A stretch of 64,000 bases of DNA from Halostella pelagica. Its GTDB lineage: Archaea; Halobacteriota; Halobacteria; Halobacteriales; Natronoarchaeaceae. Position numbers and translations under genes: made by a program. Positions 1 through 64,000 of the stretch are shown piece by piece. Location: NCBI GenBank assembly GCA_005954745.1, contig CP040680.1, positions 248,001 to 312,000 on the forward strand, in the 5' to 3' direction. The notes under the pieces are model-generated. The model did no database searches and was not told the DNA's origin. It saw only the letters and a list, made by a program, of their open reading frames with translations. Every line of letters starts with the position of its first letter. Positions within the stretch are counted from its first letter, which is position 1.

Positions 1-2
1 TC

Positions 3-863
3 GCACACGGGGATTACCTCACGACAGGAGCGTTCGCAGGATGGATGACGTCGTACATGATCGCCGGATTCGGTGCGTTCGGGCTCGGAGACCTCTTTTT
101 GATCGGTATCGCCGGAGACGCAACTACTGTCGGTGTCGGTGCCGGTGTCGCTACGACGCCCATCGCGATCCTCGCCGGTCTCCTCGTCGCGATCGTATTT
201 ACCGTGTTCCTTTCGGTGGCGATCGACCGACTGATCTACAGCCGTTTGCGCGACGAAGAGGGGATCACGCTGGTTTTCACGAGTCTCGGCGTGGCGCTTG
301 TGTTGCGATATCTGATCGCGTTCGTCTGGGGGCAGAATTCGACTGGACTCACTTCGACTGCAGAGCCGAAGTTCAGCGTCTCGAGTATCGGGCTACAGAT
401 CAATGCTCACGAGATCACGGTCGCCGTGTGCTCTCTGCTGTTGATGTTCGCCGTCCACTACCTGTTGCAGTACACGAAACTCGGGATCGCGATGCGGGCG
501 ATGGCGGACAATCGCGACCTCGCGTCCGTTACCGGGATACCGACAGACCGAATCGTTCGCTCGACGTGGGTCATCGGCGGTGGACTAACCGGCGCTGCCG
601 GCTACCTCATGACGCTCGAATCCGGAACGCTCGCCTTCAACACGGGCTGGACGCTGCTGTTGTTGATCTTCGCAGCCGTGATACTCGGCGGGATCGGTTC
701 GATTTACGGGGCTATTTTCGGCGGGCTACTGATCGGGGTAGCGAGCACCGTCTCGCTCGTTTGGTTGCCCTCCGGGTTCACTCAAGCGGCCGCGTTCGCT
801 CTCATGATCGTCGTATTGATCGTTCGCCCGAACGGGCTGTTCGGGGGGGTGACCACGGCATGA
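3..863 (+). CDS. livH: Branched-chain amino acid ABC transporter permease LivH (5' end outside window)
   Basis: Inner-membrane permease of a LivH-type (HAAT) importer for branched-chain or related amino acids. The reading frame is open from base 3 and begins with an internal LivH stretch (GDYLTTGAFAGW), so the true start lies left of the window. About 286 residues are visible, with the usual series of hydrophobic helices and the conserved cytoplasmic segment GIAMRAMADNRDLASVTGI, characteristic of the family's ATPase-contact loop. It overlaps a tiny ORF at its stop and is followed by livM. The matching ATPases and binding protein are not in the window. Family assignment is secure; the transported substrate is not. 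Confidence 0.93.
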   Translation, partial: AHGDYLTTGAFAGWMTSYMIAGFGAFGLGDLFLIGIAGDATTVGVGAGVATTPIAILAGLLVAIVFTVFLSVAIDRLIYSRLRDEEGITLVFTSLGVALVLRYLIAFVWGQNSTGLTSTAEPKFSVSSIGLQINAHEITVAVCSLLLMFAVHYLLQYTKLGIAMRAMADNRDLASVTGIPTDRIVRSTWVIGGGLTGAAGYLMTLESGTLAFNTGWTLLLLIFAAVILGGIGSIYGAIFGGLLIGVASTVSLVWLPSGFTQAAAFALMIVVLIVRPNGLFGGVTTA

Positions 864-988
864 CGAAACTGCTCCCGGGGTCATCACCGATGGAAAACCA
901 ACGGAGAGTCAGGCTGAACCGAGCAGCGAGAACTCTCGGCGTCACGCCGGAGCAACCCACCGGAGTTATCCAACGGAGGGCGCTTTAA
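860..988 (+). CDS. Possible small basic protein coupled between livH and livM
   Basis: A 42-codon ORF starts in the livH stop (ATGA overlap) and ends in a TAA that shares one base with the livM ATG. It encodes a basic, Arg-rich peptide (MTKLLPGSSPMENQRRVRLN and on) without membrane segment or known motif. The double overlap is what translational coupling would produce, but it could equally be chance in an intercistronic gap. livM has its own Shine-Dalgarno-like GGAGG at about 975-979, inside this ORF. I do not recognise a function. Confidence 0.3.
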   Translation: MTKLLPGSSPMENQRRVRLNRAARTLGVTPEQPTGVIQRRAL

Positions 989-2352
989 TGTCGTACACTG
1001 ACCGGCTTCGGGACTGGCTCCTCACCGACGATGCCGCATTGATGCTCGGTGTGATGACCGGGTTGTACGCGTTGTTCACCGTCTTCGGCACCGTCCTGGG
1101 TCTCAACTTCGCAGGCATTGTTAGTACCCTTCAGCAGATCACCTTTTTCGCGGCGGTGTACGCCCTGCTTGCGTTGGCTCTCAACTTACAGTGGGGGTAC
1201 GCGGGACTACTCAACATCGGCGTAGCCGGCTTCATGGCGGTCGCAGTGTACACCATGGCGATGCTCACTGCGCCCGTCAATGCGCCTGCTGGCGGTGTCC
1301 CCGGGCTCGGGCTTCCGATATGGGTCGGTATCCTCGGCGGCATGACCGTCGCAGCAGTTGCCGGTGGAGTCGTCGCACTGCCCGCGCTCCGTCTGAAGGC
1401 CGACTACTTCGCTATCGTTACTCTCGCCTTCGCCGAGATCATCCGAATCACGTACAACTCGCAGCTGTTCCAGACGTTTTCGGTAGCCGGATTCGAGATG
1501 GGTACCGGCGCTTCGCGGGGCATTCCCGCTCCGACCAACCCCGTCCTGTCTCTCTACTACACTGATCCCTCCAACTACTCAGCGGGAACGACGGCGTTCG
1601 GAAGCATGGTTTTCGGAGCGTTCGGTGCCATCGGATTAGACGAGGCCCTTGTGGTGGATATCACGTACACGCTGATCCTCATCGGCTTTCTGGTCCTGTA
1701 CTACGTCCTCCTGTCACGGATCGCTAACTCCCCGTTCGGGCGAGTTCTCAAAGCGATCCGAAACGACGAACTCGTCGCGCGCTCGCTCGGGAAAAACACT
1801 CGCTGGTTCAAGATCAAGACGTTCATGCTCGGCTGCGCGTTAATGGGGTTTGCAGGTATTCTGTGGCAGGGTAGTCAGTCGCTGATAACCCCGACCCAGT
1901 TCACGCCGATGCTCACGTTCTATATCTTTATCGCGCTGATTATCGGCGGTGCCGGTTCGAACACCGGCAGTGTCATCGGCGGGGCACTGTTCGCCGGACT
2001 GCTGTTTCAGGGCCCGGTGTTCGTCAGCCGGATCGTCGAAACGGTTTTCTCACTCGGTACTGCGCCGAATACCTTCCCTGACGCTGTGGCTGGGCTCGCC
2101 GCTCTGAGAGTCGAACCGCTGCTCGCCTACACACTCAGCAACTTGGCCAGCCTTCGGTTCGTGATCGTCGGGCTCGTTCTGATCTATCTGATGTTGAAGC
2201 AACCGACCGGGATACTCGGTCATCGAAAGGAGATCGCGGCTAGCATCGATATCACGGAACGTGTCTCGAGAGAGAATAGCGTCACACCCCCACAAAGCGA
2301 GATGAATCCGTCGGACTCGCAGTCCAGAGGCTCCGGAGAAGATGACCGATAA
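988..2352 (+). CDS. livM: Branched-chain amino acid ABC transporter permease LivM
   Basis: Second permease subunit pairing with LivH in the membrane. It has 454 residues with many hydrophobic helices. Hallmarks are an early LNLQWGYAGLLNIGVAGFMA segment, ALRLKADYFAIVTLAFAEI, and the late loop GRVLKAIRNDELVARSLGKN followed by GGAGSNTGSVIGG. The C-terminus carries a hydrophilic tail of about 40 residues. The ATG at 988 is preceded by GGAGG about 8 bases upstream and overlaps the upstream small ORF. livG and livF ATPase genes, often downstream, are absent; the sequence runs into an IS6-type element instead, so either the operon order differs or its end has been lost. Confidence 0.93.
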   Translation: MSYTDRLRDWLLTDDAALMLGVMTGLYALFTVFGTVLGLNFAGIVSTLQQITFFAAVYALLALALNLQWGYAGLLNIGVAGFMAVAVYTMAMLTAPVNAPAGGVPGLGLPIWVGILGGMTVAAVAGGVVALPALRLKADYFAIVTLAFAEIIRITYNSQLFQTFSVAGFEMGTGASRGIPAPTNPVLSLYYTDPSNYSAGTTAFGSMVFGAFGAIGLDEALVVDITYTLILIGFLVLYYVLLSRIANSPFGRVLKAIRNDELVARSLGKNTRWFKIKTFMLGCALMGFAGILWQGSQSLITPTQFTPMLTFYIFIALIIGGAGSNTGSVIGGALFAGLLFQGPVFVSRIVETVFSLGTAPNTFPDAVAGLAALRVEPLLAYTLSNLASLRFVIVGLVLIYLMLKQPTGILGHRKEIAASIDITERVSRENSVTPPQSEMNPSDSQSRGSGEDDR

Positions 2353-2543
2353 AACCATTGGGAAGGACGGCGGCTACACTTTGACCGACTCGCAGTAGGC
2401 GTGGGGTTATCTTTAGGAATACCCGAACTGTGCCGTGCGATGTGTTCGATTGAGTTAGATCTTATCAACTGAGGCCCGCCGGAGCCACTAATGACGAACT
2501 TCATTGATTAATAATGATCTTTGCCACCGCGATCTAATCAGAG

Positions 2544-3240
2544 GGCGGTGTTCAGATAAGGATGAAGAGTGAGGCGGTTCGTTTTCTGAGTGATCTATGC
2601 CCGAAAACGACCGCCTCAACGGGTGTTTAGACGAGATCAACTTAGAGTTTGTTGAACGAGAAGCAACACCGCGACTGCTGATGAAGCTCAGTATTCAGCT
2701 GCATCTCGCTGGACTCTCGCTTTCGAATACTGTCTCTATTCTTGAGATATTTGGTGTCGAACGTGCTTGATCCACCGTTCACAATTGGGTACATAAGGCC
2801 GATCTACAGCCTGATTCTGGTCGGTGTCCGGATCACGTTGCGGTTGACGAAACCGTGATCCGACTGAACGATGAGCAATATTGGCTGTACGCCGCAGTCG
2901 ATCCCAAAACAAACGAATTACTCCATACAAAGCTTGAACCGACAACAACGAAGGTTCTCGCTCATTCGTTTCTTACGGAACTCTCCGAGAAACACGACGT
3001 CTCCGACGCCGTGTTTCTCGTCGATGGATCGCACTCGTTACAAGATGCATGTCAGCATCACGGCTTCGATTTCAGAGACGAGAAACATGGAAATCGGAAT
3101 ACTGCTGAACGTGTCTTTAGAGAAATAAAACGACGAACTTTCAGTTTCTCAAACTGTTTCAGCAACGCCGAGGCAGAAACTGTCGACGACTGGCTCAGAT
3201 CGTTCAGCTTCGCATGGAATCAGCTTATCTGAACACTACC
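2544..3240 (+). mobile_element. IS6-family insertion sequence, about 697 bp
   Basis: The boundaries are set by terminal inverted repeats. The left end at 2544-2560 (GGCGGTGTTCAGATAAG) matches the complement of the right end at 3224-3240 at 15 of 17 positions. One transposase frame fills it. I see no 8-bp target duplication (left flank AATCAGAG, right flank CAGTTGCG), consistent with recombination after insertion or deletion of one flank. Confidence 0.82.
2597..3232 (+). pseudogene. IS6-family transposase, interrupted by an in-frame stop
   Basis: Full-length frame of 211 codons from ATG 2597 (MPENDRLNGCLDEINLEFVE) to TGA 3230-3232. A single TGA at 2768-2770 interrupts it where relatives would have an Arg codon before STVHNWVHKADLQP (CGA to TGA is one change). 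The DDE residues are intact: AVDETVI for the first Asp, FLVDGSHS for the second, and the Glu in RNTAERVFREIKRR. The C-terminal part from 2855 remains open. Without readthrough the protein would be a 57-residue stub lacking the catalytic core, so this copy is probably inactive. Confidence 0.85.
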
Positions 3241-4239
3241 CAGTTGCGGATCGAGGACGACCTGCAGCGGTCCTGCCCGCTCGTCTCGGGGCTCCCGCTC
3301 GAATGCGGTGGAAAGGTCGAACGCCTCAAAAAAGTCTTCCAGCCGTTGACACTCTTCTCACGGACAACAAGGAATAGCGGATAATCGTCTGGGACGCCAC
3401 CGAATTGGTAGCCGCCCTATGTCCACTCATAGACGGCGTCGATCCGTGTGAACGCGAACGGCCAGTCACTGATCTGTGGGTGGACTGACGCCGGTGCTGG
3501 CGGCGACGAGCTAGCGTGCTGCATCTCTCACGCGGTCGTCGAGATAGAGAGACCGTCCATCATTGTGGGCCTCCGTCTTCGAGGCGGTTGACAGCCCGTC
3601 ATACCGTCTCCTACGGCGTGTCGAGGTTTTGGGAGTCACGATGGATTGAGTCACCACTTTCGATGGCGAGGATAATCTCCGCCGCGGTGACGTCGAGCAC
3701 GAGGAAGTCGACATTTCCCCGCGAGCGAGAAGCTCGCGAACAATAAGAACTCCAGACGCTGCTGGAAGCGCCAAAGACCAGAGAGTGGCTGGAGACGATG
3801 CTCGACGAACTCGACAGGGACTACATAGTTGATGACCGGCCAAAAAGCTGTCCACATACTCGCCACCGGTACTTCGAACGACAGCATCACCGACAGCGCT
3901 CACGCGATCGGCAGATCGGGTTACAGCGTCTCTAACGAGATCCTCATGCAGGCCAAACACTCGAGACCCTCACTTATTTCGGCCAATCGGACTAAAGCCA
4001 CCTCAACGAGCGGATTGGAAGGAACGTTCAGAACCAATCGCCTAAGGCATTCGTTACACCAGATCTGATGCGCACGCCAGGTTCTGTGGCGATTGTAGCT
4101 TGCTTAGAATAGATCGAAATGAGTGATTCCAGAACGATTCTCCTCGGTGAATTCTTTGACCACTCGTGGGATCAATGTAGATTTCCATACAATATAAAAT
4201 ATTATTAATTTCTAATCTGTAGGGGTGAAGCCGGGAAGG
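3241..4239. other. Gene-free kilobase of decayed coding sequence
   Basis: No intact gene is convincing here. Short frames exist on both strands but none has a recognisable full domain. The one identifiable part is a parA-like fragment at about 3692-3838. The right end (4185-4215) is very AT-rich with T-runs on the minus strand just past the stop of the ABC ATPase gene, and could terminate that transcript. Confidence 0.6.
3692..3838 (+). pseudogene. parA-like gene fragment
   Basis: Bases 3750-3824 align without gaps to 52094-52168 of the intact parA in this window, about 66 of 75 identical by eye. They read LQTLLEAPKTREWLETMLDE against IQTLLEAPKSRERLEMTLDE in the intact protein. Similarity extends left to about 3692 (VEHEEVDI against VEHGEFDI) through a one-base deletion, and an in-frame TAA lies just before the conserved block. 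Neither the Walker A region nor the C-terminal half is recognisable nearby, so this is a small decayed piece of a second partition gene. Confidence 0.8.
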
Positions 4240-6363
4240 TTACGTCTCCCGTACTGGCTCGTTCATCTGCTCTTCGTCTAGATGGCAGGATACCCGATGG
4301 CGATTATCCTGACCTCCGGCATTGGTCCCTTCCAGTTCCGGTTTGGACTGTTCGCACTGCTCCCCTATCTTTTTCGGGCATCGGCTGTGGAACGAACAGC
4401 CGCTTGGCGGGTTACGAGCACTAGGGACATCTCCCTCTAGATGAATCCGCTCGCGGTCGTCCTCCGGGTCCATCGAGGGGATGCTCGACAGTAACGCCTG
4501 CGTGTACGGGTGATACGGGGGATTGAACACGTCCGATTTCGGGCCAGTTTCCACGATTTCCCCGAGATACATGACCGCCACCCGGTCACAGATGTGGTTG
4601 ACGACGCTGAGGTCGTGGCTGATCAGCAGATAGGAGGTATTGTACTCTGCTTTCAGTTCTTGTAGGAGATCGAGTATATTCGCTTGGACGCTCGCGTCCA
4701 AGGAGGCGACGGGTTCATCCAACACGACGAACTTTGGATTCGAAGCGAACGCACGCGCGATCCCCACTCGTTGTTTCTCCCCGCCTGATAGTTCGCCCGG
4801 ATACTTAGTCGCGTACTCCGGTCCGAGGCCGACCTGCATGAGTAGCTTTGCGATCCTCTCGTCTTTATCCTGCTCCGCACCGTCGGCGAGTAGATCGAGC
4901 GGCCGTTCCAAGATGGTGTACACCCTCTTTTGAGGATTGAGACTGGAATCCGGGTTTTGGAAAACGATCGACGTGTCCTTCCTGAACTCGTCGAACGCGT
5001 CGGAGGTGCTGGATATGTCTTCGCCCCTGAACTCGATGGTTCCCTCGTCCTGATCCAGAAGCTGGACCATTAGCCGCCCCAACGTACTCTTACCACAACC
5101 GCTCTCCCCGACTATCCCGACCGTTTCCGATTCGCATACATCGATGTCGACACCGTTGACTGCTTGGACCGGCTGCTCGCCGCCGAACACCTGATCGAGA
5201 AGGCCAGTCTCCCCGAACGTCTTCGTCAGGTTCTTCGCCTCGAGTAGTTTCCGATCGCTGTCGTACGCCTCGTCGACTGGTCCGCTTGTCGTCCCCTCGG
5301 ATTCGCTCGTTTTCAGCGGTTCGTCGACCACGTGTTCCCATCTACGACACCGGGTGACGTGTCCCGACCCGTCGTCGACGGCTTCGAGATCGATCTGTCC
5401 CGTCCGGCATTCATCCTCGACGAACTCACACCGATCCGCGAAGATGCATCCGTCGGGTACGCGATCCAGGTTCGGGATGTTCCCCGGAATCGGTTTTAAC
5501 TCCCTCTCGGTTTCGATATCCGGAGTGGCAGCGAGTAGTCCTCGAGTATAGGGGTTCGCTGAGTTCGAAAATATATCGGAAGTGGTCCCTTTTTCGACGA
5601 GTTCCCCGGCGTACAGTATTGCGACGCGATCGGATGTCTCAGCGAGAACTCCGAGGTCGTGGGTTATCAAAACTATACTGGTGTTGAACTCGTCCTTGAG
5701 TTCGTTTATGAGGCTCAGTATCTTCGACTGGGTTGTAACGTCCAGGCCGGTTGTCGGTTCGTCCAGAATGAGCAGCTCCGGGTTACACGATAACGCCATC
5801 GCGATCAGCACGCGCTGTTGCATTCCGCCGGACAGTTCGTGCGGATACCGCTCGTAGTTCTCCTCGGGATCGGAGATGTTGACTTGTCGAAGGATCCCGA
5901 TCGCGTCTTCCTTCGCCTCGGTCGAGGATTTCCCCTGGTGTAACCTGATCACTTCTGCGATCTGCTCCCCGACAGTAATGCTCGGGTTCAGCGATGTCTG
6001 CGGGTTCTGTGGGACGTGAGCGATCTCGTTCCCTCGAATGGAACGGAGATCCTCGTCTGATGCGTCCAGCAGCGAAGTGTCTTTGAACGAAATCGACCCG
6101 CCGCTAACGTTCCCGTTGTCCCCGAGGTACTGGAGGATCGCCAGTGCGAGGGTACTTTTTCCGCTCCCGCTTTCGCCCGCGATACCCAGGGTTTCCCCTT
6201 CCTCCAACGACATGCTGACATCGCGGAGGGCTTTGATCGTCCGGTCCGGCAACTGGTATTCGACACTGAGGCCGTCGATCTCCAGCAACCGATCGCTGGT
6301 CGACTGAGCGGTTCGTGCTCTGGTCATCGTTTGATTGCTCGGACTGCGTTTGTTCTTGCTCAT
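4240..6363 (-). CDS. Dipeptide/oligopeptide ABC transporter, fused two-domain ATPase (DppD-DppF type)
   Basis: Cytoplasmic ATPase energising a Dpp/Opp-type importer. The 707-residue protein contains two complete nucleotide-binding domains, separate DppD and DppF proteins in most bacteria. Domain 1 has Walker A GESGSGKST at about 63-71, signature LSGGMQQR and Walker B LLILDEPTTGLD. Domain 2 has Walker A GESGCGKST, signature LSGGEKQR and Walker B VVLDEPVASLD. Each half ends in the OppD/OppF-specific Cys-containing extension (GCIFADRCEF; GCSFHSRCPK). It is the last gene of a minus-strand set after two permeases. Substrate could be peptides, nickel or other small molecules. Confidence 0.93.
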   Translation of the reverse strand: MSKNKRSPSNQTMTRARTAQSTSDRLLEIDGLSVEYQLPDRTIKALRDVSMSLEEGETLGIAGESGSGKSTLALAILQYLGDNGNVSGGSISFKDTSLLDASDEDLRSIRGNEIAHVPQNPQTSLNPSITVGEQIAEVIRLHQGKSSTEAKEDAIGILRQVNISDPEENYERYPHELSGGMQQRVLIAMALSCNPELLILDEPTTGLDVTTQSKILSLINELKDEFNTSIVLITHDLGVLAETSDRVAILYAGELVEKGTTSDIFSNSANPYTRGLLAATPDIETERELKPIPGNIPNLDRVPDGCIFADRCEFVEDECRTGQIDLEAVDDGSGHVTRCRRWEHVVDEPLKTSESEGTTSGPVDEAYDSDRKLLEAKNLTKTFGETGLLDQVFGGEQPVQAVNGVDIDVCESETVGIVGESGCGKSTLGRLMVQLLDQDEGTIEFRGEDISSTSDAFDEFRKDTSIVFQNPDSSLNPQKRVYTILERPLDLLADGAEQDKDERIAKLLMQVGLGPEYATKYPGELSGGEKQRVGIARAFASNPKFVVLDEPVASLDASVQANILDLLQELKAEYNTSYLLISHDLSVVNHICDRVAVMYLGEIVETGPKSDVFNPPYHPYTQALLSSIPSMDPEDDRERIHLEGDVPSARNPPSGCSFHSRCPKKIGEQCEQSKPELEGTNAGGQDNRHRVSCHLDEEQMNEPVRET

Positions 6364-6397
6364 GTTTGTTTCGTGTAGTTGAATTCCCGATCGACTA

Positions 6398-7303
6398 TCA
6401 CTGTTCCTCGATCTCCACGTTCAATATGTCCCGTAAACCGTCCCCGAGCATATTAAACCCCAGGACGGTGATCGAGAGGAACAATCCCGGCCACAGCATG
6501 AACCAGGGACTGTTGTAGAGGTAGTCGCGTGACTCCGCGATCATGTACCCCCAGTCCGGATTGGGTGGTTGCGCGCCGAGTCCGAGGAACGACAGGGACG
6601 TACCGATCAGGATACCGAACCCGATCCGGATCGACGCCTCCACGATGATCGGGGATTTCACGTTCGGGAGGAGCTCGTGGACGAGGATGTGGGTGTGGGA
6701 CTCCCCGCGAGCTTTCGCCGCCTCGATGTACGTTTCGTTCCGTTCCGAGAGCGTACTCCCCCGGACGATACGAGCGATCCGCGGGGTGAACACAAGCCCG
6801 ACCGCCAGGATCGCGTACTGCATACTCCCGCCGAAGACGGCCAGGATGAGCAGCGCAAGCAGGAGCGACGGGAAGGCCAGGAACAGGTCCATAAACCGCA
6901 TCAGGCCCTCGTCGACGTTCCCGCCGAAGTACCCCGAAGCCAACCCGATCGGGACGCCCAGGAGGAGGCCGATAGCCGTGGACCCGAGCCCGAACAGCAA
7001 ACTCACCCGCCCTCCGAGGAGGGTGCGCGCGAACAGGTCCCGTCCGTGATGGTCCGTTCCGAACCAGTGTTCGGCACTCGGGGAGGCGAACGCGTTTGCT
7101 GCGTCCGTTGCGGTCGGGTCAGGTAACGGCAGGACGGGAGCCACGATGACGATCGCGATCATCGGTCCCAGAAGCCCGAGCCCGATCCGGGCATTCCGGT
7201 TCTGGAGCATCTGCCGACCTAGATGGATCCACTCCTCCCTTCTCGCGGGAAGTTCTATCCTCGTGTGTGACGTAGACGTATCGTCGGGCCTTCCGGTCGC
7301 CAT
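6398..7303 (-). CDS. dppC: Dpp/Opp-type ABC transporter permease, DppC subunit
   Basis: Membrane permease of 301 residues. A hydrophilic N-terminus and first helix are followed by the periplasmic-side motif AEHWFGTDHHGRDLFART typical of DppC/OppC. The conserved EAA loop EAAKARGESHTHILVHELLPN contacts the ATPase. The ATG lies 2 bases after the dppB stop, and the ATPase gene follows 34 bases downstream, so the three form one operon. The partner binding protein is probably the lipoprotein at 11107-12726 on the other strand. Confidence 0.93.
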   Translation of the reverse strand: MATGRPDDTSTSHTRIELPARREEWIHLGRQMLQNRNARIGLGLLGPMIAIVIVAPVLPLPDPTATDAANAFASPSAEHWFGTDHHGRDLFARTLLGGRVSLLFGLGSTAIGLLLGVPIGLASGYFGGNVDEGLMRFMDLFLAFPSLLLALLILAVFGGSMQYAILAVGLVFTPRIARIVRGSTLSERNETYIEAAKARGESHTHILVHELLPNVKSPIIVEASIRIGFGILIGTSLSFLGLGAQPPNPDWGYMIAESRDYLYNSPWFMLWPGLFLSITVLGFNMLGDGLRDILNVEIEEQ

Positions 7304-7305
7304 GT

Positions 7306-8268
7306 TTAGGCACCTCCGTATTCGATCCGGGGGTCGAGATACGTGTAGAGAACGTCAGCGATCAGGTTCGCTATCACGTAGGCTGCGGCGATCAGCAGGA
7401 TCGACATCTGTAGTACCGGCAGATCCCGGTTGTGGATCGCTTCGACGGTCAGGGTCCCGATGCCCGGATAGGAGAAGACGTATTCGATCAGCACGGTCCC
7501 GCCGAGCAGGGAACCTAACTTCAGTGCCAGGAGGGTCACCGTCGGGATGATCCCGTTGCGGAGCGCGTGTTTGACTAACACCGTCCGTTCGTCTAATCCC
7601 TTTAATCTGGCTGTGCGAACGTACTCCGACTGCAAGGTGTCTATCAGTTCCGATCTGGTCTGTCGGAGTACGTGTGCGACCATCATGAGCGCCAGCGTCA
7701 CCGACGGCAGTAGTATGTGGCCAAACCAGCCGCTGATGCTCTCGGACGGCGCTACGTATCCGGAACTAGGGAACAGATAGAACACTGGTCCGCCCAGAAG
7801 CAGAATGAAGAGGATGCCGAACACGTACCCGGGGACAGCGAGCCAAACGTATGTGACGGCGCTTACGACCGTATCTACGTAGCTTCCCCGGTATATGGCT
7901 GCGACCACGCCGAGCGGGACGCCGATGCAGACGACTAACAGAAACGCGACCAAGGCCAACTGGGCCGTCCGCAACATCCGCGGAACGACGATATCGTATA
8001 CGGGCTGCTCGTACTGAAAGCTGAGCCCCCAGTCGCCGACAAATATGCCCGTGATCCAGTCGAAGTACTGGACCGGGAGCGGCTTGTTGAGTCCCAGCCG
8101 TTCGTTAACCAGTTCGATGCCTTGTTCTGACACGTAGGGGCCTAAGACCATCGTCGCTGGATCTCCCGGTAATATCTGGGTGACGCCGAATACGACGAGT
8201 GTCACTCCCCATAAGATGAGGATGCTGTACAGACTCCTGATTGCTAGGTAACGCCCGAATTTTCCCAT
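7306..8268 (-). CDS. dppB: Dpp/Opp-type ABC transporter permease, DppB subunit
   Basis: Permease of 320 residues. It begins MGKFGRYLAIRSLYSILILW, the usual DppB first helix, then LPGDPATMVLGPYVSEQGIE and the EAA loop EYVRTARLKGLDERTVLVKH. An upstream in-frame ATG at 8409 would add 47 residues without family similarity. The start at 8268 is preferred because a TATA-like box lies about 26-40 bases upstream, giving a nearly leaderless transcript. First gene of the dppB-dppC-ATPase operon. The IclR gene upstream on the same strand (stop at 8409) is a likely regulator. Confidence 0.92.
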   Translation of the reverse strand: MGKFGRYLAIRSLYSILILWGVTLVVFGVTQILPGDPATMVLGPYVSEQGIELVNERLGLNKPLPVQYFDWITGIFVGDWGLSFQYEQPVYDIVVPRMLRTAQLALVAFLLVVCIGVPLGVVAAIYRGSYVDTVVSAVTYVWLAVPGYVFGILFILLLGGPVFYLFPSSGYVAPSESISGWFGHILLPSVTLALMMVAHVLRQTRSELIDTLQSEYVRTARLKGLDERTVLVKHALRNGIIPTVTLLALKLGSLLGGTVLIEYVFSYPGIGTLTVEAIHNRDLPVLQMSILLIAAAYVIANLIADVLYTYLDPRIEYGGA

Positions 8269-8293
8269 ATCCGAATCCACATGTGGTCCGGCG

Positions 8294-8308
8294 CTATTTA
8301 TTATTTTG
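8294..8308 (-). promoter_or_regulatory. TATA-like element of the dppBC-ATPase operon
   Basis: Read on the minus strand, CAAAATAATAAATAG sits 26-40 bases before the dppB ATG at 8268. This is the spacing expected for an archaeal TATA box serving a leaderless mRNA, and it supports the shorter dppB start. Confidence 0.55.
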
Positions 8309-8408
8309 TGTTTTGTTAGCACACACAGGCAGAAAGAAAGTACGCAAAAAGGAAGTATCCGTTCAGTCTCAATTACTTTCCCGAAACGATCGACGACGGG
8401 TAGATACA

Positions 8409-9167
8409 TCAGTAGAGGTTCGCGGCGTCCAGTTCCTCCTCCAACTCATCGGCGAGATCGTTGAGCAAGTCGATGAAGTCATCGTTGTCCGGGAACCGGT
8501 ATATCGGCGCGGAGATGTCCAGCGCGCCGAACGTCCCATCACCGGGATCGTCGATAGTCACCGCGACCGCTTTCAGACCCTCGATCACCTCGCCGTTGTT
8601 GACGGCGTATCCCTGCTCCCGGATCTCCCCTAACTCGTCGAACAACGAGTCTCTCGTCGTGATCGTGTTCGGCGTTACTGCCGGAAGGCCCCAGCGGTCG
8701 AGCGCCTCGTTGACTTCCTCGTCGGAGAGGTCTGCCAACAGGGCCTTGCCGGCCGCTGAACTGTGTGCGTAGTCGTATCTCCCCGCCTGAAAGCCCTCGC
8801 TCTTCCGATCGTTTTCGGAACTGAACACGACGACGTTTCTGCCGTGTTCCAACACGGAGAAGTTCACGTTGTTATTTATCCGGCGCGATAGGTAGCTGAC
8901 TTTCTGTTCGGCAAGCTTCAACCCCTTCTTTCGGTATCGCGCGTATTCACCGATGTGGAACACTTTGAGACTGACGTTGTATATCTCTCCTTCTTTCACC
9001 AAATATCCGTTCTCCACGAGCGTACTCAGATGTTTGTGGATCGCGCTCTGGGAAAGGTCCATCCTTTCGACGAGTTCCGACATTCGCGCCCCGTCCATCT
9101 GCTGTACGGTTTCGAAGATTTTGAGCGATTTCGCCGTCGTGGAGAGAATCGTGCTATTCTGTCCCAT
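8409..9167 (-). CDS. IclR-family transcriptional regulator
   Basis: DNA-binding regulator of 252 residues. An N-terminal winged helix-turn-helix (about 10-70: SLKIFETVQQMDGARMSEL then LSQSAIHKHLSTLVENGYL) is followed by the IclR effector-binding domain, including HSSAAGKALLADLSDEEV and the C-terminal EVIEGLKAVAVTIDD. Family members sense small metabolites, often catabolic intermediates. It stands 140 bases upstream of the peptide-type transporter operon on the same strand and heads the whole catabolic block, so control of those genes is a reasonable inference; effector unknown. A TATA box at 9190-9202 fits a leaderless start at 9167. Confidence 0.93.
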   Translation of the reverse strand: MGQNSTILSTTAKSLKIFETVQQMDGARMSELVERMDLSQSAIHKHLSTLVENGYLVKEGEIYNVSLKVFHIGEYARYRKKGLKLAEQKVSYLSRRINNNVNFSVLEHGRNVVVFSSENDRKSEGFQAGRYDYAHSSAAGKALLADLSDEEVNEALDRWGLPAVTPNTITTRDSLFDELGEIREQGYAVNNGEVIEGLKAVAVTIDDPGDGTFGALDISAPIYRFPDNDDFIDLLNDLADELEEELDAANLY

Positions 9168-9189
9168 GGTGGTTGTAATACTACCCCGC

Positions 9190-9202
9190 TATATAATATT
9201 TT
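9190..9202 (-). promoter_or_regulatory. TATA box of the IclR regulator gene
   Basis: Minus-strand AAAATATTATATA lies 23-35 bases before the ATG at 9167. An imperfect dyad at 9262-9297 lies farther upstream. Confidence 0.6.
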
Positions 9203-9261
9203 CGTCATAGTGGACTGCCTGTGGAACGGTGGTCACGGCCCCTCCGATGGCGAGCCGCCAC

Positions 9262-9297
9262 CGTACATTGGTACGGTATAGAATACCATATGTGGAT
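9262..9297. promoter_or_regulatory. Imperfect dyad between iclR and the MATE gene
   Basis: The arms ACATTGGTA and TACCATATGT (complement ACATATGGTA) flank a short AT-containing core. The 330-base gap at 9168-9497 otherwise shows only the iclR TATA box. IclR proteins commonly bind near their own gene, so this is a possible operator, but the symmetry is imperfect. Confidence 0.3.
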
Positions 9298-9497
9298 TTA
9301 CGTCCCTACTTCTGTAATATCTTGACCTCAAAGGGGCAATAAAATATCCTCATACGTGGCCTCTTATAAGATAGCGCCGAGGACGGCGGATCCCTTCACG
9401 TTTACGATATGCCCCGGTCGGCTGCCGCTGCGTTTCGATCCGCGTCGGGGATGAGGGAAAAAAGCTAAGACGGTGTCTTTGGTAGCTCGACTCATCT

Positions 9498-10943
9498 GTG
9501 ATTAGCCTCAAGAACCCAGTCCGGATGTTGATATTGGCCGTTGGCGTCGGACTCTCCAGGATCGGACTCGTCGAACGCGACCGCGTACAGCCGATCGTCG
9601 ATCTGGCTTGGCCCAGAATCGTGACTGGACTAGCGCGGATGTCGAAAAGTGCCGTCGACGTGGCGATGGTGGGGGTCGGGATCGGTTCTGCCGCGATCGC
9701 TGGCGTCGGTTTCGCGTCGCCGTTCTGGGGACTCGCGTTTACGATCGGGGGCGGCGTAGGAGCAGGCACGATCGCCCTCGTGTCTCAGCGGTTCGGGGCG
9801 GAGGCGTATCTGCGGATGGGACAGGCAGTCCGGTCCAGTGTCGTCCTCGTGATCCTCCTCACGTTACCGATCGTGGCGGTGTTTTGGCTCTTTCCAGAGT
9901 ACCTGATAGGGTTGTTGTCCAACGATCCCGAAGCGACCCGCCTCGGTTCCGCGTACCTCCGGGTACTCGCGTTTGGGATCCCGTTTGCCGGTGTCAACCT
10001 CATCGGAGGGCGGATTCTGATCGGTGCCGACGACGCGTGGTCGCCGATGGTGATCCGGGCCGGCGGTGCAGTAACTAACGTGGTTCTGAACGCCGTGTTC
10101 ATCTTCGGTCTCCAGTTCGGCGTCGTCGGCGCGGCGCTCGGAACGGTGCTTTCGAACGTGTTCGTTACCGTGACCTTCGTCATCGGGCTGATCAACGGCC
10201 GGCTTCCGTGGATCGGCTCGTTCCCGATCTACGTCGACCCGGATCGAACGTACTTCGAGCAGGAGACGATCGGTGATCTCCTCGGGATCGGCCTGCCCGT
10301 TATCGGACGGAACATGGTTCGATCGGTGGCTCGGTTTCCCATGCTCGCCATCGTCGGTCTGTTCGGCCCGTCGGTCGTCGCTGCGTACGTTATCAGTCGC
10401 CGGATCTGGGGGCTCCTGAACACGCCCGGATGGGGGTTCGGCCTCGCCGCCAGCAGTCTCGTCGGCCAAGCGCTGGGGGACGGCGACGAACGAACGGCGG
10501 AGGCGTACGGATGGGAGATCATGCACTTTTCCGTCGCTACGTACGTCTTAGCCGCGGTCTTAGTCTTCGTCTTCGCCGACCCGATCGTGGCGGCGTTCGT
10601 CGGTGATGGCAACGAAACGACGGTTTCCGTCGCAGTTCCGCTCGTGTACGCGGCCTGCGCGGCCATCGTCGCACAAGGGATCAATCGATCGATCGCCGGC
10701 GCTCTCGACGCGACTGGAGACACGCGATGGCCGTTCTACGGCCGCGTTCTCGGGATCTTTGGCATCGCCATCCCGGTAACGTATTTAGGTGCAACGACCA
10801 CGCTCGGAATCGTCGGACTGTATCTGGCTTACTTCGCGGAGTCAGTCGTACCGGCTGCAATCAACTACTACAGGTTCCAAACAGGCAAATGGCGTTCGAT
10901 CAGTCGCGGGTACCGTCCGGCATCTGTGTCCGATGGGGACTGA
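9498..10943 (+). CDS. MATE-family multidrug/toxin efflux transporter
   Basis: Integral-membrane cation-coupled exporter of the MATE (NorM/DinF) family, 481 residues with about 12 hydrophobic helices in two similar halves. Typical segments are the N-terminal IVDLAWPRIVTGLARMSKSA, the GGGVGAGTIALVSQRFGAEA loop and, in the second half, GWGFGLAASSLVGQALGDGD. The frame opens at GTG 9498; an internal ATG ten codons on is an alternative. The gene ends GAC TGA, and an 81-base hairpin repeat begins at the last base of the stop codon. Substrate unknown. Confidence 0.92.
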   Translation: MISLKNPVRMLILAVGVGLSRIGLVERDRVQPIVDLAWPRIVTGLARMSKSAVDVAMVGVGIGSAAIAGVGFASPFWGLAFTIGGGVGAGTIALVSQRFGAEAYLRMGQAVRSSVVLVILLTLPIVAVFWLFPEYLIGLLSNDPEATRLGSAYLRVLAFGIPFAGVNLIGGRILIGADDAWSPMVIRAGGAVTNVVLNAVFIFGLQFGVVGAALGTVLSNVFVTVTFVIGLINGRLPWIGSFPIYVDPDRTYFEQETIGDLLGIGLPVIGRNMVRSVARFPMLAIVGLFGPSVVAAYVISRRIWGLLNTPGWGFGLAASSLVGQALGDGDERTAEAYGWEIMHFSVATYVLAAVLVFVFADPIVAAFVGDGNETTVSVAVPLVYAACAAIVAQGINRSIAGALDATGDTRWPFYGRVLGIFGIAIPVTYLGATTTLGIVGLYLAYFAESVVPAAINYYRFQTGKWRSISRGYRPASVSDGD

Positions 10944-11023
10944 TACGGGCTGTTGTACGTCAGTACGGGTGTTGCCGACCCCAGGGTCGGAACGCACCGG
11001 TACACAGTTACAACAGTCCGTAT
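10943..11023. repeat. Hairpin repeat element, copy 1, starting at the MATE stop codon
   Basis: Outer arms ATACGGGCTGTTGTA (10943-10957) and TACAACAGTCCGTAT (11009-11023) pair at 14 of 15 positions. An inner stem (GTACGGGTGTTGCCGACC with GGTCGGAACGCACCGGTAC) continues the pairing, so almost all of the 81 bases fold into one hairpin. A second copy with the same outer arms occurs at 14703-14780. It could act as a transcription terminator or mRNA 3'-end structure, or be a small palindromic mobile element. Confidence 0.8.
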
Positions 11024-11073
11024 GACGTTGGCTGTCTCTGCTCGCTGCAACGGTCACTAGGATGGCCAAAAGA

Positions 11074-11085
11074 TTTTAATATTTA
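11074..11085 (+). promoter_or_regulatory. TATA box of the substrate-binding protein gene
   Basis: TTTTAATATTTA ends 22 bases before the ATG at 11107, consistent with a leaderless or near-leaderless transcript and with choosing that ATG over the internal one at 11128. Confidence 0.6.
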
Positions 11086-11106
11086 ATCCTCTATTGTCCC
11101 ATCGCC

Positions 11107-12726
11107 ATGGAAGAGCATACCAGTGAGATGAATAGACGAGAAATTACCAAATTAATGGGGGTCGCCGCCGGTGGGGTTGGAGGGATCAGCCTTGCAGGCT
11201 GTATGACCGGTGGCGGTGACAGCGGGGACGACAGCCAGATAACGGTCGTCGCGGGGGCGCCGCCAACTACCTTGAACCCGTTCGCCGGGGAGGGAGTGCG
11301 TGCGGCCATGTTCGCGATCCAGTGGATGTACTCGGGCCTGACGAGATTCAACGCCGACCTCGAAGTCGAACCCGACCTCGCCGTCAACTGGGAAGCCGAG
11401 GACGAGACGACGTGGATATTCGAACTGCGCGAGGGTGCGTACTTCAGTTACAACGACCAAGAAGTGCTCGCCGAGGACGTCAAGGCGACGTTCGATACGA
11501 TGTACGATCCCGAACTGGAACACCCCTGGGCAGGGCTGATGGGGCCGATCGACTCCGTCGAGGTGGTAAACGACTATGCGGTCCAGTTCAACATGGCGGA
11601 GCCGTTCACCATCCTGCCGCACAAAATGGGGCTCCGGCAGGCGAAGATCGTCTCCAAGCACGCGATCGAGAACAAGTCGGCGGAGGGCCAGCCCGGACAC
11701 GGCGGCGAGTTCGTCGACTCCGACTTCGGAAGCGGTCCCTTCGACCTGGTCGAATACGAACCCAGCTCGCAGATCACCCTCGAGGCGACCGACGACTTCT
11801 ACATGACCGACGACGAGGACAACGATCTCCCCCATATCGAGGAGGCTACCATCCAGATCATAAAGGAGTCGTACGGGAAAGTCAACGCGCTGGAGAACCG
11901 GGAAGCGGAGATCCTGCCGATCGCGCCCTCTGCCCAGTGGGATCGGATCAATGGGATCGGCCACGTCGAGCCTGACCAGAAGCCCGGCGGGCAGGCGTAT
12001 CCGATGGTGATGGACCGGACGGCCGAACCGTTTGACGAGCTCGATTTCGTCCACGCCGTGAAGTACGCGATCGACAAGGAAGCGATCCTGCAGGGAGTCG
12101 CCGGAGGGCAAGGTACCATCGCGCAGGACAACATCGTCTGTCCCTCGCACCTCTACTACGCCGATCTTCCAAACAAGTTCGGCCCGGGGGCGCAACCGGA
12201 GGAGGCGAGGTCGCTCCTGGACGACCTGGGCTACCCGGACGAGTTCGAGATCGACCTGGTGATGGCGGTCCCCGATCACAATCAGGAACAGGTGGACACG
12301 GCGGTGTTGATACAGGACCAGCTGAGCGAGGTCGGGGTCAACTTCGAGATCAATCAGATGACGTGGGATACGTTCCTTTCAGAGTGGCTTGACCATCCGT
12401 TCTTCATGACCTCGTACGCGTTCAATCCCCATCCGGACGACGACCTGTACACCATCTGGCACCCCGACGGCGAATGGTCGTACAAGGACCACCTTCACGA
12501 GGTGACCGACGAGGCTTGGCAAGCTATCGACAACGCTCGCGCGGCCACTGACCAGGAGGAACGGCGGGAACACTACGTCCGTGCGCAGGAGGTCATTCAG
12601 GAACGGGGTGGCCACGTCTTCCCGTATTTCCAGGACGCGCTCGCCGGCTACGTCGATTCGGTCCAAGACTACGACCCGAACCCGCTTCAGACCTCGGTCC
12701 CGATCCGGGACTCGACTATCGAATAA
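11107..12726 (+). CDS. ABC transporter substrate-binding lipoprotein, family 5 (peptide/nickel type)
   Basis: Extracellular solute-binding protein of 539 residues that would feed the DppB/DppC-type permeases at 6398-8268. The N-terminus has a Tat signal (NRREITKLMG) and a lipobox LAGC, so it is exported folded and lipid-anchored, usual in haloarchaea. Family 5 features include DLAVNWEAEDETTWIFELRE near residue 95, VLAEDVKATFDTMYDPE, and FVHAVKYAIDKEAILQGVAG. It is monocistronic with its own TATA box and separated from the permease operon by the iclR and MATE genes. The ligand cannot be told from sequence. Confidence 0.92.
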   Translation: MEEHTSEMNRREITKLMGVAAGGVGGISLAGCMTGGGDSGDDSQITVVAGAPPTTLNPFAGEGVRAAMFAIQWMYSGLTRFNADLEVEPDLAVNWEAEDETTWIFELREGAYFSYNDQEVLAEDVKATFDTMYDPELEHPWAGLMGPIDSVEVVNDYAVQFNMAEPFTILPHKMGLRQAKIVSKHAIENKSAEGQPGHGGEFVDSDFGSGPFDLVEYEPSSQITLEATDDFYMTDDEDNDLPHIEEATIQIIKESYGKVNALENREAEILPIAPSAQWDRINGIGHVEPDQKPGGQAYPMVMDRTAEPFDELDFVHAVKYAIDKEAILQGVAGGQGTIAQDNIVCPSHLYYADLPNKFGPGAQPEEARSLLDDLGYPDEFEIDLVMAVPDHNQEQVDTAVLIQDQLSEVGVNFEINQMTWDTFLSEWLDHPFFMTSYAFNPHPDDDLYTIWHPDGEWSYKDHLHEVTDEAWQAIDNARAATDQEERREHYVRAQEVIQERGGHVFPYFQDALAGYVDSVQDYDPNPLQTSVPIRDSTIE

Positions 12727-12855
12727 GCTGATGTTGGGTCTTCGATCCGGTTCCGGTTCGTAGCTGTCATCCCGTTCGTTCGGTTCCGGATCCGTTCTCC
12801 GTTCGTTTTCCACCGACCCGGATATCGGTCGCTTCGACCGACGGCTGTTGTTCGG

Positions 12856-13797
12856 TTACAGATCCGTCGCGTCCTTTCCCGTGAGTTCGAGGAACTCCCG
12901 AACTTGCTTCGGCGACGCGATATCACGGCCGGTGAGATCCCGGGTCAGGTCGACCGCTTTCGCCACCAGGTCGGCGTTGCTCTCCGCGAGCTTCCCGGGC
13001 CGGAGATAGAGGTTGTCCTCGAGGCCGACCCGCACGTGACCGCCCAAGTCCAACGCCTGGACCGCTCGCGGGAACTCGTGGCGGCCGGCCCCGATGACCG
13101 AGAACGAGAAGTCGTTGCCGAAGAGCGTCTCCGCGATCCGGTACATGTGGGTGAGGTTCTCCCCGTCCCCGCCGATCCCGCCGTGGATTCCGAGTACGAA
13201 CTGGAGATGCAGCGGCGGTTCGATGAATCCCCGGTCGACCATGTGTTTCGCGTTGTAGAGGTGGCCGACGTCGTAACACTCGAGTTCGGGTTTCGTCCCG
13301 TACTCGTCGAAAACCGGCAACATCGATTCAAGGTCGTCGAACGTGTTCCGGAAGATCAGGTCGCGGGTTCCTTCGAGGTACTCGGCCTCCCAGTCGTACT
13401 CGAACTCGTCGTACTTCTCCAGCAGTGGATACAGGCCGAAGTTGATCGATCCCATGTTACAGGAAGCCATCTCCGGTTCGAGCTCCGGAACGACGCGGAC
13501 GCGCTCTTCGGGCGCCATCGTCGGTGCGCCGCCGGTCGTCGGCTGGACGATGACGTCCGTCTCCTCGTGGATCCGAGTCGCCACCTGCCGGAACAGGTCC
13601 AGGTCGGTGATCGGTTCGCCCGTCTCCGGGTCCCGGACGTGGATGTGAACGATGCTCGCCCCCGCCTCGGCCGCCTCGATGGCCGCCGTCGCTATCTCCT
13701 CGGGCGTCACCGGGAGGTGCGGCGACATCGTCGGGACGTGGATCGCGCCAGTGACCGCACATGAGATGATTGCGGCGTCGTTTGGAAGCGTACGCAT
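12856..13797 (-). CDS. BKACE-family beta-keto acid cleavage enzyme (DUF849)
   Basis: Members condense a beta-keto acid with acetyl-CoA and cleave it to acetoacetate and a new CoA ester, using a divalent metal. The founding member is the 3-keto-5-aminohexanoate cleavage enzyme of lysine fermentation. The protein (313 residues) shows SCAVTGAIHVPTMSPHLPVT, the metal/substrate motif VHIHVRDPETG, VLGIHGGIGGDGENL, and HVRVGLEDNLYL. The ATG at 13797 is preferred over 13815: an AGCTTTTTCT box lies about 25-35 bases upstream. The acyl-CoA product would suit the enoyl-CoA hydratase and CoA-transferase of this island. Substrate unknown. Confidence 0.88.
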   Translation of the reverse strand: MRTLPNDAAIISCAVTGAIHVPTMSPHLPVTPEEIATAAIEAAEAGASIVHIHVRDPETGEPITDLDLFRQVATRIHEETDVIVQPTTGGAPTMAPEERVRVVPELEPEMASCNMGSINFGLYPLLEKYDEFEYDWEAEYLEGTRDLIFRNTFDDLESMLPVFDEYGTKPELECYDVGHLYNAKHMVDRGFIEPPLHLQFVLGIHGGIGGDGENLTHMYRIAETLFGNDFSFSVIGAGRHEFPRAVQALDLGGHVRVGLEDNLYLRPGKLAESNADLVAKAVDLTRDLTGRDIASPKQVREFLELTGKDATDL

Positions 13798-13856
13798 ACT
13801 CCAGACCGATGACAACGCGGGAGAAAAAGCTTCCCCAGCGACCCATCGCCGTCACG

Positions 13857-14522
13857 CTACGCCTGCGGTCGAACGAGGAGTCGCACTTGCGATCCGTCGC
13901 GGTTCTCGTACGGGATCGGCGTGCAGATCACGTCGTACCGTCCCGGTTCGACGCCACCGAGGTTGTCGACGCCTTCGATGATGAGGATGTCCTCGGGTAA
14001 CAGCGTATGGTGGACGTGGTGTTCCTCGAGGGACGCGCCCGGTTTGTCGGCCGAAAGCGCATCGATCGCGAAGCAAGCGATCCCCGTCTCAACCATGTAC
14101 TCGGCGGCATCACGTTTCGGATAGACGAAGTTCCGGAGGTAGCGGTCGTCATCAGTGGGCGTCATCCCGCAGTCGAAGATAAGGTAGTCGCCTGCCGACA
14201 GGTCGTACCGCTCCGCCTGCTCCTCGAGTTCCGCACGGGAAACGCCGGAGTTCGGCTCCTTGTGGCTGAAGTCGCAGACGACCCCCTCGGTCACCATCTC
14301 GTCGACGGTTATCTCGTCGATGGTCCGATAGTCGTCCTTCGGGAGGAAGTGCGTCGGCGCGTCCATGTGCGTCCCGCAGTGGGTCTCGATGTGGAGTATC
14401 GTCGAGTTGTAGGCGTCCGATTCGAGGGTGGCGTAGTCCTCGTACTCGGGCTTTGGATGCAGCGGCGGTAGCGTCGGGCTCTCCTCCGCCAGCGTCTGGG
14501 TGAGGTCGATCCACTCGCTCAT
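13857..14522 (-). CDS. Cyclase-family hydrolase (kynurenine formamidase-like)
   Basis: Metal-dependent amidohydrolase of the cyclase superfamily, 221 residues. The signature ETHCGTHMDAPTHF (about residues 46-59) supplies the zinc/manganese ligands. Relatives hydrolyse N-formylkynurenine, isatin or other cyclic amides. A TATA box (14545-14553) lies about 25 bases before the ATG. The gene is 59 bases upstream of the BKACE gene on the same strand, so they may share some transcription. In this setting it may open an N-containing ring or amide, but the substrate is not evident. Confidence 0.88.
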   Translation of the reverse strand: MSEWIDLTQTLAEESPTLPPLHPKPEYEDYATLESDAYNSTILHIETHCGTHMDAPTHFLPKDDYRTIDEITVDEMVTEGVVCDFSHKEPNSGVSRAELEEQAERYDLSAGDYLIFDCGMTPTDDDRYLRNFVYPKRDAAEYMVETGIACFAIDALSADKPGASLEEHHVHHTLLPEDILIIEGVDNLGGVEPGRYDVICTPIPYENRDGSQVRLLVRPQA

Positions 14523-14544
14523 AGCGGTTCAACGCACGGTATCG

Positions 14545-14553
14545 TATATATAT
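14545..14553 (-). promoter_or_regulatory. TATA box of the cyclase gene
   Basis: The alternating TATATATAT run is 23-31 bases before the minus-strand ATG at 14522. Confidence 0.6.
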
Positions 14554-14702
14554 CCAGTGCCCAATCGTCAGCGCCGGCGTCCCGCGCCTCTGCGGGACCG
14601 ATATCGGGAGCTGGCGACGGCGTCCGTGAGTGCTCGACGGAGGCCTCGTGTTTCGGCCGCTCCCGGCGATCCACCGAAAGCGCGTACCGGACGCGCCGGT
14701 CG

Positions 14703-14780
14703 TACGGACTGTTGTAGTCCATTACCGGTATTCGCCGACCCGTCCGGGCGTTCGCCGGTAAATCGTTACAACAGTCCGTA
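14703..14780. repeat. Hairpin repeat element, copy 2, starting at the LLM oxidoreductase stop codon
   Basis: Outer arms TACGGACTGTTGTA (14703-14716) and TACAACAGTCCGTA (14767-14780) are perfect complements. Inner arms TTACCGG..TTCGCCGAC and GGCGTTCGCCGGTAA continue the stem. On the minus strand it follows immediately after the TGA of the gene at 14781-15779, exactly as copy 1 follows the MATE gene. Outer arms are conserved between copies while the loops differ. Confidence 0.82.
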
Positions 14781-15779
14781 TCAGTCGAACTGCGGGATCA
14801 CCTCGTCGCCGAACAGCTCCATGCCGCGCGTCTCAGGGAAGTCGAGGAACATCAGCTGCAGTTTGTCGAACCCGAGCTCCCGGATCGCCTCGATCTGCTC
14901 GGCCACGTCCGCCGGCGTCCCGATGAGGAAGTCGCCCTTCTCCCTGGCCTCCTCGGCGTTCGAGAGCTGTTCGTCCATGTCCGATTCCTCGCCCCACGGG
15001 AGCGGGAAGATCTCGTCGCAGTACTCGTCTACGGTCTCCTGGTCCTCCCGGACGAGGACGTGGGCGAGCCACGACCGGTCGACTTCGTCGGGATCGCGCC
15101 CCTCCTCTTCGAGGTACTCATCGAACTTCTCGACCTTGAACTCGATCGGCGGGCCGCGGGCGCGGCTGCTGATCTCGACGTTCCACTCGTCGGCGTGCCG
15201 AGCAGCGATCCGGAGCAGCGTCGGCCCTGCGCCGCCGACGACGATGGGCGGATGGGGATCCTGGACGGGCTTCGGTTCGTTGTACGCGTCCTCGATCCGG
15301 TAGTGCTCGCCCTCGTAGGTCGGCTCCGGCTCGGTGAACATCGTCTTCATCAGCTCGATCCCCTCCTCCAGCATCTCCATCCGCTGCTGGATCGGCGGGA
15401 AATCGAAGCCGTAAGCGGCGTGTTCCTCCTTGTGCCACCCCGCGCCGAGGCCGAGCTGCAGCCGGCCATCCGAGAGGACGTCGACGGTCGACGCCATCTT
15501 CGCGAGCAACGCCGGGTTCCGGTACGTAATCGAGCCGACCAGCGGGCCGACTTCGAGGTCGGTTCGCTCGGCGAGTGCTCCCAGCAGCGTCCAGATCTCG
15601 TACTCCTCGTGCCGCGGCCCGAGCATGAAGTGGTCGGGGGCCCACAGCCCGCCGAATCCGGCTTCTGAGGCCGTACCGACGCCGCTCATTGTCGTTTCTC
15701 GGTCGAGCTCTTCGAGCAGCGGCGCGTCGCGATGCACCCCGTCGCCGGGGTAGCATTGGACCATCCAATCGAACTGCAT
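14781..15779 (-). CDS. LLM-class flavin/F420-dependent oxidoreductase
   Basis: Luciferase-like monooxygenase family protein, 332 residues, TIM barrel using FMN or F420. Landmarks are GFGGLWAPDHFMLGPRHEEY, the cofactor-binding segment STVDVLSDGRLQLGLGAGWH and IVVGGAGPTLLRIAARHADE. Haloarchaea contain F420, and this subgroup often uses it, but the cofactor is not decided here. The start is supported by TATA-like AGTTAATA about 27-34 bases upstream. The stop codon is followed at once by a hairpin repeat. A role in oxidising a catabolic intermediate is plausible only by context. Confidence 0.9.
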   Translation of the reverse strand: MQFDWMVQCYPGDGVHRDAPLLEELDRETTMSGVGTASEAGFGGLWAPDHFMLGPRHEEYEIWTLLGALAERTDLEVGPLVGSITYRNPALLAKMASTVDVLSDGRLQLGLGAGWHKEEHAAYGFDFPPIQQRMEMLEEGIELMKTMFTEPEPTYEGEHYRIEDAYNEPKPVQDPHPPIVVGGAGPTLLRIAARHADEWNVEISSRARGPPIEFKVEKFDEYLEEEGRDPDEVDRSWLAHVLVREDQETVDEYCDEIFPLPWGEESDMDEQLSNAEEAREKGDFLIGTPADVAEQIEAIRELGFDKLQLMFLDFPETRGMELFGDEVIPQFD

Positions 15780-15851
15780 CGCGAGATGTTACGACTGCTA
15801 CCGGTATTAACTATTGGGCCGTTCGCGCGGTTCACGGGTCGGCCCCGGTAC

Positions 15852-15859
15852 CTATATAG
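15852..15859 (+). promoter_or_regulatory. TATA box of the SnoaL-like gene
   Basis: CTATATAG lies 28-35 bases before the ATG at 15887, implying a leaderless transcript. Confidence 0.6.
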
Positions 15860-15886
15860 GGGCGGCGATGACAGGTACGAACGGGT

Positions 15887-16291
15887 ATGAGCGTCGAAAC
15901 GGCTAAAGCCTACTTCCGTCGGTCGGACGACTCCGACGCGTCCGTGGCGGACATCGTCGCACTGTTCACCGAGGACGCCGTTCTGAAGTCCCCCCGCGAG
16001 GGGATATTCCGGGGTAGGGACGAGGTTCGCGAGTTCTACGAGCGAAACGCAGAGTTCTTCGCCGAGGGCGTCCACGACATCGACAGCTACTACGTCGACG
16101 GAAGTACGGTGGTCTGCGAGGGGACGATCAGCGGACGGACGACGGCCGGCCGGAGCTATGAGGGTGTCGGTCTCGTTGATGTCATGGACTTCGACCGTCA
16201 GGAGATATCCGAACTCCGGGTCTATCTCGACTACAGCGCGATCCGAACGGAGCTGCCGGACGACGAGGAAGTCCCCGACTTCCGGCAGTGA
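15887..16291 (+). CDS. NTF2/SnoaL-like fold protein
   Basis: Small cytoplasmic protein of 134 residues with the NTF2-like cone fold: N-terminal helices (SVETAKAYFRRSDDSDASVA), then VALFTEDAVLKSPREGIFRG and RDEVREFYERNAEFFAE, and C-terminal sheet segments. Family members act as ketosteroid-isomerase-type isomerases, dehydratases, or binding proteins. It precedes an SDR gene by 67 bases on the same strand, and that gene has its own possible promoter. No catalytic assignment can be made. Confidence 0.82.
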   Translation: MSVETAKAYFRRSDDSDASVADIVALFTEDAVLKSPREGIFRGRDEVREFYERNAEFFAEGVHDIDSYYVDGSTVVCEGTISGRTTAGRSYEGVGLVDVMDFDRQEISELRVYLDYSAIRTELPDDEEVPDFRQ

Positions 16292-16358
16292 GCGCCGGGG
16301 AGTGAGCCCCTGCTGCATCGGGGGAATCTTTTTGATAGGCGACGCAAACATCGGACGT

Positions 16359-17153
16359 ATGCCAGCTACCGAGTTCCACGTCGCGGGAGATGCCGCCGCG
16401 ATCACCGGTGCCGGATCCGGTATCGGTCGGCAGATCGCTGATCGCTTGACCGCCGCCGGCGTCGATGTCGCGATAAACGACCTCGACGAGTCGGCGCTCG
16501 ACCAAACGGCCGAACTGCTGGACGACAACGACGGCGACCTCGTCACGCTCCGCGCCGACGCGAGCGACCCCGACGCGGCGGCCGAACTGGTCGAGACCGC
16601 GGTCGACCGCTTCGGGAACCTGGACATCGTCGTGAACAATGTCGGGATCGCTGGCCCCACGAAACCGACCGAGGAGATCGACCGTGAGGAGTTCCTCGGG
16701 ACGCTCGAAGTCAACCTAGGAGCGATGTTTTCGACGACGAAGGCCGCGATCCCGCACTTAAAACGGAACGGGTCGGGACGAGTCGTCAACGTCTCATCGA
16801 TGAGCGGGAAGCGACCGCTGCGGAACCGCACGCCGTACACCACCTCGAAGACGGGCGTCATCGGGTTCACGAGAACGCTCGCAGTCGAACTCGCCGACCG
16901 CGACGTAACCGTCAACGCCGTCTGCCCCGGAAGTGTCGACGGTCCGCGCCTTCGGGATGTCATCGAAAAGCAGGCCGAGAGCCGGGGCTGTCCCTACGAG
17001 GAGGTCGAACGGGAGTTCCGCGAAGTCGCGCCGATGAACGAGTTCGTCGAGGCGGACGACATCGCCGACGCAGTCCTCTTTCTCTGCTCCCGACGGGCGG
17101 AGCGGATGACCGGACAGGACATCAACGTCTCCGCCGGCATCGTGATGTACTGA
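16359..17153 (+). CDS. Short-chain dehydrogenase/reductase (SDR), classical type
   Basis: NAD(P)-dependent oxidoreductase of 264 residues. Rossmann motif AITGAGSGIGRQIA lies near the N-terminus. DVAINDLDES carries the acidic residue that usually favours NAD. NVSSMSG holds the catalytic Ser, and YTTSKTGV the Tyr-x3-Lys pair. ATG 16359 is chosen because longer frames have no homologous residues and AT-rich AATCTTTTTGATAGG precedes it by about 20-35 bases. Acts on an unknown alcohol or ketone. It ends 26 bases before the stop of the convergent deoxyribosyltransferase gene. Confidence 0.9.
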   Translation: MPATEFHVAGDAAAITGAGSGIGRQIADRLTAAGVDVAINDLDESALDQTAELLDDNDGDLVTLRADASDPDAAAELVETAVDRFGNLDIVVNNVGIAGPTKPTEEIDREEFLGTLEVNLGAMFSTTKAAIPHLKRNGSGRVVNVSSMSGKRPLRNRTPYTTSKTGVIGFTRTLAVELADRDVTVNAVCPGSVDGPRLRDVIEKQAESRGCPYEEVEREFREVAPMNEFVEADDIADAVLFLCSRRAERMTGQDINVSAGIVMY

Positions 17154-17178
17154 CCTGTGGTCGGATCGCTCGGCGCGA

Positions 17179-17760
17179 TCACTGCGGCTGACTGCTCGTC
17201 TTCGACTGGCGAACTCGGTCGAGCGCCTCGACGATGCGGTCCTCGAGTTCGTCGGGACTGGCGTACAGTTGGTGGTGGTCCGCCTCCCACTCGCCGCCGT
17301 ACTGGTCGGCGGCGACGACCGACCCGCCGCTGACCCTGATGAAGTACTCGACCTGAAGGTTCACGACGAGCCCCTCGTTTTCGCCCGTCGAGCGGCGATC
17401 CGTTCGGTATCCGACGATCGGCGTCCCCGTCCCGTGGGCGTAGCCGATCTCCGCGGCCGTCCCGCTGTCGGGGTCCGCCCCGTCCAGGTTGGCGACCACC
17501 ACGTCGGCCCGGTCGATGTCCCGGATGTTCTTCTCGCCGACCTCCATCCCCCACTGGTTCAGTTCCTCCGCCCGCTCGACGCTCACGGGCCTGGCCAGCG
17601 TCTCTCCGACGGAGCTCGCCCCGCCGTCGTCATCGTCATCCGTGTCCGACGGGTACAGAGGGTCGTAGCCGTTCTCCTCCAGTGCCGGGATGATCCTGTC
17701 GCGAACGAACTGTTCGCCCTGTGGCGTGAACACTTGCGGTCCGGCTAGGTAAACCTGCAT
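17179..17760 (-). CDS. Nucleoside 2-deoxyribosyltransferase family protein
   Basis: Family enzymes cleave or exchange the N-glycosidic bond of 2'-deoxynucleosides or nucleotides. The 193-residue protein has VYLAGPQVFTPQGEQF at the N-terminus, DRADVVVANLDGADPDSGTA with the active-site Asp, and GTAAEIGYAHG with the nucleophilic Glu. The ATG at 17760 is preferred to 17772, since it begins directly at the family's first strand and CTTAATGTA lies about 25-33 bases upstream. The nucleoside hydrolase at 26111-27028 is a second nucleoside-cleaving enzyme in the same island. Could also be a DNPH1-like phosphohydrolase. Confidence 0.85.
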   Translation of the reverse strand: MQVYLAGPQVFTPQGEQFVRDRIIPALEENGYDPLYPSDTDDDDDGGASSVGETLARPVSVERAEELNQWGMEVGEKNIRDIDRADVVVANLDGADPDSGTAAEIGYAHGTGTPIVGYRTDRRSTGENEGLVVNLQVEYFIRVSGGSVVAADQYGGEWEADHHQLYASPDELEDRIVEALDRVRQSKTSSQPQ

Positions 17761-17862
17761 CGGTGTTGGCAATACACCGATCTACATTAAGCGTACCGGT
17801 CAGATCAGGTCCGGACGGACGCGCGGATCCGGGAATTCACGGCGGAAGGTGGGGTAACCATT

Positions 17863-17872
17863 ATCTTTATAC
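17863..17872 (+). promoter_or_regulatory. TATA box of amidohydrolase A
   Basis: ATCTTTATAC is 27-36 bases upstream of the ATG at 17899. Confidence 0.55.
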
Positions 17873-17898
17873 TGGGCCCTTGCATCCGTCTACGCGTA

Positions 17899-19215
17899 AT
17901 GGCAATGGCTGCAAGCGACCTCCTGATCAGAAACGCCAGTCTCGACGGCTCCGACCGGCTGGTCGACATCGCCATCGACGACGGGGTCTTCGAGGCGATC
18001 GGGCCGGACCTCGACGCAGAGGCGGAACGCGTCATCGATGTCGACGGAAACTTCGTCTCGCCCGGGTTCGCGGACTGTCACATGCACATCGACAGGGCGT
18101 ACGCGGCCACCGGGGAGCGAAAGCCAAAGAAGAACGACGGGTCGATCGTGAACATGAGTTACCGCGACCTCTTCGACGAGTACCACTCGGAGACGTCGAA
18201 GGAGACCGTCGAGAAGCGCGCGATACAGCACATCGAGCGCAGCGTGGCGTCCGGGGTCCTGTACTTCCGGAGTCACGTTTCGGTCGACAACCGTCCGTCA
18301 CGGACGGAGAACATGGAAGCGTGTCTCGCCGCCAGGGAGAGGACGCTGGACATCGCGGATATCCAGCTCGTTCCGTACGCGTCACGGAACATCATCGATT
18401 CCGAGGAGTACGTGCGGGAGGCGATCGAGATGGGGCTTTCGCAGGCCGACGGGGACTCGATCCTGGTCGGCGGCTACGACCCCGGCACCGACAACAACGA
18501 CATCGAGAACTCGCTCGACATGTGGTTCGAGGTCGCCGCCGAGTACGACATCGACATCGACGTCCACGTTCAGGACGAGGGCACACTCGGGATCTACACG
18601 CTCGACCGCCTGATGGACAAGATGGAGGCGAACGGGTACGAGGACCGGGTCACGGCGAGTCACAGCTACTCGCTCGCCGGCCCACCCGAGTGGCGGGTCG
18701 ACTCGCTGCTCGACGACGCGGCGGACGTCGGCCTGAATTTCATCACGTGTTACGTGAGCACCCGGTCCGGCATGCCGGTCCAGACGATGCTCTCGCACGA
18801 CGGTGTCGCGCTCGGCCACGGGACCGACAACACGCGGGATTACATCGCCGCCTACGCCCATCACGACGTGATCGAGGGGGCCTACATCGTTGCGTTCCGG
18901 GTTGACGGGGACCGGAAGTACGCGCCCCGCAACATGGAGGAGCGCGAGAACGGTCCCAGGGAGGAGTACGGCTACCTGCACTCGAACCCCGGGCTCGAAC
19001 TCCTCTGGGAGATGATAACCGAACAGAGCGCGGGCGTGTTGGGGATCGAGGACCGGTACGGGATCGAGGAAGGCAATCCCGCCGACCTGGTCGTACTCGA
19101 CGAACCGTCCCCCCAGTGGGCCCTGCTCCGACAGGCGAACCGGCCGTACGTGATAAAGGACGGCGCTGTCGTCGCCGAAGACGGGGAGATCCGACCGGAG
19201 TTCAAGGTCAACTGA
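17899..19215 (+). CDS. CodA-like amidohydrolase, paralogue A
   Basis: Metal-dependent hydrolase of the amidohydrolase superfamily, cytosine-deaminase-like branch, 438 residues. Ligands visible are H61 and H63 (GFADCHMHID), H223 (DVHVQDEG), H255 (VTASHSYS) and D310 (GHGTDNTRD); an N-terminal beta-sandwich and C-terminal GIEEGNPADLVVLDEP complete the fold. Where CodA has HCDE with a catalytic Glu, this protein has HVQD, so simple cytosine deamination is doubtful. A paralogue lies at 28290-29612. Its DapA-family neighbour follows 94 bases downstream. Likely substrates are cyclic or N-substituted amides or heterocycles. Confidence 0.85.
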   Translation: MAMAASDLLIRNASLDGSDRLVDIAIDDGVFEAIGPDLDAEAERVIDVDGNFVSPGFADCHMHIDRAYAATGERKPKKNDGSIVNMSYRDLFDEYHSETSKETVEKRAIQHIERSVASGVLYFRSHVSVDNRPSRTENMEACLAARERTLDIADIQLVPYASRNIIDSEEYVREAIEMGLSQADGDSILVGGYDPGTDNNDIENSLDMWFEVAAEYDIDIDVHVQDEGTLGIYTLDRLMDKMEANGYEDRVTASHSYSLAGPPEWRVDSLLDDAADVGLNFITCYVSTRSGMPVQTMLSHDGVALGHGTDNTRDYIAAYAHHDVIEGAYIVAFRVDGDRKYAPRNMEERENGPREEYGYLHSNPGLELLWEMITEQSAGVLGIEDRYGIEEGNPADLVVLDEPSPQWALLRQANRPYVIKDGAVVAEDGEIRPEFKVN

Positions 19216-19309
19216 TCCAGGCGAACCCGCGCCGACCGCGACGCTTAGCCGGCATCTCGGCTTGCGTGCCCGGGGTAGTTTTATCCGCTCCGAACCGAAC
19301 ACTGGAACG

Positions 19310-20236
19310 ATGGCCTACCGAAAGCTACGCGATAGCCTCCGCGGCGTCGGGTTTACGCTCCCTACACCATTCACGGAGGGCGCGAGCAACGTTTATCACG
19401 AAACGCTCAGAGAACACGTCCGCTTCCTCGCCGATGCCGGCGCGGAACTCCTGATCCCGTGCGGGAACACGGGCGAATACTACTCGCTCTCTCACGCTGA
19501 GCGGGTCGATGTCGTCGAAACCACCGTCGAGGAAAGTGTTCCAGACCAGCGGGTGATCGCCGGTGCCGCCGGCAGCACGAAGACGGTCCTCGATCTGATC
19601 GACGCGTACGAACGTATCGGGGTCGACGGCGTGATGGTGCTCCACCCCGACCACACCTATCGTCACGAGGACGGCCTTCGTCGGTACTACCGAACGATCG
19701 CAGAGGAAACCGACCTCGGGGTCCTGTTGTACAAGCGGGGGCGGGGCGTGACCGACGACGTGCTCGTCGACATCGCCGATCTGGAAAACGTCGTCGGCGT
19801 GAAGTACGCCGTCAATGACATCGACGCCTTCTCCGAGTGTGTCCGTCGAGCCGACCCAGAGACGGTGTGGACGACCGGTATCGCGGAGCGGTTCGCACCC
19901 TCGTACGCACTCGAAGGCGCGGAGGGGTTCACGACCGGAGTCGGAAACTTCGCTCCCGGCCTCGCCCTGGAACTCATGGATGCGCTGGAACGTGAGGCGT
20001 GGGACCGGGCGAAGTCGATCCGGAACGACGTTCGACCGTACGAGGCGTTCCGCGACGGGACGGGCAAGGAGAACTCGCTGCCGAACGCCAACAACGTCCC
20101 GGCGATAAAGTACGGACTGGAGCTGACGGGGCTATACGGTGGGCCGGTACGGCCGCCCCTCGTCGACCTGACGGATACACAGCGAGAACGGGTACAGGAA
20201 CTGTATCGGCGAATGACGGCTCCGACGGAACGCTGA
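19310..20236 (+). CDS. DapA/5-dehydro-4-deoxyglucarate dehydratase-family lyase
   Basis: Schiff-base class I aldolase or dehydratase of the dihydrodipicolinate synthase superfamily, 308 residues. Substrate loop PCGNTGEYYSLSHAER, the Tyr-containing strand GVLLYKRGRG and the Schiff-base Lys in VVGVKYAVND are all present. The GNTGEYYSL and LYKRG wording is closer to sugar-acid dehydratases than to DapA proper. ATG 19310 is preferred: TTTTATCC lies about 27-34 bases upstream and the 16 residues of the longer frame are not family-like. It lies downstream of amidohydrolase A and may process the same catabolite. Confidence 0.87.
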   Translation: MAYRKLRDSLRGVGFTLPTPFTEGASNVYHETLREHVRFLADAGAELLIPCGNTGEYYSLSHAERVDVVETTVEESVPDQRVIAGAAGSTKTVLDLIDAYERIGVDGVMVLHPDHTYRHEDGLRRYYRTIAEETDLGVLLYKRGRGVTDDVLVDIADLENVVGVKYAVNDIDAFSECVRRADPETVWTTGIAERFAPSYALEGAEGFTTGVGNFAPGLALELMDALEREAWDRAKSIRNDVRPYEAFRDGTGKENSLPNANNVPAIKYGLELTGLYGGPVRPPLVDLTDTQRERVQELYRRMTAPTER

Positions 20237-20286
20237 GAGCGGTCATCGCGCCCGACGCACCGCCAATTCTGCTCTGATGGAGTACC

Positions 20287-20370
20287 TACAGTAGCCACTG
20301 ATAGTCATTGCACACCGGATCGCACAGCGGCATTGCGGTTAGTGCGTAAATCGTTTCAGTGGCTACTATA
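20287..20370. repeat. MITE-like repeat, copy A (84 bp)
   Basis: Terminal inverted repeats TACAGTAGCCACTGA and TCAGTGGCTACTATA pair at 14 of 15 positions. The 84-base unit is highly similar along its length to copy B at 22876-22959, including the internal AGTCATTGCACAC and GATCGCAC blocks. It has no coding capacity and lies about 50 bases after a stop codon. Confidence 0.85.
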
Positions 20371-20679
20371 GTCCGTAGGAGCGGCGACGCTGGAGACGAA
20401 ACTGGTCTGGTAGCGGCGTGTTCGGAGTTTCGAAGATCGATCCCTTTCCCTCGAATCGCCGACTGGTCCAGGGACCGTGGATAATAGGGCAAAAATTCGG
20501 GAAATAGGCGTCTAGTTTTCGTATAATTGGACTATTATAAGTTCACCTTCCGTGTGCTTCGATCGGGAAATTCCCTATATACCTTCTGTACTGCCGATTA
20601 TCTAACTATCCGAGGTACGAAATACAGTCGGCGGCCACAGGGGGTGTTCGAACGCCGTAAATCGCCGACCGCCAGAATA

Positions 20680-20699
20680 TTACAATGATAGAATTGTAA
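20680..20699. promoter_or_regulatory. Palindromic site TTACAA-N8-TTGTAA, copy 1
   Basis: A perfect 20-base dyad with 6-base arms (7 with inner T/A) and the spacer TGATAGAA. The same arms and spacer length recur at 24590-24609 (spacer CAATAGTA). Architecture suits a dimeric regulator, perhaps the IclR protein, but it lies about 195 bases before the nearest start codon. Confidence 0.4.
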
Positions 20700-20893
20700 G
20701 TAAAATCATGGTAGCAATTCACATTTGACTAAGTACACCACACATAGTGGGGTTTTACTATCTCTCACACCTGAAGGGACAGGAGACGGGCGACGGATGT
20801 CGGGCTACCGTGATTCCGACGTGCGCTGCCGTCCACTACGGGTGCGAACACCACCCATCTGATTTATGTACGAGCGCCCGAAACGGTCCGTCT

Positions 20894-21709
20894 ATGCCGG
20901 TGCCGGCCTTCGAGACTATCTCGTGTGAGTTCGAGGAGAACAGTGGGATCGGGCGGATCACCCTAAACCGACCCGACAAATTAAACGCCATCTCATCGAC
21001 GATGCGCGAGGAGATACACGACGCCCTCGACTGGTTTGCCGAACGGGACGAGACGGCGCTTTACGAGGACGACGAAGGGGTCGCGGTGCACGTGGTCGTG
21101 CTGGAGGGTGCGGGGGAGAAGGCGTTCAGCGTCGGCGTCGACGTCGACGGGTTCAAACCGAGCAATCCGGGAGTGTTCGATGTCAGTCGGTTTTATCGCC
21201 GCATTGAACACTTTCCCGCGCCAGTCATCGCGAAGGTACAGGGGTACTGTCTCGGCGGGGGGCTCGAACTCGCGCTCGCCTGCGACTTCCGACTGGCGAG
21301 CGCGGACAGCGAGTTCGCGTTCCCCGAGGTCGACCTCGGAACGATGCCCGCCTGCGGCGGAACCCAGCGGGCTCCGCGCCTGATCGGACCCAGCAGGACC
21401 AAAGAGCTCTGTATGACCGGGGAACGTATCGACGGCGAAACGGCGTCCTCCGACGGACTCGTCGACCACGCGTACGATCCCGACGAGTTCCCGGACCGCG
21501 CCGCCGAGTTCGTCGACCAGATCGCGGACCGCCCCCCGCTGGCGACTCGCGCGATAAAGGACAGCGTGAACGTGTCGAACGACTCGCCGACGCACGTCGG
21601 CCGTCGGTACGAACGGCGGGCCGCCGCCGCGCTCGCCGAAACCGAGGACCGGTCGGAAGGCGTGAGCGCCTTCAATGAGGGCAGGAAACCCGATTGGAAG
21701 GGACGATAA
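20894..21709 (+). CDS. Enoyl-CoA hydratase/isomerase family protein
   Basis: Crotonase-fold enzyme of 271 residues that hydrates or isomerises acyl-CoA substrates. Oxyanion-hole segments are AFSVGVDVDGF and GYCLGGGLELALACDFRLAS; the catalytic-Glu region reads FPEVDLGTMPACGGTQR. ATG 20894 (MPVPAFETISCEFEENSGIG) starts at the usual family N-terminus with GATTTATG about 27-34 bases upstream; the longer frame from 20747 is unsupported. With the class III CoA-transferase at 23054 and BKACE at 12856, it suggests degradation of a CoA-activated acid. Confidence 0.9.
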   Translation: MPVPAFETISCEFEENSGIGRITLNRPDKLNAISSTMREEIHDALDWFAERDETALYEDDEGVAVHVVVLEGAGEKAFSVGVDVDGFKPSNPGVFDVSRFYRRIEHFPAPVIAKVQGYCLGGGLELALACDFRLASADSEFAFPEVDLGTMPACGGTQRAPRLIGPSRTKELCMTGERIDGETASSDGLVDHAYDPDEFPDRAAEFVDQIADRPPLATRAIKDSVNVSNDSPTHVGRRYERRAAAALAETEDRSEGVSAFNEGRKPDWKGR

Positions 21710-21765
21710 CCGCGTGCGGCCGCCGCGCTGCTGCGGGCGGCGGTCGCCGCGTTCGGCGGGGGAAG

Positions 21766-21773
21766 TTTTAATA
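21766..21773 (+). promoter_or_regulatory. TATA box of the GH88/105 gene
   Basis: TTTTAATA lies 24-31 bases before the ATG at 21797. Confidence 0.55.
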
Positions 21774-21796
21774 CCATCGGCTTGGTCGACTGACGT

Positions 21797-22834
21797 ATGA
21801 GTCCGGAAGACTTACAGCCCTTAGTAAACCGAGTCGCCGAGCGCTCCCTAGAGTGGGACATGGAGACCGCGAACGAGTGGGAGAAGGCGTGCGTGATCGA
21901 CGGCCTCCTCGCGCTCGATCTGAAAGAGACGGAAGCGGAAGCGATCCTCGACCGCGCGATACGGACGCAGACGAGCGCCGGCCAGTTCGCGTACGGGTCG
22001 CTCGACCCAGCGGACCCCGACAAGTGGTCAGCGGACTGGCCGATAGGAGGATACAAGGCGATCGCCGACCCGGCCTCGATCGGGCATGGCGTGCTCGAAC
22101 TGTACGACCGAACCGGCGACGACCGATATCTGGAGGCCGCACGACGGCAGTACGAACACCTCAGATCGGTCGAACGGAGCGAGGAAGGTGCCATTCCCCA
22201 ACAGCGGGGCGAGATCACCCTCGCCGTCGACGGGCTGTGGATGTTCTGTCCGTTCCTCGCGCGGTACGGGGCCATAACCGGCGACACCGAGGCGGTCGAC
22301 GACGCCGTCCAGCAGTTCGAAATCCAGCGGAAACACCTGTTCGACGACCGCACCGGGCTGTTCCGCCACACCTGGAAGGAGTCGCCGAACTCGTTCGTTC
22401 AGAGCACGTTCTGGGCCCGCGGTCACGGGTGGGCGCTGGACGCGCTGATCGATACGTTGGAGTACATCCCCGACCATCCGGACCGGGACCGATTGGAGGA
22501 TCTATTCGTGGAAGCGGCGACCGCGCTACTCGAGTATCAGGACCGCACCGGCTACTGGCACAACATCATCGACGATCCGGAGGAACCACTCGAAACGACT
22601 GGCACCCTCATGTTCGCGTACGCGTTTCGGAAAGGACTCGACCGAGGGTTGCTCGACGACGACCGGTTCCGCGAAGCCGCCAGAGACGCGATGGATATCT
22701 GCCGCGGCGTCGTCGACGAGGACGGGAACGTCCGGCGCGCGGCGACGGTCCCCGGCGGGCCGAACGCCCCGATCGGGGTCACGCTGCACGGTCAGGGGCT
22801 CTTCCTGTTAGCCGCCAGCCGCTTTATCGACTGA
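21797..22834 (+). CDS. Glycoside hydrolase family 88/105 (unsaturated glucuronyl/rhamnogalacturonyl hydrolase-like)
   Basis: An (alpha/alpha)6-barrel enzyme of 345 residues. Relatives remove 4,5-unsaturated uronic acid from oligosaccharides left by polysaccharide lyases. The catalytic-Asp region is EITLAVDGLWMFCPFLARYG, and later landmarks are STFWARGHGWALDALID and TLMFAYAFRKGLDRG. There is no signal peptide, so it acts in the cytoplasm on imported sugars. Its presence, with a sugar-acid-type DapA homologue nearby, hints that this island handles uronic-acid derivatives as well as amino compounds. No lyase gene or sugar transporter is in view. Confidence 0.88.
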   Translation: MSPEDLQPLVNRVAERSLEWDMETANEWEKACVIDGLLALDLKETEAEAILDRAIRTQTSAGQFAYGSLDPADPDKWSADWPIGGYKAIADPASIGHGVLELYDRTGDDRYLEAARRQYEHLRSVERSEEGAIPQQRGEITLAVDGLWMFCPFLARYGAITGDTEAVDDAVQQFEIQRKHLFDDRTGLFRHTWKESPNSFVQSTFWARGHGWALDALIDTLEYIPDHPDRDRLEDLFVEAATALLEYQDRTGYWHNIIDDPEEPLETTGTLMFAYAFRKGLDRGLLDDDRFREAARDAMDICRGVVDEDGNVRRAATVPGGPNAPIGVTLHGQGLFLLAASRFID

Positions 22835-22875
22835 CCTGCTCCGGTAGGGCGGTCGTTCCGTTCGTCGACGGCTGC

Positions 22876-22959
22876 TATAGTAGCCACTGAAAGTCATTGC
22901 ACACATGATCGCACGGTAGCGTTGCGGTCAGTATGTAAACCGTTTCGGTGGCTACTATA
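22876..22959. repeat. MITE-like repeat, copy B (84 bp)
   Basis: Termini TATAGTAGCCACTGA and TCGGTGGCTACTATA are inverted repeats (one mismatch), and the interior matches copy A at most positions. Located 42 bases after the GH88/105 stop codon. No target duplication is clear. Confidence 0.85.
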
Positions 22960-23053
22960 GAAGTCGCCCGTGTCTCGGTTGCTCGGTACGCCGCCGCGCG
23001 CCGACAGGGACCGATTCCGCACGTCGATATCGATCGTCCAGCAGTCGGGCCCG

Positions 23054-24229
23054 TTATATCACTTCTTCCTCACGTAGCGAGCGTATCTCGTCGTTTTCGT
23101 ACCCGAGCTCCCTGAGGACCTCGTCGGCGTGTTCGCCCAGCGCCGGCGGTGACTCGTAGGTCACTTCCGTCTCGGACATCGAGACGGGGACCCCGGTCGT
23201 TTCGAAGCTCCCGACCGACGGGTGATCGAGTTCGACTATCATTTCGTTGTGTTGTACCTGCGGATCGTTTGCCGCCGTCTCGTAATCGTGGACGCGGGAC
23301 ACCCACAGTCCTGCATCGAGGAGGCGTTCGAGAAGGCGGTCAGTCTCCTTCTCCCGAGTGGCCGCTTCGATCTGGCGCTTTATCTCGTCCCTGTGTTCGT
23401 GTACTTCGCGGCGGTCGGTGTAATCGCAGATCGGCTCCACCGACAACTCCTCCGCGAGGCCGGGAAGGTTCGCGAACGATATCGCTACGTGACCGTCCCT
23501 CGTCTCGTAGATACCGTAGGGTGCGCTCGAAAGCGGATGCCCGATACCGGCCTCGGAGCGTTCGATATCCTCGTCGACGTTGAGTGCGGTCGTTATCTCC
23601 TGTGTCTGCATGTCGATGCCGGCGTTGAGGAGGTTCGACTCGATCTTCTGTCCCTCGCCAGTCCGCTCCCGGTGGTACAGCGCGATTGCGGTGTGTAACG
23701 CGAGCGTCGTCGCCGAGTGAGCGTCGCAGACGTACGTCCCGGCGGGTGTCGGCGGGTCCTGTTTGCGCCCCGTATTCTTCGCCAGTCCACTTTTCGCCTG
23801 TGCGAGGAGGTCCTGTCCCGGACGCTCGGCGTGTGGTCCGGTACTTCCGTACCCGCTTCCGGAAACGTAGATGATCTCCGGGTTGATATCCCGGACGTCC
23901 TCGTACCCGAGCTCTAACCGTTCCATAACCCCCGGACGGAAGTTTTCGACCACGATGTCGGCTCCCTCGATGATATCGTGTGCTACCTCCAGTCCCCGTT
24001 CCGTTTTCAGGTCCACCGAGATGCTCCGTTTGTTTCGGTTCACCGCCAGGAAAAAGGGGTTTTCGCCGATGTCGCTTCCGATCGGACCGCCGCCTCTAAA
24101 TCGTTCGCCGCCGGGGGGTTCGATCTTGATGACATCAGCGCCCATATCGCCGAGCTTCTGGGTTAGCCACCCGCCCTGCATGAGCTGGCTGAAATCCGCA
24201 ACAGTAACGTCTGATAATGGCCTTTCCAT
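23054..24229 (-). CDS. Class III CoA-transferase (CaiB/BaiF family)
   Basis: Family III enzyme of 391 residues that moves CoA between carboxylic acids through a catalytic aspartate. Landmarks are DVTVADFSQLMQGGWLTQKL, the CoA-binding GADVIKIEPPGGERFRGGGP, LDLKTERG-type SVDLKTERG, and GPHAERPGQDLLAQAKSG, in which the Asp after Gln is the expected nucleophile. A TATA run at 24252-24262 gives a leaderless transcript from 24229. In this island it would activate a free acid for the crotonase and BKACE steps. Substrate pair unknown. Confidence 0.92.
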   Translation of the reverse strand: MERPLSDVTVADFSQLMQGGWLTQKLGDMGADVIKIEPPGGERFRGGGPIGSDIGENPFFLAVNRNKRSISVDLKTERGLEVAHDIIEGADIVVENFRPGVMERLELGYEDVRDINPEIIYVSGSGYGSTGPHAERPGQDLLAQAKSGLAKNTGRKQDPPTPAGTYVCDAHSATTLALHTAIALYHRERTGEGQKIESNLLNAGIDMQTQEITTALNVDEDIERSEAGIGHPLSSAPYGIYETRDGHVAISFANLPGLAEELSVEPICDYTDRREVHEHRDEIKRQIEAATREKETDRLLERLLDAGLWVSRVHDYETAANDPQVQHNEMIVELDHPSVGSFETTGVPVSMSETEVTYESPPALGEHADEVLRELGYENDEIRSLREEEVI

Positions 24230-24251
24230 GCAAGGCTCTTTACCGCATCTT

Positions 24252-24262
24252 CATATATATCT
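24252..24262 (-). promoter_or_regulatory. TATA box of the CoA-transferase gene
   Basis: Minus-strand AGATATATATG is 23-33 bases before the start codon at 24229. Confidence 0.6.
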
Positions 24263-24589
24263 TGCGTCCGTGGTGAGGGTCTACGGGTCAGTCGGGAGAC
24301 GGCTGTCCCAGATCGCTCGGCGTCACACCGGCGGGCTCCGATTGGTCGGGCGTCGTCGGACGGAAAAGAGACGACCCCCGCTACATCAGTTTCCAATATC
24401 GGGAATTTCATATACCACCGGCTAGTTTGGCCGATCAGAACGTAGTCGTATCGTAGCTCCCCCTCACAGTAACCGCTTCGTCGGACGATACCTTCGGGAG
24501 TCAGTTCGACGACCTCGGACTGATGCCGGTTCTTTCCGGGCGGTGGTTAGCCCCTACGAACAGACGGCGATACTGATCTCCCCAGTCCA

Positions 24590-24609
24590 TTACAACAATA
24601 GTATTGTAA
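24590..24609. promoter_or_regulatory. Palindromic site TTACAA-N8-TTGTAA, copy 2
   Basis: The perfect arms extend to CCATTACAA/TTGTAATGG (24587-24612), spacer CAATAGTA. Arms and spacing match the site at 20680-20699. It lies about 360 bases upstream of the CoA-transferase start, with no gene start closer, so it may be a distal operator or simply a small hairpin. Confidence 0.4.
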
Positions 24610-24908
24610 TGGCACCTTACAGTCCTACACCTGTAATGGAAATCGGACCGAATCACCGGGGATCTGATAGCAAACAATCCATGTATAGTAGCATTTGAAG
24701 TAATAGCAACCCGGCCCCGCTCGTGTGCGTGCTACTGGAGGCTCGTGAGCGAGTCGCCGGCCGAGTTCGATTCACACGGCGCGGCGACTGTGGGATGCCA
24801 GGGACGACGCGATAAAACGGTGCCCGCATCGTAGTGACGGCTATCACGGGGGATCCCAACGGGCAGGAACGACCGCTGTCGGAGACGGGCTCTGAACGTA
24901 GCCGGCGA

Positions 24909-25928
24909 TCAGGACTCGAGGATCGTCCGGACCGTTTCCCGCGTGGAGAACCGTACCGGGTCGGTCGCGGGGCTTCCGATCTCCGCTTCGTACTCCTCGA
25001 CAGCTCGTCTGGCTTTGCGGTCATCCTCTATCTGGCTAGTGTTGAGTGCCCCTGCGACGACCTTTGCCGGCTGGACCGGATCACAAAGCGACTCGTACAG
25101 CTCGCCGAACGCGCCCGGCGACGGCAACGGCGTGTCAGGGAACCCGTGGACTGCCTCGCGGTTGGACTCGTGACAGAGGACGAGTTTGTCCGGCATCGAC
25201 CCGTGAAGGATACCGCAGGTGACGCCGGAGTACGAGGGGTGACTGATGCTCCCCTGGCCCTCCACGAAGAGGTAGTCGTGTTCGGACCCCTTCTCGACGA
25301 TCATCTCCTCGACCGCACCCGCTACGAAGTCGCTGACGACCCGGTCGATCGGATTCCCCCACCCCTCGACGATGATCCCTGTCTGGCCGGTGGGGATAAC
25401 CGCGGCGTCGTACCCCATCTCGCGTGCCGTTCCGCACAGCTCCATGGTGGATGTCATCTTCCCGATGGAGCAGTCGGTCCCAACCGTCAGGATCACCTCG
25501 GCGTCGACATCGGCTGCGGCCCCGTCACTGACTCCCAGGTCGTCCGGCGGTTTTCGGACGTCCCTGATGTCACAATCGTTCTCCTCGGCGAGTGCCCGAA
25601 ACTCCGCGTCCTCGTTGAGAAACGTGTGAAGACCGGAGATCACGTCCCAGCCCCGCTCTAATGCGGTCGTCACGTCGTCTCGCCAGGACGAATCGAAGTT
25701 GCCGCCCATCACCGAGATCCCGATGATCAGAACGTCAGCCGACTCGATCTCGGACGCGTCCTCGACGATCGGAACCTCGTCGAGGTCGTCGAGGAAGTCG
25801 TTCGCCGTCGCACCTGCGTTCTCTTGGTCGAGGACCCCGGCGATGTCGTAATCACTGTATCTCATCACGCCTAGCGCCGTCTTGGCACGATCAGGGAAAT
25901 GATCGTGTGCTAAAACTACTGCTCGCAT
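24909..25928 (-). CDS. DUF1611 protein, DgcN-type (putative D-glutamate N-acetyltransferase)
   Basis: DUF1611 proteins have an N-terminal Rossmann-like domain and a C-terminal P-loop domain. Here 339 residues from ATG 25928 include a P-loop GTDCSIGKMT at about 150-159 and VIPTGQTGIIVEGWGNPIDR. From memory, family members called DgcN acetylate D-glutamate and work with an enolase-superfamily racemase DgcA in marine bacteria and haloarchaea; a DgcA-like gene lies at 29773. That functional link is inference for this organism. The start at 25928 is preferred to 25946 because the protein then begins at the conserved MRAVVLAHDHFPD. Confidence 0.8.
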   Translation of the reverse strand: MRAVVLAHDHFPDRAKTALGVMRYSDYDIAGVLDQENAGATANDFLDDLDEVPIVEDASEIESADVLIIGISVMGGNFDSSWRDDVTTALERGWDVISGLHTFLNEDAEFRALAEENDCDIRDVRKPPDDLGVSDGAAADVDAEVILTVGTDCSIGKMTSTMELCGTAREMGYDAAVIPTGQTGIIVEGWGNPIDRVVSDFVAGAVEEMIVEKGSEHDYLFVEGQGSISHPSYSGVTCGILHGSMPDKLVLCHESNREAVHGFPDTPLPSPGAFGELYESLCDPVQPAKVVAGALNTSQIEDDRKARRAVEEYEAEIGSPATDPVRFSTRETVRTILES

Positions 25929-26110
25929 TTCACTGGAAGATCTCACCGAGGAGACTTCAATCTATCCATGAACTCCGCCCGTATCCGTCCCCGTGAGGGT
26001 GAGACACGCTCGTTTCCGATCCCTTGCGAGGATCGCGACCGGAACAGACACAGCGGGGTGATATCTGTCGAAACCCCAAGTATGAAATATGCCAACTCGG
26101 ATCGTTCACT

Positions 26111-27028
26111 GTGACCCGAAAATTACTCCTCGATACGGATCCCGGGTGTGACGACGCGGCGGCGATCGCCTTTGCCCTCGGCTGCGACGCGGTCGACACC
26201 GTCGGCGTTACGACGGTCGCAGGCAATTCGACCGTCGAAAACACCACGGAGAACGCCATCGCCGTTCTGGAGGCACTGGACAGGCCGGATGTCCCGGTCG
26301 CGAAGGGTTGCGACCGACCGCTGGTGAAGGAGCTCACCCTTGCCGAGCACGTCCACGGCGACGGCGGACTGTACGGCGAACTCACCCAGTCCGGAACGGC
26401 GGTCGACGCGCACGCGGTCGATTTCATCATCGACCAGGCGCGCCGTCACGGCGACGACCTGACCATCGCCGCCGTGGGGCCGCTCACGAACGTCGCGGTC
26501 GCGATCGCGAGGGAGCCGGCGCTCCCGAACCTTGTCGACGATATCTACGTCATGGGCGGGGCGGCGTTCGAGGCCGGTAACGCGACGCCAGTCGCCGAAT
26601 TCAACATCTACAACGATCCGGAGGCCGCCAGCCGCGTGACTCAGGCGGCGGAGCCGAAGATCGTCGGCCTCGACGCGACCAACGATGCGACGCTCCCGTA
26701 CGACACTGTCCGGGAGCTACACGACCGGAACCCGCGTCTGGAGCACGTCGCGAAGTGGTGCGAGTACGCCCCCGAGATCCCGGCGACCGCCGAGCGACGA
26801 GACCGACCATCGCTACACGACCCGGCCGTGGTCGCCGCCGTCGTCGACGACGTTGTCGCGTTCGAACGCCATTACACACAGATCGACACCTCCGGCGGGC
26901 TCTGTGAGGGCCAGGTTGTCTGCGACGAACCGGAGGTCACGGGCAACCCGCCGAACGCGGACATCGCGGTGGACATCGACGCGAGCGGGTTCCGCGACCG
27001 CCTGCTCGACGCGTATTCGAACCTGTGA
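26111..27028 (+). CDS. Inosine/uridine-preferring nucleoside hydrolase (IunH family)
   Basis: Hydrolyses ribonucleosides to base plus ribose using Ca2+ bound by an N-terminal Asp cluster, here LLLDTDPGCDDAAAIAFALG. Other family segments are TTVAGNSTVENTTENAIAVL, IYVMGGAAFEAGNATPVAEF and NIYNDPEAA. GTG 26111 starts directly at this cluster, giving 305 residues, the normal length; the longer frame from 26024 adds unrelated residues. It is convergent with the aminotransferase gene (9-base gap). With the deoxyribosyltransferase it points to nucleoside salvage or breakdown in this island. Confidence 0.91.
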   Translation: MTRKLLLDTDPGCDDAAAIAFALGCDAVDTVGVTTVAGNSTVENTTENAIAVLEALDRPDVPVAKGCDRPLVKELTLAEHVHGDGGLYGELTQSGTAVDAHAVDFIIDQARRHGDDLTIAAVGPLTNVAVAIAREPALPNLVDDIYVMGGAAFEAGNATPVAEFNIYNDPEAASRVTQAAEPKIVGLDATNDATLPYDTVRELHDRNPRLEHVAKWCEYAPEIPATAERRDRPSLHDPAVVAAVVDDVVAFERHYTQIDTSGGLCEGQVVCDEPEVTGNPPNADIAVDIDASGFRDRLLDAYSNL

Positions 27029-27036
27029 CCCCGCGC

Positions 27037-28230
27037 TCACCTCTCCGAGCGGACCATCTGCTCGAGGCGGTCTAACCCCTCCCCGATCCGCTCGCGGTCG
27101 TTCGCGAAACTGATCCTGACGTACCCCTCCCCCGTCCTCCCGAACCCGCTTCCCGGGACGGTGACCACGTCGTGCTCGCGGAGGAGACGCTTTGCGACGT
27201 CCAGACTGGCCCCGTCGAGATCGCTGACGTCGATGAATGCGTAGAACGCACCCTCAGGGTAGGTACAGGAAAGTAGCGGAGCGTCCTCGATGCGTTGCAG
27301 GACGTACTTCCGGCGTTCACGAAACGCCTCCTTCATCCGTTCGAGCGCGGTGTCGTCGCCCGAGATCGCGGCTAAGGCGGCGTGTTGCGAGACGCTTGCG
27401 GCGCACGATGTCGTGCTCTCGTGGAGCTTGGTCGCGCGCGAAACGAAATCTGGGTGTCCGAGCAGCCAGCCGACTCGCCAGCCGGTCATCGCGTACTTCT
27501 TCGAGCAGGAATTCACGACCACGACGTGCTCCGCCGACTCCTCGACCTCGAACGCTCGCCGGTAGGCGTCGGTGTACACGAGCCCCTCGTACACTTCGTC
27601 GACGATCAGAAACGCGTCGTGCGCCCGCGCCGCGTCGATCAGCCGTTCGATGGTTCCCACGTCGGGGATCCGCCCTGTCGGGTTGGCGGGGTTCGGGAGG
27701 AGTATCGCCGCCGTGTCGTCGGACGCCGCCGCCTCGATCCGACTCGCGTCGATCGAGAAGCTGTCCTCCGGGGAGAGGGGCGCTTCGACGGGGACGCCCC
27801 CGGCGATCCGCGTCTGTGCCCGGTAGTTCGGCCAGGCCGGTGTCGGGATGACGACTTCGTCGCCCGCGTCGACGGCGGTAAGCAGCGCCAACAGTAGCGC
27901 CTCCATGCTGCCCGACGTTACGGACACCTGCGTCTCCCCGTCGATCGTCGCCCCCGTCTGTCGGCTCGCCCGCTCCGCGATCGCTTCACGGAGCGCTAGC
28001 ACGCCCGCGTTCGCAGTGTAGTGGGTTTCCCCGTCCCACATAGCGTCCTGTGCCGCGTGCAGCGCTCGCTCGGGCGTGTCGAAATCGGGTTCGCCTATCT
28101 CCAGGTGAACCAGGTCGGCGTCGGTCCGCGCCCGGGCCAGTTTGAACATTTCCCGGATCGGTGACGGTTCGACGGACTCGACCCTCTCGGAAAACGCTAC
28201 ATGCGGGTGATCGGACTCATCGCGATCCAT
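27037..28230 (-). CDS. PLP-dependent aminotransferase, class I/II
   Basis: Fold-type I aminotransferase of 397 residues (aspartate/alanine aminotransferase-like). Visible are LEIGEPDFDTPERALHAAQD, the SGSMEALLLAL cofactor region, ILLPNPANPTGRIPDVGTIE, DEVYEGLVY, and the PLP lysine in NSCSKKYAMTGWRVGWL. ATG 28230 is chosen over 28395: the extra residues are Arg/Gly-rich noise, and minus-strand CTTTAAC lies about 22-28 bases upstream. Likely feeds amino groups from the amino acids handled by this cluster to 2-oxoglutarate or pyruvate. Specificity unknown. Confidence 0.9.
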   Translation of the reverse strand: MDRDESDHPHVAFSERVESVEPSPIREMFKLARARTDADLVHLEIGEPDFDTPERALHAAQDAMWDGETHYTANAGVLALREAIAERASRQTGATIDGETQVSVTSGSMEALLLALLTAVDAGDEVVIPTPAWPNYRAQTRIAGGVPVEAPLSPEDSFSIDASRIEAAASDDTAAILLPNPANPTGRIPDVGTIERLIDAARAHDAFLIVDEVYEGLVYTDAYRRAFEVEESAEHVVVVNSCSKKYAMTGWRVGWLLGHPDFVSRATKLHESTTSCAASVSQHAALAAISGDDTALERMKEAFRERRKYVLQRIEDAPLLSCTYPEGAFYAFIDVSDLDGASLDVAKRLLREHDVVTVPGSGFGRTGEGYVRISFANDRERIGEGLDRLEQMVRSER

Positions 28231-28289
28231 ATGGTTCCCACCATTCGCGATGGGGTTAAAGAGGTTTCTCCCTGGGTCGGTCGGACGAC

Positions 28290-29612
28290 TTAGGTGGCGA
28301 GCGGGTCCTTCTCCGGCACGATCTCGTTGTCCTCGACGATCACGTCCCCGTCCTTGATGACGTACTCCCTGTCGGCCTGGTTGATGATGGCCCACTGGGG
28401 GGAGAGCGCGTCGAGAACGACCAGGTTCGCCGGGTTCCCCTCCTCGATCCCGTACTCGTCCTCGATATCGAACACTTTAGCCCCGTCCTCGGTAACCATG
28501 TTCCAGAGATACTCCAGCCCCTGATTCGTCGCGAACGAGTACAGGTTGTAGTCCAGCTTGAACGCGTTCACGAGAGAGCCCTGTAGCGCGCTCGGTTTCG
28601 TGTGGCGGTTGACGAAGTCCTGGATGTTGTCCGACCCCCAGGCCATCGGGATACCCTCGTTCTGGAACTGAGGGATCGGCATGCCCGGCCGGGAACCGGG
28701 ATGGCAGGAGACGAACTTGAGGCCGCTCTCCTTGAACGTCGGGATGACCTCCTCCAGGTCGCCGCCCTTGAACACCTTCAGGTCGCCGTCCCGGAACCCG
28801 GGTTCGCTGAGGTCGCCTTTCGTCTTCCCGGAAACCCCGGCGAGCCCGTACGCGTGGCTCGCCGTCACGTTCCCCTCGTACCCGTGTTCGATCGTCTTCT
28901 CGGCGAGGCGGTTCATCACGTACATCCCGAGGGTGCTGGGGTCGTGGATGTGCGCGTCCACTTCCGCGTCGTGCTTCGCGGCGATGTCGAGCCACGTGTC
29001 GATCGTCTGCTCCACGTCGTTGTTCATCGACGCGGGGTCGGTGCCACCGACGACGTCCCCGCCGAGTCGGAGCCCCTCGTTCACCAGGTCCTCTGCTTCG
29101 CCGTCGTTCAGAACGCCGTTAGTCGTGAGGAGAATGATCTCGACGTTAATGATGTCCTCGAGGCGGTCGCGCGCGGACAGCATCGCCTCGAGGGAATCCA
29201 GCCCGATCTCCTCCATGATGTTGACGTGGGTCCGCATGTAGAGCGACCCCTTCGAGGCAGCCAGTTTTCCGAGGCGTACCGCTCGGTCCTCGACCTCGTC
29301 CCACGTGGTGTTGTCGTAGTATTTCAGCGCCCGAGTCGTGATCTCGTCGCGGTCTCCGCCCTGGTCGTTGAACTTGGGATATCGCTCTCCCTCCGCGCTG
29401 AAGGCCTGGTCCATGTGGATATGACTGTCGACGAACCCCGGCGCGACGATGTTGCCGTCGGCGTCGATTTCCGTCACGCCTTCGTCGCCGATCGTGTCGG
29501 CGATCGTCCGTATCCGGTCACCTCTGATAGCGATGTCTTGAGTACTGTCCCTGTCCGCAAGGTACGCGTCCCTAATTACGATCTCCGGGTCTGTCATGGT
29601 ATTCTTCTCCAT
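28290..29612 (-). CDS. CodA-like amidohydrolase, paralogue B
   Basis: Paralogue of the enzyme at 17899, 440 residues. Ligands are H64 and H66 (VDSHIHMD), H221 (DAHIHDPS), H253 (VTASHAYG) and D328 (AWGSDNIQD). As in paralogue A, the CodA Glu position is Asp (HIHD). C-terminal IEEGNPANLVVLDALSPQWA closely matches paralogue A. TTTTGATAATTT about 20-30 bases upstream supports the start. It lies next to the aminotransferase and divergent from the dipeptide epimerase, so it could deacylate or ring-open an amino-acid derivative made there; a true deaminase role is less likely. Confidence 0.85.
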   Translation of the reverse strand: MEKNTMTDPEIVIRDAYLADRDSTQDIAIRGDRIRTIADTIGDEGVTEIDADGNIVAPGFVDSHIHMDQAFSAEGERYPKFNDQGGDRDEITTRALKYYDNTTWDEVEDRAVRLGKLAASKGSLYMRTHVNIMEEIGLDSLEAMLSARDRLEDIINVEIILLTTNGVLNDGEAEDLVNEGLRLGGDVVGGTDPASMNNDVEQTIDTWLDIAAKHDAEVDAHIHDPSTLGMYVMNRLAEKTIEHGYEGNVTASHAYGLAGVSGKTKGDLSEPGFRDGDLKVFKGGDLEEVIPTFKESGLKFVSCHPGSRPGMPIPQFQNEGIPMAWGSDNIQDFVNRHTKPSALQGSLVNAFKLDYNLYSFATNQGLEYLWNMVTEDGAKVFDIEDEYGIEEGNPANLVVLDALSPQWAIINQADREYVIKDGDVIVEDNEIVPEKDPLAT

Positions 29613-29772
29613 ACTTAGGCTCTTGCCAAATTATCAAAAGCGTTCCGCACTAATCCGGGTTGAACTGGTGTAATTTTTATATCTTTCGCAGGGATATCTG
29701 AAGGCGTGAGACGGCGATCGGACAAAACGGTTTTATGTAGGTCGGTAGTTGTCCACGCAAGGAGGAATATCG

Positions 29773-30828
29773 ATGGAACGGATAGCGAACGTCTCAGCTC
29801 GACGACTCGACCTCGCACTGGAGCACCCGTTCGAGATCGCGTTAGGCGTCCAGGAATCGGCGACCAACGTTCTCGTGACAGTCGAAACGGATTCCGGAAC
29901 CGTCGGATACGGCGAAGCGTCACCGACGCCCCGGGTAACCGGCGAAACGCAGGCCGCTGTTCTCGCGACGGTGCGGGACGTAGCCGATTACTTGGAGGGA
30001 CAGTCTCTGAAGGATTACCGTTCGACGCTCGCGACTGTCCGCGATTCGGTTCCGGGGATGACGACGACCCTGTTCGGCGTCGAAACGGCCGTTCTCGACG
30101 CGTACTGTCGCGAACGGGGCATACCGATGGCGGAATTGTTCGGCGGGGTCTGTCGCTCCGTCGAGACGGACTACACGATACCGATCGCCGACCCGTCGTC
30201 GGCCGCCGAGCGGGCGGAGGCCGCGGCCGCGGACGGGTTCACACACCTCAAGATCAAAACCGGGACCGACCTCGAACGCGACTTCGATCGCGTCCGAAGC
30301 GTTCGGGACGCCGCGCCCGACGCGCTCCTGAAGATCGATGCCAACCAGGGGTGGACGATCCCGGAGACGGCTCGGTTCGCCCGGCGGGCGGAAGAGCACG
30401 GTATCCGGCTCGAACTGATCGAGCAGCCGATCCCGAAACGCGATGTCCGGGGGCTGGCCCAGCTACGGGAGCGAACCGACGTGCCCATCGCGGCCGACGA
30501 GTCCGTCTTCACCCCGGCGGACGCGCTTCGGATCGCTCGCGACGACGCCGCGGATGTCGTCAACATGAAACCGGCGAAGTCCGGGTTGCTTGACGGCGAG
30601 AAGGTGCTGACGGTCGCCGAGACGGCGAACATGGAACGGATGATCGGTTGCATGCTGGAGAGCGCGATCGGCATCCACGCCAGCGCCCACCTCGTCGCCG
30701 GCGTTGGGGGAGTGAACTACATCGACCTGGACGGAAACCAGCTCCTCGCGGAGGACGTGGTCGCTACCGGAGCAGGACCGGAGATCCCGATCGACGGACC
30801 TGGACACGGAGTCACTCCCGAACTGTAA
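29773..30828 (+). CDS. Dipeptide epimerase / DgcA-like racemase (enolase superfamily)
   Basis: Mandelate racemase/muconate lactonising-type barrel enzyme of 351 residues. The racemase bases K160 and K162 (HLKIKTGTD) oppose K266 (VVNMKPAKSG). Metal ligands are D189, E217 and D242 (LKIDANQG, LIEQPIP, ADESVF), and the DLD at 318-320 is the dipeptide-binding motif of Ala-Glu epimerases. GGAGG 6-10 bases upstream sets ATG 29773. Substrates in this group are L-Ala-D/L-Glu, other dipeptides or N-acyl-glutamate. With the DUF1611 gene this suggests D-glutamate or D-dipeptide use. Divergent from amidohydrolase B. Confidence 0.88.
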   Translation: MERIANVSARRLDLALEHPFEIALGVQESATNVLVTVETDSGTVGYGEASPTPRVTGETQAAVLATVRDVADYLEGQSLKDYRSTLATVRDSVPGMTTTLFGVETAVLDAYCRERGIPMAELFGGVCRSVETDYTIPIADPSSAAERAEAAAADGFTHLKIKTGTDLERDFDRVRSVRDAAPDALLKIDANQGWTIPETARFARRAEEHGIRLELIEQPIPKRDVRGLAQLRERTDVPIAADESVFTPADALRIARDDAADVVNMKPAKSGLLDGEKVLTVAETANMERMIGCMLESAIGIHASAHLVAGVGGVNYIDLDGNQLLAEDVVATGAGPEIPIDGPGHGVTPEL

Positions 30829-30942
30829 CCCGTGCGGAACCGACGCCGGCCGCAACTGCGCCCGCGAAACGGAGCCGCCGTCAAGGTGCTGTAATCGTCC
30901 CTACGAGGGACGCGGCGAGGTAGCGCCCACGGCGGTACAGCC

Positions 30943-32121
30943 TCAGGGATCGACAGTGTCCGCCAGTTCGTCCCCGAGTGCGTCAATGTCGATCCGCCGG
31001 GCGTCAGCGTCGGCTCCGTACCGCTCCTTGTACCCCGACCCCGTCAGGACCGTCACGACCTCGTCGGCGGCGTCGACCTCTCCCCGGCGGGACAGCACCC
31101 GAACGCCGGCGAGGGCGACGGCGCTCGAGGGTTCGACCGAGATGCCGACAGCCGACGCAAGCCGTTCCATCGCGGCGCGGGTTTCCCCGTCCGGGACGGA
31201 GACGACCGCCCCGCCGGTCGATCGAGCCGCTGCTAGCGCACGGGTCCCGCTCGGTGGATCGCCGTTCGCGATAGAGACGGCGATCGTCTCGTCGGCGGTC
31301 ACCGGCGTCACGTCTTTGCGTTCCTCGCGGTACGCCGTCGCGACGGGATCGCAGGCGGCGGCCTGGACGAAGTAGAGCCGGGGGATGCTATCGATCAGGC
31401 CCGCCGTCTCGAGTTCGCGCAGCGCCTTCCAAACCGCGCTCGCGTGGCCGCCACTGCTGACTGGGAGCGCGATCGCGTCGGGGGCGGACGGGGCCGTGCG
31501 TTCGAGGATCTCGTAGGCGATGGTCTTCTGTCCGGCGACGCGTAGCGGGGTGTCGGAGTTGACGAAGGTGACCTCCGTGTCTAAGTCGAGCGTATCGGCG
31601 TACAACTGTCCGTAGTCGCCGTCGACCCTGAAGATGCACGGGTCGTGGCGGGCGATCAGTTTGAGGCGCTCGGGCGGCGTGTCCGCCGGCACGAACACCG
31701 CACAATCGAGGCCGGCAGCGGCGGCGTAGGCGCTCGTACTCAGCGCCATGTTCCCGTGCGAGACCGTGCCGATCCACTCGTCGCCGGCGTCGACAGCGGC
31801 GGCGACGCCGACCGCGGTGCCCCGGTCCTTGAAGCTCCCCGTGGGGTTCACGCCCTCGTGCTTCAGCGAGAGGCGGCAGCCGGCGTACTCGTCCAGCCGG
31901 TCGGCGCGCACGAGCGGTGTCGGTCCGGGTACCGGCCCGTCTCCGTTCCGAACCGGGAGTACGTCGCGGTAACGCCACATTCCGGCCGACCGGGGCTCGT
32001 TCGGCCACTCGAACCCGGCCGCGTCGACGTCGAACCAGAGCGGTTCGCCGCACGAGCAGCGGGTTCGGTCCTTGCAGTCGTACGCGTTGCCGCAGTCGTA
32101 GCAGCGGAGCCGTCGGGCCAT
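30943..32121 (-). CDS. Threonine synthase-like PLP enzyme
   Basis: Fold-type II PLP protein of 392 residues. An N-terminal zinc ribbon (CYDCGNAYDCKDRTRCSCGE) precedes the catalytic domain with KHEGVNPTGSFKDRGTAVGV, in which the Lys binds PLP. Archaeal ThrC enzymes have this layout and convert O-phospho-homoserine to threonine. Only this gene of the pathway is in the window, so a paralogue with another role (a threonine or serine dehydratase-like lyase) is possible. TATA-like GGTTTAGT lies about 25-32 bases upstream. Convergent with the epimerase gene. Confidence 0.82.
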   Translation of the reverse strand: MARRLRCYDCGNAYDCKDRTRCSCGEPLWFDVDAAGFEWPNEPRSAGMWRYRDVLPVRNGDGPVPGPTPLVRADRLDEYAGCRLSLKHEGVNPTGSFKDRGTAVGVAAAVDAGDEWIGTVSHGNMALSTSAYAAAAGLDCAVFVPADTPPERLKLIARHDPCIFRVDGDYGQLYADTLDLDTEVTFVNSDTPLRVAGQKTIAYEILERTAPSAPDAIALPVSSGGHASAVWKALRELETAGLIDSIPRLYFVQAAACDPVATAYREERKDVTPVTADETIAVSIANGDPPSGTRALAAARSTGGAVVSVPDGETRAAMERLASAVGISVEPSSAVALAGVRVLSRRGEVDAADEVVTVLTGSGYKERYGADADARRIDIDALGDELADTVDP

Positions 32122-32180
32122 GTACTGCCGGTCTCGCCGGAGCGACTAAACCTTTCGTCCGGGGACCTGACGGTCGCCGG

Positions 32181-33002
32181 TCACCGGACGACCGGAGCCT
32201 CGACGGAGCCGATCCGCTCGACGCTCGCGCGGACGCGGTCGTCCGGCTCGATCGGCTCTGCGCCCGGCGTCCCCGTGCTGAAGAGGTCGCCCGGTCGGAG
32301 CGTCATCACGTCCGAGTGGAACGAGACGATCTCCGCGGGCGAGAACAGCATGTTTCGGATCTCGTTCTCGGCCGCGACGCGACCGTTGACGATCGTTTTG
32401 ACCGTCAGAGACTCGAGATCGAGCGGGTCGTCGGGGACTGCGATGGCGGGACCGACGACGAGGAACGAGTCGAAGCTCTTGGCCCGAGTGAGAAACCGCG
32501 GGTTCCGCTGAAGGATGTCCTCCGCCGTCATGTCGATGACGGGAAGGTAGCCGGCGACCAAGTTTTCGACCTCGCTCTTGCCGACGGAGCGGCACTCGCG
32601 GCCCATCACCATCGCGAGTTCGGCCTCGGCCGTGACGCGCTCGGTTCGCTCAACCGGCGGGAGCCGGATCGGACCGCCCGGCCCGGCAAGGGCGCTGTTC
32701 GGCTTCATGAAACTCGCCGGCTCGTCGGGGCGGTTCTCGTCCAGGTCGCCGGCGTGTTCGGCGTAGTTCAGGCCGATCCCCCAGAGCTTCCCGAACCGGT
32801 CGAGCGGCGGTCCGAATCGGACGTGCTCGGGATCGATCCGGGGGGCGGACGCGGCGTCGACCGCCGGCAGCGTCCCAATAGCGGCCTGCGAAAGTGCGTC
32901 GCGAACAGTATCGAGACTGGGAGCTACGGCCGACAGGGGAACGAACCCCACGTCGTCGCCGAGCAGCGGTCGGCCGTCCGCGGTCCGTGCAAGATACCGC
33001 AC
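32181..33002 (-). CDS. Fumarylacetoacetate hydrolase (FAH)-family protein
   Basis: FAH-fold enzyme of 273 residues. Members hydrolyse, decarboxylate or tautomerise beta-diketo acids with Mg2+. Motifs are GKLWGIGLNYAEHAGDLDEN, the metal site in VTAEAELAMVMG, DMTAEDILQRNPRFLTRAKS and FSTGTPGAEPIEPDDRVRAS. GTG 33002 follows the cupin stop by two bases, and the longer frame from 33260 only reads through the cupin gene. Transcribed after SDR and cupin genes in one operon, suggesting that the three act on one ring-cleavage or keto-acid intermediate. Confidence 0.88.
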   Translation of the reverse strand: MRYLARTADGRPLLGDDVGFVPLSAVAPSLDTVRDALSQAAIGTLPAVDAASAPRIDPEHVRFGPPLDRFGKLWGIGLNYAEHAGDLDENRPDEPASFMKPNSALAGPGGPIRLPPVERTERVTAEAELAMVMGRECRSVGKSEVENLVAGYLPVIDMTAEDILQRNPRFLTRAKSFDSFLVVGPAIAVPDDPLDLESLTVKTIVNGRVAAENEIRNMLFSPAEIVSFHSDVMTLRPGDLFSTGTPGAEPIEPDDRVRASVERIGSVEAPVVR

Positions 33003-33004
33003 AG

Positions 33005-33355
33005 TCAGTCCTCCCGGTCGGTCCAGTAATCGAATGAGCGCCCTGGCGCGAACACGTCGAGGCCGACGGCCCGCTCGTCGCCGGTGTTCTCGACCTTGTG
33101 GGGTTCGTCGGACTCCAGCAGCGCCGAGTCGTACCGCCCGAGGGTGAGCGACTCCTCGTCCTCGGTGACGACCGTCAGTTCGCCCTGGAGGCAGACACAG
33201 ACCTGCTCGTTCTCGTGGTGGTGCATCGGGGAGCTGTGTCCCGGCGGCTTTTCGAACCACTCGAAAGAGAACTGGTCGCTGCCGGCCAGCGATACCCGTT
33301 GCCAGCCCTCTTCGGGCTCGTACGCATCCGCGTCGTCGAACGGGACCGGCTTCAT
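33005..33355 (-). CDS. Cupin-domain protein
   Basis: Small single-domain beta-barrel of 116 residues. Motif 1 is SPMHHHENEQVCVCLQGELT (metal His residues and Glu), and motif 2 lies around ESDEPHKVENTGDERAVGLD. Could be a metal-dependent isomerase, dioxygenase or sugar-lactone-type enzyme, or a sensor. The start overlaps the SDR stop by 4 bases and its stop is two bases before the FAH gene, so the three are translationally linked. Confidence 0.85.
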   Translation of the reverse strand: MKPVPFDDADAYEPEEGWQRVSLAGSDQFSFEWFEKPPGHSSPMHHHENEQVCVCLQGELTVVTEDEESLTLGRYDSALLESDEPHKVENTGDERAVGLDVFAPGRSFDYWTDRED

Positions 33356-34137
33356 AGGTTTGCCCCCGTGGATCCGCCGTCGATCAGGACGCTCTCGCCG
33401 TTGATGAACCCCGACTTGGGCGAGGAGAGAAACGCGACGGTGTTGCCGAGCTCCATCGGGTCGCCGACGCGGTCGAGCGGGTTGCTCGCCCAGTCGTCGA
33501 TCCCCTCTTCGTAGGTGTCGTAGTCGCCGCGTTCCACGGCCTGATCGACGAGGTCCTCGATTCGTTCGGTCTCGTGAGGACCGGGGAGTACCGCGTTCGC
33601 CCGCACGTCCGGTGCGAACTCCTTGGAGAGCGTCTTCTCGAGGCCGATGACGCTCATCCGCACCGAGTTCGACAGCACGAGGTTATCGATCGCCTCCTTC
33701 ACGCTTCGGGACGTGATGTTCACGATCGTCCCCTCACCTTCGCGGAGGTGAGGTTCGGCCTCCCGGGCGAGACGGACGACGCTCATCACGAGCAGGTCGT
33801 ACGCCCGGTACCAGTCCTCGTCGTCGGTCTCGGAGAATGGCCCTGAGGGGGGACCGCCCGCGCTGGTGACGAGATGGTCCAGGCCGCCGAACTCGTCGAC
33901 CGTCATCTCCACGAGCGCCGCGACGTCGTCCTCGTCAGTGAGGTCGCCCGGACACGCGACGACCTCACCGTCCGCGACGGGTTCGATCTCCGCTTTCGCC
34001 TCGGCGAGTCGGTCCTCGTCGCGCCCGTTGATGACGACGTTTACCCCCTCGCGGGCGAGCGCCGTCGCGGACGCCTTCCCCAGTCCGCTCGACGATGCTG
34101 TTACTAACGCTACGTTACCGCCGATCTGTAGGTCCAT
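33352..34137 (-). CDS. SDR-family oxidoreductase of the non-classical SNxxR type
   Basis: Rossmann-fold protein of 261 residues. The cofactor motif ALVTASSSGLGKASA is normal and NVVINGRDED suggests NADP preference. The usual Tyr-x3-Lys is not present: the corresponding stretch reads NLVLSNSVRMSVIGLEKTLS, after NITSRSVKE with a conserved Ser. A subgroup of FabG-like SDRs shows this pattern. Minus-strand CAAGGTTTTTGTCC lies about 25-38 bases before the ATG. First gene of the SDR-cupin-FAH operon. Confidence 0.87.
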   Translation of the reverse strand: MDLQIGGNVALVTASSSGLGKASATALAREGVNVVINGRDEDRLAEAKAEIEPVADGEVVACPGDLTDEDDVAALVEMTVDEFGGLDHLVTSAGGPPSGPFSETDDEDWYRAYDLLVMSVVRLAREAEPHLREGEGTIVNITSRSVKEAIDNLVLSNSVRMSVIGLEKTLSKEFAPDVRANAVLPGPHETERIEDLVDQAVERGDYDTYEEGIDDWASNPLDRVGDPMELGNTVAFLSSPKSGFINGESVLIDGGSTGANL

Positions 34138-34233
34138 TGCGTCCGTACTCTCGGGGAATAGGACAAAAACCTTGGTGATAGCCGAAATCCGACTCTCCCG
34201 TCAATTTAGCCCGAGCAGATCAAATCCGGTCCC

Positions 34234-35187
34234 TCAGTCGTCCGCGTAAGTGCGCTTGTACACGACGTGTGCAGTAGCTATATCCTGGATCGCCAGCCCG
34301 GTCGAGTCGAACACCGTGACCCCGTCGTCGGCCGTCCGGCCCTCGATCGCGTCAGTGACGATCGTACCGATCTCCCCGTGGAGGTCGGCATCGTCGACCG
34401 TCCCCTCGCTCCAGTGGACAGTGATCTCGCCGGAATGGGTGACCGCTCGTAGTCGTCGATGATGAGCTTAGCACCGGACAAAATCCGGGGGTCGAGTACC
34501 TGTTTGCCGGCAGCGTCAGCCCTCATCGCGTTGCGTGAGTGTACTCGCCGACCTCCTCGCGGTCGACGATCGGATCGTCGACGGGGTGACCGCGAGAGCA
34601 CGTCGCAGGAACCTGCCTCGGTGGACGAACTGCCTCGAACGTCGAAACGGTCGCCGAACGCCTCGCTCGCTTCCTCGTCGACATCGATAACCACGGCCTC
34701 CTCGATGGGTCGAACCTCCGCGATCGCCTCCAGTTGCGTGTACGACTGGACGCCCGCACCGACGATTCCCAGCGAGGTCGCGTCCTCGACCGCGAGGTAG
34801 TCGGGTGCGACCGCCGCCGCCGCGCCGGTGCGCTGGCGCGTCAGTTCGGTCCCGTCCATGACGGCGAGCGGGAACGCCGTCTCGGGGCCGGAGTAGATCA
34901 TTGTCCTCATCACCGTCGGCAGGCCGTGGTCGGCGGAGTTGTCCGGTGGACGTTCACCCACTTGATGCCCGCGGCGTCCCAGTCGCCCGGCACGTCGCTC
35001 GATCGCGTGTTGACGTACGCGGGCATCGACCAGAAGTCGCGTTGTACTCGGCGAGTTCGATGTAGGACTGCGCTGGCATGATCGTGTCGCCCCGTTCGTA
35101 AGCCGCAAAAGCAGCCCGAATCGCCGGGGCGACCTCCGCCATCTTAGCGTTGGCCACATTCTCGCAGTCAAGCAGCTGCGTCTGCAT
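34234..35187 (-). pseudogene. Ornithine cyclodeaminase/mu-crystallin family gene with several frameshifts
   Basis: The family is recognisable in pieces that switch frame. The N-terminus from ATG 35187 reads MQTQLLDCENVANAKMAEVA to YIELAEYN. Another frame gives HGLPTVMRTMIYSGPETAFP and the NAD motif SLGIVGAGVQSYTQLEAIAE. ADAAGKQVLDPRILSGAKLI comes next, and the tail GEITVHWSEGTVDDADLHGE ends at the stop 34234-34236. At least four frame changes are needed over about 318 codons, so no functional protein is expected unless the sequence has errors. Intact relatives use NAD to deaminate ornithine or reduce cyclic imines. Confidence 0.85.
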
Positions 35188-35658
35188 TCGTCGGCAAACT
35201 GTAATCCGCCCTTAATAGAGCATTGACTCCGCGGCAATGGCCAGTAGGCGTCCAGTCAACAACAATATCTGCGTTTTTACTCTGATACTGGATTGTATAC
35301 TTGTAGCCATATGACAACGATCGTGTCATATATACACTACCGGATCCTCGGGGACAGAAACGGAACCGGCCGTCGATCGGCTTACTGACTGCCTTTCGGT
35401 CGACAACTCTCCACTCCTTCAGGGATGCAGTTCCGAGTACGTTACTTTCGGTCCTGACTAGTCGTTCGTGCGTCCGATCCGGGGGGCTGGGCAATATCAA
35501 ACACCCGATTTTTGGTGCGAGAATGCCGTCTCCGAGCAGGTGTGAACCGGTGGCGACGACAAACCGGTGGCCGTCGCAGCTCACGTTCCGAGCAATAAAG
35601 GCTCGGATAAACCCCGATAAAAAGACACACCGAACGGGTCGATATTAGTGAATCGTCA
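35188..35658. other. Gene-free stretch
   Basis: No supported gene. A 138-codon minus-strand frame here lacks any recognisable domain, and its composition is unlike its neighbours. AT-rich sequence at about 35277-35340 may hold the former promoter of the cyclodeaminase pseudogene. Confidence 0.45.
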
Positions 35659-35982
35659 TTAGTGGCCGCCGGAGACGAAGTGGAGACCGACGATCCCAAA
35701 GATAATCACGGAGATAAACAGGAGTCGGGAACTCGTCGCCGGTTCATCGAATAAGACGATGCCGAGCGAGGCAGTGCCTACGGCGCCAATCCCCGTCCAG
35801 ACAGCATACGCAGTCCCGATCGGCAGATCTTGGACGGCTCGCGCGAGCAATACCATACTAATGATGAGCGCAGCGACTGTGCCCGCCGTCGGGATCGGTT
35901 CCGAGAGTCCGTCAGAATACTCCAGGCCGATCGCCCAGGCGATCTCGAACAGGCCAGCGACGAAGAGAACGAGCCATGACAT
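35659..35982 (-). CDS. gdx: SMR-family exporter, SugE/Gdx (guanidinium) type
   Basis: Small multidrug resistance protein of 107 residues with four helices, working as a dual-topology dimer. The essential Glu13 is in MSWLVLFVAGLFEIAWAIGL. The Trp-Ala-Ile-Gly after it and LPIGTAYAVWTGIGAVGTAS place it with SugE/Gdx guanidinium exporters rather than EmrE-type drug pumps. The start at 35982 fits the family N-terminus; AGGAGG sits only one base upstream, too close for an ordinary ribosome-binding site. No guanidine riboswitch was recognised upstream. Confidence 0.88.
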   Translation of the reverse strand: MSWLVLFVAGLFEIAWAIGLEYSDGLSEPIPTAGTVAALIISMVLLARAVQDLPIGTAYAVWTGIGAVGTASLGIVLFDEPATSSRLLFISVIIFGIVGLHFVSGGH

Positions 35983-36150
35983 TCCTCCTATGCGTTTTCC
36001 CACAAATCGGTCTATATGTTTCGATACCGCCGTTGATTAGCTATCTGCACGTTTGCCACTCCACGGCAGAGTCTGACTAAATTCCCGATACACCAATCAG
36101 CACTGTCACAGGGCCCTGCCAGGTTGGGGCGGCACAGGCGTTCACCGGGA

Positions 36151-36243
36151 GGTTTCGGGTTCAAGCCTGCGCCGGTGTTCGACGTCTCTCAGACCGAGGG
36201 CGAACCGCTTCCCGAACTCGAAACTGAAGCGATCGGGGACGCC
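36151..36243 (+). pseudogene. ArdC-like antirestriction/ssDNA-binding protein fragment
   Basis: One frame reads GFGFKPAPVFDVSQTEGEPL followed by [11 protein letters not shown]. This resembles the conserved VFDVSQTEGEPLPEL stretch of ArdC-type proteins carried by plasmids and integrative elements. About 31 residues are left; the frame then runs into a P-type ATPase fragment in another frame. Identification is from memory of the family wording. Confidence 0.6.
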
Positions 36244-36254
36244 GGGCCTCTACC

Positions 36255-37874
36255 GCGCTGGATGAGTTGGCAAAGTTGATGCCCGACACCGCCGAGCGGA
36301 TTACCGAGGACGGCGACACTGAGGAAGTCCCGGTGAGCGAGCTTTCAGAAGGCGATCTCGTCCTCGTGCGGCCGGGCGCGAACGTCCCCGCCGACGGCGT
36401 CGTCGAGGAGGGTGACTCCGATGTCAACGAGGCGATGATCACCGGCGAATCTAAACCCGTCTCGAAGGAACCCGGTGACGAGGTAATCGGGGGGACCGTC
36501 AACGGCAACGGGAGTCTTCGTGTTCGTGTCGGCGCAACGGGTGAGGAGACGACCCTCGCTGGCATTATGCGACTCGTCGAGGAGGCCCAGCAGGGCAAAT
36601 CACGGACGCAAGTTCTCGCAGACCGGGCGGCCGGGTGGCTGTTCTACGTCGCTGTCGGGGCTGCTGTCGTGACTGAGGTCGCGTGGACCGTCGCGACGAC
36701 CTTCGATGCGGCCGTCATCGAACGCGTGGTGACTGTCCTAGTCATCGCGTGCCCACACGCCCTCGGACTCGCGATTCCGCTCGTCGTCGCAATCAACACG
36801 TCACTGGCGGCTCGCAATGGGATGCTGGTCCGTGACCGGGTCGCGATGGAGCAGGCCCGGAGTCTAGACTCCATCATCTTCGACAAGACCGGTACGCTCA
36901 CCGAGGGTGAACACGGCGTCGTCAACATCGCAACCGTCGACGGTGTCGCCGAAGATGACGCGCTCGCGCTCGCCGCCGCGGTTGAGAGCGACTCCGAGCA
37001 CATGATCGCCCGGGCCATCCGTGAGGAAGCCGACGAGCGGGACCTCACTGCTCCTGACGCGGCCAACTTCGAGGCGATCAAGGGTAGGGGCGTCCGAGCG
37101 GACGTCGACGGGAACGAGGTGTACGTCGGCGGGCCGAACCTACTGACCCAACTCGAGAGCGAGGTCCCTGCTTACCTTCCGGAGTTCGCTGACGAGGCCG
37201 GGCAGAACGCCCAGACCGTCGTGTACCTTGTACGTGAGGGCGAGTTGATCGCCGCCTTCGCGATGGCCGACGTGAACCGCGAGGAGAGCTACCGGGTCGT
37301 CGACGCCCTGCACGACCTCGGCATCGAGGTGGCGATGCTAACTGGTGACTCTCAGGACGTCGCTACCGCCGTCGCCGACGAACTGGGCATCGACACGGTG
37401 TTCGCGGAGGTGCTCCCCAAGGACAAGGATACGAAAGTCCAGGAGCTCCAAGATAAGGGCAAACTCGTCGGGATGGTCGGCGACGGCGTCAACGACGCGC
37501 CGGCGCTGACTCGTGCGGACATCGGGATCGCCATCGGCAGTGGGACAGACGTGGCCGTCCAGTCGGCGGACATCATCCTCGTCCAGAACAATCCAATGGA
37601 CGTCGTCCGCCTCGTCCAACTGAGTAAGGCAAGCTACCGGAAGAGGAAGGAAAACCTCATCTGGGCCGCCGGGTACAACGTCTTCGCACTCCCGCTCGCA
37701 GCAGGCGTCCTTGCTCCCATCGGGATACTGCTCTCGCCTGCCGTCGGCGCGCTATTGATGTCTCTGAGCACGGTTATCGTCGCCATCAATGCTCAGTTCC
37801 TCCGTCGGGTCGATCTCGACCTACCGAATCTCTCGGGCGTCACCTCGCCACGAGATGCACAACCTGCCGACTGA
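36255..37874 (+). pseudogene. CopB-type heavy-metal P-type ATPase lacking its N-terminus
   Basis: The frame begins at the actuator domain ([16 protein letters not shown]) and contains the rest: TGESKP, the membrane metal motif CPH (about residue 166, [13 protein letters not shown]), phosphorylation motif DKTGT, SEHMIA of the N-domain and [13 protein letters not shown] places it in the CopB-like (P1B-3) group. The upstream metal-binding region and first helices are missing, and it is joined directly to an ArdC-like fragment, so it is 5'-truncated by rearrangement. TTG 36267 is the only visible start. An active pump is unlikely. Confidence 0.85.
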
Positions 37875-37968
37875 CGATTTAATTACTCCACAACTCCGTA
37901 TTACCCGACATACTGGAGGACACGAGCCATTCCCGCTTCGAGGTGGTAGAGGATTAGTGGCCCGGGTC

Positions 37969-38676
37969 TCATCGTTTTCGGAGGTCTTCAGAGCGGAGTT
38001 CGCCCCTCGCATGCCAAGTACGCGGCCGGAGAGCGACGACGAGTGCTGCCGCATAGAAGACGGCGACGAGTCCCACGACTATCGGACCCGGAATCGTCCC
38101 GATTGCCGCCGTTTCGGTCCATGGTTCGGGAGCGAACGCCGTAATACGGACGATCCATGCGGCAAGAACCACGATAAACAGGGGAAGGTAGATGCGCCGC
38201 AAACGGTGAGCGATAGCCTCCTCAGCGGCGATTTTGAGTGTCGGCGTCCTGTAGTCCTTGCCGAGCGTCTCCCGCCAGTTATCATCAGCAAGGCCGTAAT
38301 CAGGATCGAGGCCGTACGCCCAGACGTTCTCTTGGAGTGTGCGGACACGCGACCGCCAGATATCGTAGCCGCGGTAGCGTCGTGCCTCGATAACAAGGAA
38401 GACCGTCAACGTTGCGACACCGACAAGGATGATGTAGTGGGGGTTGTTCGGACTCGAGAATGCCCATGTGAGAAGCGCTGCAATCACGATGACCGCCCAG
38501 TTAGTCGTCCTGTCGAGTCGTTCGCGCCAGAGTTTCATCCGATGGATCTCACCACGATAGAGGTGAGCCATCGCAGAACTCGGCCCCATGTCTTCGTCGA
38601 GCAGGCCCGCACCGATATACGGTGATGCCGTTGCTTCAGGACTCTGCCCAGTATCGTCGTCCGATGGTGAAGTCAT
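37969..38676 (-). CDS. DUF2270 membrane protein
   Basis: Haloarchaeal and bacterial family of unknown function, 235 residues. A disordered acidic N-terminus is followed by MAHLYRGEIHRMKLWRERLD, two helices (WAVIVIAALLTWAFSSPN; YIILVGVATLTVFLVIEARR), the family stretch RYRGYDIWRSRVRTLQENVW, and two more helices near the C-terminus. The gene is alone between the truncated metal ATPase and the sulfur genes. Confidence 0.85.
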   Translation of the reverse strand: MTSPSDDDTGQSPEATASPYIGAGLLDEDMGPSSAMAHLYRGEIHRMKLWRERLDRTTNWAVIVIAALLTWAFSSPNNPHYIILVGVATLTVFLVIEARRYRGYDIWRSRVRTLQENVWAYGLDPDYGLADDNWRETLGKDYRTPTLKIAAEEAIAHRLRRIYLPLFIVVLAAWIVRITAFAPEPWTETAAIGTIPGPIVVGLVAVFYAAALVVALRPRTWHARGELRSEDLRKR

Positions 38677-38829
38677 ATGCGAGTGATCTCCCCGATGTGG
38701 AGGAACGTATTCGTGATTCGGTCACTGACCGTCTCGTATTTGTTCATAGTGTCGTTGGATGTCATCTTGGGCATATTGTACAATCCCGTATAGTGTCTAC
38801 AGAATCGGGCTCCAATAGGATCAGGAGAA

Positions 38830-39408
38830 TCAGATGAGGAGTTGGATGTCGGCGTCAGCCATATCCTGGATCGCCGTGGCGGCACCGACACCGGTTGTCA
38901 CACCGTCGTAGAAGTCGTCCTCGTCGTAATCCATCAGGTCGATGGTCATCTGACAGGCCTGGAACTCGACGCCCATCTCGAGCGACGTGTCGATTAGCTC
39001 CTCGATCGTCGCCGTGTCATTATTGTCGATTTTCTTTTCCATCATCTTCGTCGTCATGCGGTCCATGCCAGGAAGCGCAGCGATGGCGTTCGGCATGGGC
39101 ATGTTGGGGTTGCCGACGGAGCTCAGCTTCAGATCCTTCGAGCGCTTCTCGTGGAGGATGTCTAGCCCCCAGAACGTATGGAAGACTGTCACCTCGTAGT
39201 CGAACGCGGCAGCGGTACTCGCCAAGATGAGTGGCGGGTACGCCATATCGAGGGTGCCTTTCGTCGCGATAATGGACATCTTCGGCTGGCTGTCCTCACT
39301 TGTGGTTTCGGCAATCTGTTCTTCCAGCTCTGTGACACGCGCGGCGAGTTCCGCACGCGAAGGTTCCTCATCGCCGGACGTTGCTGTCTGCGTGGTGTCG
39401 GTGCTCAT
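38830..39408 (-). CDS. DsrE/DsrF/DrsH-like sulfur-carrier family protein
   Basis: Cytoplasmic protein of 192 residues. The N-terminal 40 residues form a probable short coiled coil (ARVTELEEQIAETTSED). The DsrE-like fold follows: MSIIATKGTLDMAYPPLILA, the FHTFWGLDILHEK stretch, and the conserved Cys152 in EFQACQMTIDLMD. Family members relay persulfide sulfur. The start shares one base with the tusA stop (TAATG), so both are in one transcript, and TusA probably exchanges sulfane sulfur with it. Confidence 0.88.
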   Translation of the reverse strand: MSTDTTQTATSGDEEPSRAELAARVTELEEQIAETTSEDSQPKMSIIATKGTLDMAYPPLILASTAAAFDYEVTVFHTFWGLDILHEKRSKDLKLSSVGNPNMPMPNAIAALPGMDRMTTKMMEKKIDNNDTATIEELIDTSLEMGVEFQACQMTIDLMDYDEDDFYDGVTTGVGAATAIQDMADADIQLLI

Positions 39409-39653
39409 TATGCCTCCGTCTTCCGGACGTAGTGTTTGTACACGTCGTCGCCCTCCTGCTGGTCGAGGAGTTCGACGCCGTCAGTTGTATCAGCCCAGCC
39501 GCCCAGGTCACTCATGCTACCTGGGTCGGTAGCGAGGACTTCGAGGACGTCTCCTTCGGCGAGTTGGTCGACGTTCTGTTTGGTCTTGACGACCGGCATC
39601 GGACAGTTCTGACCCTTCACGTCGAGCGTATCGGTGGTTTCGTACTCGGTCAT
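39408..39653 (-). CDS. tusA: TusA-family sulfurtransferase
   Basis: Small sulfur-carrier protein of 81 residues. The active-site motif is NCPMPVVKTKQ, in which the Cys holds a persulfide. ATG 39653 is preferred to 39674 because it begins the family's first strand. A 10-base palindrome CCAATATTGG lies 18-27 bases upstream, overlapping the likely promoter. First gene of the tusA-dsrE pair, divergent from the rhodanese/MBL-YeeE operon. Confidence 0.9.
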   Translation of the reverse strand: MTEYETTDTLDVKGQNCPMPVVKTKQNVDQLAEGDVLEVLATDPGSMSDLGGWADTTDGVELLDQQEGDDVYKHYVRKTEA

Positions 39654-39670
39654 AGTATTGGATTCACTAC

Positions 39671-39680
39671 CCAATATTGG
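39671..39680. promoter_or_regulatory. Palindrome CCAATATTGG upstream of tusA
   Basis: Perfect 10-base palindrome about where the tusA TATA box should lie. It may be part of the core promoter or an operator. Confidence 0.35.
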
Positions 39681-39819
39681 CTCCGTTATGAAAAGCGTGT
39701 CGGTAGTAGTTCCCGTTTAGAACACAACTGGGCTCACTAAATAGCACTTGAATACTCTTTTCAGGCTGTATTGCCTTAGAATAGGGGGTTTAATATTGTG
39801 TGTAGGGTGAATCACTATA

Positions 39820-39833
39820 CAAATCCTTATTTG
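39820..39833. promoter_or_regulatory. Dyad CAAAT-CCTT-ATTTG upstream of the rhodanese-MBL gene
   Basis: Five-base perfect arms, 26-39 bases before the ATG at 39859, at the expected TATA position. The gene also has AGGAGG about 4 bases before its start. Confidence 0.35.
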
Positions 39834-39858
39834 GCAGCAGCCGATAGAAGGAGGTGAG

Positions 39859-41046
39859 ATGACCGAAGGGAACCACCCGAATACGAATACCGATGAGGCG
39901 GTCGAATCGACCAGACCCGAGGAATTGAAACAGCGCATCGACAACGGCGAAGACGTGTTCGTCCTCGACGTGCGCTCGAAGGGCGACTTCGAGGAGTGGC
40001 GTATCGACGGTGAGACCGTTGACGTCGTGAACTATCCGTACTTCGAGTTGCTCGACGGTATTCCCGAGGACCTACACGGGGACCTTCCGGACGACCGACG
40101 TATCACCGTCCTCTGTGCGAAGGGCGGATCCAGTGAGATGGTCGCCGAACTCCTCGAAGCGGGAGGCTACGACGTCGACCACCTCGAACGCGGTATGAAG
40201 GGCTGGGCGCGCATTTACCAGTCCCAGGAATTAGATACGAACGTTGACGCGACGGTTACACAGTATCAACGACCGTCGAGTGGCTGTCTCGCCTATCTCA
40301 TCGCCTCCGACGGCGAGGCCGCAGTCATCGACCCGCTACGGACGTTCACCGACGAATACGTTCAGGACGTTCGGACGCTCGGAGTCGAACTCGCATACGC
40401 AGTAGATACGCACATCCACGCAGACCACATCTCGGGCATTCGTGATCTCGCCACGGAGACCGGCGCAACACCGGTGCTTCCCGAACCAGCCGCCGAGCGT
40501 GGCATCGAGTACGACGGCGACTACGAGACCGTCGAAGGCGGTGAGACGCTCACCGTCGGCGACGTGGACATCGAGGTCGTCCACACACCCGGTCACACGA
40601 CCGGGATGACCGCGTACAAGGTCGGAGACGTCCTGTTAACCGGCGATGGAGTGTTCACCGAGAGCGTCGCTCGACCGGACCTCGAAGATCCCGAGGCGGC
40701 GAGGGACGCCGCACGAACGCTCTACGAGAGCCTCCACGAGAAGGTCCTATCGCTATCCGAAGAGACGATCATCGCCCCCGCTCACTTCAGCGACGCGGCG
40801 ACATCTGAGGACGACGGTACGTATACGGCTGAACTCGGGGAGTTGATTGAGCGGATGGATGCACTCACGATGGACGAAGACGAGTTCGTCGAGTTCATCG
40901 TCGCGGATATGCCGCCGCGACCAGCGAACTACGAGGAGATCATCGCCACGAACCTCGGTCGAGACTCCCCCGACGACGAGGAAGCCTTCGAATTGGAGCT
41001 CGGGCCGAACAACTGCGCGGCGAGCGAGGAAGCACTAACAGACTAA
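39859..41046 (+). CDS. Rhodanese-metallo-beta-lactamase fusion (persulfide dioxygenase-like)
   Basis: Two-domain cytoplasmic enzyme of 395 residues. Residues about 18-125 form a rhodanese domain (FVLDVRSKGDFEEWRIDG; putative active Cys86 in VLCAKGGSSE). The rest is an MBL hydrolase with H185-x-H187-x-D189-H190 (THIHADH) and HTPGHTTGM. Fusions like this oxidise glutathione- or thiol-persulfide, or release sulfur from it. The usual order in bacteria is MBL then rhodanese; here it is reversed. AGGAGGTGAG directly upstream sets the start. Its stop shares one base with the next ATG, so it heads the yeeE-type operon. Confidence 0.88.
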   Translation: MTEGNHPNTNTDEAVESTRPEELKQRIDNGEDVFVLDVRSKGDFEEWRIDGETVDVVNYPYFELLDGIPEDLHGDLPDDRRITVLCAKGGSSEMVAELLEAGGYDVDHLERGMKGWARIYQSQELDTNVDATVTQYQRPSSGCLAYLIASDGEAAVIDPLRTFTDEYVQDVRTLGVELAYAVDTHIHADHISGIRDLATETGATPVLPEPAAERGIEYDGDYETVEGGETLTVGDVDIEVVHTPGHTTGMTAYKVGDVLLTGDGVFTESVARPDLEDPEAARDAARTLYESLHEKVLSLSEETIIAPAHFSDAATSEDDGTYTAELGELIERMDALTMDEDEFVEFIVADMPPRPANYEEIIATNLGRDSPDDEEAFELELGPNNCAASEEALTD

Positions 41047-41543
41047 TGATAGAGACGCTCACACCGTTGCTTGCACTCGGAGAACTCTTTCCGCGCGGGG
41101 TAACGCAGTATCTCGTTGGCGGTCTGCTCGTCGGACTGGGAGCCGCGACGATCTACCTCGCAACGGGAATTATTGCGGGCGCGAGCACGTTCCTCGAATC
41201 GACGCTATCGTACGTCTCGGCGATTCCACGGTTCAATCGCTTCAAGTACGTCCAGTCTCGCGGATGGCGGCTCGTGTTCACTGCAGGCATTATCAGCGGT
41301 GCCGCAGTGTATGTGCTCGTTGCAGGTGACGGCATCTGGACGACGGACGTCCAGTGGTGGCGGCTGCTCGGCGGCGGCTTCCTCGTCGGTGTCGGTACAC
41401 GCCTCGGCAAGGGCTGTACGTCCGGCCACGGCGTCTGTGGCGTCGGCTCGCTGTCGAACACGTCGCTGGTGAACGTCGCGACGTTCCTCGCCTTCGCCAT
41501 CGGCACTGCGCAACTGGTGCAGGCGCTGGGGGTGTCGCCATGA
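41046..41543 (+). CDS. YeeE/YedE-family membrane protein, first half
   Basis: Membrane protein of 165 residues with about four helices. TRLGKGCTSGHGVCGVGSLS carries the Cys residues that in YeeE (TsuA) are used to pass thiosulfate through the membrane. Bacterial YeeE is one longer polypeptide; here the two repeats are separate genes with a 4-base ATGA overlap. Likely imports thiosulfate or a related sulfur compound for the neighbouring sulfur carriers. Confidence 0.88.
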   Translation: MIETLTPLLALGELFPRGVTQYLVGGLLVGLGAATIYLATGIIAGASTFLESTLSYVSAIPRFNRFKYVQSRGWRLVFTAGIISGAAVYVLVAGDGIWTTDVQWWRLLGGGFLVGVGTRLGKGCTSGHGVCGVGSLSNTSLVNVATFLAFAIGTAQLVQALGVSP

Positions 41544-42010
41544 GCGACCGCGAACGGAACCCGCTGTTCCTCCCGCTCATCTACGTCGGGGGCCTCATCT
41601 TCGGGTTCGGGCTCGCGTTCAGCGGGATGGCCAAGCCCGAGATCGTTCTGGACTTCCTCCAGTTCAATGACTTCGGCCTGCTGTTCGTGATGGGCGGTGC
41701 AGCCGTCGTCACCGGAATCACGTTCGCAGTCGCAACGCGATCCCTCGACCGCGCGCCTCTCACGGGTGACGCCTACAAACGACGACTGAAATCGTTCGAT
41801 CGGAACGTCATCCTCGGGGGTGCAATCTTCGGCGTCGGCTGGGGCCTTTCCGGAATCTGTCCCGGCGCAGCCTACGCGAGCGTCGGCATCGGAAACTACC
41901 CTATCCTCTGGGCCATCGCCGGAATGTTCCTCGGCGCCTACGCCCAGGGGTACGCGCGCTCGTTCGGCACAGACAGCGCTGAGTCCACGAGCGACGCAAA
42001 GGCCAACTAA
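41540..42010 (+). CDS. YeeE/YedE-family membrane protein, second half (DUF6691 type)
   Basis: Partner of the preceding gene, 156 residues. It has an N-terminal LIFGFGLAFSGMAKPEIVLD helix and a second conserved repeat GVGWGLSGICPGAAYASVGI with its Cys. ATG 41540 is used because the 4-base overlap with the upstream stop couples translation. The two halves together should form the sulfur-compound channel. End of the operon. Confidence 0.88.
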   Translation: MSDRERNPLFLPLIYVGGLIFGFGLAFSGMAKPEIVLDFLQFNDFGLLFVMGGAAVVTGITFAVATRSLDRAPLTGDAYKRRLKSFDRNVILGGAIFGVGWGLSGICPGAAYASVGIGNYPILWAIAGMFLGAYAQGYARSFGTDSAESTSDAKAN

Positions 42011-42229
42011 CGATGGTGTTTCAACGCACCCCGTTGGTAATTGCGCGCCAGTAGTATTGTTGAGTAGTGAACTGGCAACGCAAAACAACGCGGAACTCGT
42101 GAGATGTTCGGACTCGAAACCCTGACCGGTACTGCGCACGCGCCCCGCCCGGACGATATCTAGCGGCACGGTCTATTTCTGAGTAATTTGCTATTCGTAC
42201 TCTTCAGCCAGCGGCGAGACGATATCTGA

Positions 42230-42270
42230 TTAACCAACAAAACTTTATCGGAAGGCGTTCTGTTGGTTAA
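42230..42270. promoter_or_regulatory. Inverted-repeat operator flanking the TATA box of the 42287 gene
   Basis: TTAACCAACA (42230-42239) and TGTTGGTTAA (42261-42270) are perfect 10-base inverted repeats separated by 21 bases containing the TATA-like AAAACTTTATC. The right arm ends 16 bases before the ATG at 42287. Arms on both sides of the core promoter are what a dimeric or looping repressor would use. Confidence 0.65.
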
Positions 42271-42286
42271 CACGAGGCAATTGCTG

Positions 42287-42610
42287 ATGCCCGACGAGCC
42301 ACCCACGCCGCCGGCGGAACTCCCGACAGACATCGTCAACACACTCAGCGGCTACTCTCCAGACCAGCTCCAACACGTCGCACGCTACGCCGAGGAACTC
42401 GCAGAACACAAAGCTCGCGAGGCCCGTCTCGAGGAAAAGTCAGAGGAGGACGAGATCGACGAGCGCCCCAATGACCTCCCAGATGATGTCCCGTCGAAAG
42501 CGACGATCACGATCAAGGAGATAAACGACAACCGCTACTACTACTGGCAGTGGCGGGATGGCGAAAAGGTCCGATCCCAATATAAAGGCCCTGTCAACCC
42601 GGACGCGTAG
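42287..42610 (+). CDS. Small acidic protein, DUF6788-like
   Basis: 107 residues. A proline-rich start is followed by DIVNTLSGYSPDQLQHVARY, a charged helix rich in Glu and Lys, then a small C-terminal domain (ATITIKEINDNRYYYWQWRD and KVRSQYKGPV). The C-terminal wording matches small haloarchaeal proteins that I know as DUF6788; function unknown. ATG 42287 is preferred to 42263, which lies within the operator. Strong operator symmetry suggests tight, perhaps self-, regulation. The next gene is an IS transposase. Confidence 0.7.
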   Translation: MPDEPPTPPAELPTDIVNTLSGYSPDQLQHVARYAEELAEHKAREARLEEKSEEDEIDERPNDLPDDVPSKATITIKEINDNRYYYWQWRDGEKVRSQYKGPVNPDA

Positions 42611-42756
42611 CCGAGATTGGACCGCAATCGGATGTTTGATTTAGTGCGAGTAGTAGCGTATCAGGTGATGTCCCCAGGAATTTGACGCTGGCCTGGTTCG
42701 CCACGGGCTGCGTCATGGCTGTCGGCGTCACTCTCCTGACCACGACGACGTCTATA

Positions 42757-42765
42757 CATTGAGAA
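42757..42765. repeat. Left flanking duplication of the IS5-type element
   Basis: CATTGAGAA immediately precedes the left inverted repeat; CATTGGGAA (44314-44322) immediately follows the right one. Eight of nine bases match, as expected for an old target-site duplication. Confidence 0.65.
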
Positions 42766-42836
42766 GGCCTTGTTTAGATGCCGGGAAAACCATCCATTTC
42801 GGTGATCTAACTTCCCTCTGAGTCAACCTGAGTAGT

Positions 42837-43661
42837 GTGGCCTCTCGTCTCTCACGCTTCACAGATCGCCTCGTAAAACTAGCGCAACGGGCTGTCTCTG
42901 GCGATCCTTCTCCAGCAGTCAAGAAAGGTGACGGCGGGTACGCTGACTGGGTAATCGTGGTAATCCACGGTCTCCGCGAATATCTTGACCTTCCCTATCG
43001 ACGGCTCCTCGATATTCTTCATGAGATGCCCGGTATTGTCGAGAAAATGAACCTCAAAACGAGTGAGCTACCAGACTTTACGACCGTATGTGTCCGGAAG
43101 CAGCAGCTCAAGATTGCAATCTGGCGAACTCTTTTGAGGCTTTCTGCTACTCTCCACGATACCGGTGATGTACAGGCTACCGATGCAACGGCCTTCGACC
43201 GTCACTCGGCCAGCCGTCATTACGCAAACCCGACAGAATACACCTTCAGATCGGTCAAGACGACAGCGTTGGTGGACTGCGAAACCAGTACTGTCTTGGA
43301 TATTCACTGTTCGATGAAGCAGCCTCACGACACCCACGTCGGGTGGCAGGTACTCACGCGGAATCTCAACCAACTACAGACCATCGCCGCTGACAAAGGG
43401 TATGACTGGGACGATCTACGTGCGGAACTCCGGGAGTCCGGTGTTCGGCCAGTGATCAAACAATGGGAGTTCTCTCCGCTTGATATAGCACACAACGCTC
43501 GCCATGACGATGATGTCTATCACCTTCGATCAGTGGCTGAGGCTGTCTTCTTTGCGCTCAAGCAGCGGTATGGCGACACCCTTCGGGCACGAACCTGGTT
43601 CGGTCAGTTCCGTGAACTTGTGTTGAAAGCAAGTGTGTGGAATCTCGAACTCGCTCTCTAA
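42837..43661 (+). CDS. IS5-family transposase
   Basis: DDE transposase of 274 residues from GTG 42837. First Asp is in GDVQATDATAFDRHSASRHY, second in TIAADKGYDWDD, and the Glu in RSVAEAVFFALKQRYGDTLR, with the IS5-type spacing. No stop or frameshift interrupts it, so it may be active. The left inverted repeat is 70 bases upstream. Confidence 0.9.
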   Translation: MASRLSRFTDRLVKLAQRAVSGDPSPAVKKGDGGYADWVIVVIHGLREYLDLPYRRLLDILHEMPGIVEKMNLKTSELPDFTTVCVRKQQLKIAIWRTLLRLSATLHDTGDVQATDATAFDRHSASRHYANPTEYTFRSVKTTALVDCETSTVLDIHCSMKQPHDTHVGWQVLTRNLNQLQTIAADKGYDWDDLRAELRESGVRPVIKQWEFSPLDIAHNARHDDDVYHLRSVAEAVFFALKQRYGDTLRARTWFGQFRELVLKASVWNLELAL

Positions 43662-43684
43662 GGCCGTGCAACATAGAACATCAA

Positions 43685-44182
43685 TTACTCATTCGAATCA
43701 AAGTTCCATAGTCCGTCAACCGAATGGATTGTTAGGTATGTACCATCGGACGAAACTGTAACCTTGGAGTGAACTTGTACTCGATTAAAATTCTCTCGCG
43801 TTGTGGAAACATTAAAACTACCGACCGACTCGTCGTCTTCGGCCCATCCGGGACTGGTTGTTCCGACTACATAGCGCACAGAATCGAACCGTTCAGTGAG
43901 CGTGCGATGAAGGGAATCCGAAACGGTCGGCATTCGGGGTACCGGAAATTGATCTGCCCACTTCTCGTTGAGGTAAACGAGATCTGGGGGTGTATCGTTT
44001 TCATAGCTAGCATCCACATTGATGATCGGAATCTCTGTAGTATGACCTGAATCCTCTATGAGACCATCAATTACTTTGAATTGTACATACCCCTCGACTC
44101 GCTGAGGTGAGTTTAGACACCCAGCAAGGGCGAGCGACACGCTAGTTCCAACCGTACTCAGGAACGCTCGTCTGGAGGGCAT
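43685..44182 (-). CDS. Tat-exported lipoprotein, passenger of the IS5-type element
   Basis: 165 residues from ATG 44182 (in-frame alternative at 44194). Tat signal SRRAFLSTVG, hydrophobic stretch and lipobox LAGC predict a lipid-anchored extracellular protein. The mature part is a small, probably beta-rich domain (EGYVQFKVIDGLIEDSGHTT; KVTVSSDGTYLTIHSVDG) with no motif I recognise. It stops 23 bases from the transposase stop, convergent with it, and is inside the element's inverted repeats. AT content is higher than that of chromosomal neighbours. Confidence 0.75.
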   Translation of the reverse strand: MPSRRAFLSTVGTSVSLALAGCLNSPQRVEGYVQFKVIDGLIEDSGHTTEIPIINVDASYENDTPPDLVYLNEKWADQFPVPRMPTVSDSLHRTLTERFDSVRYVVGTTSPGWAEDDESVGSFNVSTTRENFNRVQVHSKVTVSSDGTYLTIHSVDGLWNFDSNE

Positions 44183-44583
44183 ATGAGTGCCCATTTCGCC
44201 TCGGAGACGATGTATTTTGTGAGCGAAAGACTGTACCTCACAGAGAGATCAATCACCTGCTTCGCAGTAGTACGTGGGACAATGACACACTCATTCTGCG
44301 TCTAAACAAGGCCCATTGGGAAAGAAACACCCAAAAGAGACTGCCCGGGTTAGCGTTCAGAGCGACGAAACCGGGACCCAAACCCTGGGTACACTCACTG
44401 GTCTGCTCGAATGGACGCTTCAACTGGAAGTGGATACCGGTTAGAACGGCTGATGTTCGAGTGTTACGGTCGACTGACCTGCCGGGTCCTCCCTATTTCA
44501 CCCGCCCGCTCCCGGTACAGGAACCCGAAGCTGTCAGTCACACCAAGAGTGAAGTATGGCCGATATGTTGGTAGGGAGTATCG

Positions 44584-47500
44584 ATGGATTCAACGCTTCT
44601 CACCGGTCCGAAACACGCCCGATTGGAACGACGGGCATTTCAGCGGGCTGGTGACATCGCAACCGATTCGCTGGGGAGTATACTCTACATAACGCGGAAC
44701 GACGCCCGCCGGAGTATGGTCGAGGATAGCTGGGCCGCGTCCCACGATTCCCTTCGCCTTCGCGCCGAGACGCTTGATGCGGTCGTTCGCGAGTGGTACG
44801 AGAACCTTTACGGCCCGGTTCAACCACTCACCGGACAGCTGAACCGCCGGCTAACCGAGTTCGCTCTAGACAGAACCCCAGCCGAGACTACTGGTGTTCT
44901 TGCCGGCGAACCTGCATCCGCCGCACTCGCTGATTCGTTCAGTAGCCGGTTCTCACTCTTCGACGACGCCCGCGTCGGGACCGCCGACGCGCTGGCAGCG
45001 GAGTTCGAGGGGTCCCCTCTCGATGACCGTATAGCGACAGCCACCGTCGACGCCTACCGCCATTACAGGGATCTCCATGCAGACCACGTCGACGAGTGGG
45101 TCTGTACCCGTGGGGAGATGTTCAACGCCGTCGCGACGGCAGACCAGCCGCTTTCGACACTTTTCCCGGAACTGGACGTCGTCGTCCTCTCTGGGTATCA
45201 CGAGTTCCGCCCCGTCGAACGGCGCGTCGTCGAACGCCTCGTCGACGACCTCCCGATAATCGCGCTACTGCCGCTCCATCAGGGGGGCCAGACCGGGGTC
45301 GACGCGGTCGCGGAAGACGCCCTAGACGTCTACGAATCGCTGAACTTCGAGACGGTAGAAATAGAGCCCACTGATGGGGCCGGGCAGGCCTTCGGAACGA
45401 TCACTGAGGCCCTCTATCGGCCGGATCCAGACGTCATCTCGGTCTCTGACTCTCTCCGATGGCGGAAACTCCCCACGCCCGAACGCGAAATTCGCTTCGT
45501 CGCCCGCGAACTCCGAACCGAGCTGGCCGATGGCCGTGACCCGGACGACCTGGCTGTCGTCGTGCCGGGGACCGAGGCCTATTCGGGGTATGTCGAGGAC
45601 ACGTTCGATACGTTCGACATCCCGTACGTCACGACCGCCGCTTCACAGCTGAACCGGACGTTCACCGGGAGTGTCGTACACGACCTCCTAAACCTCGCCG
45701 AACCCGACCCGCGCGCTGGGGACCTCACCTCGCTACTGGCGAATCCGCTGGTCGATGTCGTCGATAGTGACCTGGCCAGCGCCATTACGGCAGCTGCCCG
45801 CCGGCGCGACACGGTTTCGGTGTCACCTCTCCTCGACGATGTCGACGATGAGGCGGCGGCGCTGATCCAGGATCTGCTAGCTACGCTCGAGACGCTCCGA
45901 ACGGGCGACATCGGGGGCGCAACCGAGACGCTCCGACGACTGCTGGACGACCGGTTCGACCTGGAGACAGCGACGGAAGACTACGCCAGCGGCGCCGAGC
46001 AAGCCGTCGAGGGGCGGGCCTACGACACCGTGGACGAGGTCCTCTCCTCGTTCGAGTCGCTGGCGGGTGTCAGTAGTGATCTCTCCCCGTTGGCATTGTT
46101 CACCCGCGCCTTCGACGGCGTGCCGATTCGGGTTCCGCAAGGCGCTGTCGGCGGCCACGTCGAAGTGATGGGGATGCTCGACGCCCGGATGAGGTCCTTC
46201 GAGAAGGTGTTTCTCGTGGGACTGACCAGCGAACATTTCCCGGTGACGCCGGAACGTCCGGCTTTCTTCGAGGAGATGACGGACGCCCATCCCAGGTTCG
46301 ACACGGGGGACGAGCGACTCCGAGGCCGGTATCTCTTCGCGACTCTGCTCGCGAACGTCGACGCGCTCACGATCACTACGCCCGAGACCGGCGACGACGA
46401 ATCAACCGTGATCCGGTCGCCGGTCCTCGATGAACTCCAACGCGTGACCGGCATCGACCCCGAGGACGGTGTCGACGACCGTGTGGGCTCTCGTGAAGAC
46501 CTCTTCCGCCACGTCGCCGAAACGGCCGACCGGCGTGCAGCAGTTAGTCGTGCCGGCGACCGAGGGGATCTCTCGCCTGAGCAGACCAAGCGCACGGACC
46601 GCGGACTCCTATGTGCGGCCAACAGGGGGGTTGCGGGCCTCACCGACCACGACGGGGTTTTGGCTCCCGAAACCGTCGCGGAGGTCTATCCACCGTCAGA
46701 GCGAGAACCCTACAGCGCGAGTCGGATCGAGCGATACGTCGAGTGTGGCTTCAAGTTCTACGCCGACAACGTGCTAGGGATCGAGGACCCCGACGACGTC
46801 GAGGTCGTCCCCACGCCGCTCGAAACCGGGTCGTACGTCCATGACGTCCTCGAACGGTTCTACGCCGATCTGCAGGACAAGGCCGAAGATGGTGTCGACC
46901 TCGCCGCGTTTGACCGGGCCACACTGACCGCGCATCTTCAGGAGATCGCCGTCGAGGAACTTCGAAACGCTGACTTCGACTACGACGGTCTATTCTACGA
47001 GCGGTGGAAGGCGGAACTGTTCGCGGGACTGGACGACTGCGGGCATACCCTCTACGAATCGGGCGTCAAGCCCCACGAAGCCCCCGAAGAGGGATTGTTC
47101 GCCACGTTTCTCGACAACGAACGTTCTCGGGATGGTGCGGCCCGTCCGCATCTGTTCGAAGCTCCGTTCGGTGAGGGCCTCCCCGACTCGGATGCTGGTC
47201 CGTTCACCGTCGAACGTCCGAACGGGTCGACTGTCTCGGTTCGCGGGTACATCGACCGCGTCGACGTAAGCCGGGACGGCGAGCAACCGACGCTCACGCT
47301 CTACGACTACAAGACCGGGCGGGCACCGTATATGACGAAGACGACCGGCGGCACGAAGTTTCAACTCCCTATCTATTTGCTCGCCGCCGACGATGTCGTC
47401 GACGGGGATCTGTTCGACCAGGGTCCACTTTCGGCGACGTACTATCAGGTGCGACCCCCCAACGACCTCAAGGTTCCACGCGGTGTCGAGTCGAAGTTCG

Positions 47501-47772
47501 ATTCAGAGGCCGAACTCCGCCGCTTCTTGGACGATATCGTCCCTGAGTGGCTCGGACGGATCGACGAGTCGATCGCCAACGGACAGTTCCATACGTCGCT
47601 CCTGTCCGCTCGCGGTGCGAACTGCCGGTACTGTGACTACCGTCGCGCGTGCGACGTTCGCCATCATCGCAAGCGAGAGTTCGTCGACGAGGTCCGCGAT
47701 GACGGCGCTGCCTACGTCCCGCTCCGTGTTCGCGACGACGAGGATATCGAGGCGGTGATGAGCGATGACTGA
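44584..47772 (+). CDS. AddB-like helicase-nuclease subunit with iron-sulfur nuclease domain
   Basis: Recombination protein of 1062 residues that would pair with AddA to resect double-strand DNA ends. The N-terminal two thirds resemble an inactivated UvrD/Rep-like fold (for example FLVGLTSEHFPVTPERPAFF). The C-terminal part is a RecB-like PD-(D/E)XK nuclease with YDYKTG. A first Cys near 720 (RYVECGFKFYADN) and three more near 1012-1021 (NCRYCDYRRAC) are the four ligands of the 4Fe-4S cluster seen in AddB. It overlaps the next gene by 8 bases. Confidence 0.85.
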   Translation: MDSTLLTGPKHARLERRAFQRAGDIATDSLGSILYITRNDARRSMVEDSWAASHDSLRLRAETLDAVVREWYENLYGPVQPLTGQLNRRLTEFALDRTPAETTGVLAGEPASAALADSFSSRFSLFDDARVGTADALAAEFEGSPLDDRIATATVDAYRHYRDLHADHVDEWVCTRGEMFNAVATADQPLSTLFPELDVVVLSGYHEFRPVERRVVERLVDDLPIIALLPLHQGGQTGVDAVAEDALDVYESLNFETVEIEPTDGAGQAFGTITEALYRPDPDVISVSDSLRWRKLPTPEREIRFVARELRTELADGRDPDDLAVVVPGTEAYSGYVEDTFDTFDIPYVTTAASQLNRTFTGSVVHDLLNLAEPDPRAGDLTSLLANPLVDVVDSDLASAITAAARRRDTVSVSPLLDDVDDEAAALIQDLLATLETLRTGDIGGATETLRRLLDDRFDLETATEDYASGAEQAVEGRAYDTVDEVLSSFESLAGVSSDLSPLALFTRAFDGVPIRVPQGAVGGHVEVMGMLDARMRSFEKVFLVGLTSEHFPVTPERPAFFEEMTDAHPRFDTGDERLRGRYLFATLLANVDALTITTPETGDDESTVIRSPVLDELQRVTGIDPEDGVDDRVGSREDLFRHVAETADRRAAVSRAGDRGDLSPEQTKRTDRGLLCAANRGVAGLTDHDGVLAPETVAEVYPPSEREPYSASRIERYVECGFKFYADNVLGIEDPDDVEVVPTPLETGSYVHDVLERFYADLQDKAEDGVDLAAFDRATLTAHLQEIAVEELRNADFDYDGLFYERWKAELFAGLDDCGHTLYESGVKPHEAPEEGLFATFLDNERSRDGAARPHLFEAPFGEGLPDSDAGPFTVERPNGSTVSVRGYIDRVDVSRDGEQPTLTLYDYKTGRAPYMTKTTGGTKFQLPIYLLAADDVVDGDLFDQGPLSATYYQVRPPNDLKVPRGVESKFDSEAELRRFLDDIVPEWLGRIDESIANGQFHTSLLSARGANCRYCDYRRACDVRHHRKREFVDEVRDDGAAYVPLRVRDDEDIEAVMSDD

Positions 47773-50700
47773 GGAGCGCGAGGACATCCAGCTCACCGAG
47801 GAACAGGAGGACGCCCTCGCTCAGGGGCGAAACGTCGCGATCACCGCCGGCGCCGGGACCGGGAAAACGACGACGTTGACCGAGCGGTACGTGACGATTC
47901 TGACCGAAAACCCGTCGCTCACGCCGGAGAACATCGTCACGATCACCTTCACTCGGAAGGCGGCCGCGGAACTGACTGAGCGCGTCCGGGAGGAGGTCTA
48001 CGATCGACTCGAGGCCGCCGACTCACCGGCGACGTATCAGCGCTGGCGGAACGTCCTCGATGATTTGGAGGACGGCTACGTCCACACCATTCACGCGTTC
48101 TGTACTCGGCTGTTACGGGAACGGGCGGTCGAGGCCCCCGTTCCGCTCGGGTTCGACGTGCTCGATGAGGACAGCGCCGCGACACTCCAGCGCGAGGTGG
48201 TGACCGAGTTCTTAGAGCACAACCAGGATGCCGACGACGTTTCCCTTCTCGCCCAGCTCTGGGGCCGTGACCAACTTGTCGACGTTCTCGTGGGGCTGCT
48301 CGATGAACGCCCGCAGAGCGAGGCAGTTCTCGAGGAGTGGCGTGACGCCGAGGTCGACGACTACGTCAATGTCCTCTGGAAGGAGGTCTGCGATTTGGAC
48401 GTGGTCGACGCCCGCCAAACCCTGTATGCGGACGGACTCCTAGAGCAGATAGACACAGTGGCGGGATGCGTGGATCGCGAGGCCGCGGTCTCTGATGATG
48501 ATGGGCTTCGGGCCTACCGAACGCTCACGGAGATCGCGACGACGCTCTCTGAGGACCCCGAAGAAAGCAATCCCCGCAAGTGCCAGCGAGCAATCCTCGA
48601 CCTCTACGAGGCGTGTGAGAAGAAAAACGGAGGTCTGTACAGCAGTTCCGGGTACGTCGTCGGTGATCGAGACGACTGGGGCGAGTACGGGGACGTCTAC
48701 GACGACCTGAAAGATGCCATCGACGCGATAATCGCGGCCGTCGAGCAGCACGAGGATGCGGTCGAGACGACGCCTGGGGAACTGGAAGCGAACAGCGCTC
48801 ACTACGCGCTCGCACTGATGCGTGTCTTCGACGACGTACTCTCGGCCTATACGGCCGAGAAGGAGCGGCGCGATACGCTCGATTTCCCCGGCGTGATCGA
48901 GACGACGCTCGAGTATTTGCGAGGCAACGACGCGGTCACAGCGCGGCTTCGAGAGCAGTTCGCGGCCGTGATGGTCGACGAGTTCCAGGACACGGACCCG
49001 CGCCAGTGGGAGTTGGTAAAGCTCCTCACGGGCGTCGGCGAGCGGACAGCGTCGAACGCCTTTCTCGTCGGCGACGAGAAACAAAGTATCTACGGGTTCC
49101 GTGGTGCCGACGTGACGACGTTCGGGGACGCACGGGCGGAACTACAGGCCGTCAACGCAACCCGTGGCGTCGACAACGTTCAGGATCGCGATGCCAAGAG
49201 CCCGACTGCGCTCGAACTCTCCGGGAACTTTCGGACGTTAAACGAGCCATTGTCCTTCCTGAACGAACTCTTCGACCACCTGTTCCAGCCGGAAGGCGAC
49301 GTCCACGAACCCTACGAGGCGCCACCACAGGAACTGAGCACGCAGCGCGATCGAATCGAAGACATCGAGGGACTACCCGGCAGCGTCGAGTATCTCGTGG
49401 TGCCCGACGACGCCGACACGGCAGCGGCGCTTTTCGGCGACACCCATCCGGTCGCCGAGGGTGCCCTGGATCACACTATTGAGGCGGAAGCGCAAGCCCT
49501 TGCCGCTCGACTGACCCGTCTGTTCGACGACCCGCCGACGGTGCAAGACCCAGACTCGGGAGAGCATCGCGATGCGACGCCTGACGACGTTGCGATCCTC
49601 CTCCGCCGGCGAACCCACCTGGACCGGTATCAACGGGCGCTTGAGGAGTATGACATACCCTACACGGTCGTGGGTGGCGTCGGGTTCTACGATACGCCCG
49701 AGGTACAGGTGCTCACGAACCTGCTTCGGGTGCTCGGTGACACGCAGGACGACGTCTCCCTCTACGGTGTTCTTCGGTCGCCGCTGTTCGGATTCGCAGA
49801 TGATCGCCTTGCACCAGCGGTCGCGGAGGCCGATTCAGTGTGGGACGCGCTCGCCGAGACGGACGACCCACAGCTGGCGGACGCCTTCGACCTCTTGACG
49901 ACGTGGCGGACTCTCAGTGGTTGCGCGACGCCGTCTGAGGATGGTGTGCTCTCGTGGAACCGACTGCTGTCTCGTGTGATCGACGATACTGGGTATCTGG
50001 CGAGCGTGAGTGCTGACGAACGCGGTCGGCAGGCCGTCGCGAACGTCGAGAAGTTCCGCGATCAGGTCCGCACCTGGAGCGAGAACGGGGTTCATACTGC
50101 TGCCGGGTTGCTCCACCGCATCGACCGCCAAGCCGAGATCGACCCTCGGGAGGGGGAGGCAGATATTCCGGGTGACGCCGAGGGCGTCCGGATTATGACG
50201 ATCCATTCCGCGAAGGGACTCGAGTTCCCGATCGTCACCGTCCCCGACCTCGGGAGCGACCTCAACTTCGGTCGCTCCGTCGACGACCATGGCTACGTTC
50301 GACTCGTGGACGGAACTGATGACGCGCCGCCGGTGCCGGCAGTCGGTGGGCCGAATCCGGACGATGCGTTCTCGATCGAGAAGACCGCTGTCCACGAGTA
50401 CGCGGACCGACGGTCGCGTCCACAAGAGCGTGCAGAGTCGAAACGGCTCCTCTACGTTGCGTGTACACGAACGCGGGATCACCTCCTTCTCTGCGGCACG
50501 CACGACATCGACGTTGACGAGTCTGGCGCCATCGAGCTCGGAGAGCCAGCAGCCTTCGACGATGCGGTTCGCTGGCGGGACTGGCTTCAGCCAGTCCTCC
50601 TCGACGGAGCCCTCGTCGCCGAGGCGATTCGGGACGGACAGGCCCGTGGTGAAATGGATGGAGCCAGCTATACCGTTCGCACGCCGCCGCGCCCAGTAGA

Positions 50701-51397
50701 CTGGCACACCGACGACGACGCTATTGATTCAACACCGAAGATATCGATTCCTTCGCCGCCGTCGCTAACGCCGGCGAAACGGATCGCGGCCACGACTCTC
50801 GTGAATGCGGTAGCGGAGACGTCTACAGACGGTCACAGTTACACCCAGAGTGGGGAGTCAGCCGGGCTGAGTCCCACTACGTTTGGGACGGTCGTCCACC
50901 GGCTCAACGAACTCCGCCCACCGAGAGACGAGTGGCCCACTCTGATTCGACGTCTGAGTCGGATGGCTGGCGAAGAGCCGACAGAAGCGGACCTCCGCAA
51001 TGCTGTTGATCACGCTGCTGATGCAGTCGAATTTGTAGACCAGGTTGAGGCCGATGCCCGAGTCCAAGAGACCTACGACGAGTACTCTGTCGTCGCCCGA
51101 ATTGGTGCGTCACGAATTGTCGGTGATATCGACCGGCTGCTCGTTACTCCAGACGCCTACCACATTATTGACTACAAGACGAACGACCTCTCATCGACTA
51201 CCTCGGATGAGCTAGCAGCGCACTATCGACCTCAAATGCTCGCGTACGCTCTCGCACTCTGGCAACACGACCGGAGTCGTGATGTGCGGGCGTCACTCAG
51301 GTTCACTGACACTGGCGTGGAGGAGCGATTTAATTGGGAGTTGGATCAGAGGACGGATATTGAATCTGAACTTCGCCGGATGATGGATCTGTTGTAG
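47765..51397 (+). CDS. AddA-like UvrD-family helicase-nuclease
   Basis: ATP-dependent 3'-5' helicase with a C-terminal nuclease, 1210 residues. Walker A is AGAGTGKTTT at about 29-38, followed by IVTITFTRKAAAELTERV (motif Ia), Walker B VDEFQDTDPRQWEL, QSIYGFRGADVTTF (motif III) and IMTIHSAKGLEFPIV (motif V). Near residue 1118 the RecB-like nuclease shows RIVGDIDRLLVTPDAYHIID then YKTND. With AddB it forms a RecBCD-like end-processing machine. Adjacent to the partition genes, it may help maintain this replicon. Confidence 0.9.
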   Translation: MTEEREDIQLTEEQEDALAQGRNVAITAGAGTGKTTTLTERYVTILTENPSLTPENIVTITFTRKAAAELTERVREEVYDRLEAADSPATYQRWRNVLDDLEDGYVHTIHAFCTRLLRERAVEAPVPLGFDVLDEDSAATLQREVVTEFLEHNQDADDVSLLAQLWGRDQLVDVLVGLLDERPQSEAVLEEWRDAEVDDYVNVLWKEVCDLDVVDARQTLYADGLLEQIDTVAGCVDREAAVSDDDGLRAYRTLTEIATTLSEDPEESNPRKCQRAILDLYEACEKKNGGLYSSSGYVVGDRDDWGEYGDVYDDLKDAIDAIIAAVEQHEDAVETTPGELEANSAHYALALMRVFDDVLSAYTAEKERRDTLDFPGVIETTLEYLRGNDAVTARLREQFAAVMVDEFQDTDPRQWELVKLLTGVGERTASNAFLVGDEKQSIYGFRGADVTTFGDARAELQAVNATRGVDNVQDRDAKSPTALELSGNFRTLNEPLSFLNELFDHLFQPEGDVHEPYEAPPQELSTQRDRIEDIEGLPGSVEYLVVPDDADTAAALFGDTHPVAEGALDHTIEAEAQALAARLTRLFDDPPTVQDPDSGEHRDATPDDVAILLRRRTHLDRYQRALEEYDIPYTVVGGVGFYDTPEVQVLTNLLRVLGDTQDDVSLYGVLRSPLFGFADDRLAPAVAEADSVWDALAETDDPQLADAFDLLTTWRTLSGCATPSEDGVLSWNRLLSRVIDDTGYLASVSADERGRQAVANVEKFRDQVRTWSENGVHTAAGLLHRIDRQAEIDPREGEADIPGDAEGVRIMTIHSAKGLEFPIVTVPDLGSDLNFGRSVDDHGYVRLVDGTDDAPPVPAVGGPNPDDAFSIEKTAVHEYADRRSRPQERAESKRLLYVACTRTRDHLLLCGTHDIDVDESGAIELGEPAAFDDAVRWRDWLQPVLLDGALVAEAIRDGQARGEMDGASYTVRTPPRPVDWHTDDDAIDSTPKISIPSPPSLTPAKRIAATTLVNAVAETSTDGHSYTQSGESAGLSPTTFGTVVHRLNELRPPRDEWPTLIRRLSRMAGEEPTEADLRNAVDHAADAVEFVDQVEADARVQETYDEYSVVARIGASRIVGDIDRLLVTPDAYHIIDYKTNDLSSTTSDELAAHYRPQMLAYALALWQHDRSRDVRASLRFTDTGVEERFNWELDQRTDIESELRRMMDLL

Positions 51398-51466
51398 TAG
51401 TCCCTCCTGTTCGGTGATCTGCCTTATGCAAGATAGTTTTGGAGACCCCAGTGACAGAATATGAGG

Positions 51467-51779
51467 AACGAATAAAACGAATGAAACGAACAAAACGAAC
51501 TGAATGAGCTAAATGAATGTGTTGAACGCATTTTGAGGAACGAACTGGTTAGGGATGAGCTGGCTCCCCTGACTTGATGAACAGAACGAGAGGAACGAAC
51601 AAAACGAATAGAACAAACGAGTTGATGGGAACGAGTGTGTTTGCTTCAACGAGTACAACGAACAGTTGGTTTTAACATCGTAGTAATCCTCTCACCGAGT
51701 GAAACACCCTCGCCGAACGCACCGAACTCAACGATCAAAACGAACGAAACGAGCAAAACGAACTAACTGAGGGAAACGA
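51467..51779. repeat. 9-bp-phased AACGA repeats upstream of parA
   Basis: AACGA(NNNN) units recur at exactly 9-base steps in clusters: 51467, 51476, 51485, 51494, then AATGA at 51503 and 51512; another run at about 51583-51626; and 51730, 51739, 51748, 51757, 51775 (ACTGA at 51766). About 17 AACGA copies in total lie in the non-coding region before parA. Iteron-like arrays next to parA usually form the partition centromere, or a replication origin. The same motif continues inside the next-but-one gene at 52677-52771. Confidence 0.8.
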
Positions 51780-51784
51780 AGAAT

Positions 51785-52603
51785 ATGACCGACACTAACA
51801 CCGCACGAATTACCGTGGCGAATCAGAAAGGAGGCGCAGGAAAGACGACCGACGTCATTCATACTGGCGGCGCGCTTTCCGCCCGGGGACACGATGTCCT
51901 CTTAGTCGATATCGACTATCACGGAGGGCTCACCTGCTCGCTTGGCTACAACGATCTGTACTACGATACCGACCGCACAACGCTTTTCGACGTGCTCGAT
52001 TTCGATCAGATGGAGTCAGTGAACGACATCATCGTCGAGCACGGGGAGTTCGACATCCTCCCCGCGAGTGAGAAACTCGCGAACAACAAGAACATCCAGA
52101 CGCTGCTGGAAGCGCCAAAGAGCAGAGAGCGACTAGAGATGACTCTCGATGAACTCGACAGGGACTACGACTACATTATCGTGGACACGCCGCCTTCCCT
52201 GAACGTCCTCACCGATAACGCTCTCGTCGCGACCGGTAACGTCGTTATCCCGGTCATCCCCGAGAAACTCAACGCCAATAGTCTCCAAATTTTCGCGAAG
52301 CAACTGAGTTCGCTCGAACAGGCGTACGGTGACATCGAAAGACTCGCGATCGTGTGCAATCGGGTCGAACAGAACGCCGAGCACCGAGATACGATCGAGG
52401 AGATCAAATCAGCGTACTCGCTCCCCGTCTTCGAGATCCCGAAGCGCACGGACCTCTCTCAGTCGATCCGTGATGGGGTGTCCGTCTTCGACTTCGGTAA
52501 GGAAAACAAGCGCGTCGAGGATGCTCGCGAGTTGTTCACCGAAATCGCCGACCGGTTCGACGAGACGTTTGAGAAGACTGTTCTTGAGGAGGTTGAAGCA
52601 TGA
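51785..52603 (+). CDS. parA: ParA-family partition ATPase
   Basis: Deviant Walker-type ATPase of 272 residues that positions replicons. The N-terminus has RITVANQKGGAGKTTDVIHT (deviant Walker A), LLVDIDYHGGLT (A' motif) and YIIVDTPPSL (Walker B). The rest follows the plasmid ParA pattern, with VIPVIPEKLNANSLQIF and ending KTVLEEVEA. There is no N-terminal HTH domain, so autoregulation probably uses the partner. Its stop overlaps the next start by 4 bases. A decayed relative lies at 3692-3838. Confidence 0.92.
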   Translation: MTDTNTARITVANQKGGAGKTTDVIHTGGALSARGHDVLLVDIDYHGGLTCSLGYNDLYYDTDRTTLFDVLDFDQMESVNDIIVEHGEFDILPASEKLANNKNIQTLLEAPKSRERLEMTLDELDRDYDYIIVDTPPSLNVLTDNALVATGNVVIPVIPEKLNANSLQIFAKQLSSLEQAYGDIERLAIVCNRVEQNAEHRDTIEEIKSAYSLPVFEIPKRTDLSQSIRDGVSVFDFGKENKRVEDARELFTEIADRFDETFEKTVLEEVEA

Positions 52604-53007
52604 CCGACGGCTGGGGCGATGCTTCTGGCATTGAGGGCAACTATGAAGAGGAAGATGATGAGGTCGATTCCAGCGAAACGAGTGAGGTGAGTGAAACGAG
52701 GGAAACCAGTTCGTCAACCGAAACGACTGAACCGACTTCAACGAGTGAAACGAACGAAACGAGAAAAACGAAGGAGAATATCAAGGACGAGTGGAACGGG
52801 CGGACGATCTATATCCCAGATAATGTGCTTGACGAAATGGAGGATACCTACCTCGAGTCCCAACTGAAACTACGAAAGGCGGGTCAGAATGAGTTCAAGA
52901 AAAACCGCCACTTCTACCCTCTTCTCGTCCAGTTCGGTGTTGAGGCGCTCTCTGAGGCAGATGCTGAGGAAATCCAGGCTCGGCTTTCGGAACTCGGCGA
53001 CGAATGA
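52600..53007 (+). CDS. ParA partner protein with a Thr/Glu tripeptide-repeat region
   Basis: 135 residues, ATGA overlap with parA. An acidic N-terminus is followed by a low-complexity stretch of roughly E-T-S/N-E-T triplets (about 27-60), then a C-terminal domain (WNGRTIYIPDNVLDEMEDTY; LRKAGQNEFKKNRHFYPLLV) that may be the DNA- or ParA-binding part. By position it is the ParB-like adaptor, but I recognise no ParB or RHH motif with certainty. The repeat region is encoded by the same 9-bp AACGA units that lie upstream of parA. Confidence 0.75.
   Translation: MTDGWGDASGIEGNYEEEDDEVDSSETSEVSETRETSSSTETTEPTSTSETNETRKTKENIKDEWNGRTIYIPDNVLDEMEDTYLESQLKLRKAGQNEFKKNRHFYPLLVQFGVEALSEADAEEIQARLSELGDE
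52677..52771. repeat. 9-bp-phased AACGA repeats inside the ParA-partner gene
   Basis: AACGA or one-base variants occur at 52677, 52686 (GGTGA), 52695, 52704 (AACCA), 52722, 52731 (ACCGA), 52740, 52749, 52758 and 52767, all multiples of 9 apart. The single skipped slot is 52713. A 9-base period keeps the reading frame, giving the E-T/S tripeptide pattern in the protein. Confidence 0.82.
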
Positions 53008-53116
53008 CCTCGTGCAGAACAAGGCCCGATGAAAGTTGAGCCCGGCCGTCTCAATGCATATGGTTCTCTCTACGAGTGCCCGACTAGGCGCGAATCAGCG
53101 TGTATTCGGCTCGAAA

Positions 53117-54172
53117 CTAGTCACGTCCGGGGATCAGATGTATCGAATCTTGTGGGATCAGTACTTGGACCTCTGAGCCATTCTCAAGCGCCAGTCGTTC
53201 GAACGTCGGCGGGCGAACGTTCGCCGTGAGAGTGAACGACCCCGCTTCAATCTCGATATCGATCCGGTATTCGCTCCCCTCATTCAACCAGCGAGCAACT
53301 GTTCCAGTGACCGTATTTGCCGTTCGGTCACCGTCGGCAATGTAGGGGGCTTCGATTTCTACCCGCGATGGATGAATACAGACCGTTACCGTCGACGTAT
53401 GGATATCTGACGCGGTCGTTCGGCACTGGATATCACTGAGCTGAACCGTTGTTCCGTCTGCTGTTCGGTCGATCACTGTCCCATCAAAGAGGTTCTCGTT
53501 CCCGGTAAAGCGGGCGACGAATCGGTTCGTCGGTCGAGTAAGCACCGTCGACGGCGAGCCCACCTGTTCGAGGTCACCGTCTCGAACGATAGCGATTTGA
53601 TCACCGAGTGCCGTTGCGGTCCGCTGGTCATGCGTGACGTAGAGAACCGGGATTTCAAGCGATTCGAACAGGCTGTGCAGTTCGTCTCGAAGCCGTTTCC
53701 GAATCGGCGCGTCGAGACTCGACAACGGCTCATCGAGGAGGAGTACGTCAGGGTCAGTTGCCAGCGTTCGTGCGAGGGCCACTCGTTGTCGTTCTCCACC
53801 GGAGAGGGTTGGAGGCTTTCTATCGAGCACGTCCTCTAATTCGAAAAGCGTCGCGAGTTCGTCGACGCGATCGCTGGCTGTGGCCGCGTACGCGATGTTT
53901 TCGCGGGCGGTCATGTGGGGGAAGAGCGCTCCCTCCTGGAAGACCATCCCCACGTGTCGATCTTGGAGCGGCAAGCCGACCAGTTCTCGCCCATCGAGCT
54001 GAATCGATCCCGAATCGGGGCTGGTGCTCCCGGCGATTAGCGAGAGGAGCGTCGTCTTTCCGCTGCCAGACGGTCCCAAGACGGCGAGTACTTCTTCCTC
54101 GACCGTCAGATCCATCGGACCGAAGTCGAACTGGCGGTAGGCTTTTCGAAGTCGAGAGAGTTCGAGTGTCAT
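53117..54172 (-). CDS. wtpC: Tungstate/molybdate ABC transporter ATPase
   Basis: ATPase of 351 residues. Walker A GPSGSGKTT, Q-loop MVFQEGALFPHMT, signature LSGGERQRVALAR and Walker B LLLDEPLSSLD. The C-terminal regulatory domain is of the TOBE/MOP type (CIHPSRVEIEAP and later). ATG 54172 is chosen because it makes a 4-base ATGA overlap with the permease stop; 54178 is the alternative. Third gene of the wtpA-wtpB-wtpC operon. Confidence 0.87.
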   Translation of the reverse strand: MTLELSRLRKAYRQFDFGPMDLTVEEEVLAVLGPSGSGKTTLLSLIAGSTSPDSGSIQLDGRELVGLPLQDRHVGMVFQEGALFPHMTARENIAYAATASDRVDELATLFELEDVLDRKPPTLSGGERQRVALARTLATDPDVLLLDEPLSSLDAPIRKRLRDELHSLFESLEIPVLYVTHDQRTATALGDQIAIVRDGDLEQVGSPSTVLTRPTNRFVARFTGNENLFDGTVIDRTADGTTVQLSDIQCRTTASDIHTSTVTVCIHPSRVEIEAPYIADGDRTANTVTGTVARWLNEGSEYRIDIEIEAGSFTLTANVRPPTFERLALENGSEVQVLIPQDSIHLIPGRD

Positions 54173-54984
54173 TCCCATGGGTTCGAGGCAACGGTATTGA
54201 GAATCAACAGGGCCGCGGCAGCGATCAGTACTAATAGTATCGCCACCGGATAAGCGTTATCCAGGCCGAGCTCGATAAACGCCACCCAGATCTGAACCGG
54301 CATCGTCCGTGGATAGTACGCCAGCATCATCGTCGCGCCGAACTCACCGATCGCTCGTGCGAAGGCAAGCGTTATGCCAGCGAGAATCCCCGGTCCAGCA
54401 AGGGGCAGCGTCACATTACGGGCGGTCGTCCATCGACTCTTTCCGAGCGAGCGAGAGGCGTATTCGAGCGTCTGGTCGACGCCCTCGAACGCCGCTTTCG
54501 CGGTGACGACCACGAACGGCGACGCGACGAATGTCTGGGCCAGTACCACCCCAGCGAGCGACCGTGTGAGTGGGAACCCGGCAGCAATCGCGGCTTCACC
54601 GAGCGGCGAGCTGGGGCCGAAGACAGTGAGCAATACGATTCCGCCGACCGTCGGGGGAAGCACCAACGGGAGGACCACGACTGCGAGAACTATCTTCGTT
54701 ACAGCCCCGTTGGTGCGTGCGAGCCAGTACGCGAGCGGCAAGCCGAACAGGGTGGCGATGACTGTGCTAATCGACGCCGACAGAAGTGATGTCGTCGCCG
54801 AATCCACGACGGTCGGATTGATCATCTGAGCAAGGATCTCTCCGGCCGGTACCGAGAGAAACAGCGACACCATCGGCACAACGTAATACAGGAGTAGCAC
54901 GCCCCCGAGGACGAGCGCAACGCTGAGCCAGTCGAACCCGAATGTGTCCGTTCCCGATCGGTTCGAGTGTGAACCTGTCGCCAT
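54169..54984 (-). CDS. wtpB: Tungstate/molybdate ABC transporter permease
   Basis: Permease of 271 residues with about six helices. PLVLPPTVGGIVLLTVFGPS, EYASRSLGKSRWTTARNVTL (the EAA loop) and FARAIGEFGATMMLAYY are typical of ModB/WtpB proteins. The start codon immediately follows the binding-protein stop. Whether tungstate, molybdate or both are carried is not settled by the permease. Confidence 0.88.
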   Translation of the reverse strand: MATGSHSNRSGTDTFGFDWLSVALVLGGVLLLYYVVPMVSLFLSVPAGEILAQMINPTVVDSATTSLLSASISTVIATLFGLPLAYWLARTNGAVTKIVLAVVVLPLVLPPTVGGIVLLTVFGPSSPLGEAAIAAGFPLTRSLAGVVLAQTFVASPFVVVTAKAAFEGVDQTLEYASRSLGKSRWTTARNVTLPLAGPGILAGITLAFARAIGEFGATMMLAYYPRTMPVQIWVAFIELGLDNAYPVAILLVLIAAAALLILNTVASNPWE

Positions 54985-55995
54985 TCAAACCAGGACAGTA
55001 ATGTCCGAGACCGTCGACGATAGCTCTTTATCTGGTCCGCCGAGTCGGGATTGAGTCTCGCTGGATTGATCGGTTACCTGTCTGACACTCTGGGGCACGT
55101 CGCCCGTATAGGAAAGGAATTGATCGCGTAGGAGGAATCCGTGCTCTTCGAGATAACTCCCGGTCGTATGGATGTCGAACACGGAAACTGCAGCGTCGCT
55201 CATGTGCCGAATGGTCGAGCCGTAACTGATGAGCCCACCGTGGATTTCCTGGCCGTTTGGCAGGGTGTACGAGGTTGTCGAGTACCAATTCTCGGTATAC
55301 TGTGGATTACTCAGATTGATCTGGTCCGGTAACTCGATGTACTCGTAATCGCGTTCGACGGCCATATTGCGGTAGGCAATAGCAGCGTCGATGGAACCGG
55401 TTTCGAACTGGCTGATCAACGATGTTTCGGGATAGATCTGATCCTGCTGAAGGATCTGTTCTCTGAGATTCGATGCATCGTCGTAGTAGCGTGAGGCGAG
55501 TTCGAGCATGAATAGGGCACGATATCCAAGTGGGTCTTGATCAGGGTCGGTTCGACCGATGTTCACATCCCCGTCGACCATTGGTTCGTACCAACGCTTG
55601 GTTCCGGCGTCGGCCAGACGTTCCCCGCCAGCCGTGTCCGGATTGTACGCGATGACGACGGAGTTGCTGGTGAAAACGGAGTACCACGGAGCTGACAGCG
55701 GCTCCTCGAACAGCGCCACGTCGGCGACCGAGACGATGTCGGGGTCACGTTGTCCCTCGTCGATCATTCGAGCGACCGTCGCCGAGCCGTGCGATTCGAT
55801 GTTAACTGGGACATCTACAGCAGGCTTGAGCCCGTTAGCTAGTGCATTCTGGAGGCTGCCAGCCGCGAGGATGGTGATCGTCGATCGACTCCCATCTTGA
55901 TTGGTCCAACTTGTACAGCCCGCAATACCAGCGACGGCCGCCGTGCCAGCAGTCAGGAGAAATCGTCGTCGCGCAGTAGGGGATCCATCAGTCAT
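54985..55995 (-). CDS. wtpA: Tungstate/molybdate-binding lipoprotein (WtpA-like)
   Basis: Extracellular oxyanion-binding protein of 336 residues. Tat signal ARRRFLLTAG and lipobox IAGC are at the N-terminus. ITILAAGSLQNALANGLKPA, SHGSATVARMIDEGQRDPDI and especially NIGRTDPDQDPLGYRALFML fit the WtpA branch rather than bacterial ModA. Haloarchaea use tungsten in aldehyde:ferredoxin oxidoreductases and molybdenum in other enzymes. Its promoter overlaps an inverted repeat shared with the divergent Tfx gene. Confidence 0.87.
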   Translation of the reverse strand: MTDGSPTARRRFLLTAGTAAVAGIAGCTSWTNQDGSRSTITILAAGSLQNALANGLKPAVDVPVNIESHGSATVARMIDEGQRDPDIVSVADVALFEEPLSAPWYSVFTSNSVVIAYNPDTAGGERLADAGTKRWYEPMVDGDVNIGRTDPDQDPLGYRALFMLELASRYYDDASNLREQILQQDQIYPETSLISQFETGSIDAAIAYRNMAVERDYEYIELPDQINLSNPQYTENWYSTTSYTLPNGQEIHGGLISYGSTIRHMSDAAVSVFDIHTTGSYLEEHGFLLRDQFLSYTGDVPQSVRQVTDQSSETQSRLGGPDKELSSTVSDITVLV

Positions 55996-56014
55996 TCATA
56001 CAAGATCGAGACCC

Positions 56015-56040
56015 GTTTGAGAGAAAAACTTATCTCAAAC
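56015..56040. promoter_or_regulatory. Inverted-repeat operator between wtpA and the Tfx gene
   Basis: GTTTGAGA (56015-56022) and TCTCAAAC (56033-56040) are perfect 8-base arms around the 10-base spacer GAAAAACTTA. The site begins 20 bases upstream of the wtpA start and ends 19 bases upstream of the Tfx start, so it covers the TATA positions of both divergent genes. The obvious candidate ligand is the Tfx protein. Confidence 0.7.
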
Positions 56041-56058
56041 ACATCTGTTTGACCCTGT

Positions 56059-56484
56059 ATGACCTCTGCAGAATCGACGACATTGACTGAGCGGCAGGTG
56101 GAGATACTCGAACTCCGAGAGCAAGGGCAGACACAGCAGGAAGTTGCGGACCGACTGGGAACAACTGACTCGAATATCAGTGCTATCGAACGAGCGGCAG
56201 AACAGAACATCGAAAAGGCTCGTCGAACATTGGAACTCGTCCGGACGGTTCGGTCGCCGATCCAGTTTTCCGTCTCTTCGGGGACAAGTTTCGATAAGTT
56301 GGTCGCCAGCGTCTATTCACATGCAGACGAAGCTGGCATCAAAATCGCCTACTGTCGTCCAGAGCTCTATACACATCTCTATGGGGTTCTCGAAGAGTGT
56401 ACAAACCAGAACGAACTGAAGACGACTATTGATGTCGGAATTACCAACGAAGGCGAGGTGAGAGTCTTCACCGAGGATTTCTGA
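56059..56484 (+). CDS. tfx: Tfx-family transcriptional regulator
   Basis: Archaeal DNA-binding protein of 141 residues. The N-terminal helix-turn-helix reads LTERQVEILELREQGQTQQE then VADRLGTTDSNISAIERAAE, and the C-terminal domain is KIAYCRPELYTHLYGVLEEC and on. The founding Tfx binds near a molybdenum formylmethanofuran dehydrogenase operon in a methanogen. Being divergent from wtpABC with a shared operator argues for metal-oxyanion-responsive control here. Confidence 0.9.
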   Translation: MTSAESTTLTERQVEILELREQGQTQQEVADRLGTTDSNISAIERAAEQNIEKARRTLELVRTVRSPIQFSVSSGTSFDKLVASVYSHADEAGIKIAYCRPELYTHLYGVLEECTNQNELKTTIDVGITNEGEVRVFTEDF

Positions 56485-57271
56485 GCGTGGCGTTGGCTCG
56501 TGATTTCCAGCGAACTGTCTTTCGAAGTATCGCTCGGCGTTCGTACGCTGAGTGGCCCGTGTACGACTCGACGCCGCTGTACGACCGACCCTCGCTCACC
56601 GGGCTGGAATCCGACGTACGCGTCGTGTCGGAATTTGGTTTGACCACGACGAACACGACTCGATAGGCCAGTTCATCTTGCACGATCCGCCCGCTGGCTC
56701 AGGCCTACACGCGGGCGCTACAGCCGCCCGCGAGCAGATCCATGTGGCGCTGCTGGAGTTAGACGCTGAGGTGCCGAAAGGCTCGCGGAGTGCCCCAGCT
56801 GTGGGCGATGGGCTTACCCGAGCGAGTGCGAGACCGCCATTGTTGACAGTAATCGGAGTCGCTCGCGTTCAGTATGTGTGCGTATTCAGCACGAGAGGTC
56901 CGTTCAGTACAACCGTCCAAGGACAAATGCATTCAGTCCTAGCTCTCAACTCGATTAAGTTCCTCAGTAGTTGAGACTGGTGTTCTCGACGCATATGCGT
57001 TGCCACGTCATTGTAACTACAGAATATCTATTCCAATGGACTAGAAGTTGTTCCGTGTAGAATGATCGGCGATTTTTACATTAGACACCCCGAACCGGCT
57101 GCAAAATCAAATGCTTCCTGATCAGCCCCTCTGTGCATCGACTTGATGTACCGACCAATATGCTGATTTAGAGTACATCGCGGGGGCGATTACTACATCC
57201 CAAGAGTACCCAATACGCTGAACAGTCAAAATACCAGTGTACTTTTGCTACTCCTTTTGCAAGTTCAGTTA
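56485..57271. other. Gene-free stretch of about 790 bases
   Basis: Frames of up to 140 codons exist here, but none has a recognisable domain or promoter. The left half (56550-56850) is GC-rich and may be decayed coding sequence; the right half is AT-richer and should hold the promoter of the isomerase gene at 57272. Confidence 0.5.
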
Positions 57272-58348
57272 ATGACAGGGCAGGGACCATCGGAGACTGA
57301 AGATCGAAAAGACGACCACCTCCGGATCGTACAGGAGCGAGACGTCGAAACCACAGGCACAGGTTTCGAAGACATTCAGCTCGTCCATGACGCGCTCCCG
57401 GAACTTGATTACGACGCTATCGACCTGTCCATCGAATTTCTGGGACATAAGCTATCCGCTCCAATCTTCATCGAGAGTATGACCGGGGGGCACGAAAACA
57501 CCACAGAAATCAATCGGGCGTTGGCTCGTGCTGCCAGCGAGACTGGCATCGCGATGGGGCTCGGAAGCCAGCGAGCTGGCCTCGAACTCGACGATACTAG
57601 CGTGCTTGAATCGTATACCGTCGTCCGCGATGCCGCGCCTGATGCGTTCATCTACGGAAATCTTGGCGCGGCACAACTCCGGGAGTACGACATCGAAACA
57701 GTTGAACGTGCGGTCGAGATGATCGAAGCCGATGCGCTCGCGGTCCACCTGAACTTTCTCCAGGAAGCCGCCCAACCAGAAGGGGATGTCAATGGACGGG
57801 ACTGTTTAGCTGCGATCGAACAAGTATCTGAGGGCCTTTCAGTGCCGATCATCGTCAAAGAAACGGGCAACGGAATCTCCGGGGAGACTGCCCGAAAGCT
57901 AACCGCGGCAGGGGTTGACGCAATTGATGTCGCTGGAAAAGGCGGTACGACGTGGTCTGGGATCGAAGCCTACCGTGCAGCGGCCGCGAATGCACCACGA
58001 CAGAAACGGATCGGCACCCTATTCCGAGAATGGGGTATCCCAACCGCTGCGAGCACGATCGAGTGTGTTGCCGAACACGAGTGCGTAATCGCGAGTGGGG
58101 GTGTCCGGACAGGATTAGACGTGGCAAAAGCGATTGCATTAGGTGCCCTCGCCGGCGGGCTGGCGAAACCGTTCCTGAAACCGGCTACAGACGGGCCAGA
58201 CGCTGTCATCGAACGAGTCGAGGACCTGATCGCTGAACTACAGACGGCGATGTTCATCACTGGTTCGGGGACGATCGAAGGCCTCCAACAGACTGAATAC
58301 GTGTTGCAGGGAAAGACACGCGAATACGTTGAACAACGTCCTCTTTGA
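57272..58348 (+). CDS. fni: Type 2 isopentenyl-diphosphate delta-isomerase
   Basis: FMN- and NADPH-dependent enzyme interconverting IPP and DMAPP for archaeal lipid and carotenoid synthesis. It has 358 residues, the expected length. [14 protein letters not shown] at the N-terminus, [27 protein letters not shown], the [14 protein letters not shown] region and [17 protein letters not shown] are family motifs. ATG 57272 starts at the usual N-terminus. A housekeeping-type gene lying among accessory genes; whether another copy exists elsewhere cannot be seen. Confidence 0.92.
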
Positions 58349-58395
58349 AGGGAGAAGCCATATCCTTCGACGATCGATCATCATTGGATAATTGT

Positions 58396-59061
58396 TCAGT
58401 ATACAATGAGCGAGAGATAGAGTTGGCCGACTCCAGCAACGATCATCACAACGCCGGAGAGCCGTTTGAGCCATCCGGAATGGGCCATTACGCGATTTGC
58501 ATTACTGATGATACCGGCACCGGTTGCGACGGTTGTTGAAGCCATTAGTACAGCAACGATGCCAGCGTAGACTCCTAATACGAGCACCGCTGCTTCGGTC
58601 GGGAGGGTGATGGCCCGGGCTACGACTGCGAGGAAGACTGGGGCGACGCATCCGGCACCAGCCAGTGCGTATCCCGCGCCAAAAAGACCGAAGCCGAGAA
58701 TGCTTGATCGGCGCTTTGGAAGTGATAATGACAGTGACGGAGCCCGGTCGAATGCGACAAGTAATCCGAAGACGATGAGCAATCCACCGACTAACGTCTC
58801 GAAAATTGTGATGTCTGACAGTGCCTCGTGGCCGACCCATGCCGTTGCCCCGCCCAGCAACGCAAACGTCGCAAGTACGCCCAACGCGGCTGCCACGCCT
58901 CGAATCCCCGCACCTGTGACAGAGGCGCTTTCGGTGTCAGTAGAGTTCACGTAGAAGCCAACGTAGCCCGGCAGCAGAGGGTACGCACAGGGTGAAAAGA
59001 ACGTTGCTACACCCGCTGTGAGTGCGAACGAGACATTTGTCAGAAGCGTCTCGCTGATCAT
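58396..59061 (-). CDS. ccdA: CcdA-family thiol transporter (short DsbD-like)
   Basis: Six-helix membrane protein of 221 residues that carries reducing equivalents outward through two Cys. The N-terminal SPCAYPLLPGYVGFYVN and, in the second half, AGAGCVAPVFLAVVARAITL hold these cysteines. The start overlaps the stop of the thioredoxin-like gene by 4 bases. It would reduce the exported thioredoxin-like and SCO proteins made from the same operon. Confidence 0.9.
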   Translation of the reverse strand: MISETLLTNVSFALTAGVATFFSPCAYPLLPGYVGFYVNSTDTESASVTGAGIRGVAAALGVLATFALLGGATAWVGHEALSDITIFETLVGGLLIVFGLLVAFDRAPSLSLSLPKRRSSILGFGLFGAGYALAGAGCVAPVFLAVVARAITLPTEAAVLVLGVYAGIVAVLMASTTVATGAGIISNANRVMAHSGWLKRLSGVVMIVAGVGQLYLSLIVY

Positions 59062-59606
59062 GCGTTGAGAGCGGTTTTGATCCCCGAGACGATCTCGTCA
59101 GCGGTATGAATTCCCTTCTCAGACCACTGGATTCGCCCAGTCGCATCGAGCGCCACAGCAGTCGGGTAATATCCGACATTGAGCTTCGCTGCAAGTTCGG
59201 CGGTCACGTCGGCAGCGACTAACCAGTCGCCGTCGTTCTCGCGCCACCACTCGACAACCGTTTCCTCACTCACCGAACCACCGACGTCTTCGGTCGTTAC
59301 CGAGAGGAATAGCACCTCGTCACCAATCCGGTCCTCGGCCTCACCGAGTGCTGGCATCTGTTCCACACAGGGCGTACACCAGGTCCCGAAGAAGTCGACG
59401 AATGTGGCTTGATTATCTGGGGGGATCGTCACCTCACCATCGCGGCTTCCTGGCGCTTCGATCGTGTCGAGTGTCGTCGGCTCGACTGGCTCCGGTGTCT
59501 CGCTCCCGTTGCTGAAGGTATCAGGGATTGTCCCGGTCGCAACGAGTCCAGCGCCACCAATTGCCCCGACACTAGCGAGCCCAGCAAGGAAGTTCCGACG
59601 CTTCAT
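59058..59606 (-). CDS. TlpA/ResA-like extracytoplasmic thioredoxin
   Basis: 182 residues. A Tat-type signal (KRRNFLAGLASVGAIGGAGL) lacks a lipobox Cys, so it may be secreted or anchored by the signal. The thioredoxin domain has FFGTWCTPCVEQMPAL (C77, C80) and the cis-Pro region YYPTAVAL. Translationally coupled on both sides (4-base overlaps) to SCO upstream and CcdA downstream. Likely reduces cysteines of SCO, copper-site proteins or apocytochromes. Confidence 0.9.
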   Translation of the reverse strand: MKRRNFLAGLASVGAIGGAGLVATGTIPDTFSNGSETPEPVEPTTLDTIEAPGSRDGEVTIPPDNQATFVDFFGTWCTPCVEQMPALGEAEDRIGDEVLFLSVTTEDVGGSVSEETVVEWWRENDGDWLVAADVTAELAAKLNVGYYPTAVALDATGRIQWSEKGIHTADEIVSGIKTALNA

Positions 59607-60289
59607 CCCGTGACCACCTGCTCGAAATCATTTTCGATGGTCTCGACATCGACCGACGAACCGTTCGGGTACGCCCGTTCGACGATACCACGCTCGTTCA
59701 CGAGGAGGATCAGCCCATAGTGCGGGAACTGATACTCCAGATTCTGGAGATCCTCAGCAGGTCGCTTCTCGATGACGAGCCCGAACTGTTCTTCTAGCAG
59801 TTCCTGCCCTGCCTCATAGCTCTCCGGTCGAAGGAAGTGCCAGTTACCGGCGTCGGGATTGACCCCCTGCTGGCGGGCGTACTCGCGGAGGACATCGGCC
59901 GTGTCGCGCTCGGGGTCGAAGGTGTGTGCGAGAAAGGCGGGGGCGTCGCCGTACCCACCCTCGGCAGCGACTTCCTGTGCCCGCCGCAGTCGGAGAATAA
60001 GGGCGGGACAAACGCCGTCCGGACAATTCGTGTAGAACGATGTCCAGAGGATGGTTCGCTCCCCTTCAAAATCAGTCGTTGAAATATCTTCACCCGTAAT
60101 CGGGTCGGGGACGGTGAACTCGGGCATCTCGTTACCGTAGCTCGGATGAGCGGCTTCACTTAGATCCTGTTCAGGCGGGCCAAGGACTGTTCCCTCAGCG
60201 CCAGATTCAGTAAGTACGCCGAGGCAACCAGCGACGCTTGCGGTAGTCCCGGCTGCGGCGATCAACTGTAAATACCTTCGTCGATCCAT
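59603..60289 (-). CDS. SCO1/SenC-family copper/redox lipoprotein
   Basis: 228 residues with Tat-type start DRRRYLQLI and lipobox VAGC (Cys22). Thioredoxin-fold SCO domain: EFTVPDPITGEDISTTDFEG, SFYTNCPDGVCPALILRLRR with C89 and C94, and a later His in FPHYGLILLV. The pair is spaced C-x4-C, one longer than the usual C-x3-C of SCO. Such proteins insert copper in the CuA centre of cytochrome oxidase or act as thiol reductases. First gene of the SCO-TlpA-CcdA operon. Confidence 0.88.
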   Translation of the reverse strand: MDRRRYLQLIAAAGTTASVAGCLGVLTESGAEGTVLGPPEQDLSEAAHPSYGNEMPEFTVPDPITGEDISTTDFEGERTILWTSFYTNCPDGVCPALILRLRRAQEVAAEGGYGDAPAFLAHTFDPERDTADVLREYARQQGVNPDAGNWHFLRPESYEAGQELLEEQFGLVIEKRPAEDLQNLEYQFPHYGLILLVNERGIVERAYPNGSSVDVETIENDFEQVVTG

Positions 60290-60363
60290 ATCCTTGGCTT
60301 ACCATCATCCAAACAAGTATCATCTGGCGTTTTGCACTGCCAGCAAAGAAGGTATGTCTATGT

Positions 60364-60624
60364 TTATTGTTCGCAGGACGACGAAGAGGGCCACAGTTGG
60401 ATGGCAACGCCAACAATCCCAACAGCTATGGCTGAGACAAGGATTCGAATTATGCCGCCACCGAATGCCGCTGTGGCCCCTCCAGCAACGGTGGCTCCGG
60501 TTGCACCTGTCGCTGCTGGTGCCGCAAAGAGACAGCAGAGACTTACGGCTCCGCCGAGCCCGATCAATGGCCATCTGTTCTTCGAGTCCGTGTCTTCAGC
60601 TTCGCCTGTTGCAGTGTCTGTCAT
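60364..60624 (-). CDS. Small two-helix membrane protein with a Cys-Cys pair
   Basis: 86 residues. Hydrophilic N-terminus, then a helix LIGLGGAVSLCCLFAAPAAT with adjacent Cys30-Cys31, a Gly/Ala-rich loop, a second helix (IIRILVSAIAVGIVGVAIQL) and a Cys near the end. The Cys pair in the first helix recalls MerT/MerE-type metal carriers, but the match is weak. It starts 12 bases after the stop of the GCPIC membrane gene and lies upstream of the SCO operon, all on the minus strand. Confidence 0.7.
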   Translation of the reverse strand: MTDTATGEAEDTDSKNRWPLIGLGGAVSLCCLFAAPAATGATGATVAGGATAAFGGGIIRILVSAIAVGIVGVAIQLWPSSSSCEQ

Positions 60625-60636
60625 TCTGTATGTTTG

Positions 60637-61077
60637 CTAGTGAGTTTGACTTCCCTGTTCTTCCATACCACAGGCGTCACATGAACTCTGTGAACGGCTG
60701 TAGAGAAGCCCTGCAAAGAACACGACGCTTACGATACCTAAGAGGGATCGTAACGGGTCGAAATACGTCATCAGCGCGGAGCTGCTGAACAAGGCGAGCA
60801 GAAACGCATTACAGATTGGACAGCCGAATGCCAGAAAGCCCACCACTGTTCCTGCAGTAGCCGTCTTCTTGTCATTGCGCTGGTTGTTGGTTCGTTGGAA
60901 GGTGTATACTCCCAAGAAGACCGCAGTAGTGGTAAGAAAGATATAGTCCAGCGGCGTTCGTGGTACCTGCCGAATGTAGAGAGGATTCGGAATCAAGCCC
61001 GTGACAATCCCAAAGAGCACGAACGTACCGGCACTGATGGTTACTGCTTTCAGGTAACGTCTTGATGATGATCGCAT
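60637..61077 (-). CDS. Four-helix membrane protein with a GCPIC motif
   Basis: 146 residues, about four helices. The third holds VGFLAFGCPICNAFLLALFS, and the C-terminus ends with SSCDACGMEEQGSQ. Two CxxC-type pairs suggest a redox or metal role at the membrane. Not assigned to a named family here. First of the minus-strand series leading through the Cys-Cys protein to SCO, TlpA and CcdA, so it is probably functionally linked. Confidence 0.72.
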   Translation of the reverse strand: MRSSSRRYLKAVTISAGTFVLFGIVTGLIPNPLYIRQVPRTPLDYIFLTTTAVFLGVYTFQRTNNQRNDKKTATAGTVVGFLAFGCPICNAFLLALFSSSALMTYFDPLRSLLGIVSVVFFAGLLYSRSQSSCDACGMEEQGSQTH

Positions 61078-61193
61078 TCCTATCCCCCGTTTCGATCTCC
61101 GGTAAATAAAGCAGACCGGCTCTTTGCTCGTTCGTAGAAAAGCTGATTCGGTTTCGTTGGAGCTCCGTTTTGTTGTTCATAGCAACGATACGT

Positions 61194-61208
61194 TTGGTGT
61201 GACCAAAT
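61194..61208. promoter_or_regulatory. Palindrome TTTGGT-GTG-ACCAAA
   Basis: Perfect 15-base dyad, 38-52 bases before the start of the HTH regulator at 61246 and about 117 bases before the start of the divergent GCPIC protein. A likely operator for that regulator. Confidence 0.5.
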
Positions 61209-61245
61209 CGTCGCTTCTTTGCAGATGAACTCGTAATATGGGCAT

Positions 61246-61605
61246 ATGACGGCAGGGGAAAATAGCCAGTCTGCGGCCCTCTTAGAGCTTTTCGCAGACG
61301 ACTACTCTCGGGAAATCTTGCTAGCTGCTGATAAAACCCCCAAGACGGCGAAAGAGCTCAGTCGGCGATGTGATGCGTCGTTGGCGACAATCTACCGTCG
61401 GATCTCCACCCTACAGGAACACGGTCTCATCAGGGTCCATTCGACGATTGGTTCTGGTGGCGAACACAAACAACGGTTCGAGACGACAATCGAAACGCTC
61501 CACGTCGCCATTTCCGACGGTGAGCTCGAACTGTCCGTCGAGACACGGGACGAACTCGCCGACAACTTCACCACGCTCTGGAACAATTTTCGCGAGAATA
61601 TATGA
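61246..61605 (+). CDS. Winged-helix transcriptional regulator (ArsR-like)
   Basis: 119 residues. Winged HTH: LELFADDYSREILLAADKTP, KTAKELSRRCDASLATIYRR and STLQEHGLIRVHST, followed by a short beta/helix domain (RFETTIETLHVAISDGELEL). Haloarchaeal pairs of this regulator type with a small membrane protein are common. Overlaps the next gene by 4 bases, and a dyad lies upstream. Confidence 0.87.
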   Translation: MTAGENSQSAALLELFADDYSREILLAADKTPKTAKELSRRCDASLATIYRRISTLQEHGLIRVHSTIGSGGEHKQRFETTIETLHVAISDGELELSVETRDELADNFTTLWNNFRENI

Positions 61606-61889
61606 TTAGCATCCCGATCATCGCCATAAAGCTGATCGCGCTCTCGCTGAGTCTCTCTGTTGCGTATCTTGCGTTCTATGCGTATCGCCGGAGTGAAAGC
61701 AGTCCGATGTTCTACGTTTCGGTCGGATTCGTCTTTATCGGAATCGGCGCGGTTTGTGAAGGACTTATTCTCAATACGTTCAACACCTCGCTATTTTCAG
61801 CCGCGCTCGTTCAAGCGGTACTCGTCTCTGTTGGGATGTTGCTGATTTTGCGATCTATTATGCTTGAGCCTGAACAACAGAACACCTAG
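61602..61889 (+). CDS. Small membrane protein paired with HTH regulator (DUF7521-like)
   Basis: 95 residues with three hydrophobic helices (IIAIKLIALSLSLSVAYLAF; MFYVSVGFVFIGIGAVCEGL; AALVQAVLVSVGMLLILRSI). Start overlaps the regulator stop (ATGA). Such proteins recur after ArsR-like genes in haloarchaea and may sense membrane or signal state. Function unknown. Confidence 0.8.
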   Translation: MISIPIIAIKLIALSLSLSVAYLAFYAYRRSESSPMFYVSVGFVFIGIGAVCEGLILNTFNTSLFSAALVQAVLVSVGMLLILRSIMLEPEQQNT

Positions 61890-61987
61890 CAGAACCGCCC
61901 ACTGTGTCGATACTATCGTGTGAGAACGGTATGAACCATCTCAAACGGAGGGGATCAAACACTGCTATTGTACAATGATATTCTCCG

Positions 61988-62677
61988 ATGTTACAAAACA
62001 GGTGTTCTCACCTCGTATGGCCTATTGACACTTTGAGGGCTGGAATACGAGACTTTGATGCTCGTCCCGTACGGAAAGGCGAATCACGTAAGGAAATCGT
62101 CGAAGATTTGCTCAACTCTGCTGAGGGCCTCGTTCACGTCGACAACGTCTTGATGGATCGGGAGTTCGATAGTCAACACGTTCTGGAGATGATTAGCCAG
62201 CGCGGACTGTTGAATGTCGTACCGAAGCGAATGCAGACCAGCGAGAAAGCTCAGGCGAAGCGATTACTCAAACACCGGAAAGACCGCTACGAGACCGACA
62301 GAAAACTCCATCTTGGTAGGAATAAGTGGCACGAGACGACACTCATCTATCGGCGGAAAGAGGACTCAGAACACAACGATCATCGACAGTATTCGGTGTT
62401 CATGTCCAATCGGGGCAGTGGCTTTCTCAGTGAGTACGGCTACAGGTGGGAAATCGGGAGCGGATACAGGTCGATCAAGCGGTTCATGGCTGCCACTACG
62501 TCGAAGGATTTCGGGCTTCGGTTCTTCTACTTCGCGTTCGCGTGTCTACTCTACTCGATCTGGCGAGTGGTCGATTTGCTCGTGCAGGTCAAGTTGATCG
62601 GCAAGTATGAGGACTCACCGGTGATTACTGCGGACAACACGCTAACGCTGCTGAAGAAGGAGACAGGCAGCGGGTAG
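61988..62677 (+). pseudogene. DDE transposase (ISH3/IS4-like), 5'-truncated with altered catalytic Glu
   Basis: The C-terminal 215 or so residues of a haloarchaeal transposase. EGLVHVDNVLMDREFDSQHV contains the second catalytic Asp, and YSVFMSNRGSGFLSEYGYRW then FYFAFACLLYSIWRVVDLLV complete the domain. The N-terminal half with the first Asp is missing. In relatives as I recall them the motif is WEIESGYKSIKRF; here it is WEIGSGYRSIKRF, so the E of the E-x6-K signature is Gly. No inverted repeats were recognised at either end. Confidence 0.78.
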
Positions 62678-63113
62678 TGAGATGCTCTGTTCAGGTTAGC
62701 ATGCCGTCTGAGTGGATACGCTGCTGAAAGTCTCGAAAAAAAACCCGTCAATATGGTTGGTAATTTTATAAGAATAGCTGCTTGGAAAGCCATCTGAAAT
62801 AGTTTGCGATGACTGAATCGGTAAAATTTGCGCATCACTGTCCCGATAAACCCACTGTAGTCTCAACTTCAGAGCTTGGAGGATGAAAATGATGCGCGCC
62901 TTCTGTTCGTAGATATTTCCTGAATTTATATGTTTCTGACGTCGTTTCCCAGCAAGTAGGGTGTGGAAGCCACCTCATCAAATAAGGTGGGTACTGAAAA
63001 TCACTCTCACTATCTGATTCTGGACAGGGTGTTCTTCGCTTACAATGTAACCCGGAATCCGCCCTCAATACAGTAGGATTGTACGATTAATCAAGTTCAC
63101 CTCAGTCCATCGG
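62678..63113. other. Gene-free stretch
   Basis: AT-rich non-coding sequence between the transposase remnant and the broken PQQ-type gene; no feature recognised. Confidence 0.45.
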
Positions 63114-64000
63114 ATGACGGATCAGTTGACCGTGGGCGATGAGGCAGTGTACGCAGTCGGTGAGGTCGCGATAGCGATCGACCCTGCGACTGGGGACATC
63201 CGCTGGAAACACGAACATGCTGGTCATTGCTGGTGCCCACCGACAGTCACCGACCGTAACAGCACGGGCGGGAACGTTTACTTCCCGGTCAAATCTGAGG
63301 AGGGCGGTGTGCGAATCGTGGCCCTTGAGCGGACAACTGGCGACGTATCGTGGACGGATTCCACTCGTGACTACAGCACGCTGTCGCCTACGACAGACGG
63401 CGACCGGGTGTACGTCGGTGTCGACGGCGGCCTTCAGGCCCTCGACGCCACGACCGGAAACCCGGTCTGGCAGTCCGACCTTCCCGGCGGACTGTTGGCT
63501 CCGCCGACGCTTCACGACGGCATGCTATACCTGTCGACTGGAGGGCACGTCGTCGCGGTCAAGACCGCGACAGGAACCCTCGCGTGGAACACCCCAATCG
63601 ACTAAACCATGACCGATGGGACGAGTCGGCCAATCGTCGAAGACGGCCATCTGTACGTCATTCCGATGAGGAGTTCGACACCGCTCCCGGTCTTCGACGT
63701 GGAGACGGGGGACTTCGTCACGGCGTACACCGGCGGTACCCGAGGAGTGCTCGACTCCGGACGCCGTCGGCTCCACACGATTGGCGACGCGCTCCGTGCG
63801 TTCGACACCGAATCGACGGTCGCCCTCTGGAAGCGCGAGCAGCCACCGCTCGGGATGACTATCGACGAGACAGAGAACCTCTATCTCGCCGGGTCGTCGT
63901 ACTCGCTTGACGACGATCGGTTGGTCGTTGGCGCGATGACGCCCACGGCTGCGTTCTACACCGCCGTGGACGTCGCCATCACCGACGTGGCGGATGTCCC
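63114..64000 (+). pseudogene. PQQ-type beta-propeller protein, 5'-truncated and interrupted (continues past window)
   Basis: WD/PQQ-like repeats (IDPATGDIRWKHEHAG; LERTTGDVSWTDSTRD; GLQALDATTGNPVWQS; VAVKTATGTLAWNTPI) show a beta-propeller of the outer-membrane assembly/PQQ-repeat type, usually an exported lipoprotein in haloarchaea. No signal sequence precedes ATG 63114, so the 5' end is probably lost. A TAA at 63603-63605 (NTPID-stop) interrupts it; the same frame resumes at once (TMTDGTSRPIVEDGHLYVIP) and is open to the window end. A GAA-to-TAA change would explain the stop; two separate genes are the less likely alternative. Confidence 0.75.

Follow-up and report, generated by a model that had tools for sequence, protein, structure and literature searches.

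The window analyzed here, a 64,000-nt stretch of Halostella pelagica contig CP040680.1, belongs to a 316-kb replicon and contains a small operon with the hallmarks of plasmid partition. The first gene (51785–52603, + strand) encodes a ParA-like Walker ATPase of 272 aa (Pfam AAA_31, 2e-34) with the P-loop NQKGGAGKTT, whose relatives in the PDB are annotated as Soj, ParA, and ParF. It is a short-type ParA that lacks an N-terminal HTH extension, and the protein begins directly before the P-loop. The second gene, here called the partner (52600–53007, +), encodes 135 aa and overlaps parA by 4 bp, as is also observed in annotated operons of the family to which it belongs (family A, described below). 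The operon consists of these two genes only and is thus distinct from the three-gene AspA-ParB-ParA cassette of pNOB8, whose ParB is CenpA-like. The partner protein is identical to that of the Salinibaculum litoreum plasmid CP046867.1, which is the window's best named match. Directly upstream of the operon, we observe a 1210-aa ORF (47765–51397) with the look of a UvrD/RecB-like helicase.

The pentamer AACGA recurs at exact 9-bp steps in three blocks 5′ of parA and in a fourth block within the partner gene. The distal block, U1 (51467–51543, +), has exact units at 51467, 51476, 51485, 51494, and 51539, with AATGA in place of AACGA at 51503 and 51512, and in relatives it is kept as a block at approximately −330 to −220 from parA. 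The middle block, U2 (51585–51661, +), has exact units at 51585, 51594, 51603, 51630, 51648, and 51657, with AACAA at 51612, while the parA-proximal block, U3 (51730–51779, +), has exact units at 51730, 51739, 51748, 51757, and 51775. The phase slips by 1 bp between these upstream blocks. A promoter-like segment, CAGTTGGTTTTAACATCGTAGTAATCC (51661–51689, +), is defined by the consensus of 71 operons and contains the TATA-like element TTTTAACA at 51670–51677. From its sequence, we infer that this segment acts as the parA promoter, and because it sits between U2 and U3, the arrays flank the presumed promoter. At three related loci (L097, L108, and L071), an in-frame ATG is found inside the U3 array, so that translation of parA might begin further upstream and yield an N terminus encoded by the array (e.g., MNETNKTNTTRE...). 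The array may have been captured here for coding a second time, or the start may have been misread.

The in-gene array (52677–52771, +) has exact units at 52677, 52695, 52722, 52740, 52749, 52758, and 52767, the last four of which make up a contiguous core (52740–52771, +) with near-zero synonymous change across 72 genes. An earlier sequence-only reading of this DNA had counted ten of eleven slots as filled, which overstates the regularity: 7 of the 11 slots are exact, and 9 are occupied when up to one mismatch is allowed (AACCA at 52704 and ACCGA at 52731). The copies are read in the frame A-ACG-A, so that each requires any codon ending in A, Thr as ACG, and any codon beginning with A. Codon phase is therefore kept, and the encoded residues are mostly Glu-Thr-Ser/Asn, as had been proposed in the form E-T-S/N-E-T, but the general pattern is the looser x-Thr-(Ser/Asn/...). 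When U3 is compared with the in-gene core, 27 of 31 bases are identical. The three-unit pattern AACGANNNNAACGANNNNAACGA matches the window 7 times, compared to 0 matches in 100 dinucleotide shuffles. A pattern search of the whole 3.94-Mb genome again returns 7 matches, all of them at the parA locus and on one strand, and a reversed control pattern has no matches. The occurrence of 9-bp-phased AACGA both upstream of parA and in the partner gene, the central observation of the earlier reading, is thus upheld.

The partner itself has no family match in Pfam or NCBIfam, and among PHROGs it matches only those of unknown function. In a codon alignment of 72 genes, residues 1–15 are strongly conserved as the peptide M(S/T)DGWGDASGIEGNY (52600–52644, +), which may contact ParA. 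The Glu/Thr/Ser-rich linker that follows (52645–52779, +) is under weaker constraint than any other part of the protein and hosts the in-gene array; it is predicted to be disordered, with AlphaFold2 pLDDT values below 50 for residues 10–56, and the model thus provides the flexible N-terminal tail that is expected of a type Ib partner. The C-terminal domain (52777–53004, +) is confidently modeled as an extended segment (residues ~66–73) and three helices (residues 74–93, residues 101–119, and a short last helix). In these models, the order of elements is compatible with a ribbon-helix-helix (RHH) DNA-binding fold, which is thus a candidate. A profile of the partner found no RHH chain among PDB entries, and hhalign gave no match between the partner domain and omega or ParG (sequences of PDB 1irq and 1p94). 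A Foldseek search with the full-length model returned no matches, probably because of the disordered tail. The best fold matches of a domain-only model (E ≥ 3; Z of 5.2 to an unrelated chain) were not credible. Finally, the 72-gene codon alignment contains no conserved Arg within residues 1–60.

Of 391 haloarchaeal genomes sampled, 194 contain a homologue of the partner. From 109 operons with an adjacent ParA gene that we annotated and further ones from a second search, we distinguish three families: family A, which includes the window and comprises 73 operons; family B, with 34 operons and partners that start with MPRGMDERF; and family C, with 22 distinct partners of the type MSDxRADRLRRRR. 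An Arg near the partner N terminus is present in families B and C. Family A spans about 30 genera in 8 taxonomic families. The earlier reading had made its case depend on homologous operons carrying upstream repeats and on their in-gene codons not being freely varied. As to the first, upstream repeats are not missing in the homologues, as both arrays are present in 73/73 family A operons. The upstream regions (up to 450 bp) contain a mean of 15.9 AACGA copies and 8.2 pairs at 9 bp, compared to 0.02 pairs in dinucleotide shuffles, with only 0.29 copies per operon on the other strand. Within the partner genes, the means are 7.0 copies and 2.9 pairs at 9 bp, and runs of at least four units occur in 54 of the 73 genes. 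Without any preselection, AACGA is the top 9-bp-spaced 5-mer, upstream and in-gene alike. A repeat array upstream of the operon, which is characteristic of type Ib systems, is therefore present in all 73 operons as a candidate centromere/operator.

The in-gene array is under selection at the DNA level. Within the linkers of family A, GAA encodes the Glu that precedes Thr in 380 of 399 cases, compared to 152 of 408 for other linker Glu, while in ParA, GAA accounts for 26% of all Glu and for 17 of the 82 that precede Thr. After Thr, Ser is written as AGT or AGC in 234 of 282 cases and never as TCG, which is the commonest Ser codon elsewhere in these linkers. Where the third base before ACG-A is fourfold degenerate, it is A in 66 of 67 cases versus 1 of 26 in the same context in ParA, and this A is kept while the residue before Thr is variable (E, K, S, G, R, A, P, or V). 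Within the four-unit core, a codon alignment of 72 distinct genes has Thr as ACG (71/71, 72/72, and 63/63), Glu as GAA (55/55), and Lys as AAA (50/50). By parsimony on the ParA tree, synonymous changes number 0.25 per codon column in the core, compared to 8.0 in other columns (p about 2e-6) and 6.0 in other E/K/T/S columns (p about 5e-6); this is the synonymous-site comparison across haloarchaeal operons that had been suggested as a check. Permuting synonymous codons within each gene leaves 2.6 copies and 0.16 pairs, versus the 7.0 and 2.9 observed, and the difference is significant at 0.01 in 63 of the 73 single family A genes. On the second point raised above, the codons are thus not freely varied, and the AACGA word is fixed beyond what codon usage, permutation, and phylogeny account for.

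The sister families provide a comparison. The upstream array of family B repeats every 8 bp and is composed of TGAATCA, TGATTCA, and TGAGTCA words, with 286 GANTC pairs at a spacing of 8, while the B genes contain a single GANTC pair at 8 bp and no AACGA excess, and hence no in-gene array. As an 8-bp period cannot hold codon phase, the missing in-gene array in B is what a dual code predicts, in this one family. Family B can thus be regarded as a natural control. Glu before Thr is encoded by GAA in 36 of 94 cases in B linkers and in 11 of 50 cases in C linkers. Because Glu-Thr in both families is mostly not written with GAA, the GAA bias of family A is not inherent to this dipeptide. At a number of B loci (L015–L024 and others), the 8-bp array lies ~400 bp upstream of parA, with some copies downstream of the partner gene. 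Judging from its sequence, this array is an uncharacterized candidate centromere.

Family C is less clear-cut. Its linkers have the tripeptide pattern and a 9-bp period, and the in-gene repeats are mostly of the GACGA type, which does not match the upstream CAAAAC array of the same family. The half-site RAACC of the C operator CAAACCAGTTTG occurs 83 times in-gene, compared to 62 ± 5 under codon permutation, and the codons of Lys, Glu, and Gln residues that precede Pro have A as their last base in 53 of 59 cases versus 28 of 49 in ParA. That the in-gene word follows the operator half-site is suggestive only. We considered C as a second clean case of dual coding and found it to be partial, with the in-gene word tracking the operator word weakly. 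Among the C-type loci, L014 (1501–1941) and L038 (1498–1884) have no visible upstream array, only the CAAACCAGTTTG palindrome at the start of parA, and their sole 9-bp array, made up of AACCA/AACAA words with A-ending codons, lies within the partner gene. Several C loci, including L132, L136, L014, and L129, have the palindrome CAAACNNGTTTG directly at the parA start codon, where it is probably an autoregulatory operator.

Taken as a whole, the locus is, with good probability, a plasmid partition operon in which the partner reads a partition/operator array resembling those of type Ib systems, and this array extends into the codons of the partner's linker. We infer three things: the partner reads the array, the array serves as the centromere, and the in-gene block belongs to that centromere. 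The operon would be one of a haloarchaeal family that is widespread, would encode a ParA ATPase and a small partner that binds DNA, and would have as its partition/operator site an array of AACGA direct repeats spaced 9 bp apart. If type Ib systems are a guide, dimers of the partner would occupy successive 9-bp units. With blocks on either side of the promoter, binding would repress the operon, form the partition complex, and activate ParA. The array would then run on, in codon phase, through the codons of the disordered linker. Because nearly any composition is tolerated by the protein in this linker, the DNA word is free to impose x-Thr-(Ser/Asn/Lys). The more specific proposal, that the centromere is built partly into the gene of its own binding protein and that, with a 9-bp unit equal to three codons, selection for DNA binding and not selection on the protein sets the linker amino acids, strikes us as an even prospect.

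Several other explanations have to be weighed. The one that survives best, although we judge it unlikely, is that the in-gene copy only adjusts the ratio of ParA to partner, as an internal operator or a roadblock to transcription, leaving the upstream array alone as the centromere. The in-gene block is suitably located for such a role, downstream of parA and within the second cistron, and partition proteins of this kind commonly repress at their own promoters (PMC9499535, PMC5016525). However, the in-gene core matches U3 in unit order and spacing as well as in most bases, and the usual run of four contiguous in-gene units would suit a full partition site.

It is much less probable that the AACGA repeat works as RNA, with the transcript binding the partner or another protein, or setting translation or decay. 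Every unit is oriented as in the mRNA, reverse copies being as rare as noted above, and U3 could fall in a 5′ leader downstream of TTTTAACA. On the other hand, U1 and U2 hold most of the upstream copies and lie upstream of the promoter-like element, and thus the parA promoter should not transcribe them; moreover, non-palindromic direct-repeat arrays are usual for partition sites.

Slightly less credible still is that another protein reads the arrays, such as a replication initiator via iterons or a host chromatin protein, and that their proximity to parA is incidental. Replication origins also typically carry direct-repeat arrays, and the DNA-binding fold of the partner is a predicted one. Against this, both the word and the period depend on which ParA/partner subfamily is present (9-bp AACGA in A and 8-bp TGAWTCA in B), the arrays are found nowhere else in the genome, and no annotated replication gene adjoins the operon in the flanks read for pNG600, pHLAC01, and a Natrinema plasmid, from an incomplete gene table. 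We give next to no credence to the in-gene DNA periodicity being a by-product of repeated protein sequence: although the linker has an x-Thr-x tripeptide pattern and its protein and DNA periods coincide, this reading is rejected by the codon tests (GAA in 380/399, AGY after Thr, and A at 66/67 fourfold sites, kept while the residue before Thr varies), by within-gene permutation, which removes the array, and by parsimony (0.25 in the core vs. 8.0).

This locus offers an unusually clear instance of two codes, one for a DNA site and one for a protein, in a single sequence. If our favored reading of a partition array that continues into the partner gene is confirmed, it shows how a disordered linker can be spare room for cis-acting DNA. 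Haloarchaeal plasmid centromeres are largely uncharacterized in the open literature, and sequence-defined candidates are now available on dozens of plasmids, including pNG600 of Haloarcula marismortui and pHLAC01 of Halorubrum lacusprofundi. Parts of this arrangement are already established: repeats adjacent to parA as centromeres, centromeres of direct repeats only, promoter-flanking arrays, and SegB sites within genes (PMC5016525, PMC12284271). Our search of the open-access literature turned up no report of a centromere-like array kept in codon phase within the partner's own gene or of the sites of this AACGA haloarchaeal family, and no binding, footprint, or stability experiments on any member of it.

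Among archaeal systems, the viruses phiH1 and phiCh1 of Halobacterium and Natrialba carry a ParA gene followed by a distant relative of the partner gene, but unlike in family A, no AACGA array is seen at this operon. The published description of the pair goes no further than a ParA-family gene and a hypothetical protein (PMC6210493). In phiH1 (L156, 2573–3743), the remote relative has a tripeptide-like linker in which TCAAAG words lie ~9 bp apart, and an annotated transcript start lies 5 bp before the parA start codon. The SegAB system of Sulfolobales likewise pairs an archaeal ParA with a partner, and SegB sites also occur within genes, including segAB in S. acidocaldarius (PMC12284271). However, SegB recognizes 13-bp palindromes dispersed along the chromosome rather than codon-phased arrays, and there is no detectable sequence relation to the proteins described here.

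Among plasmid systems, the parC site of the R1 ParMRC system also consists of direct repeats in two blocks that flank the operon promoter and serves as both centromere and operator (PMC5016525), but its motor, ParM, is actin-like, and no in-gene array is mentioned. The ParB-parS system of pCXC100 is of type Ib with a centromere of direct repeats only (PMC5016525), like the candidate site of family A. Type Ib centromeres in general are placed upstream of the operon, and none inside a gene is mentioned in the review cited (PMC5016525). The operon also resembles the type Ib systems with RHH centromere binders, namely delta/omega-parS of pSM19035, with its 7-bp repeats, and ParF-ParG-parH of TP228, which share with our operon a short ParA without an N-terminal DNA-binding extension, a small partner with a disordered N-terminal tail, and a short-repeat array at the promoter (PMC9499535, PMC5016525). 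Full activation of ParA in pSM19035 needs four or more contiguous repeats (PMC9499535), a run length that the in-gene array reaches in 54 of the 73 family A genes. The haloarchaeal partner differs in having no detectable sequence or fold relation to omega or ParG, and whereas ParG-type tails have an arginine finger, no Arg is conserved in the corresponding region of the AACGA-family partners. The site differs from those of pSM19035 and TP228 as well: it is archaeal, its unit is a 9-bp AACGA repeat in a single orientation, and the array continues inside the coding sequence of the partner.
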